64,000 bases of DNA from Chitinophagaceae bacterium. GTDB lineage: Bacteria > Bacteroidota > Bacteroidia > Chitinophagales > Chitinophagaceae. A program made the position numbers and the translations under genes. The notes beneath the pieces were generated by a model that did not search any database, was not told the DNA's origin, and was given only the letters and a program-made list of their open reading frames with translations. This document shows, piece after piece, positions 1 through 64,000 of this stretch (position 1 is the first letter of the stretch; each line of letters opens with the position of its first letter). The stretch lies in assembly GCA_947447825.1 (NCBI GenBank), contig CANFLL010000010.1, positions 1-64,000 of the forward strand, read 5' to 3'.

Positions 1-1
1 T

Positions 2-133
2 CATGCTTATATAGTTCGTAGAGAAGATTATTCACGTTGGGGGAAGTACAAAAATATACTCAATATCATTACGTTTTGTATTCATATATCTATAGTATTA
101 AGTGTTGTTTCGCACTTTATTCATTATGATTAA
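2..133 (+). CDS. C-terminal end of an unidentified protein (partial)
   Basis: An open frame runs from the window edge to a TAA at 131-133 and gives about 43 residues. A charged stretch (REDYSRWGKYKN) is followed by a hydrophobic segment (IITFCIHISIVLSVVSHF) that could be one membrane helix at the very C-terminus. I do not recognise the family. It lies on the same strand as the ArnT-like gene 160 bp downstream, so it may belong to the same envelope-glycan region, but that is inference. A chance open frame cannot be excluded, because only the last 44 codons are visible. Confidence 0.4.
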   Translation, partial: HAYIVRREDYSRWGKYKNILNIITFCIHISIVLSVVSHFIHYD

Positions 134-291
134 TTTATTCTAAACTGAAATCTGGATAAAAATGTATTTCCCCACATTGTTTTTTTTTTATGCTTTAGGT
201 AAAGTCAATATTTAGTTTTTCTACTTCTTATTTTAAGCACAACTTACTTACATTCGTCCCACTGTATTATTTGTTCACTCAACTGCTAAAC

Positions 292-1971
292 ATGTTAAGA
301 TCTAAAGAAGCAAATCCTCTGGAAATATGGTTGAACAAATGGTTTTATTTGTTATTGGGCATTGGGATATTTGTAAATGCAACAGGACTTTTTATAACGA
401 TACTTGATTCTGATGGAACGCTTTATGCTTGCATTGCCAAAACAATTACGCAAACAGGCGATTTTATCAATCTAAAAGTACAGGGAATGGATTGGTTGGA
501 TAAGCCCCACTTCCCTTTCTGGATGGCGGCTATTAGCTACAAAATATTTGGAATTAATACGATTGCCTACAAGCTTCCCGCCTTTCTTTTTTGGCTTATG
601 GGATGTGTCTACACTTATCAGTTTGCAAAGAAAGCTTACAGCAAACGTGTAGCACAATTGAGTGCATTAATGTATGTTACCGCTACTCATTTATTCATTT
701 CAAACAACGATGTCAGGGCAGAACCTTATCTGACTGGCTTACTGATTGGAGCGGTTTACCATTACTATCTTGCTGCAAACAGTAAGAATTGGATTAAGGA
801 CATGTTGATTGCCTCGTTTTATACGGGATGTGCCTTGATGACCAAAGGTCCTTTTATATTGATAGCAATAGGAGGTGGGTTTATAGTAGAATGGATAATT
901 AAAAAGGACTGGAAACAGTTTTACAGCATCAAATGGTTGGTAGCAATAGTATTGGTATTACTATTTACATTGCCAGAATTGTATTGCCTATACTTTCAGT
1001 TCGACTTGCATCCTGAGAAGATAGTATTCGATAAAACAGGCGTATCTGGTGTACGTTTCTTTTGGTGGGATAGCCAGTTCGGACGCTTCTTCAACAATGG
1101 CCCTATCCGTGGCGAAGGAGACAAATTCTTTTACTTACATACAATCATTTGGGCTTTTCTACCTTGGAGTTTGTTGTTTTACATGGCTTGTGGATGGAAG
1201 ATCAAAAGCATTAGAGAGCGCAGTCGTTTACATGAGTACATCACATTTGGCGGAGGAATGTTAATGTTCTTTGTTTTCTCTATGTCCAAGTTTCAATTGC
1301 CACATTATATCAATGTAATACTTCCATTTTTCTGTGTATTTACTGCACAATATGTATTGCAAATTACCAATTCGTCGATAGTAAGAGTAGTAAGATGGAT
1401 ACAATATGTATTAATAGTAGCCATGTTTTTAGTGATGGGTTTGCTGCTTTTCTTTTATCGACCAGAGCAGTATACACTTGCAATTGCCATCATTGCGGTA
1501 ACTGCAACAGGCAGTTTATTATTGTTCAATAAAGATGCACTCACTGGTGCAATTGGTAAAAGTTTTATTGCAGTGATAGGCGTATTTCTCTTTTTAAATA
1601 CCTGCATCTATCCATCATTGATGCAGTACCAGTCTGGTAGTAAGGCTGCTGCTTTTGTGAATGATAGGTTTACCGATGTGGGTGAGGCAACCATGTTTAA
1701 TGAAAACTCTTACTCATTTACATTCTATAGCCATAAGCCTATTTTCTTTGGTAATATAGATACGTTGAAAGCAAAGGCAAAAGTTGCTCCTGTAATAGTT
1801 TATACCAACAAACAAGGATTAGATTCACTAAAAAATAGTGGCTTTAGTACTAACATTCCTAAGGCATTCAACTTCTTTCATGCTAGTGAGTTGACAGGCA
1901 CTTTCATCAATTATAGAACCCGCGAAAGTGAATTGAAGCAACATTATGTGGTGAAGGTGTTGTATCGTTAA
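292..1971 (+). CDS. ArnT/PMT-like membrane glycosyltransferase
   Basis: About 559 residues and a polytopic inner-membrane protein of the ArnT/PMT_2 (GT39/GT83) type, which moves a sugar from a polyprenyl-phosphate carrier to a lipid or protein on the periplasmic side. Seen in the sequence: one N-terminal helix, then a first periplasmic loop with acidic residues (DSDGTLYACIAK) and the DKPHFPFW segment that matches the KPP-FW motif of ArnT. NDVRAEP follows, then about ten further hydrophobic segments and a soluble C-terminal part. A TTG at 271 opens the same frame, but the ATG at 292 is preferred. There is no clear ribosome binding site, as is normal for Bacteroidota. The acceptor cannot be told; lipid A or another envelope lipid is most likely from the family. 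Confidence 0.8.
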   Translation: MLRSKEANPLEIWLNKWFYLLLGIGIFVNATGLFITILDSDGTLYACIAKTITQTGDFINLKVQGMDWLDKPHFPFWMAAISYKIFGINTIAYKLPAFLFWLMGCVYTYQFAKKAYSKRVAQLSALMYVTATHLFISNNDVRAEPYLTGLLIGAVYHYYLAANSKNWIKDMLIASFYTGCALMTKGPFILIAIGGGFIVEWIIKKDWKQFYSIKWLVAIVLVLLFTLPELYCLYFQFDLHPEKIVFDKTGVSGVRFFWWDSQFGRFFNNGPIRGEGDKFFYLHTIIWAFLPWSLLFYMACGWKIKSIRERSRLHEYITFGGGMLMFFVFSMSKFQLPHYINVILPFFCVFTAQYVLQITNSSIVRVVRWIQYVLIVAMFLVMGLLLFFYRPEQYTLAIAIIAVTATGSLLLFNKDALTGAIGKSFIAVIGVFLFLNTCIYPSLMQYQSGSKAAAFVNDRFTDVGEATMFNENSYSFTFYSHKPIFFGNIDTLKAKAKVAPVIVYTNKQGLDSLKNSGFSTNIPKAFNFFHASELTGTFINYRTRESELKQHYVVKVLYR

Positions 1972-2038
1972 TCGTTGACCGTATTACCGTTTACCGACGT
2001 GCACTTCGGTAAACGGTAATACGGTATTTCGGTAAACA
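1972..2038. repeat. Heptad-periodic hairpin element H1
   Basis: It begins directly after the stop codon of the glycosyltransferase gene. A 20-bp perfect inverted repeat (1978-1997 with 2006-2025) encloses an 8-base loop, and the sequence repeats every 7 bp (TTACCGT, TTACCGA; CGGTAAA, CGGTAAT). It shares CCGTATTACCG with element H2, which lies beyond the next gene. It may act as a transcription terminator or as a mobile intergenic hairpin; there is no T-run after the stem. Confidence 0.75.
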
Positions 2039-2046
2039 AAATAATT

Positions 2047-2505
2047 ATGAAAAATATAAAATGGTTATGTAAGTCTTTCAATGAACTCAAACCAAACGAG
2101 TTATATGCAGTATTACGTTTAAGAAGTGAAGTATTTGTAGTGGAGCAGAATTGTGTGTTTTTGGAAATTGATAATAAAGATCAGATTGCATACCATTTAT
2201 TGGGATATAAGGACGATGATTTAGTTGCTTACACTCGCTTGCTTGATAAGAATACTGCTTATAAATTGATGAGTATCGGCAGGGTTGTTACATCTCCTAA
2301 ATATCGAGGAACGGGTGCTGGTAAGGCATTGATGGAAGAATCTATTAAACGCTGCTATGAATTGTTTGGTAAGGATGATATTAAGATTGGCGCACAACTT
2401 TACCTGCGAAAGTTCTATGAGAGTCTTGGCTTTAAACAATCAAGTGAAATGTATTTAGAAGATGATATTGAGCATATTGAAATGATAAAGCAGGTTGACA
2501 GTTAA
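2047..2505 (+). CDS. elaA: ElaA-family GNAT N-acetyltransferase
   Basis: 152 residues, the normal length for ElaA, a small cytoplasmic GNAT enzyme that uses acetyl-CoA and whose physiological acceptor is not well known. The N-terminal part with LYAVLRLRSEVFVVEQ and the conserved acidic stretch is typical of the family. The acetyl-CoA-binding loop is visible at residues 87-93 (RGTGAGK), followed by a helix (ALMEESI) and the C-terminal YLRKFYESLGF segment, where GNAT proteins place a catalytic tyrosine. The gene sits between two related hairpin elements (H1 and H2), so it is probably transcribed alone. The family call is firm; the substrate is unknown. Confidence 0.9.
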   Translation: MKNIKWLCKSFNELKPNELYAVLRLRSEVFVVEQNCVFLEIDNKDQIAYHLLGYKDDDLVAYTRLLDKNTAYKLMSIGRVVTSPKYRGTGAGKALMEESIKRCYELFGKDDIKIGAQLYLRKFYESLGFKQSSEMYLEDDIEHIEMIKQVDS

Positions 2506-2566
2506 CCGTATTACCGCTACGACACTTCGGTTAACTGTTAACGGTTAACGGTAATACGGTAAACGA
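2501..2566. repeat. Heptad-periodic hairpin element H2
   Basis: It overlaps the TAA of the elaA-like gene and fills the space to the stop codon of the convergent dioxygenase gene. A 12-bp inverted repeat (2505-2516 with 2549-2560, ACCGTATTACCG) flanks heptads of the form ACGGTTA. The sequence is related to H1. It may serve as a shared bidirectional terminator. Confidence 0.7.
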
Positions 2567-2573
2567 ATAAAGT

Positions 2574-3458
2574 CTATCCTATCTGAAAACACCGCATACT
2601 CAAACTCCCAAACTCGTATCCTTCATAAATGTATTTAATTGGTTCATTAGCATTTGCCAATCCCAAAGTGTACAACATAGGAAGGTAATGGTCGTTAGAC
2701 GGCACTGAAAGAATAGCAGACTTACCATACTTTTCATATTCTACCAAAGGTTGAAAGTCCCTTTTGTCTATATTATTTTTCACAAACAAATCAAAGTCTT
2801 GTGCCCAGTCAAAAGGCTTTCCATAAGCATTATTCCAATCAAGTAAACGTAGATTATGAACAATATTACCACTGCCAAGTATCAGCACACCCTTCTCTCT
2901 AAGCTTACCCAATTCTCGCCCAAGGTTATAATGAAACAAAGGTGACTTTTCAAAATCTATACTCATCTCAAACACAGGTACATCAGCATCTGGATATATA
3001 TGCCTCAAAACTGTCCATGCGCCATGATCTAATCCCATTTCAATTTTTTCCTTTACAGCCACAGATGTTACAGTACTTATCAATTCCTTCGCTAGCTTAG
3101 GATGCCCTTTGGGTTCATATTTCACTTCAAATAACTCCTTAGGAAATCCACCAAAGTCGTAGATAGTTTTTGGCCAAGGATTAGTACTTACGTAAGTGCC
3201 AATAGTTTGCCAGTGTGCCGAAATAACCAATATGGCATTAGGTTTCTCCAGCGTTTTACCCAATTTATTTAGGGATTGTGTAAAGCTATTATCGTAAATG
3301 GCATTCATTGGGTTGCCATGTCCTATAAATAATACGGGCATCTTTTGGGTAGATTGAAACCCATCCGTAATTGTTTTCAGTTCATTCAAATTCAAATTCA
3401 TACTACTTGCTATTAAAGGCATTGCTGCCAGATGTTTAATAAAAGATTTCCTATTCAT
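2574..3458 (-). CDS. ygiD: LigB/DODA-type extradiol dioxygenase (YgiD-like)
   Basis: 294 residues; class III extradiol ring-cleavage dioxygenase, the group named 4,5-DOPA dioxygenase. Metal-binding histidines characteristic of the fold are visible: His47 in FIGHGNPMNA and His82 in VISAHW, with His145 (DHGAW), His201 (GSGNIVHNLR) and His257 (NDHYLPM) at the other conserved places. Residues 1-38 are an extra N-terminal segment with a basic start (MNRKSFIKHL) and a hydrophobic stretch. This resembles an export signal or anchor, which the E. coli enzyme lacks. The true aromatic substrate is unknown. The gene is convergent with the elaA-like gene and has 356 bp of non-coding DNA upstream. Confidence 0.85.
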   Translation of the reverse strand: MNRKSFIKHLAAMPLIASSMNLNLNELKTITDGFQSTQKMPVLFIGHGNPMNAIYDNSFTQSLNKLGKTLEKPNAILVISAHWQTIGTYVSTNPWPKTIYDFGGFPKELFEVKYEPKGHPKLAKELISTVTSVAVKEKIEMGLDHGAWTVLRHIYPDADVPVFEMSIDFEKSPLFHYNLGRELGKLREKGVLILGSGNIVHNLRLLDWNNAYGKPFDWAQDFDLFVKNNIDKRDFQPLVEYEKYGKSAILSVPSNDHYLPMLYTLGLANANEPIKYIYEGYEFGSLSMRCFQIG

Positions 3459-3814
3459 AACTAATCAACCTTTTTATGCTATAGCAAAAGTCTGTTATCA
3501 ATTTTATTTATCAATTGATTTTGGATAAGAAATATAAGTTCAAATAAATTTAGGTTCTCTGAGGCTGACTTGATTATTTTAGTAATTCATGATAATTTGA
3601 TTTATAGTGGGAAGGCTTTGGCATTTATAAATATGAACCATTATCAGATTTTTCTTTATTTCCTTTTGAAAAATACTTGAAAGAGTCAATTGAAGGACTT
3701 GAAGATTAATGTGAATAAATGACTCTATTATCTATTTAATAAAAGCAAATATTATTTAATTACGATTTCAAAGTAAATAAGAATTATGCTAATACACCAG
3801 TAAAGACAAAAATC
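3459..3814. other. Intergenic region with a possible gene remnant
   Basis: AT-rich and without an intact gene. A 33-codon frame at 3608-3709 on the plus strand (beginning WEGFGIYKYEPLSDF) ends in TAA and reads like the C-terminus of a real protein. A second frame just upstream (3550-3640, with DNLIYSGKA) reads like an earlier part of the same kind of sequence. This suggests a decayed gene with a frameshift, but the evidence is only amino-acid composition. Confidence 0.25.
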
Positions 3815-4966
3815 TTAAACCTTAATATAAATCTTCTTTTTATCCAATAAATACACAATCATCCAGTAAAAAGAAATCATACATAAGGCATAAAGTAAGG
3901 AGCCAATACGTAAATCGGTAGAAACATCTTTACATATATGTAGGTAAAACCAATTGTAGGGGGTCGTAAATACTTTCTTACCAGCTTCATCCAAATGATC
4001 TACCCATCTTGCTAAGGCTAATACCCTCGGTAGAAATCCACTCAAAACGAATATGAACAGAGGATTCTTGCCAAACACATCGAAGAAGCGACTCCAAACA
4101 CCACGGGCTTCTATAAACTCTATCAGATAAATTAATATTGAAAGTGTGAGCGTGGCGAGGCCAGTTGTATAAACAGTATAACTGCTAGACCATGTTTTTT
4201 TGGTGATAGGATACACATAATCCCAACAATAACCAGCACATACCAATAGCGTTCCGGCAACAAATAGATTAGTAAGCATTTCGTAGGTTTTGCCCTTTGT
4301 TTGAATATAATTGCCTATCAAATAGCCAAGCAGCACTTGAACAATGGCGGCTGGTGTACTAGCCAATCCCTCAGGATCGAAGGGAATACCTTCACCTTTA
4401 TACATGTGAGAGATACCTAATATTTTCATGTCGATGGCTGTGCCAAAAAAACCATTTAAGCTGTGTGGGCTTTCTTGGTTTCCCAACAAGATACAAATCA
4501 TCCAATAGAGTAAGAGGGTGATGCAACCAAAAAGATATGTGCCACGTAGTTTGAGAAAATATATTATGAGAGAGGCACTACAATAACAGATAGCTATTCT
4601 TTGCAATACACCCATGATGCGTACTAGCTGCCACGGTTTTGGAATCAGGATTTCATTATCCCATTTAACAAAAGGACACCAATTGAGAAACAATCCAATT
4701 CCAAAAATTAGTAGGCTTCGCTTAATAACTTTTTTTAGCATTGGTGTAGTTCCTTCCTTTTCAAAGCGAGGCATTACAAAAGCCAAGGCATTGCCCACTG
4801 CAAAGAGAAAGAAAGGAAAAACAAGGTCGGTAGGTGTGCAGCCATGCCAAGGAGCATGATCGAGAGGGGAGAAGATGTAGTCCCAACTGCCAGGATTGTT
4901 AACCAATATCATTAGTGCCACCGTGGCTCCCCGAAACACATCTAAAGAATAATAACGTTGATTCAT
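3815..4966 (-). CDS. HGSNAT-like membrane acyltransferase (DUF5009/DUF1624 type)
   Basis: 383 residues with about ten transmembrane segments. The N-terminal YSLDVFRGATVALMILVNNPG and the following HAPWHGCTPTDLVFPFFLF are the hallmark of bacterial relatives of heparan-alpha-glucosaminide N-acetyltransferase. These enzymes carry an acetyl group from cytoplasmic acetyl-CoA across the membrane to an amino sugar or glycan. The first loop contains the histidines expected to take part in acetyl transfer. In Bacteroidota such genes often sit near glycan-degradation genes; here the neighbours give no clear hint. The ATG at 4966 is the obvious start. The family assignment is secure; the acceptor is not known. 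Confidence 0.85.
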   Translation of the reverse strand: MNQRYYSLDVFRGATVALMILVNNPGSWDYIFSPLDHAPWHGCTPTDLVFPFFLFAVGNALAFVMPRFEKEGTTPMLKKVIKRSLLIFGIGLFLNWCPFVKWDNEILIPKPWQLVRIMGVLQRIAICYCSASLIIYFLKLRGTYLFGCITLLLYWMICILLGNQESPHSLNGFFGTAIDMKILGISHMYKGEGIPFDPEGLASTPAAIVQVLLGYLIGNYIQTKGKTYEMLTNLFVAGTLLVCAGYCWDYVYPITKKTWSSSYTVYTTGLATLTLSILIYLIEFIEARGVWSRFFDVFGKNPLFIFVLSGFLPRVLALARWVDHLDEAGKKVFTTPYNWFYLHICKDVSTDLRIGSLLYALCMISFYWMIVYLLDKKKIYIKV

Positions 4967-5181
4967 AACAAAATATATTATTGTTTAATGGTCATTTATT
5001 TTGCACTAAACCACAATGTACAGTGAGTAGCTACACGAAGGACATAAAGATTGGTTGTCTACTTTAGTGATTCAACATCGTCTGTAAACCATAATCCTAT
5101 TGTTCCATTGAAATCCCGTTTCTCCATCTTTCTGAGTTATTGCCTACAACTTCATACTCTCAACTTCCTATCTAGTAATGT

Positions 5182-6465
5182 TTAATGAGCGAAATCAAAA
5201 TCATAATTACCTTTTATCCGTTCGAGAGGTGGGTTAAAATAACCATATTTCACATTTGGAAACTCTTCCTTTATCAAATCTTGTAATTGTTTTACGCCCA
5301 TAATTTCTCCTGTGTCGGTAGCACCAATTTGTTCAAGATACCAATCTGGATCAATATTAAAGTTGCGCCATTGAATCATACTTAGGTCAGTTTCTTTAAT
5401 CAACCATCGCAAAGCCTCATATTCTTCAATGCTGTCCGTCATACCCGGAAAAACAAAATAGTTGATGCTTGCCCAACCGCCATAACTACGCACTACCTTT
5501 AAACTTTCAACAATATCTTCAAACTGATAATTATTCGGACGATAATAAGGTGTGTAAATGTGTTTTCTAGCCGAGTTGGTACTTACTCTAATACTGTTCA
5601 ATCCTGCTTCGCACAATGCTTTTACTGCATCTGGTTTTGAACCATTTGTATTAATATTTATGCTGCCGTTGGGCGTATGTTTTCTTATTTCAATGATAGA
5701 ATCCCTGATAGTTTCCCACATAAGCAATGGTTCGCCTTCACAACCTTGTCCAAAACTAATGATGGGGTATGGTGCATTCATTAAATGCGGTACCGTAAAT
5801 TCTACTATTTCTTCTGGTGTAGGTTTAAATGTTAGCCTATCTTGTGTGGCAACTATGGTTTCTTCTTCTGGTTGAAAAGAAATGCAACCTATGCAATTAG
5901 CGTTGCAAGCAGGGGATGTTGGCACAGGACATTCCCATCTTCCCAAAGATAAATTTCTGGCTGCCGGACAAGTATAAGTCATACAACAGTTTTCCATTAG
6001 GTGTTTCACCAACCTGTTATGCGGATAAGCTTCAAGCAGATGATTGGTGCCAGATTCTATTTTTGCATCATCATATCCCACCGCTTCTTGCCTAATATCT
6101 GCTTCAATTCTTACGGCAGTAACATAAAATTTGTCATCTTCCCAGCCAGCAGCGGTATAACAAAACAGAGGTAGTGTTGGTGCATCGGGCATTGTTTCAT
6201 AAGCAGCCATAAACAAACCAGTATGTGCGGGTGGTATAAAAGCTGCCACAGCCCAACCTTTCTCACAAAGGCGCATATCCCCACTTTCTACATCAATGCC
6301 AATTCCCCTTCTACCAGGCAATTCATACAGATTGCCTCCCTCTGGAAGTTCTATCCAATCCTTATCTTCCACAGGATAAGCGTCCCAACCTGCACGCCCC
6401 ACAGCATACAATGTAGTATCCTCGAATATGTTTCCATTACCATCAGAATATAGTACGTAAGGCAT
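5182..6465 (-). CDS. Radical SAM protein
   Basis: 427 residues. The radical-SAM [4Fe-4S] motif CxxxCxxC is at Cys187, Cys191 and Cys194 (CNANCIGC), followed by a TIM-barrel-like region with SFGQGCEGEPLL and ININTNGS, which match the glycine-rich and strand motifs of the superfamily. The first 155 residues form a separate N-terminal part without a motif I know. Just before the cluster motif are four further cysteines (Cys160, Cys161, Cys166, Cys179), which might hold a second metal or cluster. The protein is related to activating-enzyme or AstB/QueE-like folds, but I cannot name a substrate. It is the only gene in its transcription unit as far as spacing shows. Confidence 0.8.
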   Translation of the reverse strand: MPYVLYSDGNGNIFEDTTLYAVGRAGWDAYPVEDKDWIELPEGGNLYELPGRRGIGIDVESGDMRLCEKGWAVAAFIPPAHTGLFMAAYETMPDAPTLPLFCYTAAGWEDDKFYVTAVRIEADIRQEAVGYDDAKIESGTNHLLEAYPHNRLVKHLMENCCMTYTCPAARNLSLGRWECPVPTSPACNANCIGCISFQPEEETIVATQDRLTFKPTPEEIVEFTVPHLMNAPYPIISFGQGCEGEPLLMWETIRDSIIEIRKHTPNGSININTNGSKPDAVKALCEAGLNSIRVSTNSARKHIYTPYYRPNNYQFEDIVESLKVVRSYGGWASINYFVFPGMTDSIEEYEALRWLIKETDLSMIQWRNFNIDPDWYLEQIGATDTGEIMGVKQLQDLIKEEFPNVKYGYFNPPLERIKGNYDFDFAH

Positions 6466-6466
6466 A

Positions 6467-6540
6467 TAATTAGTTTATAATTTATAATTAAAAATTGAGA
6501 GTTGAGTTGAAAGTAGAGAGTCAAAAGTCGAAAGTCAATA
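6467..6540. repeat. Heptad-periodic tract H3a
   Basis: About ten consecutive 7-bp units, first TTATAAT type and then AAAGTCG/AAAGTCA type. The tract is roughly the reverse complement of tract H3b 70 bp away, so the pair forms a large imperfect inverted repeat in the gap between two minus-strand genes. Confidence 0.65.
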
Positions 6541-6610
6541 CCTAGAAATTTGAGTTCTTTATGAATTATGATTTAATCTCTTTTGAACTTAATAAAATTG
6601 AATAGTGAAT

Positions 6611-6735
6611 TTCAACTTTTGACTCTCAACTTTCTACTCTCTACTTTTGACTTTCGACTCTCAACTTTCGACTTTCGACTCTCTACTTTCAACTTTTGAC
6701 TTTTAACTCTCAACTTTTAACTCTCAACTCTTAAT
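6611..6735. repeat. Heptad-periodic tract H3b
   Basis: About 17 units of 7 bp following the pattern (A/G/T)ACT(T/C)T(T/C), for example AACTTTT, GACTCTC, AACTTTC, TACTCTC. It runs over the stop codon of the neighbouring minus-strand gene (6717-6719), so the last residues of that protein are encoded by the repeat. Confidence 0.7.
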
Positions 6736-7292
6736 TTGCAAAACTGATTGAATTCTGCTTCAATGTTAGCATCAGTTGCAGAATCAGTATTGTGCTGAAT
6801 GAGTGTATTATTCTTTAAATCAATAGTTAATAATCCATCTTTCAAAACAATGTTGGTTATTTCATTCCAAGTATATTTTTTTTGAGGAAAACTGTTAAAA
6901 ACTATTTCTTCATTATCTAAAGCTACCTCAGGTGAAACTTTAACGGGCTTCTCCATAAAACAAGCAACTAAGTAAATAGCTGCTATCCATGCACCTGTTG
7001 GCACAATAAACCATCCCCAAGCCGCAAACATTAAAGCAAAACGATAATAGGGTATAAGGCCTCTTCGCTGTTGCCAACTACAGAAGCTCCACCATGAAAT
7101 TATCGCCACAGAAATGAAGACTAATAGCCATGCCAAGCTAGGAGTTAGTTTTGTGTTATGATGGTATAAAGTAAAAAAAGAATCGAAAATAAATGCAGCT
7201 AATGCAAGCAGTAACATTAGTTTACTGATGTTGTCTATCAGTTCAAATGACTTCTTTTTTAGTACAATAATGTATTCGTAAGTTTTTGCCAT
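6717..7292 (-). CDS. Small membrane protein of unknown function
   Basis: 191 residues with four hydrophobic segments: about residues 22-42, 52-70, 82-98 and 100-112. A cytoplasmic C-terminal part follows (VFNSFPQKKYTWNEITNIVLKDGLLTIDLKNNTLIQHN) that resembles a membrane-proximal PH-like sheet. Similar proteins occur in Bacteroidota, but I do not know a function. The final residues (KLRVES) are encoded inside the heptad tract H3b, so the C-terminus has probably been altered by the repeat. A TAnnTTTG box lies 18 bp upstream of the start (7310-7317). Confidence 0.65.
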   Translation of the reverse strand: MAKTYEYIIVLKKKSFELIDNISKLMLLLALAAFIFDSFFTLYHHNTKLTPSLAWLLVFISVAIISWWSFCSWQQRRGLIPYYRFALMFAAWGWFIVPTGAWIAAIYLVACFMEKPVKVSPEVALDNEEIVFNSFPQKKYTWNEITNIVLKDGLLTIDLKNNTLIQHNTDSATDANIEAEFNQFCKLRVES

Positions 7293-7309
7293 ATCCTATT
7301 TTAAGTTGG

Positions 7310-7317
7310 CAAATGTA
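7310..7317 (-). promoter_or_regulatory. -7 promoter box (TACATTTG)
   Basis: The minus strand reads TACATTTG, a match to the Bacteroidota -7 consensus TAnnTTTG, 18 bp before the ATG at 7292. I see no good -33 TTTG at the usual distance. Confidence 0.4.
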
Positions 7318-7469
7318 AGTGTAGGAAGCCTATTAAGGTTTGGGAAGATTAAAATGGAGAATTTGTTCAATTGCGTTCCTTATTTCGTAACCTTCCCCTA
7401 TATTGCAGGTTCTTGTATTTTATAGACTATTTATAAGTTGATAAAATATTGTTTCGAAACGTGGAAAAT

Positions 7470-8243
7470 ATGAATTTTACAGATAAACTTAAGCATTTCA
7501 AATTAGTTCGATCAATCATTTACATAGTTGTAGGGTTTATAACTTATCCTGGATTAGCCATCATCAATAAAATAAAAATTACAGGTACAGAACACATTAA
7601 AAACCTTCCAAAGCATAATGTTTTATTTGTAAGTAATCACCAAACCTATTTTGCCGATGTGATGGCGTTTATACACATTTTCTGTGCGGTGAAATGGCGT
7701 AAAGAAAATAGACTTGGATTGCCTTATTATCTGCTGTTTCCTATTACCAACCTCTATTATGTTGCAGCCGAAGAAACAATGAAAGGTAGTTTTATTAGTC
7801 GCTTTTTTATTATGGCTGGAGCAATAATGGTAAAGCGAACTTGGCGAGCAGAAGGGAAAGAAGTAAGGCGAGGTTTGGATCCATCAGATACACGAAAAAT
7901 TGAGGAAGCCCTTAGCACCAGTTGGGTTATTACTTTTCCTCAAGGCACAACTAAGCCTTTTGCCCCTGGTAGAAAAGGGACTGCATTCCTCATTAAAAGT
8001 AATAGACCCATTGTGGTGCCAGTGGTAATTAATGGATTCTGGCGCGCCTTTACTAAAAAAGGATTAACGTTTAAAAAGAAAGGTTCGTTGCTTACTGTTC
8101 GTTTTAAACCACCAATGGTTATAGATTATGATGCGCCTAATGAGGTTATACTCGATCAAGTAATGGATGCCATTGAACAAAGCAAAAAGTTTATGCTATT
8201 AGGCAAACACCATAGAGAGAATAACGTGGCTACAACAAGCTAG
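7470..8243 (+). CDS. PlsC-like lysophospholipid acyltransferase
   Basis: 257 residues from the ATG at 7470; a TTG at 7449 opens the same frame but is less likely. It resembles 1-acyl-sn-glycerol-3-phosphate acyltransferase, which acylates lysophosphatidic acid at the membrane. An N-terminal hydrophobic segment (IIYIVVGFITYPGLAII) precedes the active-site region SNHQTYFAD at residues 55-63. The second motif is FPQGTTKPF and a third is PVVPVVING-like. The motifs deviate from classical PlsC: His and Asp are separated by five residues (HQTYFAD) instead of four, and the usual FPEGTR is FPQGTT. The protein may therefore be a Bacteroidota-specific branch with a different acceptor. Confidence 0.75.
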   Translation: MNFTDKLKHFKLVRSIIYIVVGFITYPGLAIINKIKITGTEHIKNLPKHNVLFVSNHQTYFADVMAFIHIFCAVKWRKENRLGLPYYLLFPITNLYYVAAEETMKGSFISRFFIMAGAIMVKRTWRAEGKEVRRGLDPSDTRKIEEALSTSWVITFPQGTTKPFAPGRKGTAFLIKSNRPIVVPVVINGFWRAFTKKGLTFKKKGSLLTVRFKPPMVIDYDAPNEVILDQVMDAIEQSKKFMLLGKHHRENNVATTS

Positions 8244-8269
8244 AAATAGAGTTAATTAAAAGAGAGCTC

Positions 8270-8542
8270 TCTCTTACAAATGGATGGCTCTCTTTTACCT
8301 AATTATAGCTTTCTTTTACAAAAGGATGGCTTTCTTTTACCAAGTGATAGCACTCTTTTACAAAAGGATGGTTGTCTTTTACCTAATGATAGCTTTCTTT
8401 TACCAAAGGATGGCTGTCTTTTACAAAAGGATAGCACTCTTTTACCAAATGATAGCTTTCTTTTACCAAATGATAGCTTTCTTTTACCAAGTGATGGCTG
8501 TCTTTTACCAAATGATGGCTCTCTTTTGCTCAAAGACAGCTA
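8270..8542. repeat. 21-bp tandem array A1, 13 units
   Basis: Thirteen head-to-tail units of exactly 21 bp with the core TCTTTTAC(C/A)AAA followed by GATAGC or GATGGC. Three units contain a perfect inverted repeat CTTTT-AC-AAAAG with a 2-bp centre. The array fills the gap between the convergent acyltransferase and TonB-receptor genes. It keeps long frames open in several phases because 21 is a multiple of three; these are not taken as genes. Confidence 0.95.
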
Positions 8543-8586
8543 TCATTAACCTTTTAAGAACTATCTTACTAACAAAAGTTGAAAGT

Positions 8587-11154
8587 TTATAGCACTTTAA
8601 ACCTCATACCCACATAGAACATTCTTCCATTAACAGGCCCCCAAACCATACTGCCATCAAAGTAACTACCAAAAGGATGCGCATTATCTATAAATAACTT
8701 TTCTTGTTTGTAGTCAGTGAGGTTTTCGCCCCCCACATAAACCTCCCATTGTTTTCCCCATTGCTTACTAATTTGTCCAGACATCATAAAATAAGAAGGA
8801 CTATTTGCCTCCATTTGCAGGGCTGCTGGATTGGAAGATGTAATTGGCAAACGCTTGCTACTAAACCATTGCGTGGTGTAGTCGAACTTGAAATGATTTT
8901 TAGTTTCATAAGCCAAATTGATAAATGCACGATGATTGGCCGTCATTGGCTTTTCCATCAACATGCCATGATATGTAGTTTTCACATCTAACCACCGATA
9001 GGCCAAACGGACATCTAAACGAGTAATTAATTCGTAATTACCTTCCACCTGAACACTGTTTGAGAAAGATTGTCCATTTAGGTTATAAAAGTTTATTTCA
9101 TGTGGGTTTGCATCTACATCAGCAATCGTTTGACTAGTAAAATATGTTCGGTAAGCATCTATTCCAATTGAACCCTTTTTGTTATTTATCATAAACTGAT
9201 GGGTTAGGTTTACCCCATAGTTCCAAGCTTTTTCAGGGTTCAACCCATAGCCATAAGTATTAGTAGGATTGAGGATGTTATATTGTCTGTTACTGATGAA
9301 AAGACCCGTATTTTCTGCAAATATGTTTGCCACCCTAAAGCCTGAACCAGCAGAAAAGCGAAGGTTAGTTTTTGGGTTGATGTCATATTTAATATGCAAT
9401 CGGGGGGTGGTGATAAAACCAAACTGATTATGATAATCTTCCCGTAAACCCAATATTACTGTGAACTTATCAGTAGGAGAGAAAGTGTATTCAAAAAAAG
9501 CACCTGGCACTGTTTCAACCCTTTTGTAGGTGTTGGAAACAAACTTTTCATGGTAATTGTCGTTGGCAAAGCTTAATCCAGTTCTGAATTTATGTTCTGT
9601 GGTATGAATGATTGATTGGTAAATTAGGTTTGCATAAACGGATGATTGTTTGCCATCATATTGTGTAAGTCCATAGTAAGAATTATTAGTGTAATCCTTT
9701 ACTGAAAGAATCAATCCCACACTTTTATATTTTTTACCTGCAAACACATACCCAATTTTACCAAAAGCCTCATATTGAGAAACATCTATACCAACGCCAT
9801 ATTTATGGGTCGTTAATTTATCTGTTGAAGGATGAAAATCTACTTCACCAGCTTGCCTATTATCATTCAATGCTTTTATGCCAAATTGTGCAATGAATCC
9901 ATTATTATCAACATAGCGCCAACGGTTAATCATGTTCAATTGATGCCCGATGGGCAAATCCAGAAAGCCATCATGGTTATCATCTGTCTTTATTGAAGTG
10001 TTATTAGCATGGGTAAATAGGGTAGTAGCCCAACTTTTATTAAGTTTATGGGTGTAGTCTACACTTGTTTCCATTCTTCCTAGCATATTAGCGTATGCAT
10101 TTACAAACAGCTTTTCTGCTCTGTCGGGTTTCTTTTCTTCAATGTTTATTTGCCCTGCAATGCTCTCATAACCATTTGCCACAGAGCCAGTTCCCTTCGT
10201 TACCTGAACAGATTCTAACCAAGGTCCTGGCACAAAGGTTAACCCATAAGCACCAGCAAGACCACGTATTTCTGGTATATTTTCGGTTGTAATTTGGGTA
10301 TAATTGCCCGAAAGCCCCAATAGTTGTATTTGTTTTATGCCTGTTACGGCATCACTATAGGCCACATCTACAGAAGGGGTAGTTTCGAAACTTTCAGATA
10401 GATTACAACAGGCCGCTTTTGATATTTCTCTAGTGCCTATGTTGAGTGTGTTCAATGTACTCATTGTGGACACATACGAAGCAAAAGGATGTCCTGATTT
10501 CACTGTTACTTCTTCCAAAGCTTTTGTTTTATCGTTTCTGAGGATAATTCTAATGTCACGGGTGTTGGTAATTGTCAACGTATCGGCTGTGTAGCCCACA
10601 TAACTAATAATAATTTTAGTAGGAAGTTCATGATACGCCAATTTAAAAACCCCCTGATTATCACTTACAACGCCTTTATCTGTACCATTCAGTTTTACTG
10701 AAGCATCAGCAACCGGCAATAGCTCGCCTTTTTTAGTTTCTAGCAATACAACACCAGTTATTGGTGTAGGTTTAGCAAAGGCATTTGTAGTGTCTGCTGG
10801 AGTTGTGGTGTTAATAGGTAGTTTTCTTTCGTATTTGCAGCAGCCGGGGAGTTTGTTATAGTCCGCATCTGTTGCTTTAATCAATCGGGTATCATGCCCC
10901 ACTGATGCTAATTTTTGTTCTATCGTCCTTATTGAAAACTTTGTACTATCATAAGTAACGGTTAATATTTTAGACTCAATTCCCCAATCTGCTTTGGCAA
11001 TGCCAAAGCTTTTTAGGGTGTTTTCAATCCTGTCTTTACATTGGCTACAATTGCCGAATACCATTAATGTGTCTGTTTTTGAATTCTTCTTTTGTGCCGA
11101 AGTGGTAACAATAAGCATCACTATGCACCAAAGCAATAGAAATATCTTTTTCAT
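8587..11154 (-). CDS. TonB-dependent receptor with N-terminal HMA domain (heavy metal, probably copper)
   Basis: 855 residues, outer membrane. Order of parts: signal peptide (1-20), heavy-metal-associated domain (about 28-95) with CxxC at Cys36 and Cys39 (GNCSQC), a Cys105-Cys106 pair in LPGCCKYER, a carboxypeptidase-regulatory-like domain (about 130-215), TonB plug (about 235-340) and a beta-barrel ending in an aromatic C-terminus (MFYVGMRFKVL). Receptors with a fused HMA domain are expected to take up or handle metal ions such as Cu(I) across the outer membrane. The next genes upstream on the same strand encode an HYC_CC_PP protein and a free HMA protein with the same CC-Y-(D/E)-R motif, supporting one metal-handling unit. 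Metal identity is inferred. Confidence 0.88.
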   Translation of the reverse strand: MKKIFLLLWCIVMLIVTTSAQKKNSKTDTLMVFGNCSQCKDRIENTLKSFGIAKADWGIESKILTVTYDSTKFSIRTIEQKLASVGHDTRLIKATDADYNKLPGCCKYERKLPINTTTPADTTNAFAKPTPITGVVLLETKKGELLPVADASVKLNGTDKGVVSDNQGVFKLAYHELPTKIIISYVGYTADTLTITNTRDIRIILRNDKTKALEEVTVKSGHPFASYVSTMSTLNTLNIGTREISKAACCNLSESFETTPSVDVAYSDAVTGIKQIQLLGLSGNYTQITTENIPEIRGLAGAYGLTFVPGPWLESVQVTKGTGSVANGYESIAGQINIEEKKPDRAEKLFVNAYANMLGRMETSVDYTHKLNKSWATTLFTHANNTSIKTDDNHDGFLDLPIGHQLNMINRWRYVDNNGFIAQFGIKALNDNRQAGEVDFHPSTDKLTTHKYGVGIDVSQYEAFGKIGYVFAGKKYKSVGLILSVKDYTNNSYYGLTQYDGKQSSVYANLIYQSIIHTTEHKFRTGLSFANDNYHEKFVSNTYKRVETVPGAFFEYTFSPTDKFTVILGLREDYHNQFGFITTPRLHIKYDINPKTNLRFSAGSGFRVANIFAENTGLFISNRQYNILNPTNTYGYGLNPEKAWNYGVNLTHQFMINNKKGSIGIDAYRTYFTSQTIADVDANPHEINFYNLNGQSFSNSVQVEGNYELITRLDVRLAYRWLDVKTTYHGMLMEKPMTANHRAFINLAYETKNHFKFDYTTQWFSSKRLPITSSNPAALQMEANSPSYFMMSGQISKQWGKQWEVYVGGENLTDYKQEKLFIDNAHPFGSYFDGSMVWGPVNGRMFYVGMRFKVL

Positions 11155-11170
11155 TTTATTTAGAATTAAG

Positions 11171-11338
11171 GTAACTCTTCAGGGGGTAATTTGCCATAAA
11201 GTTCACAAGGAAAAAACTAAGTACACTAAGGTTAAGAGTCCCCCAATGGTAGTTCTGTAGAAATAATACAACACAATCCTTGTGTTCTTTGTGAAAGCCT
11301 TAGTGACCCTTGTGGTTAAATATGCCCTGAATAGTTAC
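11171..11338. repeat. MITE-like element M1 with terminal inverted repeats
   Basis: About 168 bp bounded by GTAACTCTTCAGGG and its near-perfect complement CCCTGAATAGTTAC; the similarity extends roughly 25 bp inward at each end. The interior contains paired CACAAGG/CCTTGTG and ACTAAGG/CCTTAGT stretches, so the whole element can fold. Element M3 at 28120-28274 has the same ends. No coding capacity. Confidence 0.65.
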
Positions 11339-11610
11339 GAATTAAGTATGAGAAATTTGAGTTAAGAAATATGAAATGTGAAAAGTGGGTTTTACTTCAT
11401 AACATTTCATTTTATACTCCTTTGAAAGAATGCTAATAAGGGATTAAAACTGAGATAATCAAAACATCAGTGTCTACAAAGTCTACTATTTAAACAACGA
11501 GTTGATAGACAATCTTTGCATTTCTTGAGGGAAAAGAAAATGCTGATACTGCGTTAATTTCTCTTTTTAAATTAACCTAATAATATACCTTCCAATAGAG
11601 GATAGCATTC
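11339..11610. other. Intergenic DNA without recognised features
   Basis: AT-rich sequence between element M1 and the stop of the HYC_CC_PP gene. I see no gene, clear promoter or terminator in it. Confidence 0.4.
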
Positions 11611-11991
11611 TCAAATTCTAAATATGCAATACATTATTTGCCGAGAAGGCTGATTGGAGGGAGGAAAAACAATTGGATGTTTACTGATAGGACTTCTTTC
11701 AACAAAGCTATTTGTAGCAAAATAGTAATGGTAAACTGGAGGAACTATTGTGAAACTTGGAACTGTTAAGCTGTGTACGTTTGATTTTTTTTGGTCTGTG
11801 GTTATTTTAATGCTGACGGTCTTGTTTGTACAGCAACCCTTTGTGGATGGTTTACATTGTTCAATTGGTTCTACTACAGATGAAAAGGAAACATTGGATA
11901 GTTTTTGGCAACAATAAAAGAAATGAAGAGTTACTCCTAATGCTGAAAAAGCATAGATAGTAGTGAGAAATATGATGAGTAACTTCTTCAT
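11611..11991 (-). CDS. HYC_CC_PP family small protein
   Basis: 126 residues. After a signal-peptide-like start (MKKLLIIFLTTIYAFSALGVTL) come the three signatures that give the family its name: an H-Y-C type segment (HFFYCCQKL), a CC pair in KGCCTNK, and PP in IVPPVYHYYF. The protein is likely exported or membrane-anchored, and its cysteines suggest metal binding. It lies between the HMA protein and the HMA-fused TonB receptor on the same strand, an arrangement common in Bacteroidota metal loci. No biochemical function is known to me. Confidence 0.8.
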   Translation of the reverse strand: MKKLLIIFLTTIYAFSALGVTLHFFYCCQKLSNVSFSSVVEPIEQCKPSTKGCCTNKTVSIKITTDQKKSNVHSLTVPSFTIVPPVYHYYFATNSFVERSPISKHPIVFPPSNQPSRQIMYCIFRI

Positions 11992-12159
11992 TCCTTATTT
12001 ATTTTGTTAACCAACGTACTAGAATATGTTGGTAGGAGCTTAGGTTGTACATAATAACATTTAAGATTTTAAAATAAATAAATTGAGCAAATTGAAACCT
12101 AATGCTATATTTTATTCACTTAATACTAAAAACGTATTACCAATAACTTCCTCAATGAA

Positions 12160-12498
12160 CTAGCTTTTTTTCTTTCTATCATATTGGCAGCAATCATCCA
12201 ATTTTTTGTAGGCTGCCTCAGATGCAGTAGCATCTTGTGTGTCATAACCAGCTTCTGCAATCTTAGCTTGTATCTTTTTAGCATCTGTTTTTGATTGATC
12301 GAAAGATACTGTCAACACTTTTGTGTCCACATTCCATTTTGCAACTGTGGCACCTGCGGCTGTTGCAGCTTTTTGAATATGGCTTTTGCACTGTGCACAA
12401 TTACCATAAACTTTAATGTTTGTTGTTTTAATTGATTGAGCATTCACCAATATTGCACACAATGAAAGTGCTATGGTGAAAATGAAGTTTCTTTTCAT
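12160..12498 (-). CDS. Secreted heavy-metal-associated (HMA) domain protein
   Basis: 112 residues: signal peptide (1-20, ending NAQ) and one ferredoxin-like HMA domain (about 25-92). The metal-binding CxxC is at Cys34 and Cys37 (GNCAQCK). A C-terminal Cys103-Cys104 pair (DDCCQYDRK) follows. The domain probably carries Cu(I) or a similar soft metal in the periplasm. It is the first gene of the metal unit, with a TAnnTTTG box at 12551-12558. The CC-(Q/K)-Y-(D/E)-R-K tail recurs in the N-terminal domain of the receptor downstream, so the two HMA units look like paralogues. Confidence 0.88.
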   Translation of the reverse strand: MKRNFIFTIALSLCAILVNAQSIKTTNIKVYGNCAQCKSHIQKAATAAGATVAKWNVDTKVLTVSFDQSKTDAKKIQAKIAEAGYDTQDATASEAAYKKLDDCCQYDRKKKS

Positions 12499-12550
12499 AA
12501 TTTTCTTTTTGTTGTATTAACTAAAAATATTGTCTAATTGTTTATTATCG

Positions 12551-12558
12551 CAAAAGTA
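12551..12558 (-). promoter_or_regulatory. -7 promoter box (TACTTTTG) of the metal unit
   Basis: The minus strand reads TACTTTTG, matching TAnnTTTG, about 52 bp upstream of the HMA protein start. A TTTG at 12585-12588 is a poorly spaced candidate for the -33 element. Confidence 0.4.
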
Positions 12559-12701
12559 ATAGTTAACATGGTTGCATTTATGAGCAAAATCAATATTTAC
12601 TACACTCAAAAGCTAAAATTACCGATAAGAAGACAAAGCCGTTTTGTGAAAAGAAGAAATCGACGCAGACTTCACTTCGTTATATCCACAGAGAACCACT
12701 T

Positions 12702-13832
12702 TTAATCAATCAGTATGCTCTTTTTGAATGAATTTTGGGCTACAGTTATTTTAAGATTTTCGATTTCTTCAATTTTTACGGTTAAGTTATATCTTTCAAG
12801 AGGAGCTTCGTCTGGGATGAAAAGTATTACTGGCAATGAGTAGGGCAAGCCATTATCATATTCTGCAACAAGGTTCTCAAAATCTTCTTTTGAAAGCATT
12901 CCCGTGAGCATATAAAACTTCCAAAGTGTTGGTGGGGCAACTTCACCCATAAATAGGCTAATAGCTATTTTTCCGGCATCAACTATTTGTAAATGTTTAA
13001 TAATTGTATTATTTTCAATGGCATCTTGTGTTTCTTTTATTGTGGGATATACCTTGTTTTTAAAACACTCTGACCCAGTAGATCCCTTTCTGCAAGCTAA
13101 TGCCCATTCTTCCATGGCTGTTTTAAAGGGGAGTATCTCATTTGCTAATTGTTGTTTTATGGCTGTTAATTCTGTTTGGCTTGCAAATAGATTGTTAGTG
13201 AGGGTAAGGCATTTGATGAGGTAAGGTGTTTCAGTAGATATGAGGTTAATGTCGGTTATTGCATCACATTCGTAAATCTCGGTAGTGTAAAAGGTTAGTG
13301 GCATAAGCCAGATAGAAGTATCTATTGCATTTAACGGGGCCTTGTTCGATAGTACTTGTAGCACATTAAGGTGAGCTTTATCAGGAATTGTTGTTTCATT
13401 GGTAGGATGATAAAATGCGAATGTGTTTTCCTCAAATAATTCAAAAATACCCTTAAAGCCAGAATTCTTTGATTGAGTAGAAATGCTAATCGTCCAACTT
13501 TCGAGTGCCTTTTTCAATGTATTTTCAAAATCTTTGAAAGCGATAAAAACTTTGTTTGGTGCGTGTTTCATTGCCCTCATATCCTTGCACATCTTCAAAT
13601 ATTTTTCTATCACCCCAATCAGTGCTGGGTCTTGGTTTTCGGCATCACGCACTGCAATTACACAAATTTGTGGCACGGTAAGGTTTTTTGCCACATGATC
13701 GAATGTTATTAGGAAGGTACTCGGACCAATTATGTTTGTTACATCACTTAAAAGATAAGCTGTTTTTATTTGAAATGCAAAGTGGCCATCAAATTGACCA
13801 TGATTGTTAATGTCTATTTGAAGAAAATGCAT
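12702..13832 (-). CDS. Uncharacterised protein
   Basis: 376 residues, soluble, without a signal peptide, membrane segment or motif I recognise. The N-terminus (MHFLQIDINNHGQFDGHF) reads like a beta-strand-rich start; residues 60-130 are lysine-rich and helical (EKYLKMCKDMRAMKHA). The sequence is even in composition and codon use with its neighbours, so it is probably a real gene. It stands alone: the metal unit lies downstream and array A2 separates it from the divergent phosphatase gene. No function is proposed. Confidence 0.6.
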   Translation of the reverse strand: MHFLQIDINNHGQFDGHFAFQIKTAYLLSDVTNIIGPSTFLITFDHVAKNLTVPQICVIAVRDAENQDPALIGVIEKYLKMCKDMRAMKHAPNKVFIAFKDFENTLKKALESWTISISTQSKNSGFKGIFELFEENTFAFYHPTNETTIPDKAHLNVLQVLSNKAPLNAIDTSIWLMPLTFYTTEIYECDAITDINLISTETPYLIKCLTLTNNLFASQTELTAIKQQLANEILPFKTAMEEWALACRKGSTGSECFKNKVYPTIKETQDAIENNTIIKHLQIVDAGKIAISLFMGEVAPPTLWKFYMLTGMLSKEDFENLVAEYDNGLPYSLPVILFIPDEAPLERYNLTVKIEEIENLKITVAQNSFKKSILID

Positions 13833-13985
13833 AATAATATTTATGCAAGAGTAGTCTTTATAGTGTTGTTTAGGATATTATTAATGGTGAGGGAGGATAA
13901 AAGTTTTTCCTGAACTATTATAAAACTTTTCGAAAGTTCTAAACTATTCTTCCCTATTGTTTTTATAATTTTTATTGGTTTCTGG

Positions 13986-14153
13986 AAAGTAAAGTCACGT
14001 CACCCGAAAGTAAAGTGATGTCACTCGAAAGTAAAGTGATGTCACTCGAAAGTAAAGTGACGTCACTCGAAAGTAAAGTGACGTCACTTTAAAGTAAAGT
14101 CACGCCACTCGAAAGTAAAGTGACATCACTCAAAAGTAAAGTGACGTCACTTA
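13986..14153. repeat. 21-bp tandem array A2, 8 units
   Basis: Eight units of exactly 21 bp: AAAGTAA followed by the palindromic core AGTGA-CG-TCACT (or AGTGA-TG-TCACT). Variation between units mostly preserves the dyad. The array lies between divergent genes, ending 205 bp before the phosphatase start. Confidence 0.97.
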
Positions 14154-14280
14154 ATGATTCAGAAACTGAACTGAAGGCTCTTTTTCTATTATTATTTTAA
14201 ATTTTATCGTTTAAATTTAAAATTAAAAGCAGATAGGCTTACTCAATTGGAGTGTTTGCTATTCTTTTCCTTTTCATCTA

Positions 14281-14336
14281 AAACTTATTACTTATAACTT
14301 TTCACTTTCGATTCTCAACTCTCGACTCAAAACTTA
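14281..14336. repeat. Heptad-periodic tract H4
   Basis: Eight 7-bp units of the form nnACTTA/nnACTCT (AAACTTA, TTACTTA, TAACTTT, TCACTTT and so on), directly before the -7 box of the phosphatase gene. Same family as H3b and H7. Confidence 0.65.
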
Positions 14337-14342
14337 CATTTG
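14335..14342 (+). promoter_or_regulatory. -7 promoter box (TACATTTG) of the pafA-like gene
   Basis: TACATTTG matches TAnnTTTG and lies 16 bp before the ATG, implying a very short leader. No good -33 TTTG; the upstream DNA is heptad repeat H4. Confidence 0.45.
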
Positions 14343-14358
14343 CGGCAAATAATCGGTT

Positions 14359-16020
14359 ATGAAAAGATTTTATAGTGTATTGGTGGGGCTTGCTTTGTTG
14401 CAATTAAGTGTTGCACAGACTAAACCCGTAATTGATGCAAAGGCTAACACCAGTATTAAGCGACCAAAATTGGTAGTAGGAATAGTAGTGGATCAAATGC
14501 GTTGGGACTTTCTTTATCGTTACTACAGCCGCTACAGTAACAATGGTTTTAAGCGTTTGATAGGTAGTGGCTTTAGTTGCGAAAACACTTTTATACCATA
14601 TACACCTACCGTAACTGCTGCCGGACATACGTGCATTTACACGGGTTCTGTGCCTGCCATTCACGGCATTGTGGGTAATGATTGGCATGATAAAACTTTG
14701 CAGAAAAAAGTTTATTGCAGTGAGGATAATAACGTAAGCACCGTTGGCAATGAAGGGGTAAGTGGCAAACAAAGCCCTAAAAACTTATTGGTAACCACCA
14801 TTGGTGATGAAATTAGGTTGGCAACAAATTTTAAAAGTAAAGTAATTGGCGTTGCATTAAAAGATAGGGGTTCCATTTTGCCAGCCGGCCATAGTGCTAA
14901 TGCTGCTTATTGGTATGATGTAACCTCTGGAAATTGGATTACAAGCACTTACTACATGAATAGTTTGCCTAAATGGGTGTCTGATTTTAATGCAAAAAAG
15001 CTAGTGAATGGCTACTACGAACAAGGGTGGAACACCTTATATCCAATGGATACCTACACACAAAGTTCAACAGACGAAAATGAATATGAAAACAAACCTT
15101 ATGGTGCCGATCAAACAAGATTTCCTTATAATTTTAAGCAGTTTGAAGGTAAAAATTATCAAATGATTGCTACTTCGCCTTATGGAAACACAATGACGCT
15201 GGAAATGGCGAAAGATGCACTCGATAATGAACAATTAGGTAAAGGAAGCGAAACAGATATGTTGTGCGTTAGCTTATCAAGTACTGATTATGTGGGTCAT
15301 AATTTTGGGCCTAACTCAATAGAAACAGAAGATACTTACTTGCGTCTTGATAAGGATTTGGGTGCATTTTTCAATTATTTGGATGAGAAAATAGGAGTGG
15401 GGCAATACACAATTTTTCTTTCTGCCGATCATGGTGTTGCCCATGTGCCAGGGTTTATGAAGGACAATAAATTGCCAGGTGGAGTAATTAGTGAAGCCTC
15501 TTTAATTAAGGATATGAATGCAAAGCTGAAAGGATTGTTTTTGTTAGATAAAACAGTTTCTGGTATCTTGAACTATCAAATTCATCTGAATCATGCGGCA
15601 ATAGACTCTGCTAATGCAGACGAAAAAGCAATAACAGCTTGGATCATTAAATATGTTCAACAAAATGATGCAGTATCTCAAGTATTTGCTTTGAAAGATT
15701 TAGCAGTAACACCATTGAATGCAAAGCTGAAAGACATGTTGACCAATGGATATTATCCTAACCGTAGTGGGGATATTCAAATTGTGTTGAAACCTGGCTA
15801 TATTGAAGCTTATGGTTCGGGTAAGTCGGGTACTACTCATGGTTTATGGAATCCTTATGATGCACATATTCCATGTTTGTTTTACGGTTGGGGCATCAAA
15901 CAAGGGCACACTAACAGGGAAACTTACATGACGGATATTGCTGCCACCATGACGGCTTTATTGCACGTTCAAATGCCAAGTGGATGTGTAGGCAAAGTGG
16001 TTGAAGAAGCACTTAAATAA
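14359..16020 (+). CDS. pafA: PafA-type alkaline phosphatase / phosphodiesterase-family protein
   Basis: 553 residues with a signal peptide (MKRFYSVLVGLALLQLSVAQ), so periplasmic or secreted. It matches the Bacteroidota phosphate-irrepressible alkaline phosphatase PafA. The first metal Asp is in GIVVDQMRWD; the nucleophile is probably Thr86 in PTVTAAGHTC. KDRGSILPAGH supplies the Lys and Arg that bind phosphate in PafA; SSTDYVGHNFGP (Asp, His), SADHGVAHVPG (Asp-His) and TTHGLWNPYDAHIP (His) complete the two-zinc site. All key residues are present, so an active phosphomonoesterase supplying phosphate is expected. The gene is transcribed alone and ends in a strong terminator. Confidence 0.9.
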   Translation: MKRFYSVLVGLALLQLSVAQTKPVIDAKANTSIKRPKLVVGIVVDQMRWDFLYRYYSRYSNNGFKRLIGSGFSCENTFIPYTPTVTAAGHTCIYTGSVPAIHGIVGNDWHDKTLQKKVYCSEDNNVSTVGNEGVSGKQSPKNLLVTTIGDEIRLATNFKSKVIGVALKDRGSILPAGHSANAAYWYDVTSGNWITSTYYMNSLPKWVSDFNAKKLVNGYYEQGWNTLYPMDTYTQSSTDENEYENKPYGADQTRFPYNFKQFEGKNYQMIATSPYGNTMTLEMAKDALDNEQLGKGSETDMLCVSLSSTDYVGHNFGPNSIETEDTYLRLDKDLGAFFNYLDEKIGVGQYTIFLSADHGVAHVPGFMKDNKLPGGVISEASLIKDMNAKLKGLFLLDKTVSGILNYQIHLNHAAIDSANADEKAITAWIIKYVQQNDAVSQVFALKDLAVTPLNAKLKDMLTNGYYPNRSGDIQIVLKPGYIEAYGSGKSGTTHGLWNPYDAHIPCLFYGWGIKQGHTNRETYMTDIAATMTALLHVQMPSGCVGKVVEEALK

Positions 16021-16108
16021 TGATTAATGATTGAATAATTTATTTTTAATGAGTAGCATTTGATGTAGTGATTAAAACTGATTAGGCAAAAAACATTCTT
16101 AAATTTTA

Positions 16109-16149
16109 GAGGCAGACTAGAAAGATTTGATTTCTTTATAGTCTGCCTC
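16109..16149 (+). terminator. Rho-independent terminator after the pafA-like gene
   Basis: An 11-bp perfect stem (GAGGCAGACTA with TAGTCTGCCTC), an inner AGAAA/TTTCT stem in the loop, and a TTTTT run directly after. Confidence 0.85.
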
Positions 16150-16225
16150 TTTTTATTAAATCCCTCAATTATACTTCAACTATTGACATTCGACTAATCA
16201 ACGCTAACCACAAAAAACTAATTAC

Positions 16226-17221
16226 CTATAGTGATCCTCCTTCAACCAACAATGACTCTACTTTTAAATTAAGCGTGAACCCACTTCCTGCCAAACAAGA
16301 AACCATACGGGTATAAGCCAGTTTGCCAAGTTTATGTCCACTCGTTTCTACATAAGTAATCTCTGGAAAATATAGCTTAGGAATAAATCCATTACTAATA
16401 GCAATAATGCCCACTTCAGAAGGTATCTGGAGTTTTAACTGTTGCATGGCCTTCATCACTCCCGTTAAAATCTCATCACTCATGCAAAAGATTGCATCGG
16501 GTGCATCAGCTTGCTTCCAACTATTTAATGTTTTATTATAAGCTTCCGAAGGATTAATTGCTTCCTCAATTTGTAGTTTTACCCTAGGGGCATTTACTTT
16601 AAAATAATGTGCAAAAGCCTCTAAGCGTTCTTGGCTTATGGACATATTCTTATTGCCAAAGAAAGCTAATACACTCTTTTTATTCTTTTCTATCAATGCC
16701 TTAGCTGCAAGTGTGGCAGCCTCTGCATCACCTACACATATCTTATTGCAGTTTTCCTGAGTAGGCACTTTATCTAAAAATATTACAGGAATATCATTGT
16801 CTGCCAACTTCAAAAATGGGGCTATATCTTTAGTGCCAATCGTTACAGAAACAAAGATTCCAGCTACCCTGTTTTGTTTACAAAGCTTTAGGTTATTCAA
16901 TTCTACAATTGAATCATCGCCCGATTGAAGTATTAACAACGAATATCCGTGTAGTCGGGTTTCTTCTTCTAAAGAAGCAATTAAGGAATCGTAAAAGTAA
17001 TTGGATATTACAGGGACAATCAATCCAAACAGCTTACTATTATTCGTACGCAGATTAATGGCATTTGTGTTAGGTTCATATTCTAACATGTTTGCCAAGT
17101 CCCATACCTTTTGTTTCGTTGCCTCAGATATATCTGGGTGATTCTTTAAGGCGCGCGAAACGGTAGAGATACTCATCTCCAATGTTTCAGATAATTGTTT
17201 AAGTGTGGCATTAGGTTTCAT
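16226..17221 (-). CDS. LacI-family transcriptional regulator
   Basis: 331 residues from the ATG at 17221; the frame extends further upstream to 17284, but the helix-turn-helix begins right after this Met. The N-terminal HTH reads LKQLSETLEMSISTVSRALKN (split here as LKQLSETLEM and SISTVSRALKN), followed by the hinge and a periplasmic-binding-protein-like effector domain (residues about 60-331; FGLIVPVISNYFYD, VIFLDKVP). It is divergent from the TonB receptor and sucrose phosphorylase genes, so it most probably represses them and is released by sucrose or a product. Two inverted-repeat sites in the shared control region fit LacI operators. Confidence 0.88.
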   Translation of the reverse strand: MKPNATLKQLSETLEMSISTVSRALKNHPDISEATKQKVWDLANMLEYEPNTNAINLRTNNSKLFGLIVPVISNYFYDSLIASLEEETRLHGYSLLILQSGDDSIVELNNLKLCKQNRVAGIFVSVTIGTKDIAPFLKLADNDIPVIFLDKVPTQENCNKICVGDAEAATLAAKALIEKNKKSVLAFFGNKNMSISQERLEAFAHYFKVNAPRVKLQIEEAINPSEAYNKTLNSWKQADAPDAIFCMSDEILTGVMKAMQQLKLQIPSEVGIIAISNGFIPKLYFPEITYVETSGHKLGKLAYTRMVSCLAGSGFTLNLKVESLLVEGGSL

Positions 17222-17365
17222 GCAAGCAAGATTTAATGAAAATAATTGATGGACAGGCAAAAAAAGTTTCAAAAATAGCAACAAAATGATTGTTCATTTA
17301 GAAGAACTATTCATATTTAATTTAGCAAGAATTTTTCAAATCAAATATAAAAGGAATTTATCCAC

Positions 17366-17402
17366 CGCAAAGGGTTTCGCAAACATTTCCGCAAAGGTTT
17401 GC
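17366..17402. promoter_or_regulatory. Candidate LacI-family operators
   Basis: Two related sites lie between the divergent regulator and receptor genes. The site at 17391-17402 is a perfect dyad GCAAA-GG-TTTGC; the one at 17366-17381 is an imperfect copy (CGCAAAGGGTTTCGCA). Both resemble the usual LacI/CcpA-type operator built on GCAAA half-sites. They lie about 50-80 bp upstream of the probable -7 box of the receptor gene. Confidence 0.6.
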
Positions 17403-17448
17403 ATAAACAATGTTCAATTTTCATTATAAAAAGACATTTCAAGATTCT

Positions 17449-17456
17449 ATGTTTGT
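17449..17456 (+). promoter_or_regulatory. -7 promoter box (TATGTTTG) of the sucrose operon
   Basis: Matches TAnnTTTG and lies 32 bp before the ATG at 17489. The -33 region is weak, which would suit a regulated promoter. Confidence 0.4.
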
Positions 17457-17488
17457 GTAACAATTTATTAACGATAAAACTTGTTAAA

Positions 17489-20113
17489 ATGAAAAAACAA
17501 CTAATGGCTTTGCTATTGCTATGTGCGATTAAATTGCATGCACAACAATCAATTGAAGTAAAGGGAAAAGTGACAAACGACAAAAAGGATGCACTGGGTG
17601 GTGCAACTATTACTGTTACGCCTGGTAACAGAACAATTTTGGCAAATGAGGATGGGATTTTCCTTTTTAAAGTGCCATCTTCCGACAAAAGTATAACCAT
17701 CAAAGCAACATTTTCTGGTTATGTAGCAGATTCAAAGGTGGTTGACTTATCTAATGGTGCAACTGGAGAGGTAACACTAGTTCTAAAAAATGACGTTCTT
17801 TCTTTAACAGACGTTGTTGTAGTGGGCAACTCAACTCCACGTTCAAAATTGAACTCAAGTATTTCGGTTAGTACATTAAAAACTGATGATGTACAAAAGA
17901 GTTCACCACGCACCACTGCTGAAATCTTCCGTTCCATTCCGGGTATTCGTTCTGAAGCTTCTGGTGGTGATGGTAACACTAACATTACCGTGAGAGGTGT
18001 GCCTATTTCTTCTGGTGGTTCAAAGTATTTACAATTGCAAGAAGATGGATTGCCTGTTTTACAGTTTGGAGATATGGCATTTGCTACTTCCGACATCTTC
18101 CTTCGTGCCGACCAAACTTTATCTCGTATTGAAGCAATACGTGGTGGTTCTGCTTCAACTTTGGCTACTAATTCACCAGCGGGTATTATTAACCTTATCA
18201 GCAAAACTGGTGCAACGCAAGGTGGTACTGTAGGCATTAGCACTGGCTTAGATTACAACAACTACCGCACAGACTTTAATTATGGCGCACCCATTGCCAA
18301 TGGTATAAGTTTTAATGTAGGCGGTTTTTACAGAGTTGGTGAAGGTCCAAGAAAAGCGGGATATGCTGCAAACAATGGTGGTCAACTTAAAATGAATTTC
18401 ACTAAACAATTCGAAAAAGGTTATGTACGTCTTTACTTTAAATATTTGAACGACAGGGCTGCTGCCTATATGCCAATGCCTTTGCAGGTTACAGGTACTA
18501 ATAGTAACCCTACTTTTAGTTCATTGGATGGTTTTGATGCGCATCATGGTTCATTGCAAAGTCCTTATTTATCTCAAGATTATGGCACAGGCGTTAATGG
18601 CGAACCTCGCCGTGGGGATGTTACCGATGGTATGCACCCAATTAGTAAAACTGCTGGTGTAGAATTAAACTTCGACTTAGGCGAAGGATGGAGAGTAGAG
18701 AACAGGGCTCGTTTTGCTCAGAACAATGGTCGTTTCATTGCACCTTTCCCTGCAAGTGTGGGTTCTACTTCAAGTATGCTTTCTACCATTGCTAGTGCAA
18801 CAGGATGGAACTTAACAGGTGCAAGTGTGTATGATGGTGTTACCGGCGCGGCTTACACTGGTAAGAACGCTATGATTGTTCACATGTTTGATGTTGAATT
18901 AAACAACTTCAACAATTTTGTAAATGACTTTAAATTGAAGAAGAAACTAGGTGGAGTAGACGCAACTTTTGGCTTCTTTAAATCTTACCAAAACGTGGGA
19001 ATGTCTTGGTTGTGGAACTCTTACCTCACAGATGTTAATGGTAATGGCATACACCCATTAACAATTAAAGATGCTTCTGGAACTGTTTTAAACCCAGGTG
19101 GACAATATGCTTATGGCACACCAGTTTGGGGTAACCTTCGCAGAAACTACGATACTCGTTACGACATCTCTGCTCCTTATGTGGCTACTACTTTCGATTT
19201 AGCTAAAGACCTTAACATCGATGCAAGCGTTCGTTGGGATATTGGTAAAGTAACAGGTTCATACACTGGCGGTTCATCATCTGCTAAAGATATGAATGGT
19301 GATGGCGTTATTTCTCCAAACGAAACAAAGGTTGAATCTATTGATTACACTACTACAAAACCTGTTAACTACGATTACAATTATGGTTCATACTCAGTGG
19401 GTGCTAACTACAAATTGAATGCTTCTCAGGCAATATTTGCTCGTTATAGCAGTGGTGCAACTACAAAGGCAGATAGAATTCTATTTACAAACAATATCCT
19501 TGCTGATGGTTCTGCAAAGGGTGTTCAAGACAAGATTGACCAAGCAGAATTGGGCTACAAGGCTAACTACAAAACAGTTGGTATTTTCCTTACTGGCTTC
19601 TATGCTAATGTAAACGAACAAGGTGGTTTTGAGGCTACTACACAAAAAGTAATCGAGAATCACTACAAGTCTTATGGTTTAGAGTTAGAGTTTGCAGCTA
19701 AATTGTCTAAAGATTTAGATTTAAGAGGTGGTGCTACTTTTACTAAAGCAGAAATTACAGACGGTGCAAACAAGGGCAATAGACCAAGAAGGCAAGCACC
19801 TTTTATCTATAACTTGGTTCCTACTTATAATGCAGGCAATTTATCTCTTGGTTTCAGTGCCATTGGAACTTCAGGTTCATATTCTCAAGATAACAATAAG
19901 TTGAAGTTTAAAGGATATGTTTTAATTAATCCTTTTGTTAACTACAAGTTTACAAAGGCATTGGTATTGTCTGTTAATGCAAACAATGTGTTCAATAGTT
20001 TAGGATTGACTGAAGCAGAAGAAGATGCTATCACAGAAAATACAACAAACATTATTAGGGCAAGATCAGTAACAGGACGTACAGTTTCGGCTACATTAAG
20101 TCTTAATTTCTAA
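17489..20113 (+). CDS. TonB-dependent receptor, probably for sucrose
   Basis: 874 residues from the ATG at 17489; a TTG at 17399 extends the frame but would precede the signal peptide. Order: signal peptide (MKKQLMALLLLCAIKLHAQ), carboxypeptidase-regulatory-like domain (about 22-105), TonB-box-like LTDVVVVGN, plug with RSIPGIRSEASGGDGNTNI and the RIEAIRGG motif, then a long beta-barrel ending in a C-terminal Phe (ATLSLNF). It imports a substrate too large or scarce for porins. Its place directly before sucrose phosphorylase and behind a LacI operator points to sucrose or a sucrose-containing oligosaccharide. No SusD partner is present, as in SusCD-independent receptors. Confidence 0.88.
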   Translation: MKKQLMALLLLCAIKLHAQQSIEVKGKVTNDKKDALGGATITVTPGNRTILANEDGIFLFKVPSSDKSITIKATFSGYVADSKVVDLSNGATGEVTLVLKNDVLSLTDVVVVGNSTPRSKLNSSISVSTLKTDDVQKSSPRTTAEIFRSIPGIRSEASGGDGNTNITVRGVPISSGGSKYLQLQEDGLPVLQFGDMAFATSDIFLRADQTLSRIEAIRGGSASTLATNSPAGIINLISKTGATQGGTVGISTGLDYNNYRTDFNYGAPIANGISFNVGGFYRVGEGPRKAGYAANNGGQLKMNFTKQFEKGYVRLYFKYLNDRAAAYMPMPLQVTGTNSNPTFSSLDGFDAHHGSLQSPYLSQDYGTGVNGEPRRGDVTDGMHPISKTAGVELNFDLGEGWRVENRARFAQNNGRFIAPFPASVGSTSSMLSTIASATGWNLTGASVYDGVTGAAYTGKNAMIVHMFDVELNNFNNFVNDFKLKKKLGGVDATFGFFKSYQNVGMSWLWNSYLTDVNGNGIHPLTIKDASGTVLNPGGQYAYGTPVWGNLRRNYDTRYDISAPYVATTFDLAKDLNIDASVRWDIGKVTGSYTGGSSSAKDMNGDGVISPNETKVESIDYTTTKPVNYDYNYGSYSVGANYKLNASQAIFARYSSGATTKADRILFTNNILADGSAKGVQDKIDQAELGYKANYKTVGIFLTGFYANVNEQGGFEATTQKVIENHYKSYGLELEFAAKLSKDLDLRGGATFTKAEITDGANKGNRPRRQAPFIYNLVPTYNAGNLSLGFSAIGTSGSYSQDNNKLKFKGYVLINPFVNYKFTKALVLSVNANNVFNSLGLTEAEEDAITENTTNIIRARSVTGRTVSATLSLNF

Positions 20114-20140
20114 AGATATACCCCCTACGCTCTAAGAAAT

Positions 20141-20169
20141 AGGGAGCACAGCGTATTCTGTTGCTCCCT
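20141..20169 (+). terminator. Hairpin after the receptor gene
   Basis: AGGGAGCACAG pairs with CTGTTGCTCCCT with one bulged base; a short T-rich stretch follows. It probably attenuates transcription between receptor and sucrose phosphorylase rather than ending it fully. Confidence 0.55.
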
Positions 20170-20268
20170 TATCTTAAACTTATTCTGTTGTTCCTTAAAA
20201 ACTTAATATTCTATATAGTCTAAAGAAATTATATCAATCCTCTTTTGTCTATTTTAAAACACACAATT

Positions 20269-21738
20269 ATGGCAATTAAAAATAAGGTTCAATTAATCAC
20301 TTATCCAGATTCTCTTGGTGGTAATCTGGAGAATTTAGAGTCGGTTCTTAATCAGTATTTTACTGATTTGTTTCAAGGTGGTGTTCATATTCTGCCTCCT
20401 TTCCCTTCTTCTGGAGATAGAGGTTTTGCCCCACTAACTTATTTTGAAATAGCAAAAGAATTTGGCTCTTGGGAGAATATTAAAGCGATTGCCGCTAAAA
20501 ACGACATTATGATTGACCTTATGGTGAATCATATCTCACAGAAATCTGAGTACTTCCAAGACTATCTTCAAAATGGAAAAGATTCAGTATATGCGGACTT
20601 GTTTCTTAACCTAAATAAAATTTGGGAAGAAGGAAATCCTAAAATGGAGGATATTGATAAAATGTTTTTGAGAAGAACATTGCCTTATTCTGAATTTGAA
20701 ATGGGTTCTGATAAAAACAAAGAAAAAGTATGGACAACCTTTGGGAAACAAGATCCTTCCGAACAGATTGACTTTGACATTAACTCTCCTATTTTTAAAG
20801 ACCTGCTAGTTAGGATATTACAAAACTTCAAAGACAACAACATCAAAATGGTTCGTTTGGATGCTGTGGGATATGTAATAAAAAAATTAGGAACGAGTTG
20901 TTTTTGGGTAGAACCTGATGTTTATACTTTCTTAGATAGCGTTAAGAAAATTGCGGATGAGCTAGAAATTGAATTATTGCCAGAAGTACACTCTCACTAC
21001 TCCATTCAGAATGGATTGGCAGATCATGGCTATTGGATTTATGATTTTATCCTTCCTTATACTGTTCTTGATGCATTAATTAATCAAAATACAAAAAAGC
21101 TTTTTGAATATGTTGCAAAGCGTCCGCATCAACAGTTCACCATGCTTGATTGCCATGACGGCATTCCTGTAAAACCCGATTTAGATACTATTGTTACAAC
21201 TACAGAGGCAAGAAAGCTTGTTGATATATGTGTGGAAAGAGGTGCTAATCTTAGTTATATTTTTTCTGATAAACATAAAGATGCCGATGGTTTTGATATT
21301 CACCAAATCCGTTGCAGCTATTACTCCATGTTGAATGCAAATGATGATGCTTACATAGCGGCAAGGGCAATACAATTTTTTGTGCCAGGCATACCTCAGG
21401 TATATTATGTAGGTGCGCTTGCTGGAGAAAATGATGTGGAAAATGTATTGAAAACTGGGGAAGGAAGAGAAATTAACCGTCACAATTTCAGCATTTCCGA
21501 AATAGAAACGGCTGTTAATAAACCAGTTGTTAAAAGACTATTTAAACTAATTAATTTTAGGAATAACATAGAGGCATTCAATGGCTCATTTGAGGTATTA
21601 AGTGATAACGAAGAAAAAATTGCTTTTAAATGGACAAAAGACAATAGCTATTGTTTACTGACGGTGGATGTGGTAAAATACATTTCTGTAGTTGAAAATG
21701 TAGATGGGGAAGGAAATAAGGAAACAATAATATTTTAA
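20269..21738 (+). CDS. gtfA: Sucrose phosphorylase (GH13 subfamily 18)
   Basis: 489 residues, the normal length. Cytoplasmic enzyme: sucrose + phosphate gives alpha-D-glucose-1-phosphate + D-fructose. The start at ATG 20269 (MAIKNKVQLITYPDSLGG) is chosen over an upstream frame extension. Typical stretches are LPPFPSSGDRGFAPLTY and LMVNHIS. The catalytic residues are the nucleophile Asp198 in VRLDAVGY, acid/base Glu239 in LLPEVHSHY, and the third carboxylate Asp297 in LDCHDGIP. These motifs agree with Leuconostoc/Bifidobacterium enzymes; amylosucrase would be longer. An MFS carrier follows 16 bp downstream and a fructokinase lies at the end of the locus, giving a complete route for both products. 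Confidence 0.9.
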   Translation: MAIKNKVQLITYPDSLGGNLENLESVLNQYFTDLFQGGVHILPPFPSSGDRGFAPLTYFEIAKEFGSWENIKAIAAKNDIMIDLMVNHISQKSEYFQDYLQNGKDSVYADLFLNLNKIWEEGNPKMEDIDKMFLRRTLPYSEFEMGSDKNKEKVWTTFGKQDPSEQIDFDINSPIFKDLLVRILQNFKDNNIKMVRLDAVGYVIKKLGTSCFWVEPDVYTFLDSVKKIADELEIELLPEVHSHYSIQNGLADHGYWIYDFILPYTVLDALINQNTKKLFEYVAKRPHQQFTMLDCHDGIPVKPDLDTIVTTTEARKLVDICVERGANLSYIFSDKHKDADGFDIHQIRCSYYSMLNANDDAYIAARAIQFFVPGIPQVYYVGALAGENDVENVLKTGEGREINRHNFSISEIETAVNKPVVKRLFKLINFRNNIEAFNGSFEVLSDNEEKIAFKWTKDNSYCLLTVDVVKYISVVENVDGEGNKETIIF

Positions 21739-21754
21739 TAATTAATAGGCCATT

Positions 21755-22963
21755 ATGAACCAGATAGTTAATGATAATAGTACTAGAAGCATGACATTGA
21801 TAAAGTATTTAACTTTCTTTATGTTTATGATGTTCGCAATGACCACCGATTCTGTTGGGGTTATTATTCCAGAAATCATGAAGCAATATAACTTAAGCAT
21901 GACTTCGGCGGGAATGTTTCATTACGGCCCTATGATTGCTATTGCGCTTTCTGGGATTTTTTTAGGTTTTTTGGCCGATAAATTAGGAAGAAAAAAGGCA
22001 ATCATTATAGGACTAACCCTCTTTGCAGCAAATTCGTATTTGTTTTTATTGGGCAGCACTTTTGCGTTCTTTCTCACACTTCTTACTATTTCTGGTGTTG
22101 CCATTGGGATATTTAAAACAGGCGCATTGGCATTAATAGGCGATATTACTAAATCGCCCACAGAACACACTACCACAATGAATGCGGTGGAAGGATTCTT
22201 TGGGATAGGTGCCATCATTGGGCCATTCATCGTTGCCTATCTTTTAAAACATGGCACAGACTGGAAGTGGTTGTACATTATTGCGGCATCACTGTGCATT
22301 GTTCTCATTAGCATTGCCTTACTCGTTAAGTATCCCACATCCAGTAAACAGAATACAGAAAGTATTGATATTAAAAGTACCTTCTCTTTGGTTAAAAATC
22401 CTTTTGCTCTGGGCTTTTCGTTAGCTGCTTTCATGTATGTGGCCGTTGAGTGTTCCATTTATGTATGGATGCCCACCCTTATAGCTTCATACAGTGGCAG
22501 TGCGGTTTTTGTTGCCACGTATGCACTTTCCATCTTTTTCATATTGAGAGCTGGAGGACGGTTTTTAGGTGCATGGATATTATCAAAATATGATTGGTCG
22601 ATAGTTTTAGCCATATTTAGCTTTCTCATCTTCGTTTGCTTCTTGGGAAGTGTTATTGGTGGCGTTAATTATGCGGTGTTTCTTTTGCCTTCATCTGGGT
22701 TGTTTATGTCACTCATTTATCCCACCATCAATTCAAAAGGGATTAGTTGTTTCCCAAAAAATCAACATGGATCTGTGGCAGGGATTATCTTGTTTTTCAC
22801 TGCTGCTGGTGCTGCCTTGGGACCTTTAGCCATAGGAGCTGTAAGCGATTTTTTCAATCATAATGCCTCAGCAGGTTTTGTGTTGGCTACCCTATTTGCT
22901 GGCTGTCTATTTCTCGGATTCCTATATAATTGGAAGTATAAATTGACTGAAATAAATTTTTAG
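21755..22963 (+). CDS. MFS transporter, probable sucrose carrier
   Basis: 402 residues with 12 predicted membrane segments. MFS motif A is clear after helix 2 (GFLADKLGRKKAI), and MNAVEGFFGIGAIIGPF shows the glycine-rich helix 5 pattern. It begins 16 bp after sucrose phosphorylase, so it is co-transcribed with it and likely moves sucrose (or a close sugar) over the inner membrane by proton symport. The family alone does not fix the substrate; the call rests on context. Confidence 0.8.
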   Translation: MNQIVNDNSTRSMTLIKYLTFFMFMMFAMTTDSVGVIIPEIMKQYNLSMTSAGMFHYGPMIAIALSGIFLGFLADKLGRKKAIIIGLTLFAANSYLFLLGSTFAFFLTLLTISGVAIGIFKTGALALIGDITKSPTEHTTTMNAVEGFFGIGAIIGPFIVAYLLKHGTDWKWLYIIAASLCIVLISIALLVKYPTSSKQNTESIDIKSTFSLVKNPFALGFSLAAFMYVAVECSIYVWMPTLIASYSGSAVFVATYALSIFFILRAGGRFLGAWILSKYDWSIVLAIFSFLIFVCFLGSVIGGVNYAVFLLPSSGLFMSLIYPTINSKGISCFPKNQHGSVAGIILFFTAAGAALGPLAIGAVSDFFNHNASAGFVLATLFAGCLFLGFLYNWKYKLTEINF

Positions 22964-23070
22964 TAATCATCATTTCATGGGGAGATGATACTATTAATAA
23001 GTCAAAGTTTTGCCTAAACAAGGCACAAAAGCATTTGTAATTTAAGAAACCAGTTCTTTTAATATTCATT

Positions 23071-23280
23071 CCTCACGTGTGAGCAAGGTTTCCTCACGTG
23101 TGAGCAAGGTTTCCTCACGTGTGCGGAAGCTTTCCTCACGTGTGCGGAAGCTTTCCTCACGTGTGCGGAAGGTTTCCTCACGTGTGCGGAAGGTTTCCTC
23201 ACGTGTGTGCAAAGTTCCCTCACGTGTGTGCAAGTATTCCTCACGTGTGAGCAAGTATTCCTCACGTGTGAGATAAGCTT
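23071..23280. repeat. 21-bp tandem array A3, 10 units
   Basis: Ten units of exactly 21 bp. Every unit starts CCTCACGTGTG; several have the full dyad CTCAC-GT-GTGAG, others the variant ending GTGCGGAAG. The tail half of the unit varies in blocks shared by neighbouring units, which suggests duplication of adjacent units. It ends 41 bp before the exbB start, inside what should be the promoter or leader of the TonB-system genes. Confidence 0.97.
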
Positions 23281-23321
23281 TAAAATAAGGCAACTAATTT
23301 TTAAAATAAAACAATAAAGTA

Positions 23322-24179
23322 ATGGCAAACGTAAAATCTAGTGATGGATTACAATCACAGAAGAGTAAATCAGGTAAAGGAAATGCAAGTTTAGTATCAT
23401 CAATTGCACCATTTGCATGCATCTTTATGGGTTATTTAATTTGGAGGTTTTTAATTGGAAATCCCGATAATTTTTCTAAACCAGATCTTAATGGTGGCTT
23501 TTGGCCAAACCATGAAACCCCTAAAAGTGGTTTTGCCAAAATGTATCTTGGTGGCATCATCGTTCCCATACTTATTGGTTGTTTTTTAACCGTCCTAACT
23601 TTTGTTGTAGAAAGATTTATAGCTGTTATTAAAGCTGCAGGTTCTAATAATATCTCCGATTTTATAAGGAAAGTACAGTTTCATCTTGCGAACAAAGATG
23701 TAGAAAAGGCAATTGCTGAATGCGATATTCAAAAAGGAGCTGTGGGTAGAGTGATGAAAAACGGTTTGCACAAGTATAAAGAGATGATAAACACTACTGA
23801 TTTAACAACAGAACAGAAGGTGTTGAACATTCAAAAAGAAGTGGAAGAAGCAACTGCTTTGGTATTACCATTTTTAGAAAAGAATTTGGTTTTCCTATCC
23901 ACCATCGCTTCTGTTGCCACCTTGTTAGGTTTGCTAGGTACGGTATTGGGGATGATTAGATCCTTCTCGGCACTTGGCGATAGTGGTGGTGGAGAAGCAG
24001 CTCAGAAGTTATCACAAGGTATTTCGGAAGCACTTTATAATACTGCACTAGGAATTGGCACTTCTGCCATCGCAATCATTACCTATAATATTTTCACAAC
24101 AAGAATAGATGCTATTACCTATGGCATTGATGAATCTGGATTTACACTTACGCAAAGTTTTACTGCAAATTATAAGTAA
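23322..24179 (+). CDS. exbB: ExbB/TolQ/MotA-family proton channel
   Basis: 285 residues with three membrane segments: about residues 28-46, 79-101 and a long pair around 188-250 (LVFLSTIASVATLLGLLGTVLGMIRSF split over two helices). The GLLGTVLGM stretch and the following EALYNTALGIG are the conserved ExbB core that lines the proton path. It forms an inner-membrane motor with the ExbD proteins encoded next and drives TonB. The gene opens a four-gene set exbB-exbD-exbD-tonB that sits inside the sugar locus. Confidence 0.9.
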   Translation: MANVKSSDGLQSQKSKSGKGNASLVSSIAPFACIFMGYLIWRFLIGNPDNFSKPDLNGGFWPNHETPKSGFAKMYLGGIIVPILIGCFLTVLTFVVERFIAVIKAAGSNNISDFIRKVQFHLANKDVEKAIAECDIQKGAVGRVMKNGLHKYKEMINTTDLTTEQKVLNIQKEVEEATALVLPFLEKNLVFLSTIASVATLLGLLGTVLGMIRSFSALGDSGGGEAAQKLSQGISEALYNTALGIGTSAIAIITYNIFTTRIDAITYGIDESGFTLTQSFTANYK

Positions 24180-24208
24180 CATCCATTACCCAAATAAATT
24201 TAGAAGTA

Positions 24209-24859
24209 ATGTCTAGACCTAAATTACCTCGAAAGAGTACGTCTATCGATATGACGGCAATGTGTGATGTAGCCTTTCTTTTGTTGAGCTTTTTTATCTT
24301 AACAACCAAGTTTAAGGCATCGGAAGCAATTACTGTTACTACCCCAAGCACTGTTGCATCGAAGGTTGCTCCAACTAAGGATATAGTGTTAATTACGATT
24401 GATAAAAACGGTAAGGTTTTCCTATCTGTGGATGATGAGTCGAAGAAAGAGATTATCGTTAACACCTTAAACAAAACAAAGAATTTGAATCTGGATGTCA
24501 ACAAATTTGTTAAAACAAAATTTTTCGGAACAAGTTTCAGCCAATTGCCGTCCTTCCTAAATATTTCAGAAGAATCAAGAAAAGGCAATCTATTGCCAGG
24601 AATCCCCTGCAAGGATAGCCTAAATAATGAATTGGTTGAATGGTTGAAAATAGTCAACGATTCATATCAAGGAGACAAGATGAATCTGTTACTAAAGGGG
24701 GATAATTTGGCAAAGTATCCTTCGTTCAAGAATGTATTGTATGCATTTAAAAAGAATGATTTCTTGAAATTTCAAATGGTTACTAATCCCGAATCAATTC
24801 CTTTAGGAACAGAGTTATGGAAAATGAGCCAAGCAAAGGGAGGCATAAAAGAAGATTAA
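24209..24859 (+). CDS. exbD: ExbD/TolR-family protein (first copy)
   Basis: 216 residues: one N-terminal membrane helix with the proton-carrying Asp (MTAMCDVAFLLLSFFIL), then a periplasmic domain longer than in E. coli ExbD (about 141 residues there). The insertion lies around residues 90-170 (FFGTSFSQLPSFLNISEESRKGN). Such long ExbD proteins are common in Bacteroidota. It starts 29 bp after exbB and is followed 25 bp later by a second exbD, so the motor may use two different ExbD chains. Confidence 0.88.
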   Translation: MSRPKLPRKSTSIDMTAMCDVAFLLLSFFILTTKFKASEAITVTTPSTVASKVAPTKDIVLITIDKNGKVFLSVDDESKKEIIVNTLNKTKNLNLDVNKFVKTKFFGTSFSQLPSFLNISEESRKGNLLPGIPCKDSLNNELVEWLKIVNDSYQGDKMNLLLKGDNLAKYPSFKNVLYAFKKNDFLKFQMVTNPESIPLGTELWKMSQAKGGIKED

Positions 24860-24884
24860 TTTACCTAGTTTAATATCAGTTGCT

Positions 24885-25427
24885 ATGGCAGAAATGGATA
24901 CATCGGGCGGTGGTCATAAAAAAGGACCTGGCGTTAAGAAAGGGAAAAAACTATCAACAAGAATTGATTTAACCCCAATGGTTGATTTGGGTTTTTTGTT
25001 GATTACTTTTTTCATTTTCACGACCACAATGAGTTCGCCTACCGCTTTTAAATTGAATTTACCGAAAGATGCAGATAATCCGGAAGAGAATACTAAGATT
25101 AAGAATTCGGGCGCATTAACTATTTTGTTAGGATCCAACAATCATCTATTCTATTATGAAGGTCTTCTAGATCCTGCTGGTAGAAACTTTAAATCCTCCA
25201 CATTCAAGGATATTAGAGAGGTAATTATGAATAAAAAAAGGACAACAGCCGACAATGATTTTTTTGTGGTAATAAAACCCAATGATGAGTCATGTTATAG
25301 AAATGTAATTGATGTATTGGATGAGATGGCAATTAATGTGGTGAAACGATATGCTTTAGTAGATATTTCTGATGGTGAGAATCAATTAATAAAAACGACA
25401 GAAAAGTTTAGTACGGGCAATAATTAG
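24885..25427 (+). CDS. exbD: ExbD/TolR-family protein (second copy)
   Basis: 180 residues. The N-terminus is basic (KKGPGVKKGKKLSTR), followed by the helix with the essential Asp (LTPMVDLGFLLITFFIF) and a periplasmic domain of about 130 residues. It shares the helix motif with the preceding copy but little else, so the two are old paralogues, not a recent duplication. It works with ExbB and TonB in coupling the proton gradient to outer-membrane receptors. Confidence 0.88.
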   Translation: MAEMDTSGGGHKKGPGVKKGKKLSTRIDLTPMVDLGFLLITFFIFTTTMSSPTAFKLNLPKDADNPEENTKIKNSGALTILLGSNNHLFYYEGLLDPAGRNFKSSTFKDIREVIMNKKRTTADNDFFVVIKPNDESCYRNVIDVLDEMAINVVKRYALVDISDGENQLIKTTEKFSTGNN

Positions 25428-25428
25428 C

Positions 25429-25593
25429 TGTTTAGGGGGCATTTTAACCAAAAAGAACACAAAGTAATTTACAAAGAACAAAAGGATTGTGTGGAATTAA
25501 TTGAAAAGAATAGTCAAAACGCAAATGCTAAACCTTTGTTTCCTTTGTTTTTTAGTGAGCTTAGTGGTAATGTTCCTCAGTGGTAACCAACTG
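25429..25593. repeat. Degenerate MITE-like element M2
   Basis: The gap between exbD and tonB begins TTTAGGGGGCATTTTAACCA and ends near GTGGTAACC. In between are AACACAAAG, GGATTGTGTGG and CTTTGTTTCCTTTG stretches similar to elements M1 and M3. The terminal repeats are weak, so this is probably a decayed copy. Confidence 0.45.
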
Positions 25594-25623
25594 TAATTTA
25601 ATTCTAACATACAATTATTTAAA

Positions 25624-26451
25624 ATGGAAGTTAATAAGATATTGTCGGCTGATGTTCTTGACATACTCTTTGATGGCAGGAATAAAGATTATGGAGCGTA
25701 TGATTTGAGAAAAACATATAATAGCAGAATTACAAAGGCTTTAATGGGAACTGTAATAATCTGTTTGTCTGTTTATTTAATTTCTATTCTGGCTACAAGG
25801 TTTAAAAAAGAGAAAAAGAACGAAATTATTGTTCAAGATGTGTCTTTAGCTGATTTGAAGAAACAGGAAAAAAAGCCAGAGCCATTGCCACCTCCACCAC
25901 CTCCCAAACAAGAGCCGCCAAAGGTTGAAATTACAAAGTTTACGCCACCAAAGATTGTGAAAGATGAGGAGGTGAAAGAACCACCTCCTGAACAAGTTAA
26001 AATGGAAGAAACCAAAATTGGAACAATTAATCAGGAAGGTGCAAAGGATGAAGGTTTAGTGGCATCACCTGTTGAAAGCAAGGGAACTGGTGTAGTAGAA
26101 GCTCCAAGGCAAGAAGAAGATTATGATAAAGTTTTTACTTCTGTTCAAATAGAAGCTGAATTTCCGGGTGGGCCTTCTGCATGGAAGCGTTATTTAGAAA
26201 GGAATTTGAATCAGAATGTTCCATCCGAAAATGGTGCTCCTCCCGGCAAATACACGGTTATTCTAAATTTTCAAGTTGATAAAAATGGTAATATTAGTGA
26301 CATCCAAGCAGACTCTGGCCCGTATGGCACTAAAGAAGAAGCAATAAAAGTTATTAAAAAAGGACCCAGTTGGAAACCAGCAGTTCAAAATGGACATAAC
26401 GTAGCTTATAGAGCAAAGCAAGCTATTACGTTTGTTGTTGCAGAAGAATAA
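25624..26451 (+). CDS. tonB: Energy transducer TonB
   Basis: 275 residues: cytoplasmic N-terminal part with NKDYGAYDLRKTY (a conserved Bacteroidota TonB start), one membrane helix (about 40-60), a proline-rich periplasmic spacer (PPPPPPKQEPPK, then EVKEPPPEQVK) and the C-terminal TonB domain (about 190-275; AEFPGGPSAWKRYLERNL, VDKNGNISDIQ, WKPAVQNGHNV). It carries energy from the ExbB-ExbD motor to outer-membrane receptors, presumably including the receptor at 17489 and perhaps the metal receptor at 8587. Confidence 0.9.
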   Translation: MEVNKILSADVLDILFDGRNKDYGAYDLRKTYNSRITKALMGTVIICLSVYLISILATRFKKEKKNEIIVQDVSLADLKKQEKKPEPLPPPPPPKQEPPKVEITKFTPPKIVKDEEVKEPPPEQVKMEETKIGTINQEGAKDEGLVASPVESKGTGVVEAPRQEEDYDKVFTSVQIEAEFPGGPSAWKRYLERNLNQNVPSENGAPPGKYTVILNFQVDKNGNISDIQADSGPYGTKEEAIKVIKKGPSWKPAVQNGHNVAYRAKQAITFVVAEE

Positions 26452-26516
26452 TTTAAAATTGATACTTGAAAATTTAATGGTTATCAATTGGTTGGATAAT
26501 AGTTAATTCAAATAAA

Positions 26517-27392
26517 ATGGAAAAATATGTTCTCGCCATTGGCGAATTATTAATAGATGCAATCAGTAACCAATCAGTTACTAGTTTGTCTGAAGCTGCG
26601 GACTTCTCCATTCATGCGGGTGGAAGCCCAGCCAACTTTGCTAGATATCTTCAAAAATGCAATGCAAATGCTAAAATTGTTGCAACAGTAGGTAATGATG
26701 GCTTCGGCAATTTATTGCTAGATAAGCTAAAAAAGGAAGGTGTTTGCTCAGAATATGTACTGCAACAAGAACTGTATGCCACGAGTTTAATTGTTGTGGG
26801 AAGAACAAAAGGAACACCCGATTTTATTGCCTATCGTAATGCAGACTGCATGATTGAAACGGTGGATGAAACATTAATTGCCAATGCGTCATTGGTGCAC
26901 TCTACTGCTTTTGCCCTTAGCAAACAGCCAGCACAAACAGCCATACTAACAGCTTTCGAGAAAGCAAGTAAGGAAGGAATACCGGTATCTGTGGATTGGA
27001 ATTATGCTGAAAAGATTTGGGGAAAACACAATAACGCCCAAGATGTCTTTAATCAATTACAGACTTATAAGCCTTTATTAAAGTTTAGTTTGGATGATAT
27101 GGAAAGGTTTCTGGGCAAATCATTATCTATTGAAGAAGCTAAAGAATACTTGCAAAATGTTCTTTGCACGGCAATCTGTTTAACTTGTGGAGGTGATGGT
27201 GTTTACTACAAAAGCAGTTTAAGTCATTGGCAATATATGCCTGCGCAACAAGTTGAAGTGAAAGATGCCACAGGTGCAGGGGATGCTTTTTGGGCAGGCT
27301 TTGTTAGTGAATGGAACAAAGAAAACGCCATAGATAGTTGTGTTGCCAAAGGAATTCATACAGCATCGCTTAAACTACAAGGAATTTTGTAA
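26517..27392 (+). CDS. PfkB-family sugar kinase, probable fructokinase
   Basis: 291 residues; cytoplasmic ribokinase-family enzyme. The N-terminal substrate lid and glycine motif (HAGGSPANFARYLQ) and the C-terminal PfkB signature (DATGAGDAFWAG, catalytic base Asp256) are intact. The protein resembles bacterial fructokinases, which use ATP to make fructose-6-phosphate. In this locus it would use the fructose released by sucrose phosphorylase. It starts 65 bp after tonB, on the same strand. Other hexoses or nucleosides cannot be ruled out from sequence alone. Confidence 0.82.
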   Translation: MEKYVLAIGELLIDAISNQSVTSLSEAADFSIHAGGSPANFARYLQKCNANAKIVATVGNDGFGNLLLDKLKKEGVCSEYVLQQELYATSLIVVGRTKGTPDFIAYRNADCMIETVDETLIANASLVHSTAFALSKQPAQTAILTAFEKASKEGIPVSVDWNYAEKIWGKHNNAQDVFNQLQTYKPLLKFSLDDMERFLGKSLSIEEAKEYLQNVLCTAICLTCGGDGVYYKSSLSHWQYMPAQQVEVKDATGAGDAFWAGFVSEWNKENAIDSCVAKGIHTASLKLQGIL

Positions 27393-27399
27393 TGTGCAA

Positions 27400-27432
27400 T
27401 TTGTGATGATAACACAATGTCAGCTACTTTTG
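27400..27432 (+). promoter_or_regulatory. Bacteroidota promoter (TTTG -33, TACTTTTG -7)
   Basis: TTTG at 27400-27403 and TACTTTTG at 27425-27432 are 21 bp apart, the best full match to the TTTG/TAnnTTTG promoter in the window. It precedes the ATG at 27454 by 21 bp. Confidence 0.55.
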
Positions 27433-27453
27433 TGCGCTAAATAAAAGTGCATT

Positions 27454-27987
27454 ATGGCAAACGAAATACTGTTCACAGAAACACAACGGTTCAAACAAAA
27501 GTGGCTTTGGGCATTACTAATTGCCATGGCGGTGTTTATTCCGGGGCCAACTGCATTAGGATTAATAAGGCAATTTTTCTTCGGTCAACAATTCAGCAAC
27601 AATCCTTTTAGCAGCAATGGATTAATTCTGCTAACAATTGTAAATGTTGTTTTGCCAATCTTTCCTTTGGTATTGTTTGCCTTCATGAAACTAGAAACGG
27701 TTATAAAAGAAGATGGCATTTATGTTCGCTTTTTACCTTTTCAATTGCAGTCAAAATTCTATTCTTGGGAGAAGCTTACAGAATGCTACATAAGAGAATA
27801 TAGTGCCGTGAACGAATATGGAGGTTGGGGATTAAAAGGATTCGGCAAAAACAAAGCACTGAACGTTTCAGGAAACATTGGTCTTCAGTTAGAAACTAAA
27901 GATGGATTCCGGTTATTGATCGGTACCAATAATCCAAAACAAATAGAAGAACTTTTAAGAAAATTAAAGCAATACAGGAATCTTTAA
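27454..27987 (+). CDS. Small membrane protein (possibly DUF6141)
   Basis: 177 residues with two hydrophobic segments (about 16-40 and 58-82) and a C-terminal sheet-rich domain (VIKEDGIYVRFLPF, SWEKLTECYIREYSAVNEYGGWG as two pieces, LLIGTNNPKQIEELL). It resembles PH-like membrane proteins that some databases name DUF6141. It has its own promoter, so it is probably not part of the sugar operon. Function unknown. Confidence 0.65.
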   Translation: MANEILFTETQRFKQKWLWALLIAMAVFIPGPTALGLIRQFFFGQQFSNNPFSSNGLILLTIVNVVLPIFPLVLFAFMKLETVIKEDGIYVRFLPFQLQSKFYSWEKLTECYIREYSAVNEYGGWGLKGFGKNKALNVSGNIGLQLETKDGFRLLIGTNNPKQIEELLRKLKQYRNL

Positions 27988-28119
27988 GAACTCAACTAAT
28001 GGCATACATCGAAAAGTTTTAACCACTTTATTCCAGTTTTTTATAATTCTAATTAGCGTTAATCATTCAGGTTTATGTATTGTGTATTTTGTTTTGTTTA
28101 TATGATAAAAAAAATGGTA

Positions 28120-28274
28120 GTAACTATTCAGGGGATATTTTACCACAATGGGTACTAAGGCTTTCACCAAGAACACAAGGATTGTGTTTTTTTATTACCA
28201 TTGGAGGCTCTAAACCTTAGTGTACTTATTTTTTTCTAGTGTACTTTGTGGTTAAATAACCCCTGAAGAGATAC
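28120..28274. repeat. MITE-like element M3 with 27-bp terminal inverted repeats
   Basis: About 155 bp. The left end GTAACTATTCAGGGGATATT and the complement of the right end GTATCTCTTCAGGGGTTATT agree over about 27 bp, continuing into ACCAC. The interior holds further complementary segments (CCTTAGTGTAC, GGGTACTAAGG; AACACAAGG). No coding capacity. Ends match element M1, which argues for a dispersed family. Confidence 0.7.
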
Positions 28275-28540
28275 CAATGGTGAATGTATTAATTGAGTTT
28301 TATAGGGTTAAAATGACAGTTTTTGCCTAATTTAAAATCTATAATAGATTGAATAAAAAACTTTTTATTCATAATACTTTAAAAATTGATATTCAATGTG
28401 AAATGAGGTATTTTAATCTTCAATTTTTCAGAAGAACAATCGATTATATTTCCTATAAAATATTTTACAGCTACAATATTAATTACATTTCATTTCTACA
28501 ATTTTTAAGATACCTTTTCATAGTTAAAGGTGCTTTGAAT
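28275..28540. other. AT-rich intergenic DNA
   Basis: Between element M3 and array A4. A 70-codon frame at 28349-28561 runs into the array and has the Asn/Ile/Phe/Tyr-rich composition of chance frames in AT-rich DNA, so no gene is called here. Confidence 0.4.
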
Positions 28541-28735
28541 AACTTTCAAGTAGCACGATAGTATTATCGTGTGCCTTAAATAACTTTCAAGTGGCACGAT
28601 AGCGTAATCGTGTGTCTTGAATAACTTTCAGGTGGCACGATAGCGCTATCGTGTGTCTTAAATAACTTTCAAGAGGCACGATAGTACTATCGTGTGCCTT
28701 GAAAAACTTTCAGGTAGCACGATACCGCTACTAAT
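28541..28735. repeat. 41-bp tandem array A4, about 4.8 units
   Basis: Units of 41 bp: AACTTTCAAG, then a large dyad, then GTGCCTTAAAT. The dyads at 28636-28653 (CACGATAGCGCTATCGTG) and 28677-28694 (CACGATAGTACTATCGTG) are perfect 18-bp palindromes; the first two units have imperfect centres and the last unit decays. The preceding 13 bp (28528-28540) match the unit end. The period is near, but not equal to, twice 21. Confidence 0.95.
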
Positions 28736-28916
28736 TGTGTTATTTAGGTTTAAATGAATGTATTACCAAGAACAAATGGGTGAAATTGTTTTGAAAGAGG
28801 TCGGGATTTGTGAATGGGTTTGTAGTATTATTGCAGGGGGGAAATCAAATTAAACATTAACTATGAATTCTTTTAATGATTGCAGTTTAGAACACCAATA
28901 TAAAAATGCTAGAAAT

Positions 28917-29600
28917 ATGAAATCTTACTTACTCATTATTGCAATCTTTGTAAGTATCAGCATTAGTTCTGCGCAATTCAACTTTGAAACGGATGTTGTG
29001 CATCCGAAAGAAATTGAATTTGCTGCTGATAGTGTCGATAACGTGCATAGCAAATATTTTATAAAAATGGATAAGAAATTAGACTCTACGTTCAAAATAA
29101 GCAAAGAGTTTGATTTTCAATTTCGGCTTTGGAAAGATGCCAATGTTGTTCAAACTATTACTGCGTTTATAATGACACTTAATAAAGGCAAGTGGTCTGC
29201 ATCTTATTATCATTTTAATCCGCATTGGCAGGAGGATTGTAAATATGGGATGGTAAGAGAAAATGTAGATTCGTCAAAACTTAATCAACTATGGCATCGA
29301 TTGCGACAAAATAATATTTTGAAATTACCAGATGATAATAAATTAAGGGAAAAAAAGACTATGTATGAAATTGATACAACACATTTATATGGTATAATTG
29401 GAGCATCAAAGGTGTTTAATGATGGAACTTTATATTACTTTGAACTAATAAAACCCTTACAGAGAAGAAGTTTTTATTATGGCAATCCTGAAGTTAGTTT
29501 TAAAGAATATCCCTATATCAAAGAGTATGCACAGGCTACAATGATTATTTATTTGATAAAAAGATATTTGGGAATACCACTTACTAGTCCTTTTAGGTAA
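28917..29600 (+). CDS. Secreted protein of unknown function
   Basis: 227 residues from the ATG at 28917, which begins a clear signal peptide (MKSYLLIIAIFVSISISSAQ); the frame extends upstream to 28863, but that start would bury the signal. The mature part has no motif I recognise. It contains RLWKDANVVQTITAFIMTLNK, split around a hydrophobic strand, and aromatic-rich stretches (YYFELIKPLQ, SFYYGNPEVSF). Similar lipoprotein-like orphans are frequent in Bacteroidota. No neighbour suggests a function. Confidence 0.6.
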   Translation: MKSYLLIIAIFVSISISSAQFNFETDVVHPKEIEFAADSVDNVHSKYFIKMDKKLDSTFKISKEFDFQFRLWKDANVVQTITAFIMTLNKGKWSASYYHFNPHWQEDCKYGMVRENVDSSKLNQLWHRLRQNNILKLPDDNKLREKKTMYEIDTTHLYGIIGASKVFNDGTLYYFELIKPLQRRSFYYGNPEVSFKEYPYIKEYAQATMIIYLIKRYLGIPLTSPFR

Positions 29601-29663
29601 ATGACCATACTAATTGCTTCTCTGTGAAGCGATTAAAATAGAAAAACATAAAACAACAACAGC

Positions 29664-29996
29664 ATGGAAACTCGGATAATGTAAATAGAATGTAAAGGTG
29701 AAGGATTGACGGGAGAGGCAAATATTGGGCGAGTAACCTTTACTAAAACAAAGCGGGGATTGCATTATAATGGCAAAACATTCCAGAAGATGGGCTCGGG
29801 CTTTAAGGCTAATTATTACGAAACCGAAACAGGAGAAGAGTATTGGATTTCGGGCTACAAAAAGGATGGTTCCGATAGACTTTATGGCGAAAGACTTCCT
29901 ATTTATATAGATGAGGATGTGCCCATAGAATATTGGACAGAGATTAGAAACTTGCCTGCAATGGTATATACAAAGGTTATTAACGGAAAGAAATAA
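29664..29996 (+). pseudogene. Small conserved protein gene with an early in-frame stop
   Basis: The clean coding part (29706-29996, from TTG) gives about 96 residues of a small family common in Bacteroidota (GRVTFTKTKRGLHYNGKTFQ, EEYWISGYKKDGSDRLYGER, IDEDVPIEYWTEIRN); databases sometimes mislabel it. Reading the frame upstream gives METRIM, then TAA at 29682-29684, then IECKGEGLTGEAN. As I remember the family, CKGEGLTGEA is part of the conserved N-terminus. The gene therefore appears to carry a nonsense mutation at codon 7 (one base from GAA). It may be dead, or translated from the TTG at 29706 as a shortened protein. Confidence 0.6.
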
Positions 29997-30011
29997 TGAT
30001 ACTTCCAGTGA

Positions 30012-30036
30012 TAAACAACCTTCCGAAGGTTGTTTA
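30012..30036. terminator. 25-bp palindrome, possible bidirectional terminator
   Basis: TAAACAACCTTC, one central C, then the exact complement GAAGGTTGTTTA. It lies 16 bp after a stop codon on the plus strand and about 100 bp from the stop of the convergent minus-strand unit. There is no T-run, so the role is not certain. Confidence 0.5.
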
Positions 30037-30137
30037 CCTTAACTATTATCTCCGCTAAGTTTAAACCATCTCAAAACAAGTGAACTCCTAGTAGTGATGC
30101 GAAGGTTATGAAGATGATTAAGGCAATTAAGAAAACG

Positions 30138-30779
30138 TTATTTTAAAACCTCTGCAAAAGCGGGCACTTTGTCATAATCTTCATCCATATACTTAAACAG
30201 ATACAGCATTAAAGTAGGTCCTAAATCAATCTTTTCTACATCAATATTTGTCATGTCGCTTTCCAAAACTCGAGAAAATAATTGTTTAAGTTTGACTTCT
30301 TTATTACGCTCAAATCCTTTTATACGAGAGTCTTTTAAAAATAGGGAAGAATAAAATTGAAGGATGAATGAATTACTCATATAATCCTTATCAGGTTCAT
30401 TATTTGATTGAGTATTATTTAAAGCATTATTCAGTAGTGATAGGTTTTTAAGAATACTTTCATCAAGCCTAATTTTATCTTCGGTAATATTATCAAAATC
30501 CAAAGAGATTTCCTGTACACCACTTTTTTTTAAATCACCACTTTCTAATAGCAAATACTTTATGGCGCTTTTCAATCCTATCAGTAAATCATCGGTAGTT
30601 AATCCTTCAATTCGCAATGTTCCTAATCCATAAGGAGACTTCTGCCCTTTGTAACGCCCCCTAGTAGCAACTTCGTCCCATTCAATGAGAGGAAGGATAC
30701 GAAGACCTGTTATTTGCTTGAGAAATTTGGGCGAAAATTTGTCCCCTTCAAAAACTATATCTACAAAAGTGTTATTCAT
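30138..30779 (-). CDS. Uncharacterised protein, second gene of a two-gene unit
   Basis: 213 residues from the ATG at 30779 (MNNTFVDIVFEGDKFSPKF); the frame is open further upstream but overlaps the preceding gene. Soluble. The N-terminal half (GLRILPLIEWDEVATRGRYKG split as GLRILPLIEW and DEVATRGRYKG) faintly resembles DUF4279-type immunity proteins; the C-terminal half is helical and charged. The stop of the small gene upstream (30784) lies 4 bp before this start, so the two are translated as a coupled pair. No function is claimed. Confidence 0.55.
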   Translation of the reverse strand: MNNTFVDIVFEGDKFSPKFLKQITGLRILPLIEWDEVATRGRYKGQKSPYGLGTLRIEGLTTDDLLIGLKSAIKYLLLESGDLKKSGVQEISLDFDNITEDKIRLDESILKNLSLLNNALNNTQSNNEPDKDYMSNSFILQFYSSLFLKDSRIKGFERNKEVKLKQLFSRVLESDMTNIDVEKIDLGPTLMLYLFKYMDEDYDKVPAFAEVLK

Positions 30780-30783
30780 TTGT

Positions 30784-31023
30784 TTAATTTGTGTAATCAA
30801 AGATGCATATACCAGTGACAAAGAAATTATTATGGTCGTTAGGATCTGCAAGCGTCATCAAATAGTTTTCATCCAATAGTATATCCGGATTCTCGACCCC
30901 GAATTGTTTTAAATCAACTTTGAAATCCTTCTTTATTATCTTTTTAATTTCTGTATGGAAAAATTCCTCTGAAACATTTAAAAGTACACTCAATTCTTTC
31001 TTTGTAAAATATCTTACTGGCAT
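30784..31023 (-). CDS. Small uncharacterised protein, first gene of a two-gene unit
   Basis: 79 residues. The N-terminus (YFTKKELSVLLNVSEEFFH) could be a helix-turn-helix-like pair, followed by a lysine-rich helix (EIKKIIKKDFKVDLKQFG) and ENPDILLDENYLMTL. The protein is acidic and basic in blocks and has no homologue I can name. Being coupled tightly to a second unknown gene, it could belong to a toxin-antitoxin or toxin-immunity pair, but that rests on layout only. Confidence 0.5.
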   Translation of the reverse strand: MPVRYFTKKELSVLLNVSEEFFHTEIKKIIKKDFKVDLKQFGVENPDILLDENYLMTLADPNDHNNFFVTGICIFDYTN

Positions 31024-31246
31024 CAGTTTCTCAAAAATACAGTATTATACTATATGCAATATTTATAGTTTAAGGAAATACTCCCAATAGTCAATAACCT
31101 TCAAATGCTTGTTGACCATTCACACAATAAAACCATCGTTTTATTACAATAACCTTAGAAAACATTGTAGTGATTAATCACCTCTTTTTCCTTTAAAATT
31201 CCTTTACTTCGCATCGACAGACAATTTTAAATGAAATGACTGTTTA

Positions 31247-31264
31247 GATAAGTACTTACTTATC
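31247..31264. promoter_or_regulatory. 18-bp dyad upstream of the KDG kinase gene
   Basis: GATAAGTACTTACTTATC has 8-bp arms around a CT centre and ends 29 bp before the kinase start. This is the size and place of a repressor operator; the regulator is not in the window. Confidence 0.5.
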
Positions 31265-31293
31265 ACTATCATTATCGAAAATCTTATCAGATT

Positions 31294-32310
31294 ATGCACA
31301 GAAAAAAAGTACTTTGTTTCGGAGAATTATTATTAAGGATTTCCCCAGCAGCAACAGATAATGAGTTTTCTGAAAAACAACCAATGCTTCTCTACATGGG
31401 TGGTGCAGAAGCCAACGTTGCTACCGCACTTGCCGGATGGAATGTTCCTGTGAAATATTGTACGGTGCTGCCCGATAATTTCATGAGTAAACATGTGATT
31501 GATTATCTTGAATACAAAGGAATCTATACTTCCTCCATTATTCATGCTGGCAGCCGAATCGGGATTTACTTTTTGGAGCGCGGGGCTGACCTTAAAGGGC
31601 AGATGGTGTACGATAGAGATCATTCGGCATTCTCTGAACTGAAAACAGGTGTGATAGATTGGGATAAGGTTTTGAGAGATGTGTCATGGTTCGATTTTAC
31701 AGCTATCAGTCCTGCCATAAACCAAAACGTTGCTGACGTTTGCCTAGAAGCTGCAGAAGCAGCGGCAAGAAAGGGAATCACTGTTTCATTAGATCTTAAC
31801 TATCGTTCTCGTTTGTGGAAATATGGTAAGCAACCAATAGAGATAATGCCAAAAATTGCTGAACAATGTGACGTGATTATGGGCAATATCTGGAGCGCAA
31901 ATACTTTATTAGGTACATCCATTGATGAAAACATACATGAAAAGCAAAGTAAAGAGGCCTATATAAATCATTCAGAGTCTACTTCTAAAGAAATTATTGA
32001 ACGCTTTCCTAAGTGCAAAGTGGTGGCAAATACCTTCCGATTCGATAGTAATGCCAACAATTTATTGTACTATACTGGTTTATATACCGAAGGAAAACAT
32101 TATCAATCTGCCGAGTTTACTTGTCAGGGCGTAGTAGATAGAAGTGGTAGTGGAGATTGCTTTATGGCAGGATTAATTTATGGTTTATATAATCAAAATC
32201 CTCCGCAAGAAGTATTGAACTATGCTACTGCAGCCGCCTTTGGTAAACTACAAGAAATGGGTGACTCTACCGATCAAGATGTGTTTACAGTAAAGAAAAA
32301 TGCGAAGTAA
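31294..32310 (+). CDS. kdgK: 2-dehydro-3-deoxygluconokinase (PfkB family)
   Basis: 338 residues. Cytoplasmic enzyme that phosphorylates 2-keto-3-deoxygluconate with ATP in pectin, alginate or uronate breakdown. The N-terminal FGELLLRISP and YMGGAEANVATALAGW are typical for KDG kinases of Bacteroidota. The C-terminal PfkB signature is DRSGSGDCFMAG, with GSGD in place of GAGD as in this subgroup; the catalytic Asp is kept. The partner aldolase (kdgA) is not in the window. The gene stands alone between an 18-bp upstream dyad and hairpin element H5. Confidence 0.82.
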   Translation: MHRKKVLCFGELLLRISPAATDNEFSEKQPMLLYMGGAEANVATALAGWNVPVKYCTVLPDNFMSKHVIDYLEYKGIYTSSIIHAGSRIGIYFLERGADLKGQMVYDRDHSAFSELKTGVIDWDKVLRDVSWFDFTAISPAINQNVADVCLEAAEAAARKGITVSLDLNYRSRLWKYGKQPIEIMPKIAEQCDVIMGNIWSANTLLGTSIDENIHEKQSKEAYINHSESTSKEIIERFPKCKVVANTFRFDSNANNLLYYTGLYTEGKHYQSAEFTCQGVVDRSGSGDCFMAGLIYGLYNQNPPQEVLNYATAAAFGKLQEMGDSTDQDVFTVKKNAK

Positions 32311-32314
32311 ATAC

Positions 32315-32387
32315 TAGTTGTTAGTTATTAGTGGTTAGTTTTTAGGAAACTAATCTCTAACAGCTAACCACTAATAACTAACAACTA
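32315..32387. repeat. Heptad-periodic hairpin element H5
   Basis: Ten consecutive 7-bp units: four of the form nnnnTAG (TTGTTAG, TTATTAG, TGGTTAG, TTTTTAG), then six of the form nnnnCTA (ACCACTA, ATAACTA, ACAACTA). The two halves pair in a perfect 24-bp stem (32315-32338 with 32364-32387). It starts 5 bp after the kinase stop and ends 5 bp before the start of the vWA gene. Confidence 0.85.
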
Positions 32388-32392
32388 AATAG

Positions 32393-33067
32393 ATGGACGA
32401 ATACATTTCTTTTGAACAGATACCTTTTGGAAGTGACAGCTTTGCAGATAATCCGGAGCCGAGATGTCCTTGTGTATTACTACTAGATACCTCTGGATCG
32501 ATGGCAGGCAAATCATTGGATGAACTTAATGCAGGCATACAAACATTTAAGAAAGAATTGCTCGGTGATTCATTGGCAACAAAAAGAGTGGAGATTGCCC
32601 TGATAACCTTTGGCCCTGTACAATTGCAAGTAGAGTTTGAAACAGTAAATAACTTTCATCCTAAAGAACTAAACACCACTGGCGATACACCTCTTGGTGA
32701 AGCAATAGAATTAGGGATTGATTTGGTGAACCAAAGAAAGAAAGTTTATAAAGAAAATGGCATCGCCTATTATAAACCATGGATCATTCTGATTACTGAT
32801 GGCGAACCTACAGACGCTTACTTTCATGCTGCATCCTTAGTGAAAGAAGGCGAGGCAAATAAATCTTTTGCATTTTTTGCTATTGGCGTTGAAGGAGCAA
32901 ACATGCAAATCTTGAAACAGATTTCTGTACGTCAGCCATTAAAACTAAAAGGATTAATGTTTAGGGAGTTCTTTTTGTGGCTCTCCGCATCTATGAAAAT
33001 GGTTTCGGTTAAAGATCCTAGTAGTAGCATCAGTTTGTTGCCCCCAACTGGCTGGAGCGAACTGTAA
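32393..33067 (+). CDS. TerY-like von Willebrand factor A domain protein
   Basis: 224 residues, a single vWA domain. The metal-ion-dependent adhesion site is complete: DTSGS at residues 32-36, the Thr in NTTGDTPLGEA, and the Asp in LITDGEPTD. This is the TerY type found in tellurite-resistance-like stress systems, in which a vWA protein works with a PP2C phosphatase and often a Ser/Thr kinase. The PP2C gene follows 163 bp downstream. The exact signal is unknown. Confidence 0.85.
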   Translation: MDEYISFEQIPFGSDSFADNPEPRCPCVLLLDTSGSMAGKSLDELNAGIQTFKKELLGDSLATKRVEIALITFGPVQLQVEFETVNNFHPKELNTTGDTPLGEAIELGIDLVNQRKKVYKENGIAYYKPWIILITDGEPTDAYFHAASLVKEGEANKSFAFFAIGVEGANMQILKQISVRQPLKLKGLMFREFFLWLSASMKMVSVKDPSSSISLLPPTGWSEL

Positions 33068-33230
33068 ATTATGATTTCTTAATAAAGAAGAATGAACCAA
33101 TAATTTCCACATATTTGCGCCCAAATGCTCACTTCTTTTTCTAAAATATTTAAGATTCCCAGTGTGGTTCTGTATGCGAAACCTACTTACTCGGTGTTGA
33201 TTATTTATACTATCCAAATGACTTAAAATT

Positions 33231-33992
33231 ATGAATTGGAAAACCATTGGCAAAAGTGTTGTAGGTACTTCTCATGTTAATGCGGAAAAGCCTTGCGAGG
33301 ATGCTTTGCAATATAAAATTGTGACAGACAACAACGGAAATGAGGTACTGATAGCAATTGCTAGTGACGGTGCTGGAAGTGCAAAGTTTGCGAAAGAATC
33401 TGCCATCGTTTCTTCTCATTTTGGTATTGATATATTGGCACATTTTATTAATGAAGGAACGAAGATTAATGAAGCAACTATTGTATTTATGGTTGAAACT
33501 ATATTGGATGAGTTACAAAAAGAATCAACTTCAACTGGCGAACCTCTTAACGAATATTCTTGCACATTATTAGGCTGCGTGCTATTTAATAGTTCGTCCA
33601 TATTCTTTCAGATTGGTGATGGTGCCATTGTTAGAGATGATGGTAATGATGGGTATGCAACAATTTGGTGGCCGCAGAATGGGGAATATGCCAATACAAC
33701 TTGCTTTATTACGGATCAAAATGCATTGTCTAATCTTCGGATTATATTGATGAATGAACCAATAAAAGAAGTGGCTTTAATAACAGATGGCTTACAAATG
33801 CTTGCTCTAAACAATGAAACAAGCACCGTACATCAGCCTTTTTTTAATGGTTTATTTAAATGGTTACGCTTTGCTAACAAGGAAGAAGAGATTGAGATAT
33901 TGGATAATAAATTGAATGAATACCTACTTAGTGAGACTATTAATAACAGAACAGATGACGACAAAACACTATTCTTGGCTACTAGACATTAA
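33231..33992 (+). CDS. PP2C-family protein phosphatase
   Basis: 253 residues. The manganese-binding aspartates of the PP2C fold are visible in IASDGAGSAKFAKESA, in QIGDGAIV and ALITDGLQ, and in NRTDDDKTLFLAT near the C-terminus. It dephosphorylates Ser/Thr residues in the cytoplasm. With the TerY-like gene before it, it forms the core of a TerY-phosphatase module; the kinase often encoded third is absent, since the next gene is rarA on the opposite strand. Confidence 0.85.
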   Translation: MNWKTIGKSVVGTSHVNAEKPCEDALQYKIVTDNNGNEVLIAIASDGAGSAKFAKESAIVSSHFGIDILAHFINEGTKINEATIVFMVETILDELQKESTSTGEPLNEYSCTLLGCVLFNSSSIFFQIGDGAIVRDDGNDGYATIWWPQNGEYANTTCFITDQNALSNLRIILMNEPIKEVALITDGLQMLALNNETSTVHQPFFNGLFKWLRFANKEEEIEILDNKLNEYLLSETINNRTDDDKTLFLATRH

Positions 33993-34058
33993 AATGAGTG
34001 ATAAGTGAAAAATTTAAACATACTTTCTAGCCAAATTTTCTGCTTAGTTCTTTGCATT

Positions 34059-35330
34059 TTAATAGCCGTACTTTCCTTTCCATCTTTCATTTAAAAACTT
34101 ACGTTGTTCATTCTCGCGGGCATTGTTGCCGGGTTTGTAAAAAGTGATGCCTCGGAGTTCATCTGGAAGATACTCTTGTTCGATAAAGTTGCCTTCCCCA
34201 AGATGAGAGTATTGATAGTTTTTTCCATAACCTATGTCTTTCATTAATTTGGTAGGTGCATTTCGAATGTGTAACGGCACAGGTAAATCACCAGTTTGTT
34301 GAACAGCTTGCAACGCATTTCCTATCGCTTCATAAGCCGCATTACTTTTGGCTGAGGAAGCTAAATAAGTAGCGCATTGCGATAAGATTATTCTACTTTC
34401 AGGATAGCCTATCTTGCTTACTGCCTCAAACGTTGCGTTGGCTAATAACAATGCATTTGGATTAGCATTGCCCACATCTTCACTAGAAAATATCAACATT
34501 CTACGGGCGATAAATTTTACATCTTCGCCGCCTTCTATCATTCTGGCTAGCCAATACACCGCACCATTAGGGTCACTTCCTCTCATGCTTTTAATGAACG
34601 CAGAAATTAGATCATAGTGTTGCTCACCCGATTTATCATACAAAGCAATCTTTTGTTGAGCAATTTGCATCACTGCATTATCAGTAATGATTATCTTTTT
34701 GTCTTTTGCGCCAGCAGTTTGAATAACTAGTTCCAGTAGGTTTAATAATTTGCGTGCATCGCCCCCACTAATCTTCACAAGTGCGGCTGTTTCTTGCAAT
34801 TCTATCTGATATTGTTGTAGTATATTGTCTTTTTCAATAGCCTGATGCAGTAGCTTAATTAGGTCATCTTCTTGCAGAGGTCTAAGTATATATACTTGCG
34901 AACGGCTAAGTAGTGCACTATTTACTTCGAAAGAAGGATTTTCGGTAGTAGCACCTATCAATGTTATTATGCCTTTTTCCACTGCGCCCAATAGTGCGTC
35001 TTGTTGTCCTTTATTGAACCGATGAATTTCATCAATAAAAAGTATTGCCTTGTTAGCTTGACTTGCTTGTGCAATTACATCACGCACATCTTTAACGCCA
35101 CTACTAATGGCACTCAACTGAAAGTAGGGGATGTTAATTGCTTTTGCAATGATGTTTGCAATCGTTGTTTTGCCCACACCGGGCGGCCCCCATAAAATGA
35201 TTGATGGTAAGTTCCTTTGTGCAATAGATGATTTAAGGATACTACCATTGCCAGTGAGATGTCCTTGACCAACTAGTTCATCCAATGTTTTGGGGCGCAT
35301 CCTTTCTGCAAGTGGTATATTAATGTTCAA
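34059..35330 (-). CDS. rarA: Replication-associated recombination protein RarA (MgsA)
   Basis: 423 residues. AAA+ ATPase related to clamp loaders that acts at stalled replication forks. Visible: ERMRPKTLDELVGQGHL at the N-terminus, Walker A GPPGVGKTT (about residues 49-57), Walker B ILFIDEIHRF, sensor 1 GATTENPSF and the downstream ALLSRSQVY, then the RarA tetramerisation region with GSDPNGAVYWLARM and IGYGKNYQYSH. Length and motifs agree with the family throughout. It is transcribed alone. Confidence 0.93.
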   Translation of the reverse strand: MNINIPLAERMRPKTLDELVGQGHLTGNGSILKSSIAQRNLPSIILWGPPGVGKTTIANIIAKAINIPYFQLSAISSGVKDVRDVIAQASQANKAILFIDEIHRFNKGQQDALLGAVEKGIITLIGATTENPSFEVNSALLSRSQVYILRPLQEDDLIKLLHQAIEKDNILQQYQIELQETAALVKISGGDARKLLNLLELVIQTAGAKDKKIIITDNAVMQIAQQKIALYDKSGEQHYDLISAFIKSMRGSDPNGAVYWLARMIEGGEDVKFIARRMLIFSSEDVGNANPNALLLANATFEAVSKIGYPESRIILSQCATYLASSAKSNAAYEAIGNALQAVQQTGDLPVPLHIRNAPTKLMKDIGYGKNYQYSHLGEGNFIEQEYLPDELRGITFYKPGNNARENEQRKFLNERWKGKYGY

Positions 35331-35891
35331 AATGAGATGTTTAATGAAAACGCAATGTAGGAAGTTAATTGTTATGGCTTCAAAGTTCGAAGAAAAAAGT
35401 TGAATGTAGAATTGCCATGTAAAGCCGTTTATTTTAGAAAAAAAACACGTGCAGAGTTCGCAGGGTGATTTGTATTTTTAAAGTGTATTAGTATGCCATG
35501 GAGCAAGTGATGTGTTGTTGAATAAAAATAAATTTCTATCAGAAAAAATAGTCTCATTTGATTAGAAAGCTTCCTTAGTTCTACTTTGACACATTAGAGT
35601 TTATAATGTTTGCATGTAATATTTTGAGGTTAGGTATTCGTTTTTTATTAAAATCTTTATTACAACAGATAAACCCATGTATTGTAAGAATAAAATATTG
35701 AGGTTGGTTACACTTGTGAAAATTGATTTTTTACCGAAACGAATGATTAATACCCTTGATTTCAATTGAAGGAAGTTTCTCTCATTTCGCAAACCAAATT
35801 CTGTTGAGTATAATCTATAAGCCCTTCAAATCCTTTGCTGTAAATGAATACATCATTTGATTTAGCAATTTTAGCATCAAAAAGCGTCATT
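35331..35891. other. Intergenic DNA without recognised features
   Basis: Upstream of the divergent rarA and heptose genes. AT-rich; a short frame at 35601-35792 on the minus strand has chance composition. Nothing else is seen before array A5. Confidence 0.4.
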
Positions 35892-36095
35892 TGTTCAGGT
35901 GAGTCAGTCCACGACTCAGGTGAATCTTTGTCTGACTCAGGTGAGTCTTCGACTTACTCAACTGAGTCTTTGTCTGACTCAAGTGAGTCGTCGACTCACT
36001 CAGATGAATCTTTTTATGACTCAGGTGAGTCGTGGACTGACTCAGGTGAATCTTTGACTGACTCAAGTGAATATAAGCGTGATTCAGTTGAATAA
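35892..36095. repeat. 21-bp tandem array A5, about 9.7 units
   Basis: Units of exactly 21 bp with the dyad GACTCA-GG-TGAGTC (variants GACTCA-AG-TGAGTC, GACTCA-GG-TGAATC), followed by a variable 7-bp tail. A frame from 35844 to 36095 would encode repeats of DSGESLS type and stops at the array end, but this is probably a by-product of the period. It lies between divergent rarA and hddA, 250 bp before the latter. Confidence 0.96.
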
Positions 36096-36346
36096 ATGGC
36101 AGAAAGAGGACAAAAGAAAGCGCTCATTTTGATTTTAATTGTATCTTTTGATATCGAGCTACTTGAAAGTTTTTTAAGAAAAAAGACGCCAATATTTTCT
36201 TCAATAGGAATCTTATTCCGTTAAAAAAGTATCATTTTATTACTATATAGTTTTCGTTCAAAAAAAAAGCTTTGTTTTGCCACTCGCATCCAAAAGGATT
36301 GCTGGTAGATGGTGATAACAACTAATGCCACATAAAAAAACAGATA
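36096..36346. other. Leader region of the heptose operon
   Basis: Between array A5 and hddA. AT-rich, with an A-tract (36261-36269) and GCTTTGTTTTGCC, a near match to the -7 promoter box. No firm element is called. Confidence 0.3.
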
Positions 36347-37372
36347 ATGATATATCGCAGTAAAGCGCCTTTACGTATTGGTTTGGCAGGTGGAGGAACT
36401 GATGTTAGTCCATATAGCGACGAGTTTGGTGGAGCAATCCTAAATGCTACTCTCTCTTTATATGCCCACGCTTCTATTGAACCAACAGCCGGAAATGAAA
36501 TAATTGTACAAGCATTAGACAGAAACGAGATAGAAACCTATCCATGGGCTACTAGTTTGCCTATTAACGGGAAGCTCGATTTGCTGAAAGGTGTTTATAA
36601 TCGGATCCAAAAAGATTATGGAATAAAACAAGGAGGTTTCAAGTTAAGTACTTATGTAGATGCACCTGCTGGTAGTGGTTTGGGTACATCATCCACACTT
36701 GTGGTGGCCATTATTGGTGCATTTGTGGAGATGCTTAAGCTGCCTTTGGGCGATTATGATATTGCTCATTATGCCTATGAAATTGAACGAAATGATTTGC
36801 AATTAAGTGGGGGAAAGCAGGATCAATATGCAGCAACTTTTGGAGGTGTAAACTTTATGGAGTTTTATGGTAATGATAAAGTTATCGTGAACCCATTGCG
36901 CATACGGCAGGAATATCTGAATGAACTAGAAAATAATTTGGTGCTGTATTACACTGCCACAAGCAGAGAAAGTGCCACCATAATTAAAGAGCAGCAAAGT
37001 AATGTGACGCAAAAGAAAGTGGCTTCGGTTGATGCGATGCATCAACTGAAGGAACAATCCAAAATGATGAAGGAAGCTTTACTAAGAGGGAAGCTTCACG
37101 AAATTGGTCATATACTTGATTACGGTTTTGAGCAAAAAAAGTTAATGGCTAAGAGCATAACAAATGGCTTGATTGATGACATTTATAGTGCAGCTAAAGC
37201 AGCAGGTGCTAGCGGTGGGAAGATTAGTGGTGCTGGTGGCGGTGGATTTATGACTTTCTATTGCCCAGGAAATAATAGATATAATGTAATTGATACACTA
37301 TTGAAATTTGGGGGTGAAGTGAAAAATTACCAACTAACGCAGGTGGGATTAACAACCTGGACAACACCATAA
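36347..37372 (+). CDS. hddA: D-glycero-D-manno-heptose 7-phosphate kinase (GHMP family)
   Basis: 341 residues. It phosphorylates D-glycero-alpha-D-manno-heptose 7-phosphate at C1 with ATP, the second step to GDP-heptose used in surface glycans. Motifs: KAPLRIGLAGGGTDVSPY at the start, the GHMP ATP loop PAGSGLGTSSTLVVA, and the C-terminal GKISGAGGGGFMTFYC (split as GKISGAGGGG and FMTFYC). Members of the hddA group are of this length. It opens the set hddA-gmhA-hddC. Confidence 0.87.
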   Translation: MIYRSKAPLRIGLAGGGTDVSPYSDEFGGAILNATLSLYAHASIEPTAGNEIIVQALDRNEIETYPWATSLPINGKLDLLKGVYNRIQKDYGIKQGGFKLSTYVDAPAGSGLGTSSTLVVAIIGAFVEMLKLPLGDYDIAHYAYEIERNDLQLSGGKQDQYAATFGGVNFMEFYGNDKVIVNPLRIRQEYLNELENNLVLYYTATSRESATIIKEQQSNVTQKKVASVDAMHQLKEQSKMMKEALLRGKLHEIGHILDYGFEQKKLMAKSITNGLIDDIYSAAKAAGASGGKISGAGGGGFMTFYCPGNNRYNVIDTLLKFGGEVKNYQLTQVGLTTWTTP

Positions 37373-37384
37373 GAATAGTTGAGT

Positions 37385-37440
37385 GTTATACGTATTACGT
37401 TGTAAGTTATACGTAAAACGTAAAACTAATAACGTAATAC
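37385..37440. repeat. Heptad-periodic element H6
   Basis: Exactly eight 7-bp units: GTTATAC, GTATTAC, GTTGTAA, GTTATAC, GTAAAAC, GTAAAAC, TAATAAC, GTAATAC. It lies 12 bp after the hddA stop and 18 bp before gmhA. Related in sequence to H9 and, more distantly, H1 and H2. Confidence 0.8.
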
Positions 37441-37458
37441 TAAAAAGAGTTAAATAAC

Positions 37459-38043
37459 ATGAATAATAAGATTAAGGAATTGATAGCTTCTTCTATCAGT
37501 GTGAAAGAAAAAATATTGCAGGATGAAACGATACTGCAAACACTTAATACAGTAGTGGAAGTAATTAGTAATGCGTTTGACAACGGTAATAAGGTTTTGT
37601 TTTGTGGTAATGGTGGCAGTGCTGCCGATGCACAACATCTTGCAGCAGAATTTAGTGGTCGGTTCTACAAAAATAGACGAGCCTTGCCTGCCGAAGCTTT
37701 ACATTGCAACACATCCTACTTAACGGCCGTGGCAAACGATTACAGTTATGACGTGATTTATGCAAGATTATTGGATGGTATTGGTGTGAAAGGTGATGTT
37801 ATTCTTGGTTTTAGTACATCTGGTAATTCGGTGAACATTACTAAAGCTTTTGAAGTAGCCAGAGAAAGAGGTATTGTGACTATTGGATTGACAGGAGAAA
37901 CAGGTGGAGATATGAAGGAATTGAGTGATTATTTATTTAATGTCCCCTCTACGATTACCCCTAGAATACAGGAAAGCCACATACTATTGGGACATATCAT
38001 TTGCGAATTAGTAGAAGAAAAAGTATTTGCCCCCAACCCCTAA
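37459..38043 (+). CDS. gmhA: Sedoheptulose 7-phosphate isomerase
   Basis: 194 residues, a single SIS domain, the normal length. It converts sedoheptulose 7-phosphate to D-glycero-D-manno-heptose 7-phosphate, the first step of heptose synthesis. Typical stretches: FCGNGGSAADAQHLAAEFSGRF (in two parts CGNGGSAADAQ and HLAAEFSGRF), GFSTSGNSVNI for phosphate binding, and the C-terminal ESHILLGHIICELVE with the metal- and substrate-binding Glu and His. It follows hddA in the same direction. Confidence 0.92.
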   Translation: MNNKIKELIASSISVKEKILQDETILQTLNTVVEVISNAFDNGNKVLFCGNGGSAADAQHLAAEFSGRFYKNRRALPAEALHCNTSYLTAVANDYSYDVIYARLLDGIGVKGDVILGFSTSGNSVNITKAFEVARERGIVTIGLTGETGGDMKELSDYLFNVPSTITPRIQESHILLGHIICELVEEKVFAPNP

Positions 38044-38058
38044 AGGGGCATTTAAGGG

Positions 38059-38217
38059 TTAACCACAAAGTACTCAAAGGTTAATCACTAAGAACACTAA
38101 GATTTTACTTTTTCCTTTGTGCTCTTTTGATTAACCTAGTGGACTTTGTAGTTAGAGGAATTATAAAAAAACTTAGTGTTCTTTAAGATAAACCAAGTGG
38201 ACTTTGTGGTTAGATAA
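38059..38217. repeat. Foldable repeat M4, related to the M elements
   Basis: Contains ACCACAAAGTACTC, AGAACACTAAG, CTTTGTGCTC, GTGGACTTTGTAGTTAG, CTTAGTGTTC and GTGGACTTTGTGGTTAG, i.e. the same words as the interiors of M1 and M3, with a partly duplicated right half. GGTTAACCACAAAG near the left pairs with CTTTGTGGTTAG at the right. The TTCAGGGG ends are missing. Confidence 0.5.
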
Positions 38218-38231
38218 ACAGAAACTTATTT

Positions 38232-38984
38232 ATGAGTAATCAGAAAAAGAGTGAGCTTTCTCATTCTCCTTTAGAGGTTAGTGGAGAGGTCATAATTCTT
38301 GCAGGAGGATTGGGTACACGATTACGTAGTGCCGTGCCAGATTTGCCAAAATGTATGGCACCCGTAAATGGCAAACCATTCATCGGTTATGTAATAGATT
38401 ACTTTCAAAAGGAAGGCGTTGATAAATTTATTCTTTCTGTAGGCTATATGAAGGAAGCAATTATAGATTATGTGGCTGAACATTATCCAACACTGAATGT
38501 GAAGTTTGCCATAGAGGAAGAACCAATGGGTACTGGAGGCGGCATCTATCTTTCAAGTAAAATGGCTACAGAACAAAATGTTTTTGTAACGAATGGAGAC
38601 ACGATGTTCAACGTGAACCTTGCTGCACTATTAGCAAGGCATACTGAAACCAACTCAGATTGTACATTATCCTTAAAACCCTTGCAGAATTTTGAGAGAT
38701 ATGGTGTTGTGGAGTTGAAGGAAGATTTCAGCATTGATTCTTTTAAGGAGAAACAATATTATAAAGAAGGATTGATTAATGGAGGCTTGTATGTGCTGAA
38801 TGTTGCCAGTTTCTTGGCGGAATCATTACCCCAAAAGTTTTCTTTTGAAAAGGACTACATGGAAGCCCTCTATCAACATCGAAAGATGAGCGGATTAGTA
38901 CAAGATGCTTACTTCATAGACATTGGCATTCCGCAGGATTATCTACAAGCTCAAACAGACTTTAGTTTAGTGGTTAGTGGGTAG
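38232..38984 (+). CDS. hddC: Heptose 1-phosphate nucleotidyltransferase
   Basis: 250 residues; sugar-1-phosphate nucleotidyltransferase. The N-terminal ILAGGLGTRLRS and the DLPKCMAPVNGKPFIGYV stretch form the nucleotide and sugar phosphate site; VTNGDTMFNV holds the metal-binding Asp; EKDYMEALYQ and FIDIGIPQDYLQAQ are typical near the end. In context with hddA and gmhA it should make GDP-D-glycero-alpha-D-manno-heptose. The phosphatase step (gmhB) between kinase and transferase is not encoded in this unit. Confidence 0.85.
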   Translation: MSNQKKSELSHSPLEVSGEVIILAGGLGTRLRSAVPDLPKCMAPVNGKPFIGYVIDYFQKEGVDKFILSVGYMKEAIIDYVAEHYPTLNVKFAIEEEPMGTGGGIYLSSKMATEQNVFVTNGDTMFNVNLAALLARHTETNSDCTLSLKPLQNFERYGVVELKEDFSIDSFKEKQYYKEGLINGGLYVLNVASFLAESLPQKFSFEKDYMEALYQHRKMSGLVQDAYFIDIGIPQDYLQAQTDFSLVVSG

Positions 38985-39111
38985 TTGTGCATAAACTTTT
39001 TCGCTCTGAAGGTTATATGTCAATAATTAGGACGCATGATAATGCGTCTAGAAAGCTAATAAAATACAAACACCTACAACTTTGTGAAACATGGCAAATT
39101 ACCACTAACCA

Positions 39112-39777
39112 CTATTTGGATGCTACTATACCGAAATGTAAGTCGCCAAAGTTTTGAAGGGAGGAAAGCTTTAGGTCGGCAGCAGCCCATCTTTCTTCCT
39201 TCAAGAGTGCATGATGTGGAATAACCACACATTTCATGCGAGCAGCCTTAACGGCAATCATTCCATTAAAAGAATCTTCGAAACAAATACAGGAAGTTGG
39301 GTCTGAACCAAGCTTTTCTGCACAATCAAGATACACTTGAGGATGTGGTTTACCATGAGGTAATTTCTGTGCGGAGGCAGTAGCTTGAACAACAGATTTA
39401 ATGCCCAACATTTCTACTACCAAGTCTATTAATTCCTGAGGGGAAGATGTGGCAATACCAATTTTAAATTGTCGGTTATGAAAATAATTAAAGATATGCT
39501 GCACTCCATTCATGGGTTCAGCTCTTTCCTTTATCTTTTTTAATACAGTAACAATTATCTGCTGTTCCGCATCGTTAGATAAGTTTTTAGAGATGCCAAA
39601 ATAATTAAACCATTGGTCTACAAATTCTTTTGTGCGTAATCCTGTAGTGCTTAAATATTGTTGATGTGTAAGTGTTATTCCATATTTATTAAAAACCTCA
39701 TCTGCGGCTTCATTCCAAACTGGTTCGCTGTCTATTAATAATCCATCTATGTCAAATATCACGGTATCGAGAGGCAT
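39112..39777 (-). CDS. HAD-family phosphatase, HxpB/YniC-like
   Basis: 221 residues from the ATG at 39777, chosen because MPLDTVIFDIDG follows the family start; the frame is open 24 bp further. Motif I is FDIDGLLIDSEP (Asp9 and Asp11), motif II ATSSPQELI, then a Lys in KLPHGKPHPQVYLD and motif III CFEDSFNGMIAVK. The cap domain is of the beta-PGM type. E. coli YniC (HxpB) dephosphorylates hexitol and hexose phosphates. It lies convergent to hddC; a role in place of GmhB is possible but not shown. Confidence 0.82.
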   Translation of the reverse strand: MPLDTVIFDIDGLLIDSEPVWNEAADEVFNKYGITLTHQQYLSTTGLRTKEFVDQWFNYFGISKNLSNDAEQQIIVTVLKKIKERAEPMNGVQHIFNYFHNRQFKIGIATSSPQELIDLVVEMLGIKSVVQATASAQKLPHGKPHPQVYLDCAEKLGSDPTSCICFEDSFNGMIAVKAARMKCVVIPHHALLKEERWAAADLKLSSLQNFGDLHFGIVASK

Positions 39778-39798
39778 GTAGTACTTTTTAGTTATCCG

Positions 39799-39806
39799 CA
39801 AATGTA
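39799..39806 (-). promoter_or_regulatory. -7 promoter box (TACATTTG) of the HAD phosphatase gene
   Basis: The minus strand reads TACATTTG, matching TAnnTTTG, 22 bp before the ATG at 39777. Confidence 0.4.
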
Positions 39807-39937
39807 AATAAGTATCGATTAAGAAGTAGAAAGTTGAACCATATTAAGCAGTACGAGCAATAATGTGAAGCAATGATTTTTCATTTCATATCATAATGCA
39901 TTAAGTTTTACAATAGAACTGGTTAGTTTTGCTCCCG

Positions 39938-40600
39938 ATGCAATTATTTAAACACCCTATTACAACGCTGATAAGAAAAGATTTGCTGCTGGAGATGAGG
40001 CAGCAGTACACATTATATGGAATATTATTGTACGTGGCTTCAACCACTTTTGTAATATATCTTTCTATGGGGCAACCAGAATCTCAAGTGTGGAATGGTC
40101 TTTTTTGGATTACTCAGTTATTTATCTGCATTAATGCAGTGGCTAAAAGTTTTTTGCAAGAGAGCAGGGGACGTATGCTATATTTTTACTCTATTGCTGG
40201 TGCAAAAGACTTCATTATTGCAAAGCTTGCTTTTAACCTACTACTAATGTTAGTGATGAGTGTGATGGCATTATTGCTATTTACATTACTACTAGGAAAT
40301 CCTGTAAACAGTATGGGAACTTTTTTGGGTATTACACTTCTCGGCGGAGCAAGCCTAAGTTTAGTATTCACATTTTTGGCTGCCATTGCCGCAAGGGCGC
40401 AACAATCGGCTGCATTGATGGCAATACTAGGGTTTCCTATTATTATTCCACAAATATTGTTGTTAATGAAAATATCTGTTCCAGCATTCAGCGACGTAAT
40501 TCTGGAAGGATGGACGCAATTAGTTTATTCATTGGTAGGCTTAGATGTATTAATAATTGCCTTAGCTATCATTTTGTTTCCATTTTTGTGGAAAGACTAA
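39938..40600 (+). CDS. ccmB: Heme exporter protein CcmB
   Basis: 220 residues from the ATG at 39938 (a TTG at 39929 opens the frame). Six membrane helices. The N-terminal LIRKDLLLEMRQQ and the SFLQESRGRMLYFYSIAGAKDFIIAKL region (in parts SFLQESRGRM and LYFYSIAGAK) are typical of CcmB, the membrane part of the ABC complex CcmAB for cytochrome c maturation. In many Bacteroidota ccmB is followed by ccmC; here the next gene is a convergent GH1 gene, so ccmB stands alone. A TAGTTTTG box at 39924-39931 suggests an almost leaderless transcript. Confidence 0.85.
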   Translation: MQLFKHPITTLIRKDLLLEMRQQYTLYGILLYVASTTFVIYLSMGQPESQVWNGLFWITQLFICINAVAKSFLQESRGRMLYFYSIAGAKDFIIAKLAFNLLLMLVMSVMALLLFTLLLGNPVNSMGTFLGITLLGGASLSLVFTFLAAIAARAQQSAALMAILGFPIIIPQILLLMKISVPAFSDVILEGWTQLVYSLVGLDVLIIALAIILFPFLWKD

Positions 40601-40677
40601 TTGTTAGATATTAATTACCTGCGATGAGTAATTCAAATTAAATGACATGCAAGCTGTTCTTCATGTTTTTTACATTC

Positions 40678-42015
40678 TTATTGGCTCAACATTTTTCTGA
40701 ACCAATATCCTGAATTTTTGATGGTACGGAGTTGTGTTTTAAAATCCACATGCACCAATCCAAAGCGAGCCTTATATCCTTCTGCCCACTCAAAATTATC
40801 CATTAGTGTCCAGGCAAAATATCCTTTAATGTTGATGCCCTCATTTTTTGCTTTTAGCATTGCTTCTAAATATTCCTGAAAGTATTGGATACGATCTGCA
40901 TCATTGATAACACCATTTACCAAATGATCTTTAAAGTATGCACCACCTTCACTAATAATAATTTCTTTCACTCCATCATAGTCATTAAAACGTTTTATCA
41001 TTCTGTAGAAACTATCTGCATTAATTTCCCACCCAAAAGAAGTATGGGGTACTTTTCGTTTAATTGCAGATACTTCGGTTGCTTGTATGTAAGGGATTAG
41101 TGGATTATGTTTCACTGTTAGTGCAAAATAATTTTGAATGCCTATGAAGTCAAAATCAAATTTCATTCTTTCCGTATACTTCCATGCTTTATTATGCAAA
41201 TGAATTTTGTCGGTCAAGGCAAAACCATCTTCATGCGGATATCCCATTCCTAGGGAAGGTTCTATAAACAATCTGTTCAATAATAAATCCATTCTTTTTG
41301 CAGCCAATACATCCACTTCTTTTTCAGTGTAAGGCATTACTTCACTGCACGAAAAACAAGTGCCAATATAAGCGTCCTTCACTTCCGCTCTAATTATTCT
41401 TCCGCCTTCTGCTTGGGCTAATGCTGCATTATGAACTGCTGGAAGAAAGTTTTCTAATCCAATTCTTCCGGGGGCATGCTTTCCAATCATGTACCCAAGT
41501 GTGGTAAACCCCATAGGTTCATTAAGCACCAACCAATTCTTGACTTTATCACCATATTCGTTCATGCAAACAGTAACATAGCGTGAAAACCATTTAAGCA
41601 TTAGGTGGCTTGTCCAGCCGCCTTCCTTCTCTAGTTCATACGGCAAATCCCAGTGATAAAGTGTCACAAAAGGAATCATGCCCAACTCTAAGCATTCATC
41701 TATAATCTTGTGATAAAAAGCAACCCCTGCTTTATTAATTCGTCCGGTGCCTTCGGGTAATATTCTAGACCAAGAAATTGAAAATCTAAATACCTTAAAG
41801 CCTAAAGCTTTAGCCAATAAAATATCATCTTTATAACGAAAATAAAAGTCGCAAGCATGTGATGGTTTATCTCCATTTTTAATTTTACCCTGTCTTCTGG
41901 AAAATACGTCCCAGATAGATAATCCTCTTGCATCCACATTATAAGCACCTTCATTTTGTTGTGCAGCAATTGCCACACCCCACAAGAAATCCTGTCCAAA
42001 GTCACTACCCTTCAC
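40678..42015 (-). CDS. Beta-glucosidase, glycoside hydrolase family 1
   Basis: 445 residues, one GH1 TIM barrel, probably cytoplasmic as there is no signal peptide. The N-terminal FLWGVAIAAQQNEGAY is the family signature with the substrate-binding Gln. The acid/base Glu166 is in WLVLNEPMG and the nucleophile Glu356 in IIISEGGAY (the usual ENG is EGG here). GYFAWTLMDNFEWAEGYKARFG (as WTLMDNFEW and GYKARFG) supplies the aglycone and glycone site. It hydrolyses beta-glucosides such as cellobiose or laminaribiose and could finish products of the GH16 enzyme encoded further along. Confidence 0.9.
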   Translation of the reverse strand: MKGSDFGQDFLWGVAIAAQQNEGAYNVDARGLSIWDVFSRRQGKIKNGDKPSHACDFYFRYKDDILLAKALGFKVFRFSISWSRILPEGTGRINKAGVAFYHKIIDECLELGMIPFVTLYHWDLPYELEKEGGWTSHLMLKWFSRYVTVCMNEYGDKVKNWLVLNEPMGFTTLGYMIGKHAPGRIGLENFLPAVHNAALAQAEGGRIIRAEVKDAYIGTCFSCSEVMPYTEKEVDVLAAKRMDLLLNRLFIEPSLGMGYPHEDGFALTDKIHLHNKAWKYTERMKFDFDFIGIQNYFALTVKHNPLIPYIQATEVSAIKRKVPHTSFGWEINADSFYRMIKRFNDYDGVKEIIISEGGAYFKDHLVNGVINDADRIQYFQEYLEAMLKAKNEGINIKGYFAWTLMDNFEWAEGYKARFGLVHVDFKTQLRTIKNSGYWFRKMLSQ

Positions 42016-42168
42016 TATGTACTGTTTATATATGTATAATTAAAAACGAAAATTAGTGGTTAGCAATCAAAGTTGATTCATTTAGGAAAAAGAAATATGA
42101 ATTGCTAGCTTGTTGTGATTAATCATTTTATTAATCAGTTATTGGTATAAATAATGGGCACAAAAAAA

Positions 42169-42203
42169 GCGGATTACTTAAAGCTTAAGTTTAAGTAATC
42201 CGC
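42169..42203 (-). terminator. Rho-independent terminator of the transketolase gene
   Basis: A 14-bp perfect stem (GCGGATTACTTAAA with TTTAAGTAATCCGC) followed on the minus strand by seven T residues (42162-42168). It lies 35 bp after the transketolase stop. Confidence 0.9.
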
Positions 42204-42237
42204 AATGAAGTATTTAATCAAAGGAATCTGATGCAAA

Positions 42238-43080
42238 TTAATAATCGCCTAATGTTTCTGGCAATTGTGCCAAAGCTTTTTCCAGTTGAACATCATTTGG
42301 GGCAATACCATGCCACTCGTGCGTTCCTTCCATGAAGTCAACACCTTTGCCCATTGATGTTTTCATCACGATGCAGATTGGCTTACCCTGACCAGTTAAT
42401 GATTTTGCTTTATCAAGTGTTGCCACTACGTCATCAACATCGTTGCCATCCATTTCAAGAACTGTCCAATCAAAAACTTCGAACTTTTGTTTAATATCTC
42501 CTAAGTTCAATACCTTCTTTGTTGATCCATCAATTTGTTGACCATTAAAATCAATAGTAGAAATAAGGTTATCTACTTTGTTATGAGCAGCAAAAAGGAT
42601 TGCTTCCCAGTTTTGACCTTCATCTAATTCTCCATCTCCATGCAATGAGAACACTAGGTTTTTATCGCCATTGAATTTCTTAGCTAAAGCAGCTCCAATA
42701 GCTACGCTCATTCCTTGACCAAGTGAACCACTAGCCACTCGCACCCCTGGCAGATGTTCGTGGGTGGTAGGATGCCCTTGCAAACGAGAGTTTAGTTTAC
42801 GGAAAGAAGCCAGCTCTTTCACATCAAAGTATCCGGCTCTTGCCAATACTGAATAGAAAACTGGGGAAATATGACCATTTGAAAGGAAGAACAAATCTTC
42901 ATTTTTACCATCCATTTTAAAGTCTGTATCATGTTTCATTGTATTAAAATACAATGTTGTTAAAAAGTCGGTGCAACCTAGTGATCCGCCCGGATGTCCA
43001 CTTTGTACTCCATGTACCATTCTAACAATATCACGCCTTACTTGCGATGCTATTTTTTTTAGTTCCTCTGGTGATGCCAT
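42238..43080 (-). CDS. Transketolase, N-terminal subunit
   Basis: 280 residues, matching the thiamine-diphosphate-binding first half of transketolase. Visible: HGVQSGHPGGSLGCTDFLT, ASGSLGQGMSVAIGAAL, and the ThDP/Mg motif GDGELDEGQNWEA, with the conserved His in GTHEWHG. A functional enzyme needs the C-terminal (pyrimidine-binding) half as a second subunit. This is normally encoded directly downstream in split systems, but here a strong terminator and then a GH1 gene follow. The partner must be elsewhere in the genome. Confidence 0.9.
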   Translation of the reverse strand: MASPEELKKIASQVRRDIVRMVHGVQSGHPGGSLGCTDFLTTLYFNTMKHDTDFKMDGKNEDLFFLSNGHISPVFYSVLARAGYFDVKELASFRKLNSRLQGHPTTHEHLPGVRVASGSLGQGMSVAIGAALAKKFNGDKNLVFSLHGDGELDEGQNWEAILFAAHNKVDNLISTIDFNGQQIDGSTKKVLNLGDIKQKFEVFDWTVLEMDGNDVDDVVATLDKAKSLTGQGKPICIVMKTSMGKGVDFMEGTHEWHGIAPNDVQLEKALAQLPETLGDY

Positions 43081-43201
43081 AATCTATTATTTTATTGCTG
43101 CGAAGTTATCTTTTTGGATGATTTGGCAAAAGAAAGTTTTAGTATTGTGTGGATAATATTCATTCTGATTTCCATCAACTACAAAGAGAAAGATGAAAGT
43201 A

Positions 43202-43209
43202 TATATTTG
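43202..43209 (+). promoter_or_regulatory. -7 promoter box (TATATTTG)
   Basis: TATATTTG matches TAnnTTTG and lies only 5 bp before the ATG at 43215, so the transcript would be nearly leaderless. Confidence 0.4.
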
Positions 43210-43214
43210 CTGCG

Positions 43215-44111
43215 ATGAAAAGACTTGTACTGGTGGCTTCTATCACAGTTGCCTTGTTTGTTTCCTTTACTGCTCATTCGCAGGATACGCTACCTAAATT
43301 TAATATTAGAGACATCAATAATGAGAAGATTTTAATTACTTGGATCAATCCTTTTTTGGATAATTGTGTTCAGTTATCGGTACAACGATCTTATGATAGT
43401 ATCCACTTTTTCTCTACCATCTACTCTGCTCAGTCGCCAGAGCTACCTCAAAATGGAGTTACAGATTCTCGTATGCCCAAAGGTGTTAAAGTTTTTTACC
43501 GGATATTTTATGTGTTGCAAGGAGGTGAATATTTTTTTACAAAATCAGTTGGGTTATATTCTTTCAACAAATTCAATCAGGCATTTGAACCAGCACCTGT
43601 AAAGAAAAATGACTTTAGAGAAACAGGAGATAAAGAAAATGAGGAGAAAATATTGGAGAAAAATGTTCCATTAACTGAATTGAAAGCGAAGATTAACATC
43701 TATCGTAGAACTACTGATACGCTTTTAGAACAAATAGAATACGCAAGTTTTCCTAGGTTCAGGGATTCATTAATACGCAGAACAAAAGATACACTCTTTA
43801 CTATTGATAGTTACAACATCATTATTAAACCCTTTGTGCCTAAACCTGTGTGGAGACCCTCTACGTATGTGTTTGTTAAAGATGAATTAAATAGGGTTTC
43901 ACTTAAATTGCCACAAGCAAGAATTCATAACTATAGAATAGTTTTCTTTGATCAATATGGGACGCAATTATTTGAGATAAAACATCCCAAAGATGATTTT
44001 CTTATTCTTGATAATACCAATTTTATGAAAGGTGGTTGGTATTCATTTGATTTGTATCTGGATGATAAATTGAAAGAACACAATAAGTTTCAATTATTAA
44101 TTCCGTTTTAG
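43215..44111 (+). CDS. Exported protein of unknown function
   Basis: 298 residues with a signal peptide (MKRLVLVASITVALFVSFTAHSQ, cut after SQ). Residues about 30-120 read like a fibronectin-III-type fold (ILITWINPFLDNCVQLSVQRSYD in strands, GVKVFYRIFYVLQGGEYFF). A charged linker (KKNDFRETGDKENEEKILEK) and a C-terminal sheet region follow. Proteins of this type occur in Bacteroidota as periplasmic or surface orphans. It has its own promoter and no operon partner. Confidence 0.65.
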   Translation: MKRLVLVASITVALFVSFTAHSQDTLPKFNIRDINNEKILITWINPFLDNCVQLSVQRSYDSIHFFSTIYSAQSPELPQNGVTDSRMPKGVKVFYRIFYVLQGGEYFFTKSVGLYSFNKFNQAFEPAPVKKNDFRETGDKENEEKILEKNVPLTELKAKINIYRRTTDTLLEQIEYASFPRFRDSLIRRTKDTLFTIDSYNIIIKPFVPKPVWRPSTYVFVKDELNRVSLKLPQARIHNYRIVFFDQYGTQLFEIKHPKDDFLILDNTNFMKGGWYSFDLYLDDKLKEHNKFQLLIPF

Positions 44112-44259
44112 TAAGTCGTAAGTTATAAATTAAAAGTCAAGCCACAAAGAATACATTAATTTTTTTCAAGCTGCTCAATCAATTTGGGCTAAATTATTCT
44201 GATTTTTGAAGCGAACAATATTTGAAAATAGTTTGTATTGATTTCTGGAACTCTTAATA

Positions 44260-44310
44260 AAACTTTTCAAACTTTTAACTTTCGACTCTCAACTTTCAAA
44301 ATTAAACTTA
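44260..44310. repeat. Heptad-periodic tract H7
   Basis: Seven 7-bp units of the form AACTTTT/CGACTCT (CAAACTT, TTAACTT, TCGACTC, TCAACTT, TAAACTT). Same family as H3b and H4. It ends at the start of the SDR gene. Confidence 0.55.
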
Positions 44311-44316
44311 TAAAAC

Positions 44317-45018
44317 ATGAACATAATAATTACTGGTGCATCTAAAGGATTAGGAAGGTCAATGGCATTGCAGTTTGCTGAAGATAAAAACAATACATTG
44401 TTGGTATGTGCTAGGGGAGAAGTGGGCTTATATAATTTGGTGCAAGAGATTCAAACCTATTTTCCGGATGTAAACATTAAGGCAATGCCTATTGATATGG
44501 CTAAAAAGGAAGAAGTGATTGCATTTGCTGAATGGTGTCTTTCTTTTGGTAAGCCTGATATATTGATAAATAACGCAGGGACTTTTCTGCCAGGAACAAT
44601 TGCAGATGAAGATGAGGGGATTTTAGAAACAATGATGACCACGAATCTTTATAGTGCTTATTACTTAACGAGGGCTTTATTGCCTTCTATGATTGAGCAC
44701 AAAAGTGGACATATTTTTAATATATGTTCGATAGCATCTCTTACTGCGTACAATAATGGAGGAAGTTACAGCATCAGTAAATTTGCTTTACATGGGTTTA
44801 GTAAGAACTTGCGAGAGGAACTTAAACCAAAAGGAATAAAAGTGACTGGTGTGTTTCCTGGTGCTGCTTACACTGACAGTTGGAGTGGTAGTGGCATTGA
44901 CCCAAATAGAATTATGGAGGCTGATGATGTTGCTAAGATGGTTTATGCTGCTACTAAATTGTCTGCACAAGGTGTAGTAGAAGATATTATTTTGCGGCCA
45001 CAATTGGGAGACCTTTAA
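44317..45018 (+). CDS. Short-chain dehydrogenase/reductase
   Basis: 233 residues, a classical SDR. The NAD(P) loop is TGASKGLG near the N-terminus; NNAG follows strand 4, the catalytic Ser is in ICSIASLTAYN and the Tyr-Lys pair in YSISK. It oxidises or reduces an alcohol/ketone with NAD(P); the substrate is not evident. The gene lies between heptad tracts H7 and H8, with the stop codon touching H8. Confidence 0.87.
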   Translation: MNIIITGASKGLGRSMALQFAEDKNNTLLVCARGEVGLYNLVQEIQTYFPDVNIKAMPIDMAKKEEVIAFAEWCLSFGKPDILINNAGTFLPGTIADEDEGILETMMTTNLYSAYYLTRALLPSMIEHKSGHIFNICSIASLTAYNNGGSYSISKFALHGFSKNLREELKPKGIKVTGVFPGAAYTDSWSGSGIDPNRIMEADDVAKMVYAATKLSAQGVVEDIILRPQLGDL

Positions 45019-45098
45019 AAGTTGAAAGTTGAAAGTTGAAAATTGAAAGTTAAAAGTTAAAAGTTAAAAGTTAAAAGTTAAGAGTTGAAAGTTTAGAA
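45018..45098. repeat. Heptad-periodic tract H8
   Basis: Eleven 7-bp units AGTTGAA/AGTTAAA in a row, starting at the stop codon of the SDR gene. It is the complement-strand version of the AACTTTT family (H3b, H7). Confidence 0.75.
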
Positions 45099-45187
45099 CT
45101 GGTTTGGGAAGGAGAGTTTTGGGAGTTATGAGTTTAGGCAATTTGGTACAGTTACATACACACACACAATATATATCTAATCTACTT

Positions 45188-45889
45188 ATGGCGATAAATT
45201 ATAAGCATCTTTTTTTCGATTTGGATCATACGCTTTGGGATTTTGAAACTAACTCTAAAGAAACTCTCCAAGATTTATACCTATTGCATAAACTTAAGGA
45301 ACGGGGTGTGACTAGCTTTGAGGAATTCTTCGAGAAATATACTATCCATAATAACAAATTGTGGCAACGATATACATTGGGCTATGTTAAGCAAGAGGAA
45401 TTGAAGTGGAAGCGTATGTGGCTTGCTTTGTTAGATTTTAAGATTGCGGATGAAGTACTTGCCAAACAATTATCTAGTAATTTTTTGGAACACCTGCCTA
45501 CAAAAACGGCTGTGTTCCCATACACATTTGAAATATTAGACTACTTAACAGCTAAAGGTTATCAACTGCATCTAATTACGAATGGATTTGAGAAGGTTCA
45601 ACATGCTAAACTGGAACGTAGCGGTTTGAAACATTATTTTAAGAATGTTATTACTTCTGAAGGAAGCAATTCGGTTAAGCCTAGTAAAGACATATTTGAT
45701 TATGCTTTTAAGTTGGCAAAAACGAATGCAGCGGAAAGTGTAATGATAGGAGATAATCAAGATGCAGATATTCAGGGTGGCATAAATGCGGGCATGCATA
45801 CTGTTTTTGTAAACCATATTGATGCAGAACAACATATTGAATCTACCTATGTGGTGGTAGATTTGATGGGTCTTGAAGTTATTTTCTAG
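45188..45889 (+). CDS. yjjG: YjjG-type HAD nucleotidase
   Basis: 233 residues from the ATG at 45188; the frame extends 84 bp upstream, but MAINYKHLFFDLDHTLWDFE is the typical family start. Motif I Asp11 and Asp13 (FFDLDHTLWDF), motif II LITNGFEKVQ, Lys in EGSNSVKPSKDIFDYA, and motif III MIGDNQDADIQGG are all present. E. coli YjjG removes phosphate from non-canonical pyrimidine nucleotides such as 5-substituted dUMP, a house-cleaning function. Assignment to this subgroup is likely; other small phosphates may also be used. Confidence 0.87.
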   Translation: MAINYKHLFFDLDHTLWDFETNSKETLQDLYLLHKLKERGVTSFEEFFEKYTIHNNKLWQRYTLGYVKQEELKWKRMWLALLDFKIADEVLAKQLSSNFLEHLPTKTAVFPYTFEILDYLTAKGYQLHLITNGFEKVQHAKLERSGLKHYFKNVITSEGSNSVKPSKDIFDYAFKLAKTNAAESVMIGDNQDADIQGGINAGMHTVFVNHIDAEQHIESTYVVVDLMGLEVIF

Positions 45890-45917
45890 TGATGAGTGAT
45901 AAGGGGAATGTTTCTAA

Positions 45918-45973
45918 GTTGTACGTTTTGAGTTATACGTTATAAGTTATACGTTTTAAGTTATACGTTGTAA
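45918..45973. repeat. 14-bp (2 x 7) tandem element H9
   Basis: Four units of 14 bp: GTTGTACGTTTTGA, GTTATACGTTATAA, GTTATACGTTTTAA, GTTATACGTTGTAA. It starts 29 bp after the yjjG stop. Related to H6. Confidence 0.8.
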
Positions 45974-46085
45974 AGAGACTGCTTGAAGAGAAAATTGTTC
46001 ATTTAACGACTAGGTTACTAAAAGGAGCAAAGAAGAGTTTAAAAGAACGTTATTAAGCGATTATTCTAAGTATTTAAGTCCCCTT

Positions 46086-46264
46086 TTTTACATGTTTAGG
46101 TCGCTATTTTACACGTTTAGGTCGCTATTTTACACGTTTAGGTCGCTATTTTACACGTTTAATTCGCTTTTTTACATGTTTAATTCACTTTTTTACATGT
46201 TTAAGTCGCTATTTTACACGTTTAATTCACTTTTTTACACGTTTAAGTCGTTGTTTTACACTTA
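46086..46264. repeat. 21-bp tandem array A6, about 8.5 units
   Basis: Units of exactly 21 bp with TTTTACACGTTTA followed by GGTCGCTA, AGTCGCTA or ATTCACTT. Only a short dyad is seen (ACATGT or AC-AC-GT), so this array is the least palindromic. It ends 148 bp before the prfB start. Confidence 0.96.
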
Positions 46265-46411
46265 AAATTGATTCCAGTTTCCCCCCAATTTTAATGATAG
46301 ATTAATTCCATCCTATCGTTTTTTTTTTTGATTCTCTTATTACTGAAACTTTAGCAATGAAAAATATTACAAATTGCTTTTGATGCTTCAATTTCCCTTT
46401 TCTTTGCCAGC

Positions 46412-47501
46412 ATGACAATAGAACAAATTAAAGATATAAGAGACCGTGTAGTGGTTTTGGGGAGGTTTCTTTGACTACGCTACCCGAATAAACAAAGTAG
46501 CACAAGATAAACAACTATCTCTTTCGCCTGGCTTTTGGGATGACAATACCCGCGCTACGGCTACTATGAAAGATATTAAAGCAAACGAATACTGGATAAA
46601 GCTTTTTGAGCAGGTTAATGCTGCAGTGGAAGACTTTGTGGTACTTTTCGAATTCTTTAAGGAAGGTGATGCCACCGAGGAGGAAACAAAGGAGGCATAC
46701 AGTTCTGCCCTAGCTGCTATTGAAGAAGCTGAGTTTAAGAGTACGCTTAATAAGCCCGAAGATGAAATGACGGCCATTGTGCAGATTAATGCTGGTGCTG
46801 GCGGAACTGAAAGCCAAGACTGGGCTGAGATGCTTTTGCGTATGTACATTATGTATGGGCAAAAACAAGGGTGGACAGTAACTGAAGTGGATTATCAGGC
46901 AGGGGATGGGGCTGGAATTAAAACAGCTACGATTCAGTTTGATGGGTCTTTTGCTTATGGCTTTACAAAGGGGGAAAGCGGAGTTCATCGATTAGTACGC
47001 ATTTCTCCTTTTGATAGTAATGCCCGCAGGCATACTTCATTTGCAAGTGTGTATGTGTATCCATTGATAGATGATAGCATTGAAATAGAGGTAAATCCTG
47101 CTGATGTGGAATGGGCTTTTTTTAGGAGTGGAGGTAGTGGTGGACAAAACGTAAATAAGGTGGAAACAGCCGTTCGTATTAAGCACATACCATCCGGATT
47201 TATAGTTGAGTGTCAGCAAGCAAGAACGCAAGGTGAAAACCGTGAACTGGCAATGAAGATGTTAAAAAGTAGATTGTATGAGGAGGAAATGCGCAAAAGA
47301 CAAGAACTTATTGATGCTACTAATTCAAAGAAGAAAAAAATAGAATGGGGTAGTCAGATAAGGAGTTATGTTTTTCACCCTTACAAAATGATAAAAGACC
47401 ATCGCACGGACTATGAAGTAGGAAATGTTCAACCAGTAATGGACGGCGAATTGGATGGTTTTGTGAAAGCTTTTTTGATGATGGAAAAAGAAAGTAGTTA
47501 G
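46412..47501 (+). CDS. prfB: Peptide chain release factor 2, with +1 programmed frameshift
   Basis: Translation starts at ATG 46412, meets TGA at 46472-46474 after 20 codons, and continues in the +1 frame from GAC at 46473, giving about 362 residues, the normal RF2 length. The shift site is the classical CTT TGA C, with the internal Shine-Dalgarno-like GGGGAGG at 46459-46465 just upstream. Downstream the protein is complete: the stop-recognition tripeptide SPF (47004-47012) and the GGQ peptidyl-hydrolysis motif (47139-47147, in SGGSGGQNVNKVETA). RF2 ends translation at UGA and UAA and controls its own level through this UGA. An annotation starting at 46566 would be truncated. Confidence 0.95.
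46457..46475 (+). promoter_or_regulatory. RF2 programmed +1 frameshift site
   Basis: TTGGGGAGGTTTCTTTGAC: purine-rich GGGGAGG, spacer, slippery CTT, UGA stop, then C. The peptidyl-tRNA on CUU shifts to UUU when UGA is decoded slowly, as in E. coli prfB. One of the few places here where an SD-like sequence has a clear role. Confidence 0.93.
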
Positions 47502-47521
47502 ATATACTTTAAATAATGTTT

Positions 47522-47561
47522 GCAAATAGGCTTGAGTAACTTACTGCTCAAGCCTATTTGC
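47522..47561 (+). terminator. Terminator after prfB
   Basis: A 15-bp perfect stem (GCAAATAGGCTTGAG with CTCAAGCCTATTTGC), a 10-base loop, then TTTT. It also lies 30 bp from the stop of the convergent PAS gene and may serve both. Confidence 0.88.
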
Positions 47562-47591
47562 TTTTAATTATTACTTATAATAATCTAAGGT

Positions 47592-48797
47592 TTATTTATT
47601 ATCTGTATCAATTGCTTTAGAAACAATATCTCTAATTGCTTCATCTAGCTCATGAGCAGAAGCTTTCAAAGCAGGAAGTAATGCTTTTTGATAATCTTTA
47701 CTGTCGCTTTTTGAAGATATTAAATTGATGATGCCCAGAATTTTTGCTAACGGAGCGCGCACAATATGCGATTGAATCCAAGCAATGTCTTTTAGTTGTT
47801 TACTATGATCCTCAATGGTTTGCAAGTGAGCATTTTTTTCTGTGAGATCATAAGCCGAAAATACAATTCTTGTGCACTTGCCAGTTGAATCAAAAATTGG
47901 GATAGCAGTTGCATCGCAGGTAAGTCTTCCTGCTGGATAGTCGTGAATTAGAAGCCATCTCACTGGTTCTTTGGTAAGAATACATTGCCTGTATGTTTTT
48001 AGTAATGCCTCAAGTTCAGCTCCTTTGATCTTTTCGTGCAAGAATTTTCCTTTGTATTCATGCACATTAACACCTGTTTTTACTTCATACGTTTTATTAA
48101 AGAAGGCGAATGTATATTTATCAATATCCACCACATCCAATACTGCAATCATATCGCTTGTTGCATCGAAAAGCGAAGAAAGCATCTGTTCTCTTTCTTT
48201 TCTTTTGGCTTCAAAGTTTTTTCTTTTGCTAATGTCATGTGCCAATATAACGGCTTTTATAACGCCCCCTTTCTCATCATATATTAGTTTTGTTTTGTCT
48301 TCTCTCCAAATATAATGTCCTTTTGGGTGCATCATTTTGTATTCGTAGATGAAAGATTCTTTTCGCACTTTCTCATAATCTTCGTAAAGTTTTACGACAC
48401 GGTCTCTATCTTCAGGATGAATTGCATTTATTATATCATCGATTGTTCTGCTAATTACTTTGTCGTGGGGAAGACCTAATATTTTATCATACGAAGGGGA
48501 TGTAAAAGTGATTCTATCAATCTCAAAAACCATAATGCCATCAGAAGTGTTCTCAGCTATGAATCTGAATTTTTCCTCACTTTCTTTTAGTTCTTCATTT
48601 TGCTTAGAAAGTAGCTTACTCTTTTTCTTTATTTCAGAAACAAATTTATCATTCTTTTTAATGATAGGTATAAAAATAAGCAGTGCTTCTGCAAGCAGTA
48701 CTGCTATGGCAACATAAACAAACCAGTTGTTGAGTGCATAAATTCTGTCGAGTTTGTAATTACTAATTTCTTCGCATTCACTCACAATTCTTTCCAT
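47592..48797 (-). CDS. PAS-domain signalling protein, C-terminal part of a split sensor
   Basis: 401 residues: a membrane helix near the start (about 27-47), two PAS domains (about 72-195 and 205-330) and a HisKA-like dimerisation helix with the H-box variant WIQSHIVRAPLAKI. There is no ATPase domain, so it cannot phosphorylate itself; proteins with this ending (SAHELDEAIRDIV) are common in Chitinophagaceae. The start at 48797 lies inside the preceding frame, and MERIVSECEEIS looks like the middle of a PilJ-type sensor. Adding one base to the AAAA run at 48797-48800 would join it to the upstream gene into a protein of about 560 residues. Confidence 0.75.
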   Translation of the reverse strand: MERIVSECEEISNYKLDRIYALNNWFVYVAIAVLLAEALLIFIPIIKKNDKFVSEIKKKSKLLSKQNEELKESEEKFRFIAENTSDGIMVFEIDRITFTSPSYDKILGLPHDKVISRTIDDIINAIHPEDRDRVVKLYEDYEKVRKESFIYEYKMMHPKGHYIWREDKTKLIYDEKGGVIKAVILAHDISKRKNFEAKRKEREQMLSSLFDATSDMIAVLDVVDIDKYTFAFFNKTYEVKTGVNVHEYKGKFLHEKIKGAELEALLKTYRQCILTKEPVRWLLIHDYPAGRLTCDATAIPIFDSTGKCTRIVFSAYDLTEKNAHLQTIEDHSKQLKDIAWIQSHIVRAPLAKILGIINLISSKSDSKDYQKALLPALKASAHELDEAIRDIVSKAIDTDNK

Positions 48798-49261
48798 TTT
48801 GGTAGAAAGATTTTCTGTTCAGTAAGTAAACTGTCTATATTATTGTTATGAGCATGATTGGTTGAATTTGCAATTTCGGTTGCCAAATTAATTAGTCTAT
48901 TTTCTGTGGGTTGAATGTCTTTGAACAGACTATCTAATTTTGAGGCTTGAAGCTTTGTTGTACTTATTGAAAGGCTTTTTGCGTTCATTAAAGTATCAGA
49001 AGCTGCTTTTAATGCTTGTGTTTGTATAATTATTTTTGTAGATAATTCTGGTTCTTTATTAGTAGAGTAAAAAAGTAGTCGTAAACAAAGCTGGGTAATT
49101 CTTTGCGTAAGCATCTGTTGTCTGCCTGCAATATTTATGAGGTGAGCGTCCTGCTGTTTCTGGACAATGGCATTTTTCATTATTATACTCTCTGATATAA
49201 TTACAGTGAGTATTAATAAAAAAGCAAAAAGATAATAAAATTTGTATCGGATTTTCTTCAC
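48782..49261 (-). CDS. PilJ/NarX-like sensor N-terminus, probably frameshifted
   Basis: 159 residues: N-terminal membrane helix (about 8-27), then a PilJ/NarX-type four-helix sensing domain with the signature INIAGRQQMLTQRI and a second helix pair ending TEQKIFLPKWKEL. The domain normally ends with a helix leading to a second membrane segment, which is found at the start of the overlapping next frame. Loss of one A in a short A-run explains the break. Either a real mutation, a sequencing error or a phase-variable switch; only four A residues make a switch unlikely. Confidence 0.7.
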   Translation of the reverse strand: MKKIRYKFYYLFAFLLILTVIISESIIMKNAIVQKQQDAHLINIAGRQQMLTQRITQLCLRLLFYSTNKEPELSTKIIIQTQALKAASDTLMNAKSLSISTTKLQASKLDSLFKDIQPTENRLINLATEIANSTNHAHNNNIDSLLTEQKIFLPKWKEL

Positions 49262-49507
49262 TCAGTTACGTATTGTTATGGTGTTAAAAATATATAAAAT
49301 AGGATTAAGTTGCTTCTTTTATCGGTTAATCAGTTCGCTTTTTTATTAGAGGCAAATAAATTTTAAACATATAATATGATTCTGTAAGCTAATCGTTATT
49401 TTTCCAATTGTATGATTTGTTCATTTAAGGCTAATGCTAGCTATTATTATTTGTAGATTATCCTAGACTGGGTTCTATAATTTCTACTGTGAATCTTTTT
49501 TCAAACA

Positions 49508-49548
49508 ATATCAATTCTCTTTTAATTAAAGAAAAAGAGAACTGATAT
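49508..49548 (-). terminator. Hairpin after the response regulator gene
   Basis: ATATCAATTCTCTTTT pairs with AAAAAGAGAACTGATAT with one mismatch around a short AT loop. It lies 24 bp beyond the stop of the response regulator on the minus strand. The T-run is inside the stem, so function is probable but not certain. Confidence 0.55.
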
Positions 49549-49571
49549 GTTAACTTGTTGCCCATAATTTC

Positions 49572-49982
49572 CTATGAGTTTGTAATATGTCTTCTAGCGG
49601 TTTTAATATGTTCAAAGTCTAGTGGCTTTTCAAATAGACAAAGCACACTTTTATGATTTTCTGCCCTTTTCTTGTCCTCAGGATCAATGCTTGATGTTAA
49701 AATGAAAATTGGTATTGTCATTACAAATTGTGGGAATTTTGTTTCGAATAAATCCAAAAAGTCCCACGCATTCATTACAGGCATGTTTATATCTAAAAAT
49801 ATAATCTCTGGCATATTTTCAATAAGCTCTTCTCCATTAACAATACGCTCAAAAAAGTTTAATGCCTGTCGACCACTTGATAGATTTATTACATTTTTAC
49901 AAAAACCAGACTCTTTAAAATAAATTTCATTTAGGGTTTGTGCAAGCTTATCATCCTCGATATACAATATTGTATTAAACAT
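49572..49982 (-). CDS. Single-domain response regulator
   Basis: 136 residues, only a receiver domain. The acidic pair is in YIEDDKL, the phosphate-accepting Asp in IIFLDINMPVMNAWDF, the Thr/Ser in ILTSSIDPED, and the Lys in LCLFEKPLDF. Its start lies 5 bp after the stop of the large histidine kinase, so it is the likely direct phosphate acceptor. With no output domain it should act by protein contact or in a phosphorelay. Confidence 0.9.
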   Translation of the reverse strand: MFNTILYIEDDKLAQTLNEIYFKESGFCKNVINLSSGRQALNFFERIVNGEELIENMPEIIFLDINMPVMNAWDFLDLFETKFPQFVMTIPIFILTSSIDPEDKKRAENHKSVLCLFEKPLDFEHIKTARRHITNS

Positions 49983-49987
49983 ATATT

Positions 49988-52522
49988 TTATTTAAAGTTT
50001 ACAAAAAATTTAGTACCCACATTTACCTCACTGGCAACCGAGATTGAGCCACCTAACGCAGTTAATTGGGTGTGAACAAGATAAAGACCAATGCCATTAC
50101 TATCTATATGGTCGTGAAAACGCTGATTTAAACCAAAGATTCTGTCTTTAATTAATTGCATATCCATACCAAGACCATTATCCGAAAATGTTATCTGAAC
50201 GGTTTTATCTTTTAACAATTTCGATCTGATAGTTATTTCAGGTTGTCGTGATGGGTGGGCATATTTTATTGAATTAGTTATTAAATTTTGAAAAATACTG
50301 TCTAGATATTCTGCATTAAAATTTACTTCTCTTACTGCTGAAAAGTTTGCCTTTATCAAACAACAAGAATCAGCAATTGCAAGTGAATTTTTTGAACATA
50401 CACTTTTAAGCATATTTTGAAGACTTAGCTTTTCAATTTTCACTTTTTCGTTATCATGAATAAGTAGTGCATTCATTAATGTATTTAAAGTTTCATTCAA
50501 ATCTTGAGTAGATTTTTTAAAAATGTCTGTAAGTGTTTTGTTCAATGGATCGCTTATTGTTTCTGTTTTCATCATTCTTGATGCAGAAAGCAAATTTGTT
50601 AATGGTGCTCGTAAGTTGTGGGTTGCTATGTAACTAAACTGCCTGAGTTTGTTATTTTTAACAACCATTTCTTTTAAAAATTGCTCTCTTTCTAATTCAA
50701 CATTTATTCGATTAGTAACATCCCTTTGAATGCTTATCCAATGAGTAAACCAACCTTTATCATCTGCAATTGGAACTATATGTATATTATTCCAAAATTC
50801 TTCTCCACTTTTCTTAACGTTAATAACAGTAATTTCACATGGAAGCCAATTTGTTATGGCCTCTTTCATCCTGTCTAATTCTTTTCTATCTGTGTTACTG
50901 TTTTGAAGTAATCTAGGCGTTTGTCCTACAATTTCCTCGCTTGTGTAGCCTGTTATTTTAGTGAAAGCATCATTAGCAAAAATAACCTTAGGGCCAGGAT
51001 ACAAACTTGGATTAGCCTCTGCAATTAAGATGGCATCGTTTGAATGAACTACTACCGATTCTAATAAGCGCAACCTTTCTTCCTCAGCTACTCTTTGTGA
51101 AATGTCTGAGAAAAAAGCGAATGTATATTCTTTTCCTTCGAACAATAAAAAATTGGTTACTACCTCAACAGGTATTATAGTTCCGTTTTGTTTTTTTAAG
51201 AGTGTATTAAACGTTTTGCGTCCTTCTTTTTTAATAACCTCCCAACGTTGAACCCAAGCTGACTCATTATATGATGGATCAAAGTCTGGTATTTTTAATT
51301 GTTGATATTCTTCTTCGGTATAACCTAACAAGGTTTGTGCGGCTTCATTCGATTTAAAAACAGAACAGTCTTTTCCAATAATATGAATGGCAGTATGAAG
51401 ATTATTGAAAGAAAAGTCGGCTAGTTTAATTTCATTTTCAAGCTTTTGTCTTTCCGTTAAATCGAATATGTAAGCACAAACAAACTTTTCCTGCTCATAT
51501 TCTATCATATTGCAAACCACATGAACGTTAAATATGGTTCCATTCTTTTTTTGGTGTGAGGTATCTAAATTAAAAAACCTTTTTCTTTTCATTAAATTCC
51601 AGAAGATTTTCCATTCTCCTAACTGATAATTAGGGTCAAAATCATGAACCTTCATTGCCATTAGTTCTTTTCTGGTGTAGCCAAGTGTTTGGTTTGCTGC
51701 ATCATTAAAATCGAAAAAGGATGCATCTTCTTTCACATAATAGATAGGAGTTTCTGATTTCCGAAATGAAGACTCAAACAACATCGAATTATTAAAAAGT
51801 TGCTTCTTTTCGGTTATATCTCTCAAATATGCACTCAGTTTGTAGGAATCAGATTTGCCATATTGAGAAAAATTGCCATACCCTCTAAACCATCTTGTTT
51901 TTTTGTTTACGTATAACCTAAAGTCAAAAGTCCAAGTTTTTGAGCTATCTATGTGGGTAAGAGAGTTTATTAGCTGCTCTTTATCAAAATAATTAAGGTT
52001 AGAAAAAATGATCCTAATGTCTAATTCATAATCTTTCATTGTAAGATTAGGAAACAAGGATACCATTTCGTCATTTGCATAAACGAAACGAAAGTTTTCA
52101 TCGGGTAAAATAGCTAATTCAAAAATTGGTAACGATAAACTATCAATAAAATCTAATGACAAATTTCTGTGTAGTTCTTTTACTGCTGCTTTATTTTTAT
52201 TGTTTTTTATTGATCTTGAATCTGTTGATTGAGGTAAACCTTGCCAACAAATGATAGTAGATTCTTTTGAATGATTATAAACTGATAATTGAAATTGCGA
52301 ACGATTGATGGTGTGCAAATAGGAGTGGGGAATCGTGGAATTGAAAATGTTTTCCCTGTTCTGTTTAAAGAAATTGGATATTTCTGTTTGGTGCAACGCA
52401 AACAGATTGTCACCAAGTTTGGGTAGGAGCGTAGAATAAATATCCATTAAAGCCCCCTCAACCTTCGTGACGATTCCTAATTCATTAATTTCAGTAACAT
52501 AAATACCCTGAATCATAACCAA
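49988..52522 (-). CDS. Multi-PAS hybrid-free sensor histidine kinase
   Basis: 844 residues, soluble. An N-terminal PAS-like region (about 10-100) is followed by four PAS domains (about 120-240, 245-360, 362-480, 485-615). HisKA (about 625-690) has the Bacteroidota H-box FSYIATHNLRAPLTNLL, and the HATPase domain (about 735-844) contains FQNLITNSIKYA, FSDNGLGMD and NGIGLYLVHTQLTALGG. The fourth PAS looks LOV-like (GQTPRLLQ) but lacks the flavin-binding Cys. The signal is unknown; cytoplasmic redox or ligand sensing is likely. It is flanked by two single-domain response regulators. Confidence 0.9.
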   Translation of the reverse strand: MVMIQGIYVTEINELGIVTKVEGALMDIYSTLLPKLGDNLFALHQTEISNFFKQNRENIFNSTIPHSYLHTINRSQFQLSVYNHSKESTIICWQGLPQSTDSRSIKNNKNKAAVKELHRNLSLDFIDSLSLPIFELAILPDENFRFVYANDEMVSLFPNLTMKDYELDIRIIFSNLNYFDKEQLINSLTHIDSSKTWTFDFRLYVNKKTRWFRGYGNFSQYGKSDSYKLSAYLRDITEKKQLFNNSMLFESSFRKSETPIYYVKEDASFFDFNDAANQTLGYTRKELMAMKVHDFDPNYQLGEWKIFWNLMKRKRFFNLDTSHQKKNGTIFNVHVVCNMIEYEQEKFVCAYIFDLTERQKLENEIKLADFSFNNLHTAIHIIGKDCSVFKSNEAAQTLLGYTEEEYQQLKIPDFDPSYNESAWVQRWEVIKKEGRKTFNTLLKKQNGTIIPVEVVTNFLLFEGKEYTFAFFSDISQRVAEEERLRLLESVVVHSNDAILIAEANPSLYPGPKVIFANDAFTKITGYTSEEIVGQTPRLLQNSNTDRKELDRMKEAITNWLPCEITVINVKKSGEEFWNNIHIVPIADDKGWFTHWISIQRDVTNRINVELEREQFLKEMVVKNNKLRQFSYIATHNLRAPLTNLLSASRMMKTETISDPLNKTLTDIFKKSTQDLNETLNTLMNALLIHDNEKVKIEKLSLQNMLKSVCSKNSLAIADSCCLIKANFSAVREVNFNAEYLDSIFQNLITNSIKYAHPSRQPEITIRSKLLKDKTVQITFSDNGLGMDMQLIKDRIFGLNQRFHDHIDSNGIGLYLVHTQLTALGGSISVASEVNVGTKFFVNFK

Positions 52523-52786
52523 TTATTCAACTACTAAAAATGAAAGGTATTTGATATTTAAATACAATTTTAATTATAAAATACAATAGTCATGCACATA
52601 TAAAAGACCGTCAATGAGTTTTGAAATAGAGCGTCTCAAATTGTTTATAAATGTTGTGTATTCTTGAATATCAACATCACGAAAGTTCAAAACTCAAAGG
52701 CAACCTACAAGGTTTTTTTTCGCTTTTTTATTTGCTGCCCAGAGCTTCCAAGATAAAATTTGTTGAACTGATAACCTATCCATTTA

Positions 52787-53191
52787 TTAGCCAAAGGCAT
52801 TTTTTATAATGGAAACATTTTTGTCATCCAGTGGCTTGAATATTAAGTCAGTTATATATTCTTCCTTTTCAGCCCTAAGTTTGTCTTCTGGATTAAGGCT
52901 AGAAGTAAGAATAAAAATTTTAGTCATACAGATAATTTCCTTGTATTTTTCCTTTAGATTTTCATAAAATTCCCAGCCCCCCATCACAGGCATGTTTAAA
53001 TCGAGCAGAATAACTTCTGGTACTTCCTTTTTTATTTTTTTATTAGAAACGATTTCCTCAAAAATCCCCAGAGCCTCTTGTCCATTATAAGCTTCTACTA
53101 TTTGCTCGCACACTCCTGCATCTTCTAAGGTGATTCGATTTAATAATTGTGTCATAGAATCATCTTCTACAGACAATATTGTTTTTATCAT
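52787..53191 (-). CDS. Single-domain response regulator
   Basis: 134 residues, a receiver domain alone: acidic pair in VEDDSMTQ, phospho-acceptor Asp in VILLDLNMPVMGGWEF, ILTSSLNPED, and Lys in LIFKPLDD. It is similar in design to the regulator at 49572 (both have SSnnPEDKnRAE), so the two are paralogues on either side of the kinase. It precedes the kinase by 264 bp and may be a second target or a phosphate sink. Confidence 0.9.
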   Translation of the reverse strand: MIKTILSVEDDSMTQLLNRITLEDAGVCEQIVEAYNGQEALGIFEEIVSNKKIKKEVPEVILLDLNMPVMGGWEFYENLKEKYKEIICMTKIFILTSSLNPEDKLRAEKEEYITDLIFKPLDDKNVSIIKNAFG

Positions 53192-54184
53192 TCTTTAAAT
53201 ATTAGATTATAAAATAACCCTACCTAAAAACAGCAGATACTCTCCTGACTAATTTAATAGTGCATAGTACGGAACGGAGAACTGTTTTGTGGGGCTTTAA
53301 ACCAATTAAAGTGAAAGTAAACATTCGTTTTTAATCATAAAAACAAAACATGCTATATGCAAGTAATTTATAAAAGATTGCAATATTTGTTTCAATATGG
53401 CAGTTCAACCTAATAAGTAGATGGTACTTATTAAAAAGTAGACCTCTGTCACATAAAAGTTTTACGATTTATAAATTCTGAAGCGGATGTAGAGACTGGT
53501 TTCATGGGGCTTAAAAGTAAATAACTTTAATGCTGTCGTTTCATTGTTCTGTAAGATGCTCAATAAATTGCTGGTTTATAGTTGATTTTTAAGTCTAATT
53601 AAACTAAACACCACCACCTTTTCTCAACCTGTTATACTGAACCTTATCTAGTCTTGTATAAATGTTGTTTTATCCTGTATGAATGTTGTTTTATCTTGTA
53701 TGATTGTTGTTTTATTAACTCTCCGCCAAACGTAGCTAGAAAAACAGTCTAAATGTTGATGTTTTCACAAGTTTTTTTAATTTGTGGTCTATGATTTCTT
53801 TAGGGATTCTGTAGCAAATCAATCAGCATTGCTAGTTTGATTCTCATTTATTTGAAATTTATTTCAGGTATAGTCTTGTTAAAATGATAGAGTTTTTCCA
53901 GAGTTGCATCTATTCCATCTAATCTTTTTCATCAGCTCAATCGTGTTGATAGCCTGTTGTGCAGTATATATCAGTTACACAAAAAATTGCATAAACATTT
54001 TCAAGATGTTATTCTTGACAATTGAGATCTGGCTTATTCCAATTTAAAGAGGCATGAATTTAGGGTTAGAATTCAATAAACGTATCAATGTAGCTGAAAT
54101 AACTTTAGCATAAAGAGGTTATTACAGTTACACTAATACTGGTATCACCTTAACTTAATAATTCCAATTTGATGTATCCTCTCA
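53192..54184. other. One-kilobase gene-free region
   Basis: AT-rich with stops in all frames. It contains the short 21-bp array A8 (53641-53720). I see no gene, tRNA or clear promoter; a small RNA cannot be excluded. Confidence 0.45.
53641..53720. repeat. Short 21-bp tandem array A8, about 3.5 units
   Basis: Units of exactly 21 bp around ATGTTGTTTTAT followed by CTTGTATGA. Two units are nearly identical (53662-53682 and 53683-53703); a partial follows and a diverged unit precedes. No strong dyad. It may be a young or a dying array of the same class. Confidence 0.8.
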
Positions 54185-55585
54185 CTATTTCGAAACAATA
54201 ATTTTATGTATATAATTTTCATTGCCTATTGAAGCCCTTAGATAATAATTCCCATTGGCAAAGTTGAAAGTAGGAATACGTATTGAGTTGTTTGAGGAAG
54301 AATAATTTGAGCGAAAAATAGCCCTTCCAGTAGCATCAGAAATGGAAATAGTGATTGATTTGGTAGAAAATTTATTCAAAATAATATTAATGAAATCTTT
54401 TGCAGGGTTAGGATAAACTGAAATTTGTGCATTAGCAGGAAAAGCAACCTTTATCACTTCACTATATCCACTTGTTGCATTTTTATCTATCTTTTTTAAA
54501 CGATAATAAACCACATCTCCGCTATTGATGTCAGTAATATCTGTGTAAGAATAGTAGCTGCTGCCAGAAGCCTTAATAGATGTGATGGCAGTATATGTTG
54601 CACCATCATTACTTCTCTGCACTTCATAACTAGCCAAGTTTTGTTCGTTTGTAACTTGCCATTTAAGCAAAACATTGCTACCACTTTGTTTGGCAGTAAA
54701 AAACAATAAGTTCACAGGCAGTGTTGATAAACCTGGGCAAGCCGTATTCCAAATTCTACTTACCAATTGAGGACTATCTATAAAAGGGTTTCTGTTGTGC
54801 TGAAAACTATAAGTACCATTGTTTCTATCAATTTCTTTTTTACTAACAGGGTCTTGATTATGCCATTTAATCATCATTTGCAAAAAAGGAAGTTTCACAG
54901 CCGGAAAAGTGTTGCTATCAAAACTTTGTGAGGCATCTGTGTTCGATGACCAAGTGGGAATTTTATCCTCATACATAGTTACAAAGTATAAAAATGCCCT
55001 TGCAACGTCGCCCTTAAACTCATCTCTTGGTTCAAACACTGTTCCTGTAATGCCTGCAATAGCCGATTGACCAAGTTTACTTCCATTACGACTTGTATAT
55101 GAAGCATTTAAAACCTCGCCATAAGGATAGTTGGAGCGTTTACCATTAACATATCCATCAGTAGGAAAAATAAAATTATAGTCGGTTGCTGGTCCATTAC
55201 TAGAGGTGTTGCCACTAAACCAACTTAATGGTACAGAATGTTCCCTATTATAACAATAACCTTCACCCTTATAGGTTCCACATTGACTTGTAATAGGGGT
55301 ATATTGATATGGGTCCGCACTATCAGAATAGGTAGAATAGATATCCCAAATAACATTTGTTGAGCCAGAATCAACAGTTCTAGGCTTAATGTCTGAAACT
55401 GCATATTGGTTCCATAGATTTGCGTATGACCTTGGTGTAATTGAGGAAGAGATTATCTTCTTTAACGAAGTCTTTAAACTGTCGCAATATTTATTATTGG
55501 TACTATCATAGTATCCAACTGGAGGCTGCGCATGTAAGTTCAAGACAAATAATGCAGAAAATAAAGCTGTAAAAAGAAATTTCAT
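54185..55585 (-). CDS. Secreted endonuclease I family protein with T9SS sorting domain
   Basis: 466 residues from the ATG at 55585, which starts the signal peptide MKFLFTALFSALFVLNLHAQ; the frame extends 81 bp upstream. The catalytic domain (about 25-285) is of the EndA/NucM type, a His-Me-finger nuclease: YCYNREHSVPLSWF contains the Arg-Glu-His active site and TDYNFIFPTDGYVNGKRSNYPYG (in parts TDYNFIFPTDG and KRSNYPYG) the metal-binding Asn. A fibronectin-like linker (about 295-380) and a T9SS type A domain (ISVYPNPAKDFINI) follow. It degrades extracellular DNA or RNA, for nutrient use or biofilm turnover. Confidence 0.9.
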   Translation of the reverse strand: MKFLFTALFSALFVLNLHAQPPVGYYDSTNNKYCDSLKTSLKKIISSSITPRSYANLWNQYAVSDIKPRTVDSGSTNVIWDIYSTYSDSADPYQYTPITSQCGTYKGEGYCYNREHSVPLSWFSGNTSSNGPATDYNFIFPTDGYVNGKRSNYPYGEVLNASYTSRNGSKLGQSAIAGITGTVFEPRDEFKGDVARAFLYFVTMYEDKIPTWSSNTDASQSFDSNTFPAVKLPFLQMMIKWHNQDPVSKKEIDRNNGTYSFQHNRNPFIDSPQLVSRIWNTACPGLSTLPVNLLFFTAKQSGSNVLLKWQVTNEQNLASYEVQRSNDGATYTAITSIKASGSSYYSYTDITDINSGDVVYYRLKKIDKNATSGYSEVIKVAFPANAQISVYPNPAKDFINIILNKFSTKSITISISDATGRAIFRSNYSSSNNSIRIPTFNFANGNYYLRASIGNENYIHKIIVSK

Positions 55586-55607
55586 TAGAGAATTTTTTAA
55601 AAGTCTG

Positions 55608-55615
55608 CAAATATA
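55608..55615 (-). promoter_or_regulatory. -7 promoter box (TATATTTG) of the nuclease gene
   Basis: The minus strand reads TATATTTG, matching TAnnTTTG, 23 bp before the ATG. Array A7 begins about 70 bp further upstream. Confidence 0.45.
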
Positions 55616-55686
55616 GCAGAATGGGGTTCTGTTTAGTAAATAGAATTTAGTCCAAAAACCTGTCAACCTTTATTAGGAGGGGTCAG

Positions 55687-55947
55687 TTTTGCGGCTAAAC
55701 ATAAACGTTTTGCGGCTAAACGTACACGTTTTGCGACTAAACGTACACGTTATGCGGCTAAACGTACACGTTATGCGGCTAAACGTACACGTTATGCGGC
55801 TAAACGTAAACGTTATGCGACTAAACGTACACGTTTTGCGACTAAACGTACACGTTTTGCGACTAAACGTACACGTTTTGCGACTAAACGTAAACGTTAT
55901 GCGGCTAAACGTACACGTTATGCGCCTAAACGTAAACGTTATGCGCC
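55687..55947. repeat. 21-bp tandem array A7, about 12.4 units
   Basis: Twelve full units of exactly 21 bp and a partial one: TTTTGCG or TTATGCG, (G/A)CTA, then the dyad AACGT-AC-ACGTT that spans the unit boundary. Units occur in blocks of the same variant. The array ends one base before the stop codon of the regulator gene and starts about 100 bp upstream of the nuclease start. Confidence 0.97.
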
Positions 55948-55948
55948 C

Positions 55949-58849
55949 CTACCCATTTTTTGTTTTTATGGCAATCAGGTAATCAAATAAACTTACTTCT
56001 GTTGCTAAGGTTAACTTTTTTCTTAGTCGATACCTGCTTATCTCAACGCCTCTCACGGATATGTTCATTAATTGAGCAATCTCCTTGGTAGATAAATTCA
56101 TCCGTAGGTAGGCCGAAAGCTTTAATTCATTGGCAGAAACTGTAGGATGCAGTTCCTTTAAAACACTTAAAAAGTCACTGTGCACTTTGTCGAAGTGATT
56201 AGAAAAATTTTCCCATTCTTCGTCCATGTGTTCATCATCATTTAGGGTTCTAACCATCTTTTTTAGTTCACTTATTGCATGAGGATTATCCATTTCTTTA
56301 ATTAACTGAGTTAATCCAGACTTCATTTTGGTAAGTAATTCCCCTTTCTTCAAAAGGTGCATAGCAGAAGACGCTAATTCAGAGTTTTTAAAATCAATTT
56401 CACTTTCAAGCTTCTCGTTACGCAAAGAAACCAACTCACTTTCCGACTTCATTCTTTCTAAATCATGGATATACAATAAGCGTTTTTGCTCGGCTAAATA
56501 CCTAGCCCTCTGTTCTCTAAATTTATTTTTCAACCATCTGTAAGCAATGTAATTACCAATAATAAAGATGATAGAATACAGCAGGAATGCCCAATAGGTA
56601 AGATACCAAGGAGGAAGAATGGTGAAAGAATAACTAGCCACCGCCGACTCTTTGCCCAGATTGTTGCGCACCTTTACTTCTAAGGTGTAGTTGCCAGCTG
56701 GTAAATTGGTATATTCTTTTTCCGTGCGTTTATTCCATTGACACCAATTTTCTTCAAAATCTTTTAGTCTATAGCTATATTCTAAATTAGATTGATAGCC
56801 AAACAAAGAAGCCGAAAATTGAAACCTTATGGTTTTCCAATGGCTATCAATTTTAGGTCTAGAAGTAGCATCTTGTAATTGTGCCTCATTTACATCTTTA
56901 AAATAGCCGCCAAAAAGCAAGCTATCAGTCTTGTTAATAATGCGCACTTCCCTTACCTGTACACTTAAATCTGGTATGTTCTTCTTGTATTTTTCGTAGT
57001 TAATGTGATAGAATCCTTTTTCTCCCCCAATAAAAATGTTGTTCTGATTTACAGGATAAATGAATTCGAAACCACTGAGGAGTTTGTTCTGTAGCTCGGG
57101 CAAGATGATAACAGAGGGTTCTTTTGATGAATAATCAATAACGCCAAGCATTTTTTCATGGATGAACCAAACATTACCCGCAGCATCTTCTTTTAAATAT
57201 CTTATGCTACGAGGGCCTATCAGTTTGTTATAATAGGATGAAACTTCAAATTTGTCTTCTTGTTGGTTATAAATGTATACTCCTTTCTCAGTAGCAAAAA
57301 GTACTTCATTCTTCACTTTAAATACATGGTTATTGAGTAAGGAAGGAAGTCCATTTTTTTCTGAATAGCCAGAGACACGATATGTGCCATTATCTTTTTT
57401 TCGGATTTTGAAAAGACCGTGGTAAGGATGCGAAACCCAGATGTTATCATACTTGTCAATGGCCACAAAGCGAGAGGATTCATGGAATTCGGGAATGGAA
57501 ATGCTATTCTTTTCGAAACTACCATTTGAATAATTCAATACAGACAAGCCATTATAATTGCCTGCAATAAGTTGCGCAGTTGGAAAAGTGCCTGATGTAG
57601 GTATAAAGTTCCAATAGCCAGGGTAGGTTGTAATAGGAATTGCGTTGTTGTCTTTGATTTCAAAAGCACCTTCATGGTTTCCTAATAACAACTGATTGTT
57701 GATGGTGCTTAAACTCCACGTTTGTCCTTTGGCATTATTAACGGGCTGAAAATCGCCTTTGCTAAAGCTTATATCTGTGTTTGGTTGCACCGCAACACTA
57801 AAAACACCATTTGACGTGCCAACATATAACCTGTTATTGAACATGGTTGCAGTATAGCCAGACGCATCTTGCAAAAATGGGTTAATCTGTTTGATGGCAC
57901 TATTGTAAGTAATTAAATCAATGCCATTATCTAGTCCGAGCCATAAGTTGCTTTGATTATCTAGAAAAATACTTAGTACATTATTGTTTTGTAAGCCATC
58001 TTTTTTAGAAAACCCTTGTATGATGTTACCTTTTAAATCTATTACATATACACCATTATTGCTTGTGGCAAGTGCAAGCCATTCATCATTAATTTTTGTT
58101 GCTGCATATATCCTCGCATCCTGAAATAGTTGATTATTTGCTGATTGTAACTTTGTAATACCCGTTTTTGTTAGGATGAATAAGCCATGCTTTAGCGTTG
58201 TAACTACTGAACTATCTTTATGAATAGGAAGAATGGAAGTAACAGGATCGTTTATAAGTGGATCGGAGGTTGGGAAAAGTGGCGACCAAGCATCATTCTC
58301 AAAATGTTTCAATCCTGTTCTTAAATCGTGTGCATACAAAGTGCCATTACAAATAGAAAGTAAAGTCCATTCTGAGGATGCGGAATATGAAGCAACGGAT
58401 TCATTGATAAACTTGAATATTTTACTCGATGATCGAAAAAAGATGTCTTTGTTATAAGATATTATATCCCATACATCACCAAAGGATTTGTCTTTGGGTA
58501 ATAGAAACTGAATTAAAGAATGATATTGTAAACGACCATTGGGAGCGGGAGAGAAATATCCCAGCTCATCTTGTCCACCTACGTATATTTTATTGTCGTG
58601 ACCAATTTCTACGGAACGAACAATTGTTTTATTAGGAAGTGGATATAAGTTCCAATTCTTACCATCAAAAGAAAGTAAACCTTCATTATTAGCAAAGTAT
58701 AAGATGCCGTTTTTGTCTTGTTTTATGTCCCAGTTCTGGATTCCAGCACTGTATGATTGTTTTGAATAACTGAGAATATCTGGAAACCCAATAGTATTCT
58801 GACTGTAACAATAAATAGGAAGAAGAATGAGAAGTAGTAATCTTTTCAT
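55949..58849 (-). CDS. Reg_prop / Y_Y_Y sensor with LuxR-type HTH
   Basis: 966 residues. Signal peptide (MKRLLLLILLPIYCYSQ); two beta-propellers of Reg_prop-like repeats (about 30-620; for example DKNGILYFANNEGLLSFDGKNW in parts NGILYFANNEG and LLSFDGKNW), a Y_Y_Y domain (about 630-735; LEYSYRLKDFEENWCQW, TLEVKVRNNLGKESA) and one membrane helix (about 745-765). A coiled coil follows (about 775-850) and a C-terminal LuxR-type HTH (about 900-960; LSTKEIAQLMNISVRGVE). It detects a periplasmic ligand, probably a glycan, and acts on DNA directly from the membrane. The divergent GH16 gene is the obvious candidate target. Confidence 0.88.
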   Translation of the reverse strand: MKRLLLLILLPIYCYSQNTIGFPDILSYSKQSYSAGIQNWDIKQDKNGILYFANNEGLLSFDGKNWNLYPLPNKTIVRSVEIGHDNKIYVGGQDELGYFSPAPNGRLQYHSLIQFLLPKDKSFGDVWDIISYNKDIFFRSSSKIFKFINESVASYSASSEWTLLSICNGTLYAHDLRTGLKHFENDAWSPLFPTSDPLINDPVTSILPIHKDSSVVTTLKHGLFILTKTGITKLQSANNQLFQDARIYAATKINDEWLALATSNNGVYVIDLKGNIIQGFSKKDGLQNNNVLSIFLDNQSNLWLGLDNGIDLITYNSAIKQINPFLQDASGYTATMFNNRLYVGTSNGVFSVAVQPNTDISFSKGDFQPVNNAKGQTWSLSTINNQLLLGNHEGAFEIKDNNAIPITTYPGYWNFIPTSGTFPTAQLIAGNYNGLSVLNYSNGSFEKNSISIPEFHESSRFVAIDKYDNIWVSHPYHGLFKIRKKDNGTYRVSGYSEKNGLPSLLNNHVFKVKNEVLFATEKGVYIYNQQEDKFEVSSYYNKLIGPRSIRYLKEDAAGNVWFIHEKMLGVIDYSSKEPSVIILPELQNKLLSGFEFIYPVNQNNIFIGGEKGFYHINYEKYKKNIPDLSVQVREVRIINKTDSLLFGGYFKDVNEAQLQDATSRPKIDSHWKTIRFQFSASLFGYQSNLEYSYRLKDFEENWCQWNKRTEKEYTNLPAGNYTLEVKVRNNLGKESAVASYSFTILPPWYLTYWAFLLYSIIFIIGNYIAYRWLKNKFREQRARYLAEQKRLLYIHDLERMKSESELVSLRNEKLESEIDFKNSELASSAMHLLKKGELLTKMKSGLTQLIKEMDNPHAISELKKMVRTLNDDEHMDEEWENFSNHFDKVHSDFLSVLKELHPTVSANELKLSAYLRMNLSTKEIAQLMNISVRGVEISRYRLRKKLTLATEVSLFDYLIAIKTKNG

Positions 58850-59239
58850 ATTATGAGTAGCATCGTTGAAGTGTAAATGTATCGCAATTCAATTTGATGT
58901 AGTACATCTTATTGATCAATGTTGTACAATAGAAGTAGTAAATATGTTTAAAATGATGATAATTGATGTAAGAAGTAGTAAAGAAGTGAGCATAAAAGTT
59001 GATTGAAACAAAATAGGAATAGTTTTACAATAATCACTTTTGGGGTTATAAAACAACGATTGTTAGGAAAGATGAATAGCCTCTTTGTGGAAAAATTTCA
59101 TAAGAATTAAAATGTAAAATATACAACAGTGTTTGTTGAAACTCGGCATTCTGAATTAATCCTTTTTAAATATTTATCTCTTTGTTATTGCAATAAATAA
59201 GTGTAATAATTCTTTCAGTAAAAAATAAACGCTTCCATT
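58850..59239. other. Divergent control region between regulator and GH16 gene
   Basis: 390 bp, AT-rich, without a gene. It should hold promoters for both directions; I see no full TTTG/TAnnTTTG promoter, only a near match TCTCTTTG at 59177-59184 on the plus strand, and no clear operator dyad. Confidence 0.35.
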
Positions 59240-62200
59240 ATGATGAGTCTTTTTTATTCTTTCAACTTGCTAAATAATAAGTTGAAACTAGTCTCCACGA
59301 TTTATTGCCTGCTAATTGCAGCCTTTCTAACATCAGTAAAAGCCCAGAAACTTGTTTGGCAAGACAATTTTGATTCTGCTAAACTAAATACAAATTATTG
59401 GACCTACGACTTTGGTAATGGCTCTGATAGGAGTGCAGGTTGGGGATGGGGAAACTCTGAACTTGAATATTACACAAGTAGAAGCCAAAATGTACGCATC
59501 GAAAATGGTAACTTGGTGATTGAAGCTCGCAAAGAAGATTTTGGGGGCAACTCTTTTACTTCAGGAAGAATCAAAACAGAAGGAAGAATTCACTTCAAGT
59601 ACGGCACAGTAGAGGCAAGAATAAAAATGCCGAATGTGGCAAATGGTTTGTGGCCCGCCTTATGGACGCTTGGTACTGTAGGCGAAGTTTGGCCACAGGT
59701 AGGAGAGATTGATATACTAGAAATGGGTGCAAAAGCAGCTTTGGTGGCTAACAAAGGAAATGAACATATTACTGGTGCTATGCACTGGAACAATGGAGGA
59801 TCGCAAGGAGATACAGTTTCAAGCTATGATAATCCTACCGATTTATCAGCAGATTATCACCTTTATAAAATGGTATGGACTAGCACTAATATTTCGATGT
59901 ATATTGATAATACTTTTTACTTCTCTTTCGATATAAGTAATCCTACGCTCACAAACAGAACTGCTTTCCATACCCCACATTATTTATTACTGAACCTTGC
60001 AGTAGGAGGAAACTATCCATCCATTTTTTCGCAGAGTGGAATTACCGCAACACTGCCAGCACAGATGCTGGTAGATTATGTGCGATTATATCAAAATACT
60101 GGTGATTCATTGTATTTGGGAACTGAGCATGTTAGTAGTGGAAACTTTGGGGTTTACACAGAAACAACCCCACTAACCGATTCAATAACTATAGGCACTG
60201 ATGCAACTTTGAACTATTGGAATAACCTAACCAACATCTCCTCGCCAATTGCTTTTGAAGGTAAAAATGTATTGGCAGTTGAGGCTAAGGCGAATGAATG
60301 GTTTGGTATGGGTGTTACCAACAAGTACATTAACCTGAGTAATTATGATACAGGATATTTAAATTTTCAGTTTAAAAGTAGTTATAAAGGACAGTTTAAG
60401 TTTGGTATAACTACTGCCTTTTGGCAAAGTTGGGTAAACTTTTCAGCAGGAGTGGAACAGTTTGGATTAGTAAGAGATGGCAATTGGCATCAGGTTTCTA
60501 TACCAATGTCTGCTTTTAATAACCCTGATTCTGGTAGAAACATAGACCTTATGTCTGTGCATGATGCTTTTATGTTTTCGGGAGATGCCCCTTCTAGCGT
60601 AACCGATTTTTATTTAGATGATATCTATTTCGCAGGAGGAAAGGTAACAACTCCAACAATTCAGATTGCCATAACTTCCCCTGCTAATAATGCAGTGCTG
60701 GGTGCTGATTTGCCAGTTGTTATCAATACTTCAACAAGTACTAATGTTAAAAGCGTTGCTTTTTATAGCGGAACTACTTTGTTAGATTCTACTTTGAACT
60801 CTCCTTTTACCTATACTTGGAACAAACCAGCATTTGGCGCAGATACACTAATTGCAATTGCTAAAGATAGTTTGGGAAATAAAGCAACTTCTACTCCTGT
60901 AATCGTTTTTGTTTCTGCTGTAGGCAATAAACCGCCAATTGTAAGTATTACTTCTCCTACGGATAATGCCTCATTTATATCACCAACAAGTGTTACCATT
61001 AACGCTTCTGCATCGGATAGTGATGGTTCCATTTACAAGGTAGATTTCTATACTGGCACCACATTATTAGCATCAGCCACACAAAGCCCTTACTCGTTTA
61101 TTTGGAATAATGTTCCTGCGGGCAATTATGCAATTACAGTAAAAGCTACGGATAATGGAGGTGCTACAACTACATCATCCATGGTAAATATTATTGTAAA
61201 AAGTCCAATTCTACCTGTAGTAAGTATTGTTTCACCTGTAAATAATAGTAGCTATACCCCACCAGCTTCTATTACTATTACTGCGAATGCAACTGATTCT
61301 AATAGTACTATTTCGAAGGTTGAGTTTTATAATGATACTACATTGTTAGGACTAAGTGTTACTTCTCCTTACAGTATCACTTGGAAAAATGTAAGCTTTG
61401 GCAATTACTCAATAACAGCAAAAGCTACTGCTGCTGATGGATACTCAAGCACATCATCACCCGTTAGTGTTAAGGTTTCACCAGTTGCCTGCACAGGTGT
61501 TGCCTCCAGTGGAGATTACAGTTATGAAGTATTTAGTTATGCTGGAACAGTCTATTTCACTTTTCATCCATTGTCTACTATCGCTGGGTGCAAATCTGCT
61601 ATTATGTATTTAAAAATAGGGTCTGGTTCTGGCTCTTATCCTGGCTACACGATGACAGCATCGGGAACAAACTTCGTGTATAGCATTAAGATAGCAGATG
61701 CAACAACTACTAGCTTTTACTTTACTTACAACGTGCCTTCTGGTGGAGAAAGGAACTCATCTGGAAATCCTCATTCTTATCTCACAGGCACTACTTGTGT
61801 GGTGGGTGCACCCACTGTTTCAATTACTTCACCGGCAGATGCCACAACATATAATGCACCTGCAAGTATTGATATTTCTGCTACTGCTACAAGTTTAAAT
61901 GATTCAATTACTAAAATAGATTTCTATTATGATACCACATTAATTGGTACTTCAACCAAAAGTCCATTTAGCATTACATGGTCTGGCGTTGGTGTGGGAA
62001 TTTATGCAATAAAGGCAAAAGCTACCAATTCAAGTGGAATATCTGCTAGTTCAACTCCTATAAATGTGACGGTGGTAGCTCCCAATACTGACGGTTATTG
62101 TGGAATAGCATTTAGTAAGGATTATGAATATAAAGCCGAAACAAACAACGGCATCGTAACAATTACTATGCATCCATTAACCCCCATAGCTGGTTCACAG

Positions 62201-63562
62201 TATGCACTTGTTTATTTAAGACAAGGATTAACGGGTGGTTATCCAGGAAGTGCAATGACGGCAGTAGGTTCAGACTTCATATACACCATAGCCATTGCAA
62301 AAGGTACTCCACTAAGTTTTTATTTTACTTATCAAGTGCCTACTGGCGGTGAACACAATTCTAGTGCAAATCCTCATAATTATGTTGTTGGCACTAATTG
62401 TACTGGTATCACTGCAACACCTCCTGTTATCAGTATAGTTACTCCAATTAATAAAGCAAATTTTACCGAGCCAGCAACTATTGCAATTAATGTGAATGCC
62501 GTTGATACGAACGCTAATGGTAAGATTACTGAGGTAGCTATTTACAATGGAGCAACTTTATTGGGTAAGTTAACGGACAGTCCTTACCTGTATAATTGGA
62601 CAAATGTTGCAGCGGGCAATTATACATTGTCAGCAAAAGCAACTAGTAAAAGTGGATTAACGTCCATCTCTTCAATTGTAAATGTGGTGGTTAATATTGA
62701 TAATAGTATGGGCTTTTGTGGTACACTAAACAATGGAGATTTTAGTTACAGAGTTCAGAGTAGTAATGGAAGAGTCACCTACATTTTTCATCCTTTAACG
62801 CCAATTGCTGGATGTTCTTATGTGTTCATATATGTTAGGCAAGGAACAACAGGAGGTTATCCGGGCTATGCAATGACAGCAGTTGGCAAGGATTTTACAT
62901 TCACTCAAACAATTGCTAGTGGAACTGCACTGAGTGTTTATTTCACCTACCAAGTTCCTAGTGGAGGCGAAAATAACTCGAGTGCATCACCATTTAGTTA
63001 TTCTGCTGGTTCAGTTTGTGGTGCATTGCCCATATCGCTTTCTAGTTATTCTGTTAGCTTAATGGCAAACGGTACTGCCACAATCATCTGGAGTACCGCC
63101 ACAGAAGTAAATAATAGTCATTTTGTGGTAGAGAAGAGTATCGATGGAATTAATTACAATGCCATCGCAACATTGGCAGGAAGTAATATCAGTAATACTC
63201 AATACAAAGTTGTTGACACGAAAGTTGTTGATGGAATTAATTATTATCGGTTAGTGCAAATAGACAATGATGGCAAAAGAACTGTTTTTAGTGTAAAGAC
63301 AATTAAGTGTAGCAGTAATGCTAAAAGCATTTCTGTATTTCCGAATCCGATAAATGGCACTAAGTTTATCATTGATTTCGGTACACCAATTACCAGTTTT
63401 AAGAACGTTCAATTAGTTGATATTACTGGTAAAGTAGTTTATAATAAAGACTATGCAATTCAAGGACAATTATTGCCTGTTAATCTAGCTAATAAGTTGT
63501 CATCAGGCATTTATATACTTAAAATAGATGGGTTTACGCCTTTGAAGATGATGGTAAAGTAG
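59240..63562 (+). CDS. Secreted GH16 laminarinase-like beta-glucanase, multidomain, T9SS
   Basis: 1440 residues. Signal peptide (1-36, ending VKAQ); GH16 domain (about 37-285) with the catalytic motif EIDILE (Glu156, Asp158, Glu161), typical of beta-1,3-glucanases. A carbohydrate-binding-like beta-sandwich (about 290-470, ending FYLDDIYFAGG) follows. Then Ig-like domains begin at about 474, 568, 661, 860 and 1065 (each with SITSP or SIVTP), with three copies of a 100-residue domain starting at about 751, 953 and 1160 (GDYSY, FHPL, YPGYAMTA, FYFTYQVPSGGE, NPHSY). A C-terminal region leads to a T9SS domain (VFPNPINGTKF, from about 1363). It likely cuts laminarin or similar glucans at the cell surface. 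Confidence 0.88.
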   Translation: MMSLFYSFNLLNNKLKLVSTIYCLLIAAFLTSVKAQKLVWQDNFDSAKLNTNYWTYDFGNGSDRSAGWGWGNSELEYYTSRSQNVRIENGNLVIEARKEDFGGNSFTSGRIKTEGRIHFKYGTVEARIKMPNVANGLWPALWTLGTVGEVWPQVGEIDILEMGAKAALVANKGNEHITGAMHWNNGGSQGDTVSSYDNPTDLSADYHLYKMVWTSTNISMYIDNTFYFSFDISNPTLTNRTAFHTPHYLLLNLAVGGNYPSIFSQSGITATLPAQMLVDYVRLYQNTGDSLYLGTEHVSSGNFGVYTETTPLTDSITIGTDATLNYWNNLTNISSPIAFEGKNVLAVEAKANEWFGMGVTNKYINLSNYDTGYLNFQFKSSYKGQFKFGITTAFWQSWVNFSAGVEQFGLVRDGNWHQVSIPMSAFNNPDSGRNIDLMSVHDAFMFSGDAPSSVTDFYLDDIYFAGGKVTTPTIQIAITSPANNAVLGADLPVVINTSTSTNVKSVAFYSGTTLLDSTLNSPFTYTWNKPAFGADTLIAIAKDSLGNKATSTPVIVFVSAVGNKPPIVSITSPTDNASFISPTSVTINASASDSDGSIYKVDFYTGTTLLASATQSPYSFIWNNVPAGNYAITVKATDNGGATTTSSMVNIIVKSPILPVVSIVSPVNNSSYTPPASITITANATDSNSTISKVEFYNDTTLLGLSVTSPYSITWKNVSFGNYSITAKATAADGYSSTSSPVSVKVSPVACTGVASSGDYSYEVFSYAGTVYFTFHPLSTIAGCKSAIMYLKIGSGSGSYPGYTMTASGTNFVYSIKIADATTTSFYFTYNVPSGGERNSSGNPHSYLTGTTCVVGAPTVSITSPADATTYNAPASIDISATATSLNDSITKIDFYYDTTLIGTSTKSPFSITWSGVGVGIYAIKAKATNSSGISASSTPINVTVVAPNTDGYCGIAFSKDYEYKAETNNGIVTITMHPLTPIAGSQYALVYLRQGLTGGYPGSAMTAVGSDFIYTIAIAKGTPLSFYFTYQVPTGGEHNSSANPHNYVVGTNCTGITATPPVISIVTPINKANFTEPATIAINVNAVDTNANGKITEVAIYNGATLLGKLTDSPYLYNWTNVAAGNYTLSAKATSKSGLTSISSIVNVVVNIDNSMGFCGTLNNGDFSYRVQSSNGRVTYIFHPLTPIAGCSYVFIYVRQGTTGGYPGYAMTAVGKDFTFTQTIASGTALSVYFTYQVPSGGENNSSASPFSYSAGSVCGALPISLSSYSVSLMANGTATIIWSTATEVNNSHFVVEKSIDGINYNAIATLAGSNISNTQYKVVDTKVVDGINYYRLVQIDNDGKRTVFSVKTIKCSSNAKSISVFPNPINGTKFIIDFGTPITSFKNVQLVDITGKVVYNKDYAIQGQLLPVNLANKLSSGIYILKIDGFTPLKMMVK

Positions 63563-64000
63563 CAATGCCTTTTTATTGGAACATTACAATAATTCCTTTT
63601 CTCTGTTTTATTGGTAGCATCAGTGGCAAGCATTACTATAAAAGTAAAAAATGCCACTGATAACACTGATTAAATTGAATAGACAAAAGACCATAACTTG
63701 AAATATTGAAATGGGCAATTAAAAAAACAAAATATTAAAAGACTGTTAGAGCAGCTAAGTAGATGAATGGAACTAAACCTCCTTTTTATTAATTAAAATA
63801 GAGAGGGTAATTTTTCTGCAAAGTCCCCCAACTTATTCGCAAAAAAGTTGCAAAGGGATAGGTATTTAAGATAAAACATTGTACTTTAAGAACGCAGAGA
63901 TGGGCGTATAAAAGGGGCGATTATTTCACGCGTCCTACTTAGCAGCTACTCAAATTGTAATGCTTGCATGTTTTATAGGCATTCTGCTTCAAAATGTTCA
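63563..64000. other. Gene-free window end
   Basis: AT-rich DNA after the GH16 gene. Apart from the hairpin at 63619-63661 I see no gene start or repeat up to the window edge. Confidence 0.4.
63619..63661 (+). terminator. Hairpin after the GH16 gene
   Basis: ATCAGTGGCA pairs perfectly with TGCCACTGAT around a 23-base AT-rich loop that can extend the stem (AGCATT with AAATG). No T-run follows; probable 3-prime end structure. Confidence 0.5.

Follow-up and report, generated by a model that had tools for sequence, protein, structure and literature searches.

A stop-proximal TAG/CTA heptad hairpin between two cistrons of a Chitinophagaceae genome as one copy of a dispersed, genus-wide class

The analyzed window, a stretch of 64,000 nucleotides from a Chitinophagaceae bacterium, carried between two plus-strand genes a hairpin at positions 32315-32387. 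It consisted of ten heptads in a single 7-nt register, five headed by TAG and then five headed by CTA, with a terminal CTA (TAGTTGT, TAGTTAT, TAGTGGT, TAGTTTT, TAGGAAA, CTAATCT, CTAACAG, CTAACCA, CTAATAA, CTAACAA and CTA). The components of the locus were as follows:

31294-32310, plus strand: upstream cistron, a PfkB-family carbohydrate kinase (family match), whose stop lies 4 bp before the hairpin.
32315-32345, plus strand: 5' arm, the first four heptads and the TAG of the fifth, free of C.
32346-32349, plus strand: GAAA joining the TAG chain to the CTA chain; the adjoining heptads pair in part only.
32350-32387, plus strand: 3' arm (CTA, then ATCTCTA, ACAGCTA, ACCACTA, ATAACTA and ACAACTA), free of G; its terminal 24 bases form the stem with 32315-32338.
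32393-33067, plus strand: downstream cistron, a VWA-domain protein (family match), whose ATG lies 5 bp after the hairpin.

Among named organisms, the kinase had its closest relatives in Chitinophagaceae assemblies. The outer 24 bp of the stem (32315-32338 with 32364-32387) showed no mismatch, and the minimum free energy of the RNA was -41.8 kcal/mol for the plus strand (z -11.1) and -39.8 kcal/mol for the minus strand (z -8.9), with none of 200 shuffled sequences as stable in either case. Sequence and folding thus confirmed the ten mirrored heptads and the 24-bp perfect stem described in the original prediction, while its flanks of 5 bp each held before the VWA start codon and amounted to 4 bp after the kinase stop. 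Its naming of the neighbours stood for the vWA gene and for a kinase of the PfkB family, "KDG kinase" being finer than the family match supports. No match was obtained when the window was searched against Rfam at the gathering score. The VWA gene was separated from the next gene by 163 bp (33067-33231), and the two overlapped by 4 nt in the sister genome (G004); the C-terminal residues of the VWA protein were identical in both.

The 7-nt period was not restricted to the hairpin. When the window was scanned at lags of 4 to 63, arrays were detected at 7, 14, 21, 28, 35, 42, 49, 56 and 63, and otherwise only at 41 and 58; the same scan of one shuffled window gave no arrays. Contigs of G004 and G007 likewise showed mostly multiples of 7 (exceptions 9, 41, 43 and 51), and the 56 kb around the kinase gene at eight Segetibacter, Pedobacter and Mucilaginibacter loci gave one lag-14 and one lag-11 segment. 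Three further heptad arrays of the window were the following:

6466-6716, no strand assigned: heptad spacer between two minus-strand ORFs, with G-bearing heptads on the left and C-bearing TTTCAAC/TTTCGAC on the right; same polarity, other family.
45010-45098, plus strand: one-way TTRAAAG array flanked by plus-strand ORFs on both sides, with its initial bases overlapping the end of the upstream ORF.
45931-45969, plus strand: short GTTATAC-type heptad array.

Tandem arrays with units of 21 bp (and 42 bp), in up to about 12 copies, were present at 8258-8527, 13985-14151, 23069-23272, 35895-36072, 46073-46261, 53655-53715 and 55686-55945; these also lie on a 7n scale, and some of their units hold short palindromes. 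Across the sequences analyzed, 168 arrays reduced to 44 consensus units. Stop codons in all three frames were considered as a selected feature, and stop codons were present in 150 of the 168 arrays against 113 expected by letter permutation; since this excess nearly disappeared over the 44 distinct units (34 vs. 30.5 expected, hardly above chance), such selection is not claimed.

The window hairpin is one copy of a dispersed, genus-wide class of intercistronic heptad hairpins. With the window spacer as query, at least 108 segments of its own genome (G000; 4.65 Mb, 187 contigs) matched, a given place usually being hit on both strands; of 134 candidates at first look, 40 were scored. The 24-base arm, with up to two mismatches, matched 117 times in G000 and 98 times in G004, overlapping registers counted, and was present in 10 of 13 genomes of the genus, while its backward control gave no match in any of the 13. 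A relaxed pattern of four TTAGT at 7-base spacing occurred in 26 of 195 family genomes, with 200 matches in G000, 50 in G007, 31 in G151, 23 in G079 and fewer elsewhere, the variable letters often differing; its backward control was non-zero (8 in G000, 16 in G134, few elsewhere). Among the copies in G000, locus L080 carried the identical 24-bp stem with another loop, so that the proposed look for identical hairpins elsewhere in the genome had a positive outcome. Heptad arrays were also located at or near contig ends (L097, L098, L102 and L110); L097 and L098 represent a single sequence met at two contig ends, which makes it probable that the repeats break the assembly.

In the site survey, the window and 38 stretches chosen from the spacer search yielded 41 distinct sites in G000 (42 listed, L097 and L098 being counted once and neither entering the polarity count), and stretches of G004 chosen because they held the pattern yielded 63. 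The site rule gave none for one of the 39 own-genome sources (L112) and for three of 70 G004 loci (L137, L167 and L168). None of the 104 distinct TAG-type sites lay inside a called ORF, gene calls being ORF picks with uncertain start codons. Hairpins accounted for 59 sites (58 under another removal of duplicates), and all ran from TAG to CTA, none from CTA to TAG. The usual unit was TAGT[T/G][G/A]T, with a fixed TAG register and little variation at other positions; the number of arm units differed between copies, and no more than 6 of 25 hairpins had an uninterrupted helix of at least 20 bp. Hairpin sides towards a stop codon were tightly placed (61 of 66 within 15 nt), the first TAG being the stop codon itself in 20 of the 66 (value -3), while sides facing a start codon were looser (36 of 49 within 15 nt). 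The other 45 distinct sites were one-way arrays, 7 of them without a called neighbour; in 33 of the 38 judged, the TAG strand pointed outward from the nearer gene, and 29 of these 33 stood beside a stop. As for gap type, 42 of 56 hairpins occupied co-directional gaps, against 171 of 239 spacers, so that an enrichment that had looked strong early on was gone against the spacer baseline; 3 of 56 hairpins lay in divergent gaps (26 of 239 spacers), and convergent gaps held 8 of 31 hairpins with two called neighbours in G004 and 3 of 25 in G000.

The orthologous gap of the sister, whose comparison had been proposed as a check, contained the hairpin, identical in 69 of 73 columns. The G004 copy (L024) formed an unbroken 30-bp stem through its fourth heptad and differed from the window copy at the foot base (C instead of T), at a single loop position and, within that heptad, at one base per arm; the fourth heptad paired in L024 is unpaired in the window copy. 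These differences would fit a window copy derived by partial decay from a longer perfect palindrome, the two genomes giving no order of age. Of the own-genome hairpins, twelve had an alignable orthologous gap in the G004 stretches, and eleven were hairpins there too; the exception, L088:1394-1540, had no TAG array in its G004 gap and does not enter the pooled identities. The eleven agreed in 770 of 872 columns (88%), in a set biased toward conservation and undercounting lost hairpins because the G004 stretches were picked by pattern, whereas fourfold sites of the genes flanking 13 compared sites were identical in 1256 of 2283 cases (55%). Conservation was highest at L084 (78/78, where the 80 bp upstream were also identical and a recombined tract is possible), L089 (67/68), L087 (76/78), L107 (106/111) and the window copy (69/73), and low at L082 (52/70) and L105 (59/97). 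Loops were retained as well (133 of 158 positions, six of the eleven at 94-100%). Six one-way arrays shared 236 of 355 columns (66%; L106 among them 29/31), and the median identity of nine other spacers was 0.49.

Of the base pairs in the eleven orthologous hairpins, 320 were unchanged, 4 had changed on both sides and 10 on one side with pairing kept, 21 were broken and 21 gapped, counts which are compatible with maintenance of the stem without proving it, covariation being thin. At L080/L138, one pair had changed on both arms. Arms from the same site paired better with each other than arms swapped between sites, the observed value being reached by 28 of 1000 shuffles in G000 and 2 of 1000 in G004. 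Length differences in 17 orthologous heptad spacers were non-zero in 12, of which 5 were multiples of 7 (1.7 expected) and 7 were not; in this comparison L089, a hairpin in the site survey, was classed as one-way and L100 as a hairpin, the pools following the alignment classes. One-way arrays differed in length between the sisters. At L078, matches in G004 were confined to the repeat, with none in the flanking genes, and matches above 250 bp between the window and one G004 contig were restricted to about 28.5-34.0 kb. A 41-bp tandem repeat stretch at 28506-28845, found at a single place in its own genome, was 95% identical to a stretch near the orthologous kinase gene in G004, even though fourfold sites of the genes compared are about 55% identical.

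Five gaps were followed into other species of the genus, namely L084, L089, L107 and L087 (picked as well conserved) and the window gap. Hairpins of other heptad families often occupied them, TTATGAG/CTCATAA in G003 and G006 and TAATGAT/TAGTGAT in G002, G010 and G001; the window gap of G002 held ATTATGA-like heptads, G012 had one-way TTCACCT heptads at a compared gap, and some species had no heptads. By a lag-7 shuffle test (p < 0.01) outside G000 and G004, 18 of 36 focal spacers were heptadic, while the controls gave 8 of 62 (Fisher p 1e-4); the upstream gene was not shown to be the same one in all species, and it is another in G011 and G008 at L084. At least two of the 18 heptadic focal spacers were TAG-type (G003 at L084 and L087). 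At L089, TTATGAG in G000 stood where G004 had TTATTAG, showing that families can be one point change apart. Near the apex at L087, GTTTAATAAA was common to G000, G004, G003, G010 and G001 while the arms were different, which hints at replacement of the arms in place, though GTTTAATAAA resembles a heptad in G010. In the gap upstream of an FGGY kinase gene in G005 (L208), another inverted repeat, CCCCTAAAGGGG ... CCCTTTAGGGG, was present instead of heptads. Retention of the exact sequence in distant relatives, which had been named as the sign of an ordinary regulatory RNA, was not observed; in other species the gap was often refilled by other heptads.

Several known systems share part of these features. 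The GGGAATC and GGGGA(C/T)T heptamers of Xanthomonas and Nostoc, as described in the available part of PMC4692102, also have an outward G strand, pair as inverted repeats and are scarce between divergent genes, yet they form G-quadruplexes, while TAG-type units are AT-rich and without GGG; their average distance to the 5' ORF is 28 nt, compared to 61 of 66 sides within 15 nt of a stop here. Unlike in those heptamers, several loops are conserved here and orthologous gaps are filled by different heptad families. The TAACTGA heptamers, which form direct repeats in Beggiatoaceae, in Cyanobacteria and in five Bacteroidetes, likewise lie between genes close to their boundaries and contain stop codons, and their indels between two Cyanothece strains are mostly of 7 nt (accessible sections of PMC4679880). 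According to the same sections, the main genome holds 169 direct-repeat sets and one indirect repeat, for which no RNA structure is predicted, most of them directly upstream of start codons, whereas the present arrays are largely hairpins and mostly follow stops. In the P6b element of the Nostoc tRNA-Leu (UAA) intron, degenerate heptanucleotide repeats pair into one hairpin whose length is set by repeat number (PMC3488679, in the portion available); that is one site inside an intron, compared to dozens between genes here, but it demonstrates that stems can be made of heptads. REPs of E. coli and other bacteria are also palindromes scattered between genes, some of them no more than 15 nt from stops (446 of 4,072 E. 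coli candidates), with ribosome-stalling or mRNA effects proposed, and for those less than 16 nt from a stop, reduced translation and stalled ribosomes were reported (PMC12306157; for the former points also PMC3733652, both as far as their available text goes). REPs, however, measure 20-40 bp with 5-13 bp stems and a GTAG/CGTC tag, the GTAG types associating with transposase genes (same portions of PMC12306157 and PMC3733652); by eye, no separate unpaired GTAG/CGTC tag exists here, TAG recurring every 7 nt within the stem. Among the results listed by searches of open-access literature, no paper dealt with heptad hairpins in Chitinophagaceae; heptamer arrays are known in five other Bacteroidetes (PMC4679880).

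The reading we prefer, with a probability of about 0.5, is that arrays grow by slippage from a stop codon, acquire a second arm by a template-switch fold-back, and are in part retained as REP-like RNA hairpins. Slippage, which fits the 7-nt period, would multiply a degenerate 7-bp unit (TAGT[T/G][G/A]T, on the C-less strand) into a primary array that extends outward from the stop; a fold-back template switch of that strand would then add the complementary CTA arm, and later switches could re-match the arms. On this proposal the TAG to CTA order would be invariant because the fold-back copies the C-less strand. Many copies would have stayed one-way arrays, those behind stops representing the precursor state. 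With DNA parameters, the C-less strand gave the more stable fold of the two in all 12 one-way arrays folded (11 own TAG-type and one TTRAAAG); with RNA parameters such arrays hardly fold on either strand, so fold-back from the C-less strand is only weakly supported. Template switching has been modelled as able to create, maintain and repair RNA hairpins (PMC8794818, available text), and the unbroken 30-bp stem of L024, the arm matching within sites and the double change at L080/L138 favour the template switch of the original prediction, which is partly supported. Against a local accident stands the same arm at dozens of loci in one polarity near stops; nor would pure accident predict the 69 of 73 columns kept in the sister and the refilling of the gap by other heptads. 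Slippage with template switching is considered the probable origin. A subset including the window copy looks constrained, most simply through a stable stem in the transcript at most 15 nt from the stop, which may act on terminating ribosomes or insulate the two cistrons, as reported for E. coli REPs near stops. Cutting of the stem by RNase III is a further possibility. A role at the level of the ribosome or RNA is put forward tentatively.

A mutational by-product, in which slippage and template switching build functionless arrays wherever coding constraint is absent and behind stops since they are harmless there, is a serious if somewhat doubtful alternative. It agrees with the absence of sites from called ORFs, the varying length of one-way arrays between sisters and the chance level of stop codons in consensus units, and heptamers have been described as more frequent than any other long simple repeat in the majority of bacterial genomes, polymerase contact size being a proposed reason (PMC4679880 and PMC4692102, available sections). 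The by-product reading has difficulty with eleven orthologous hairpins, loops included, far above fourfold-site identity, and with the reuse of the same gaps by other heptads. That same reuse would be intolerable to a strictly sequence-specific DNA- or RNA-binding protein reading the 7-nt repeat, an explanation judged improbable despite the TAG register, the slight variation elsewhere and its having been suggested for the Beggiatoaceae TAACTGA repeats (PMC4679880, in the part available). Movement as a REP-like palindrome by a RAYT/Y1 transposase would suit dispersed, high-copy palindromes near gene ends, and five Y1_Tnp matches exist in the genome, four above the cut-off, but the five loci yielded neither a TAG chain nor a lag-7 array (at one of them, a run of four CTA units lies about 630 bp from the match), arm number varies and other species fill the same gaps with other heptads, so this is very unlikely. 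An intrinsic terminator or attenuator is equally implausible, the stable stems just past stops and the hairpins in convergent gaps notwithstanding, with most copies in co-directional gaps and, by inspection of the window copy alone, no run of four or more T directly after the stem on either strand.

Returning to slippage, fold-back and partial retention, a bolder and rather unlikely extension is that the gap inherits a shape, a 7-nt-periodic hairpin from the stop with a C-less 5' arm and a G-less 3' arm, while its sequence is rewritten, TAG, TGA and TAATGAT heptads interchanging by point change, slippage and re-copying of arms. With dozens of copies per genome in several species, these hairpins offer a natural system for testing the ability of slippage and template switching to build long stems and to preserve them, and they bear on whether stems behind stops affect the ribosome beyond E. 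coli REPs. Since the units described here contain no GGG, outward polarity cannot in general be due to quadruplexes, and its sharing with the quadruplex-forming Xanthomonas heptamers suggests that this orientation is not about quadruplexes. If shape inheritance were true, the gap would be a structure-selected, nearly sequence-free cistron insulator upheld by the mutation process itself.
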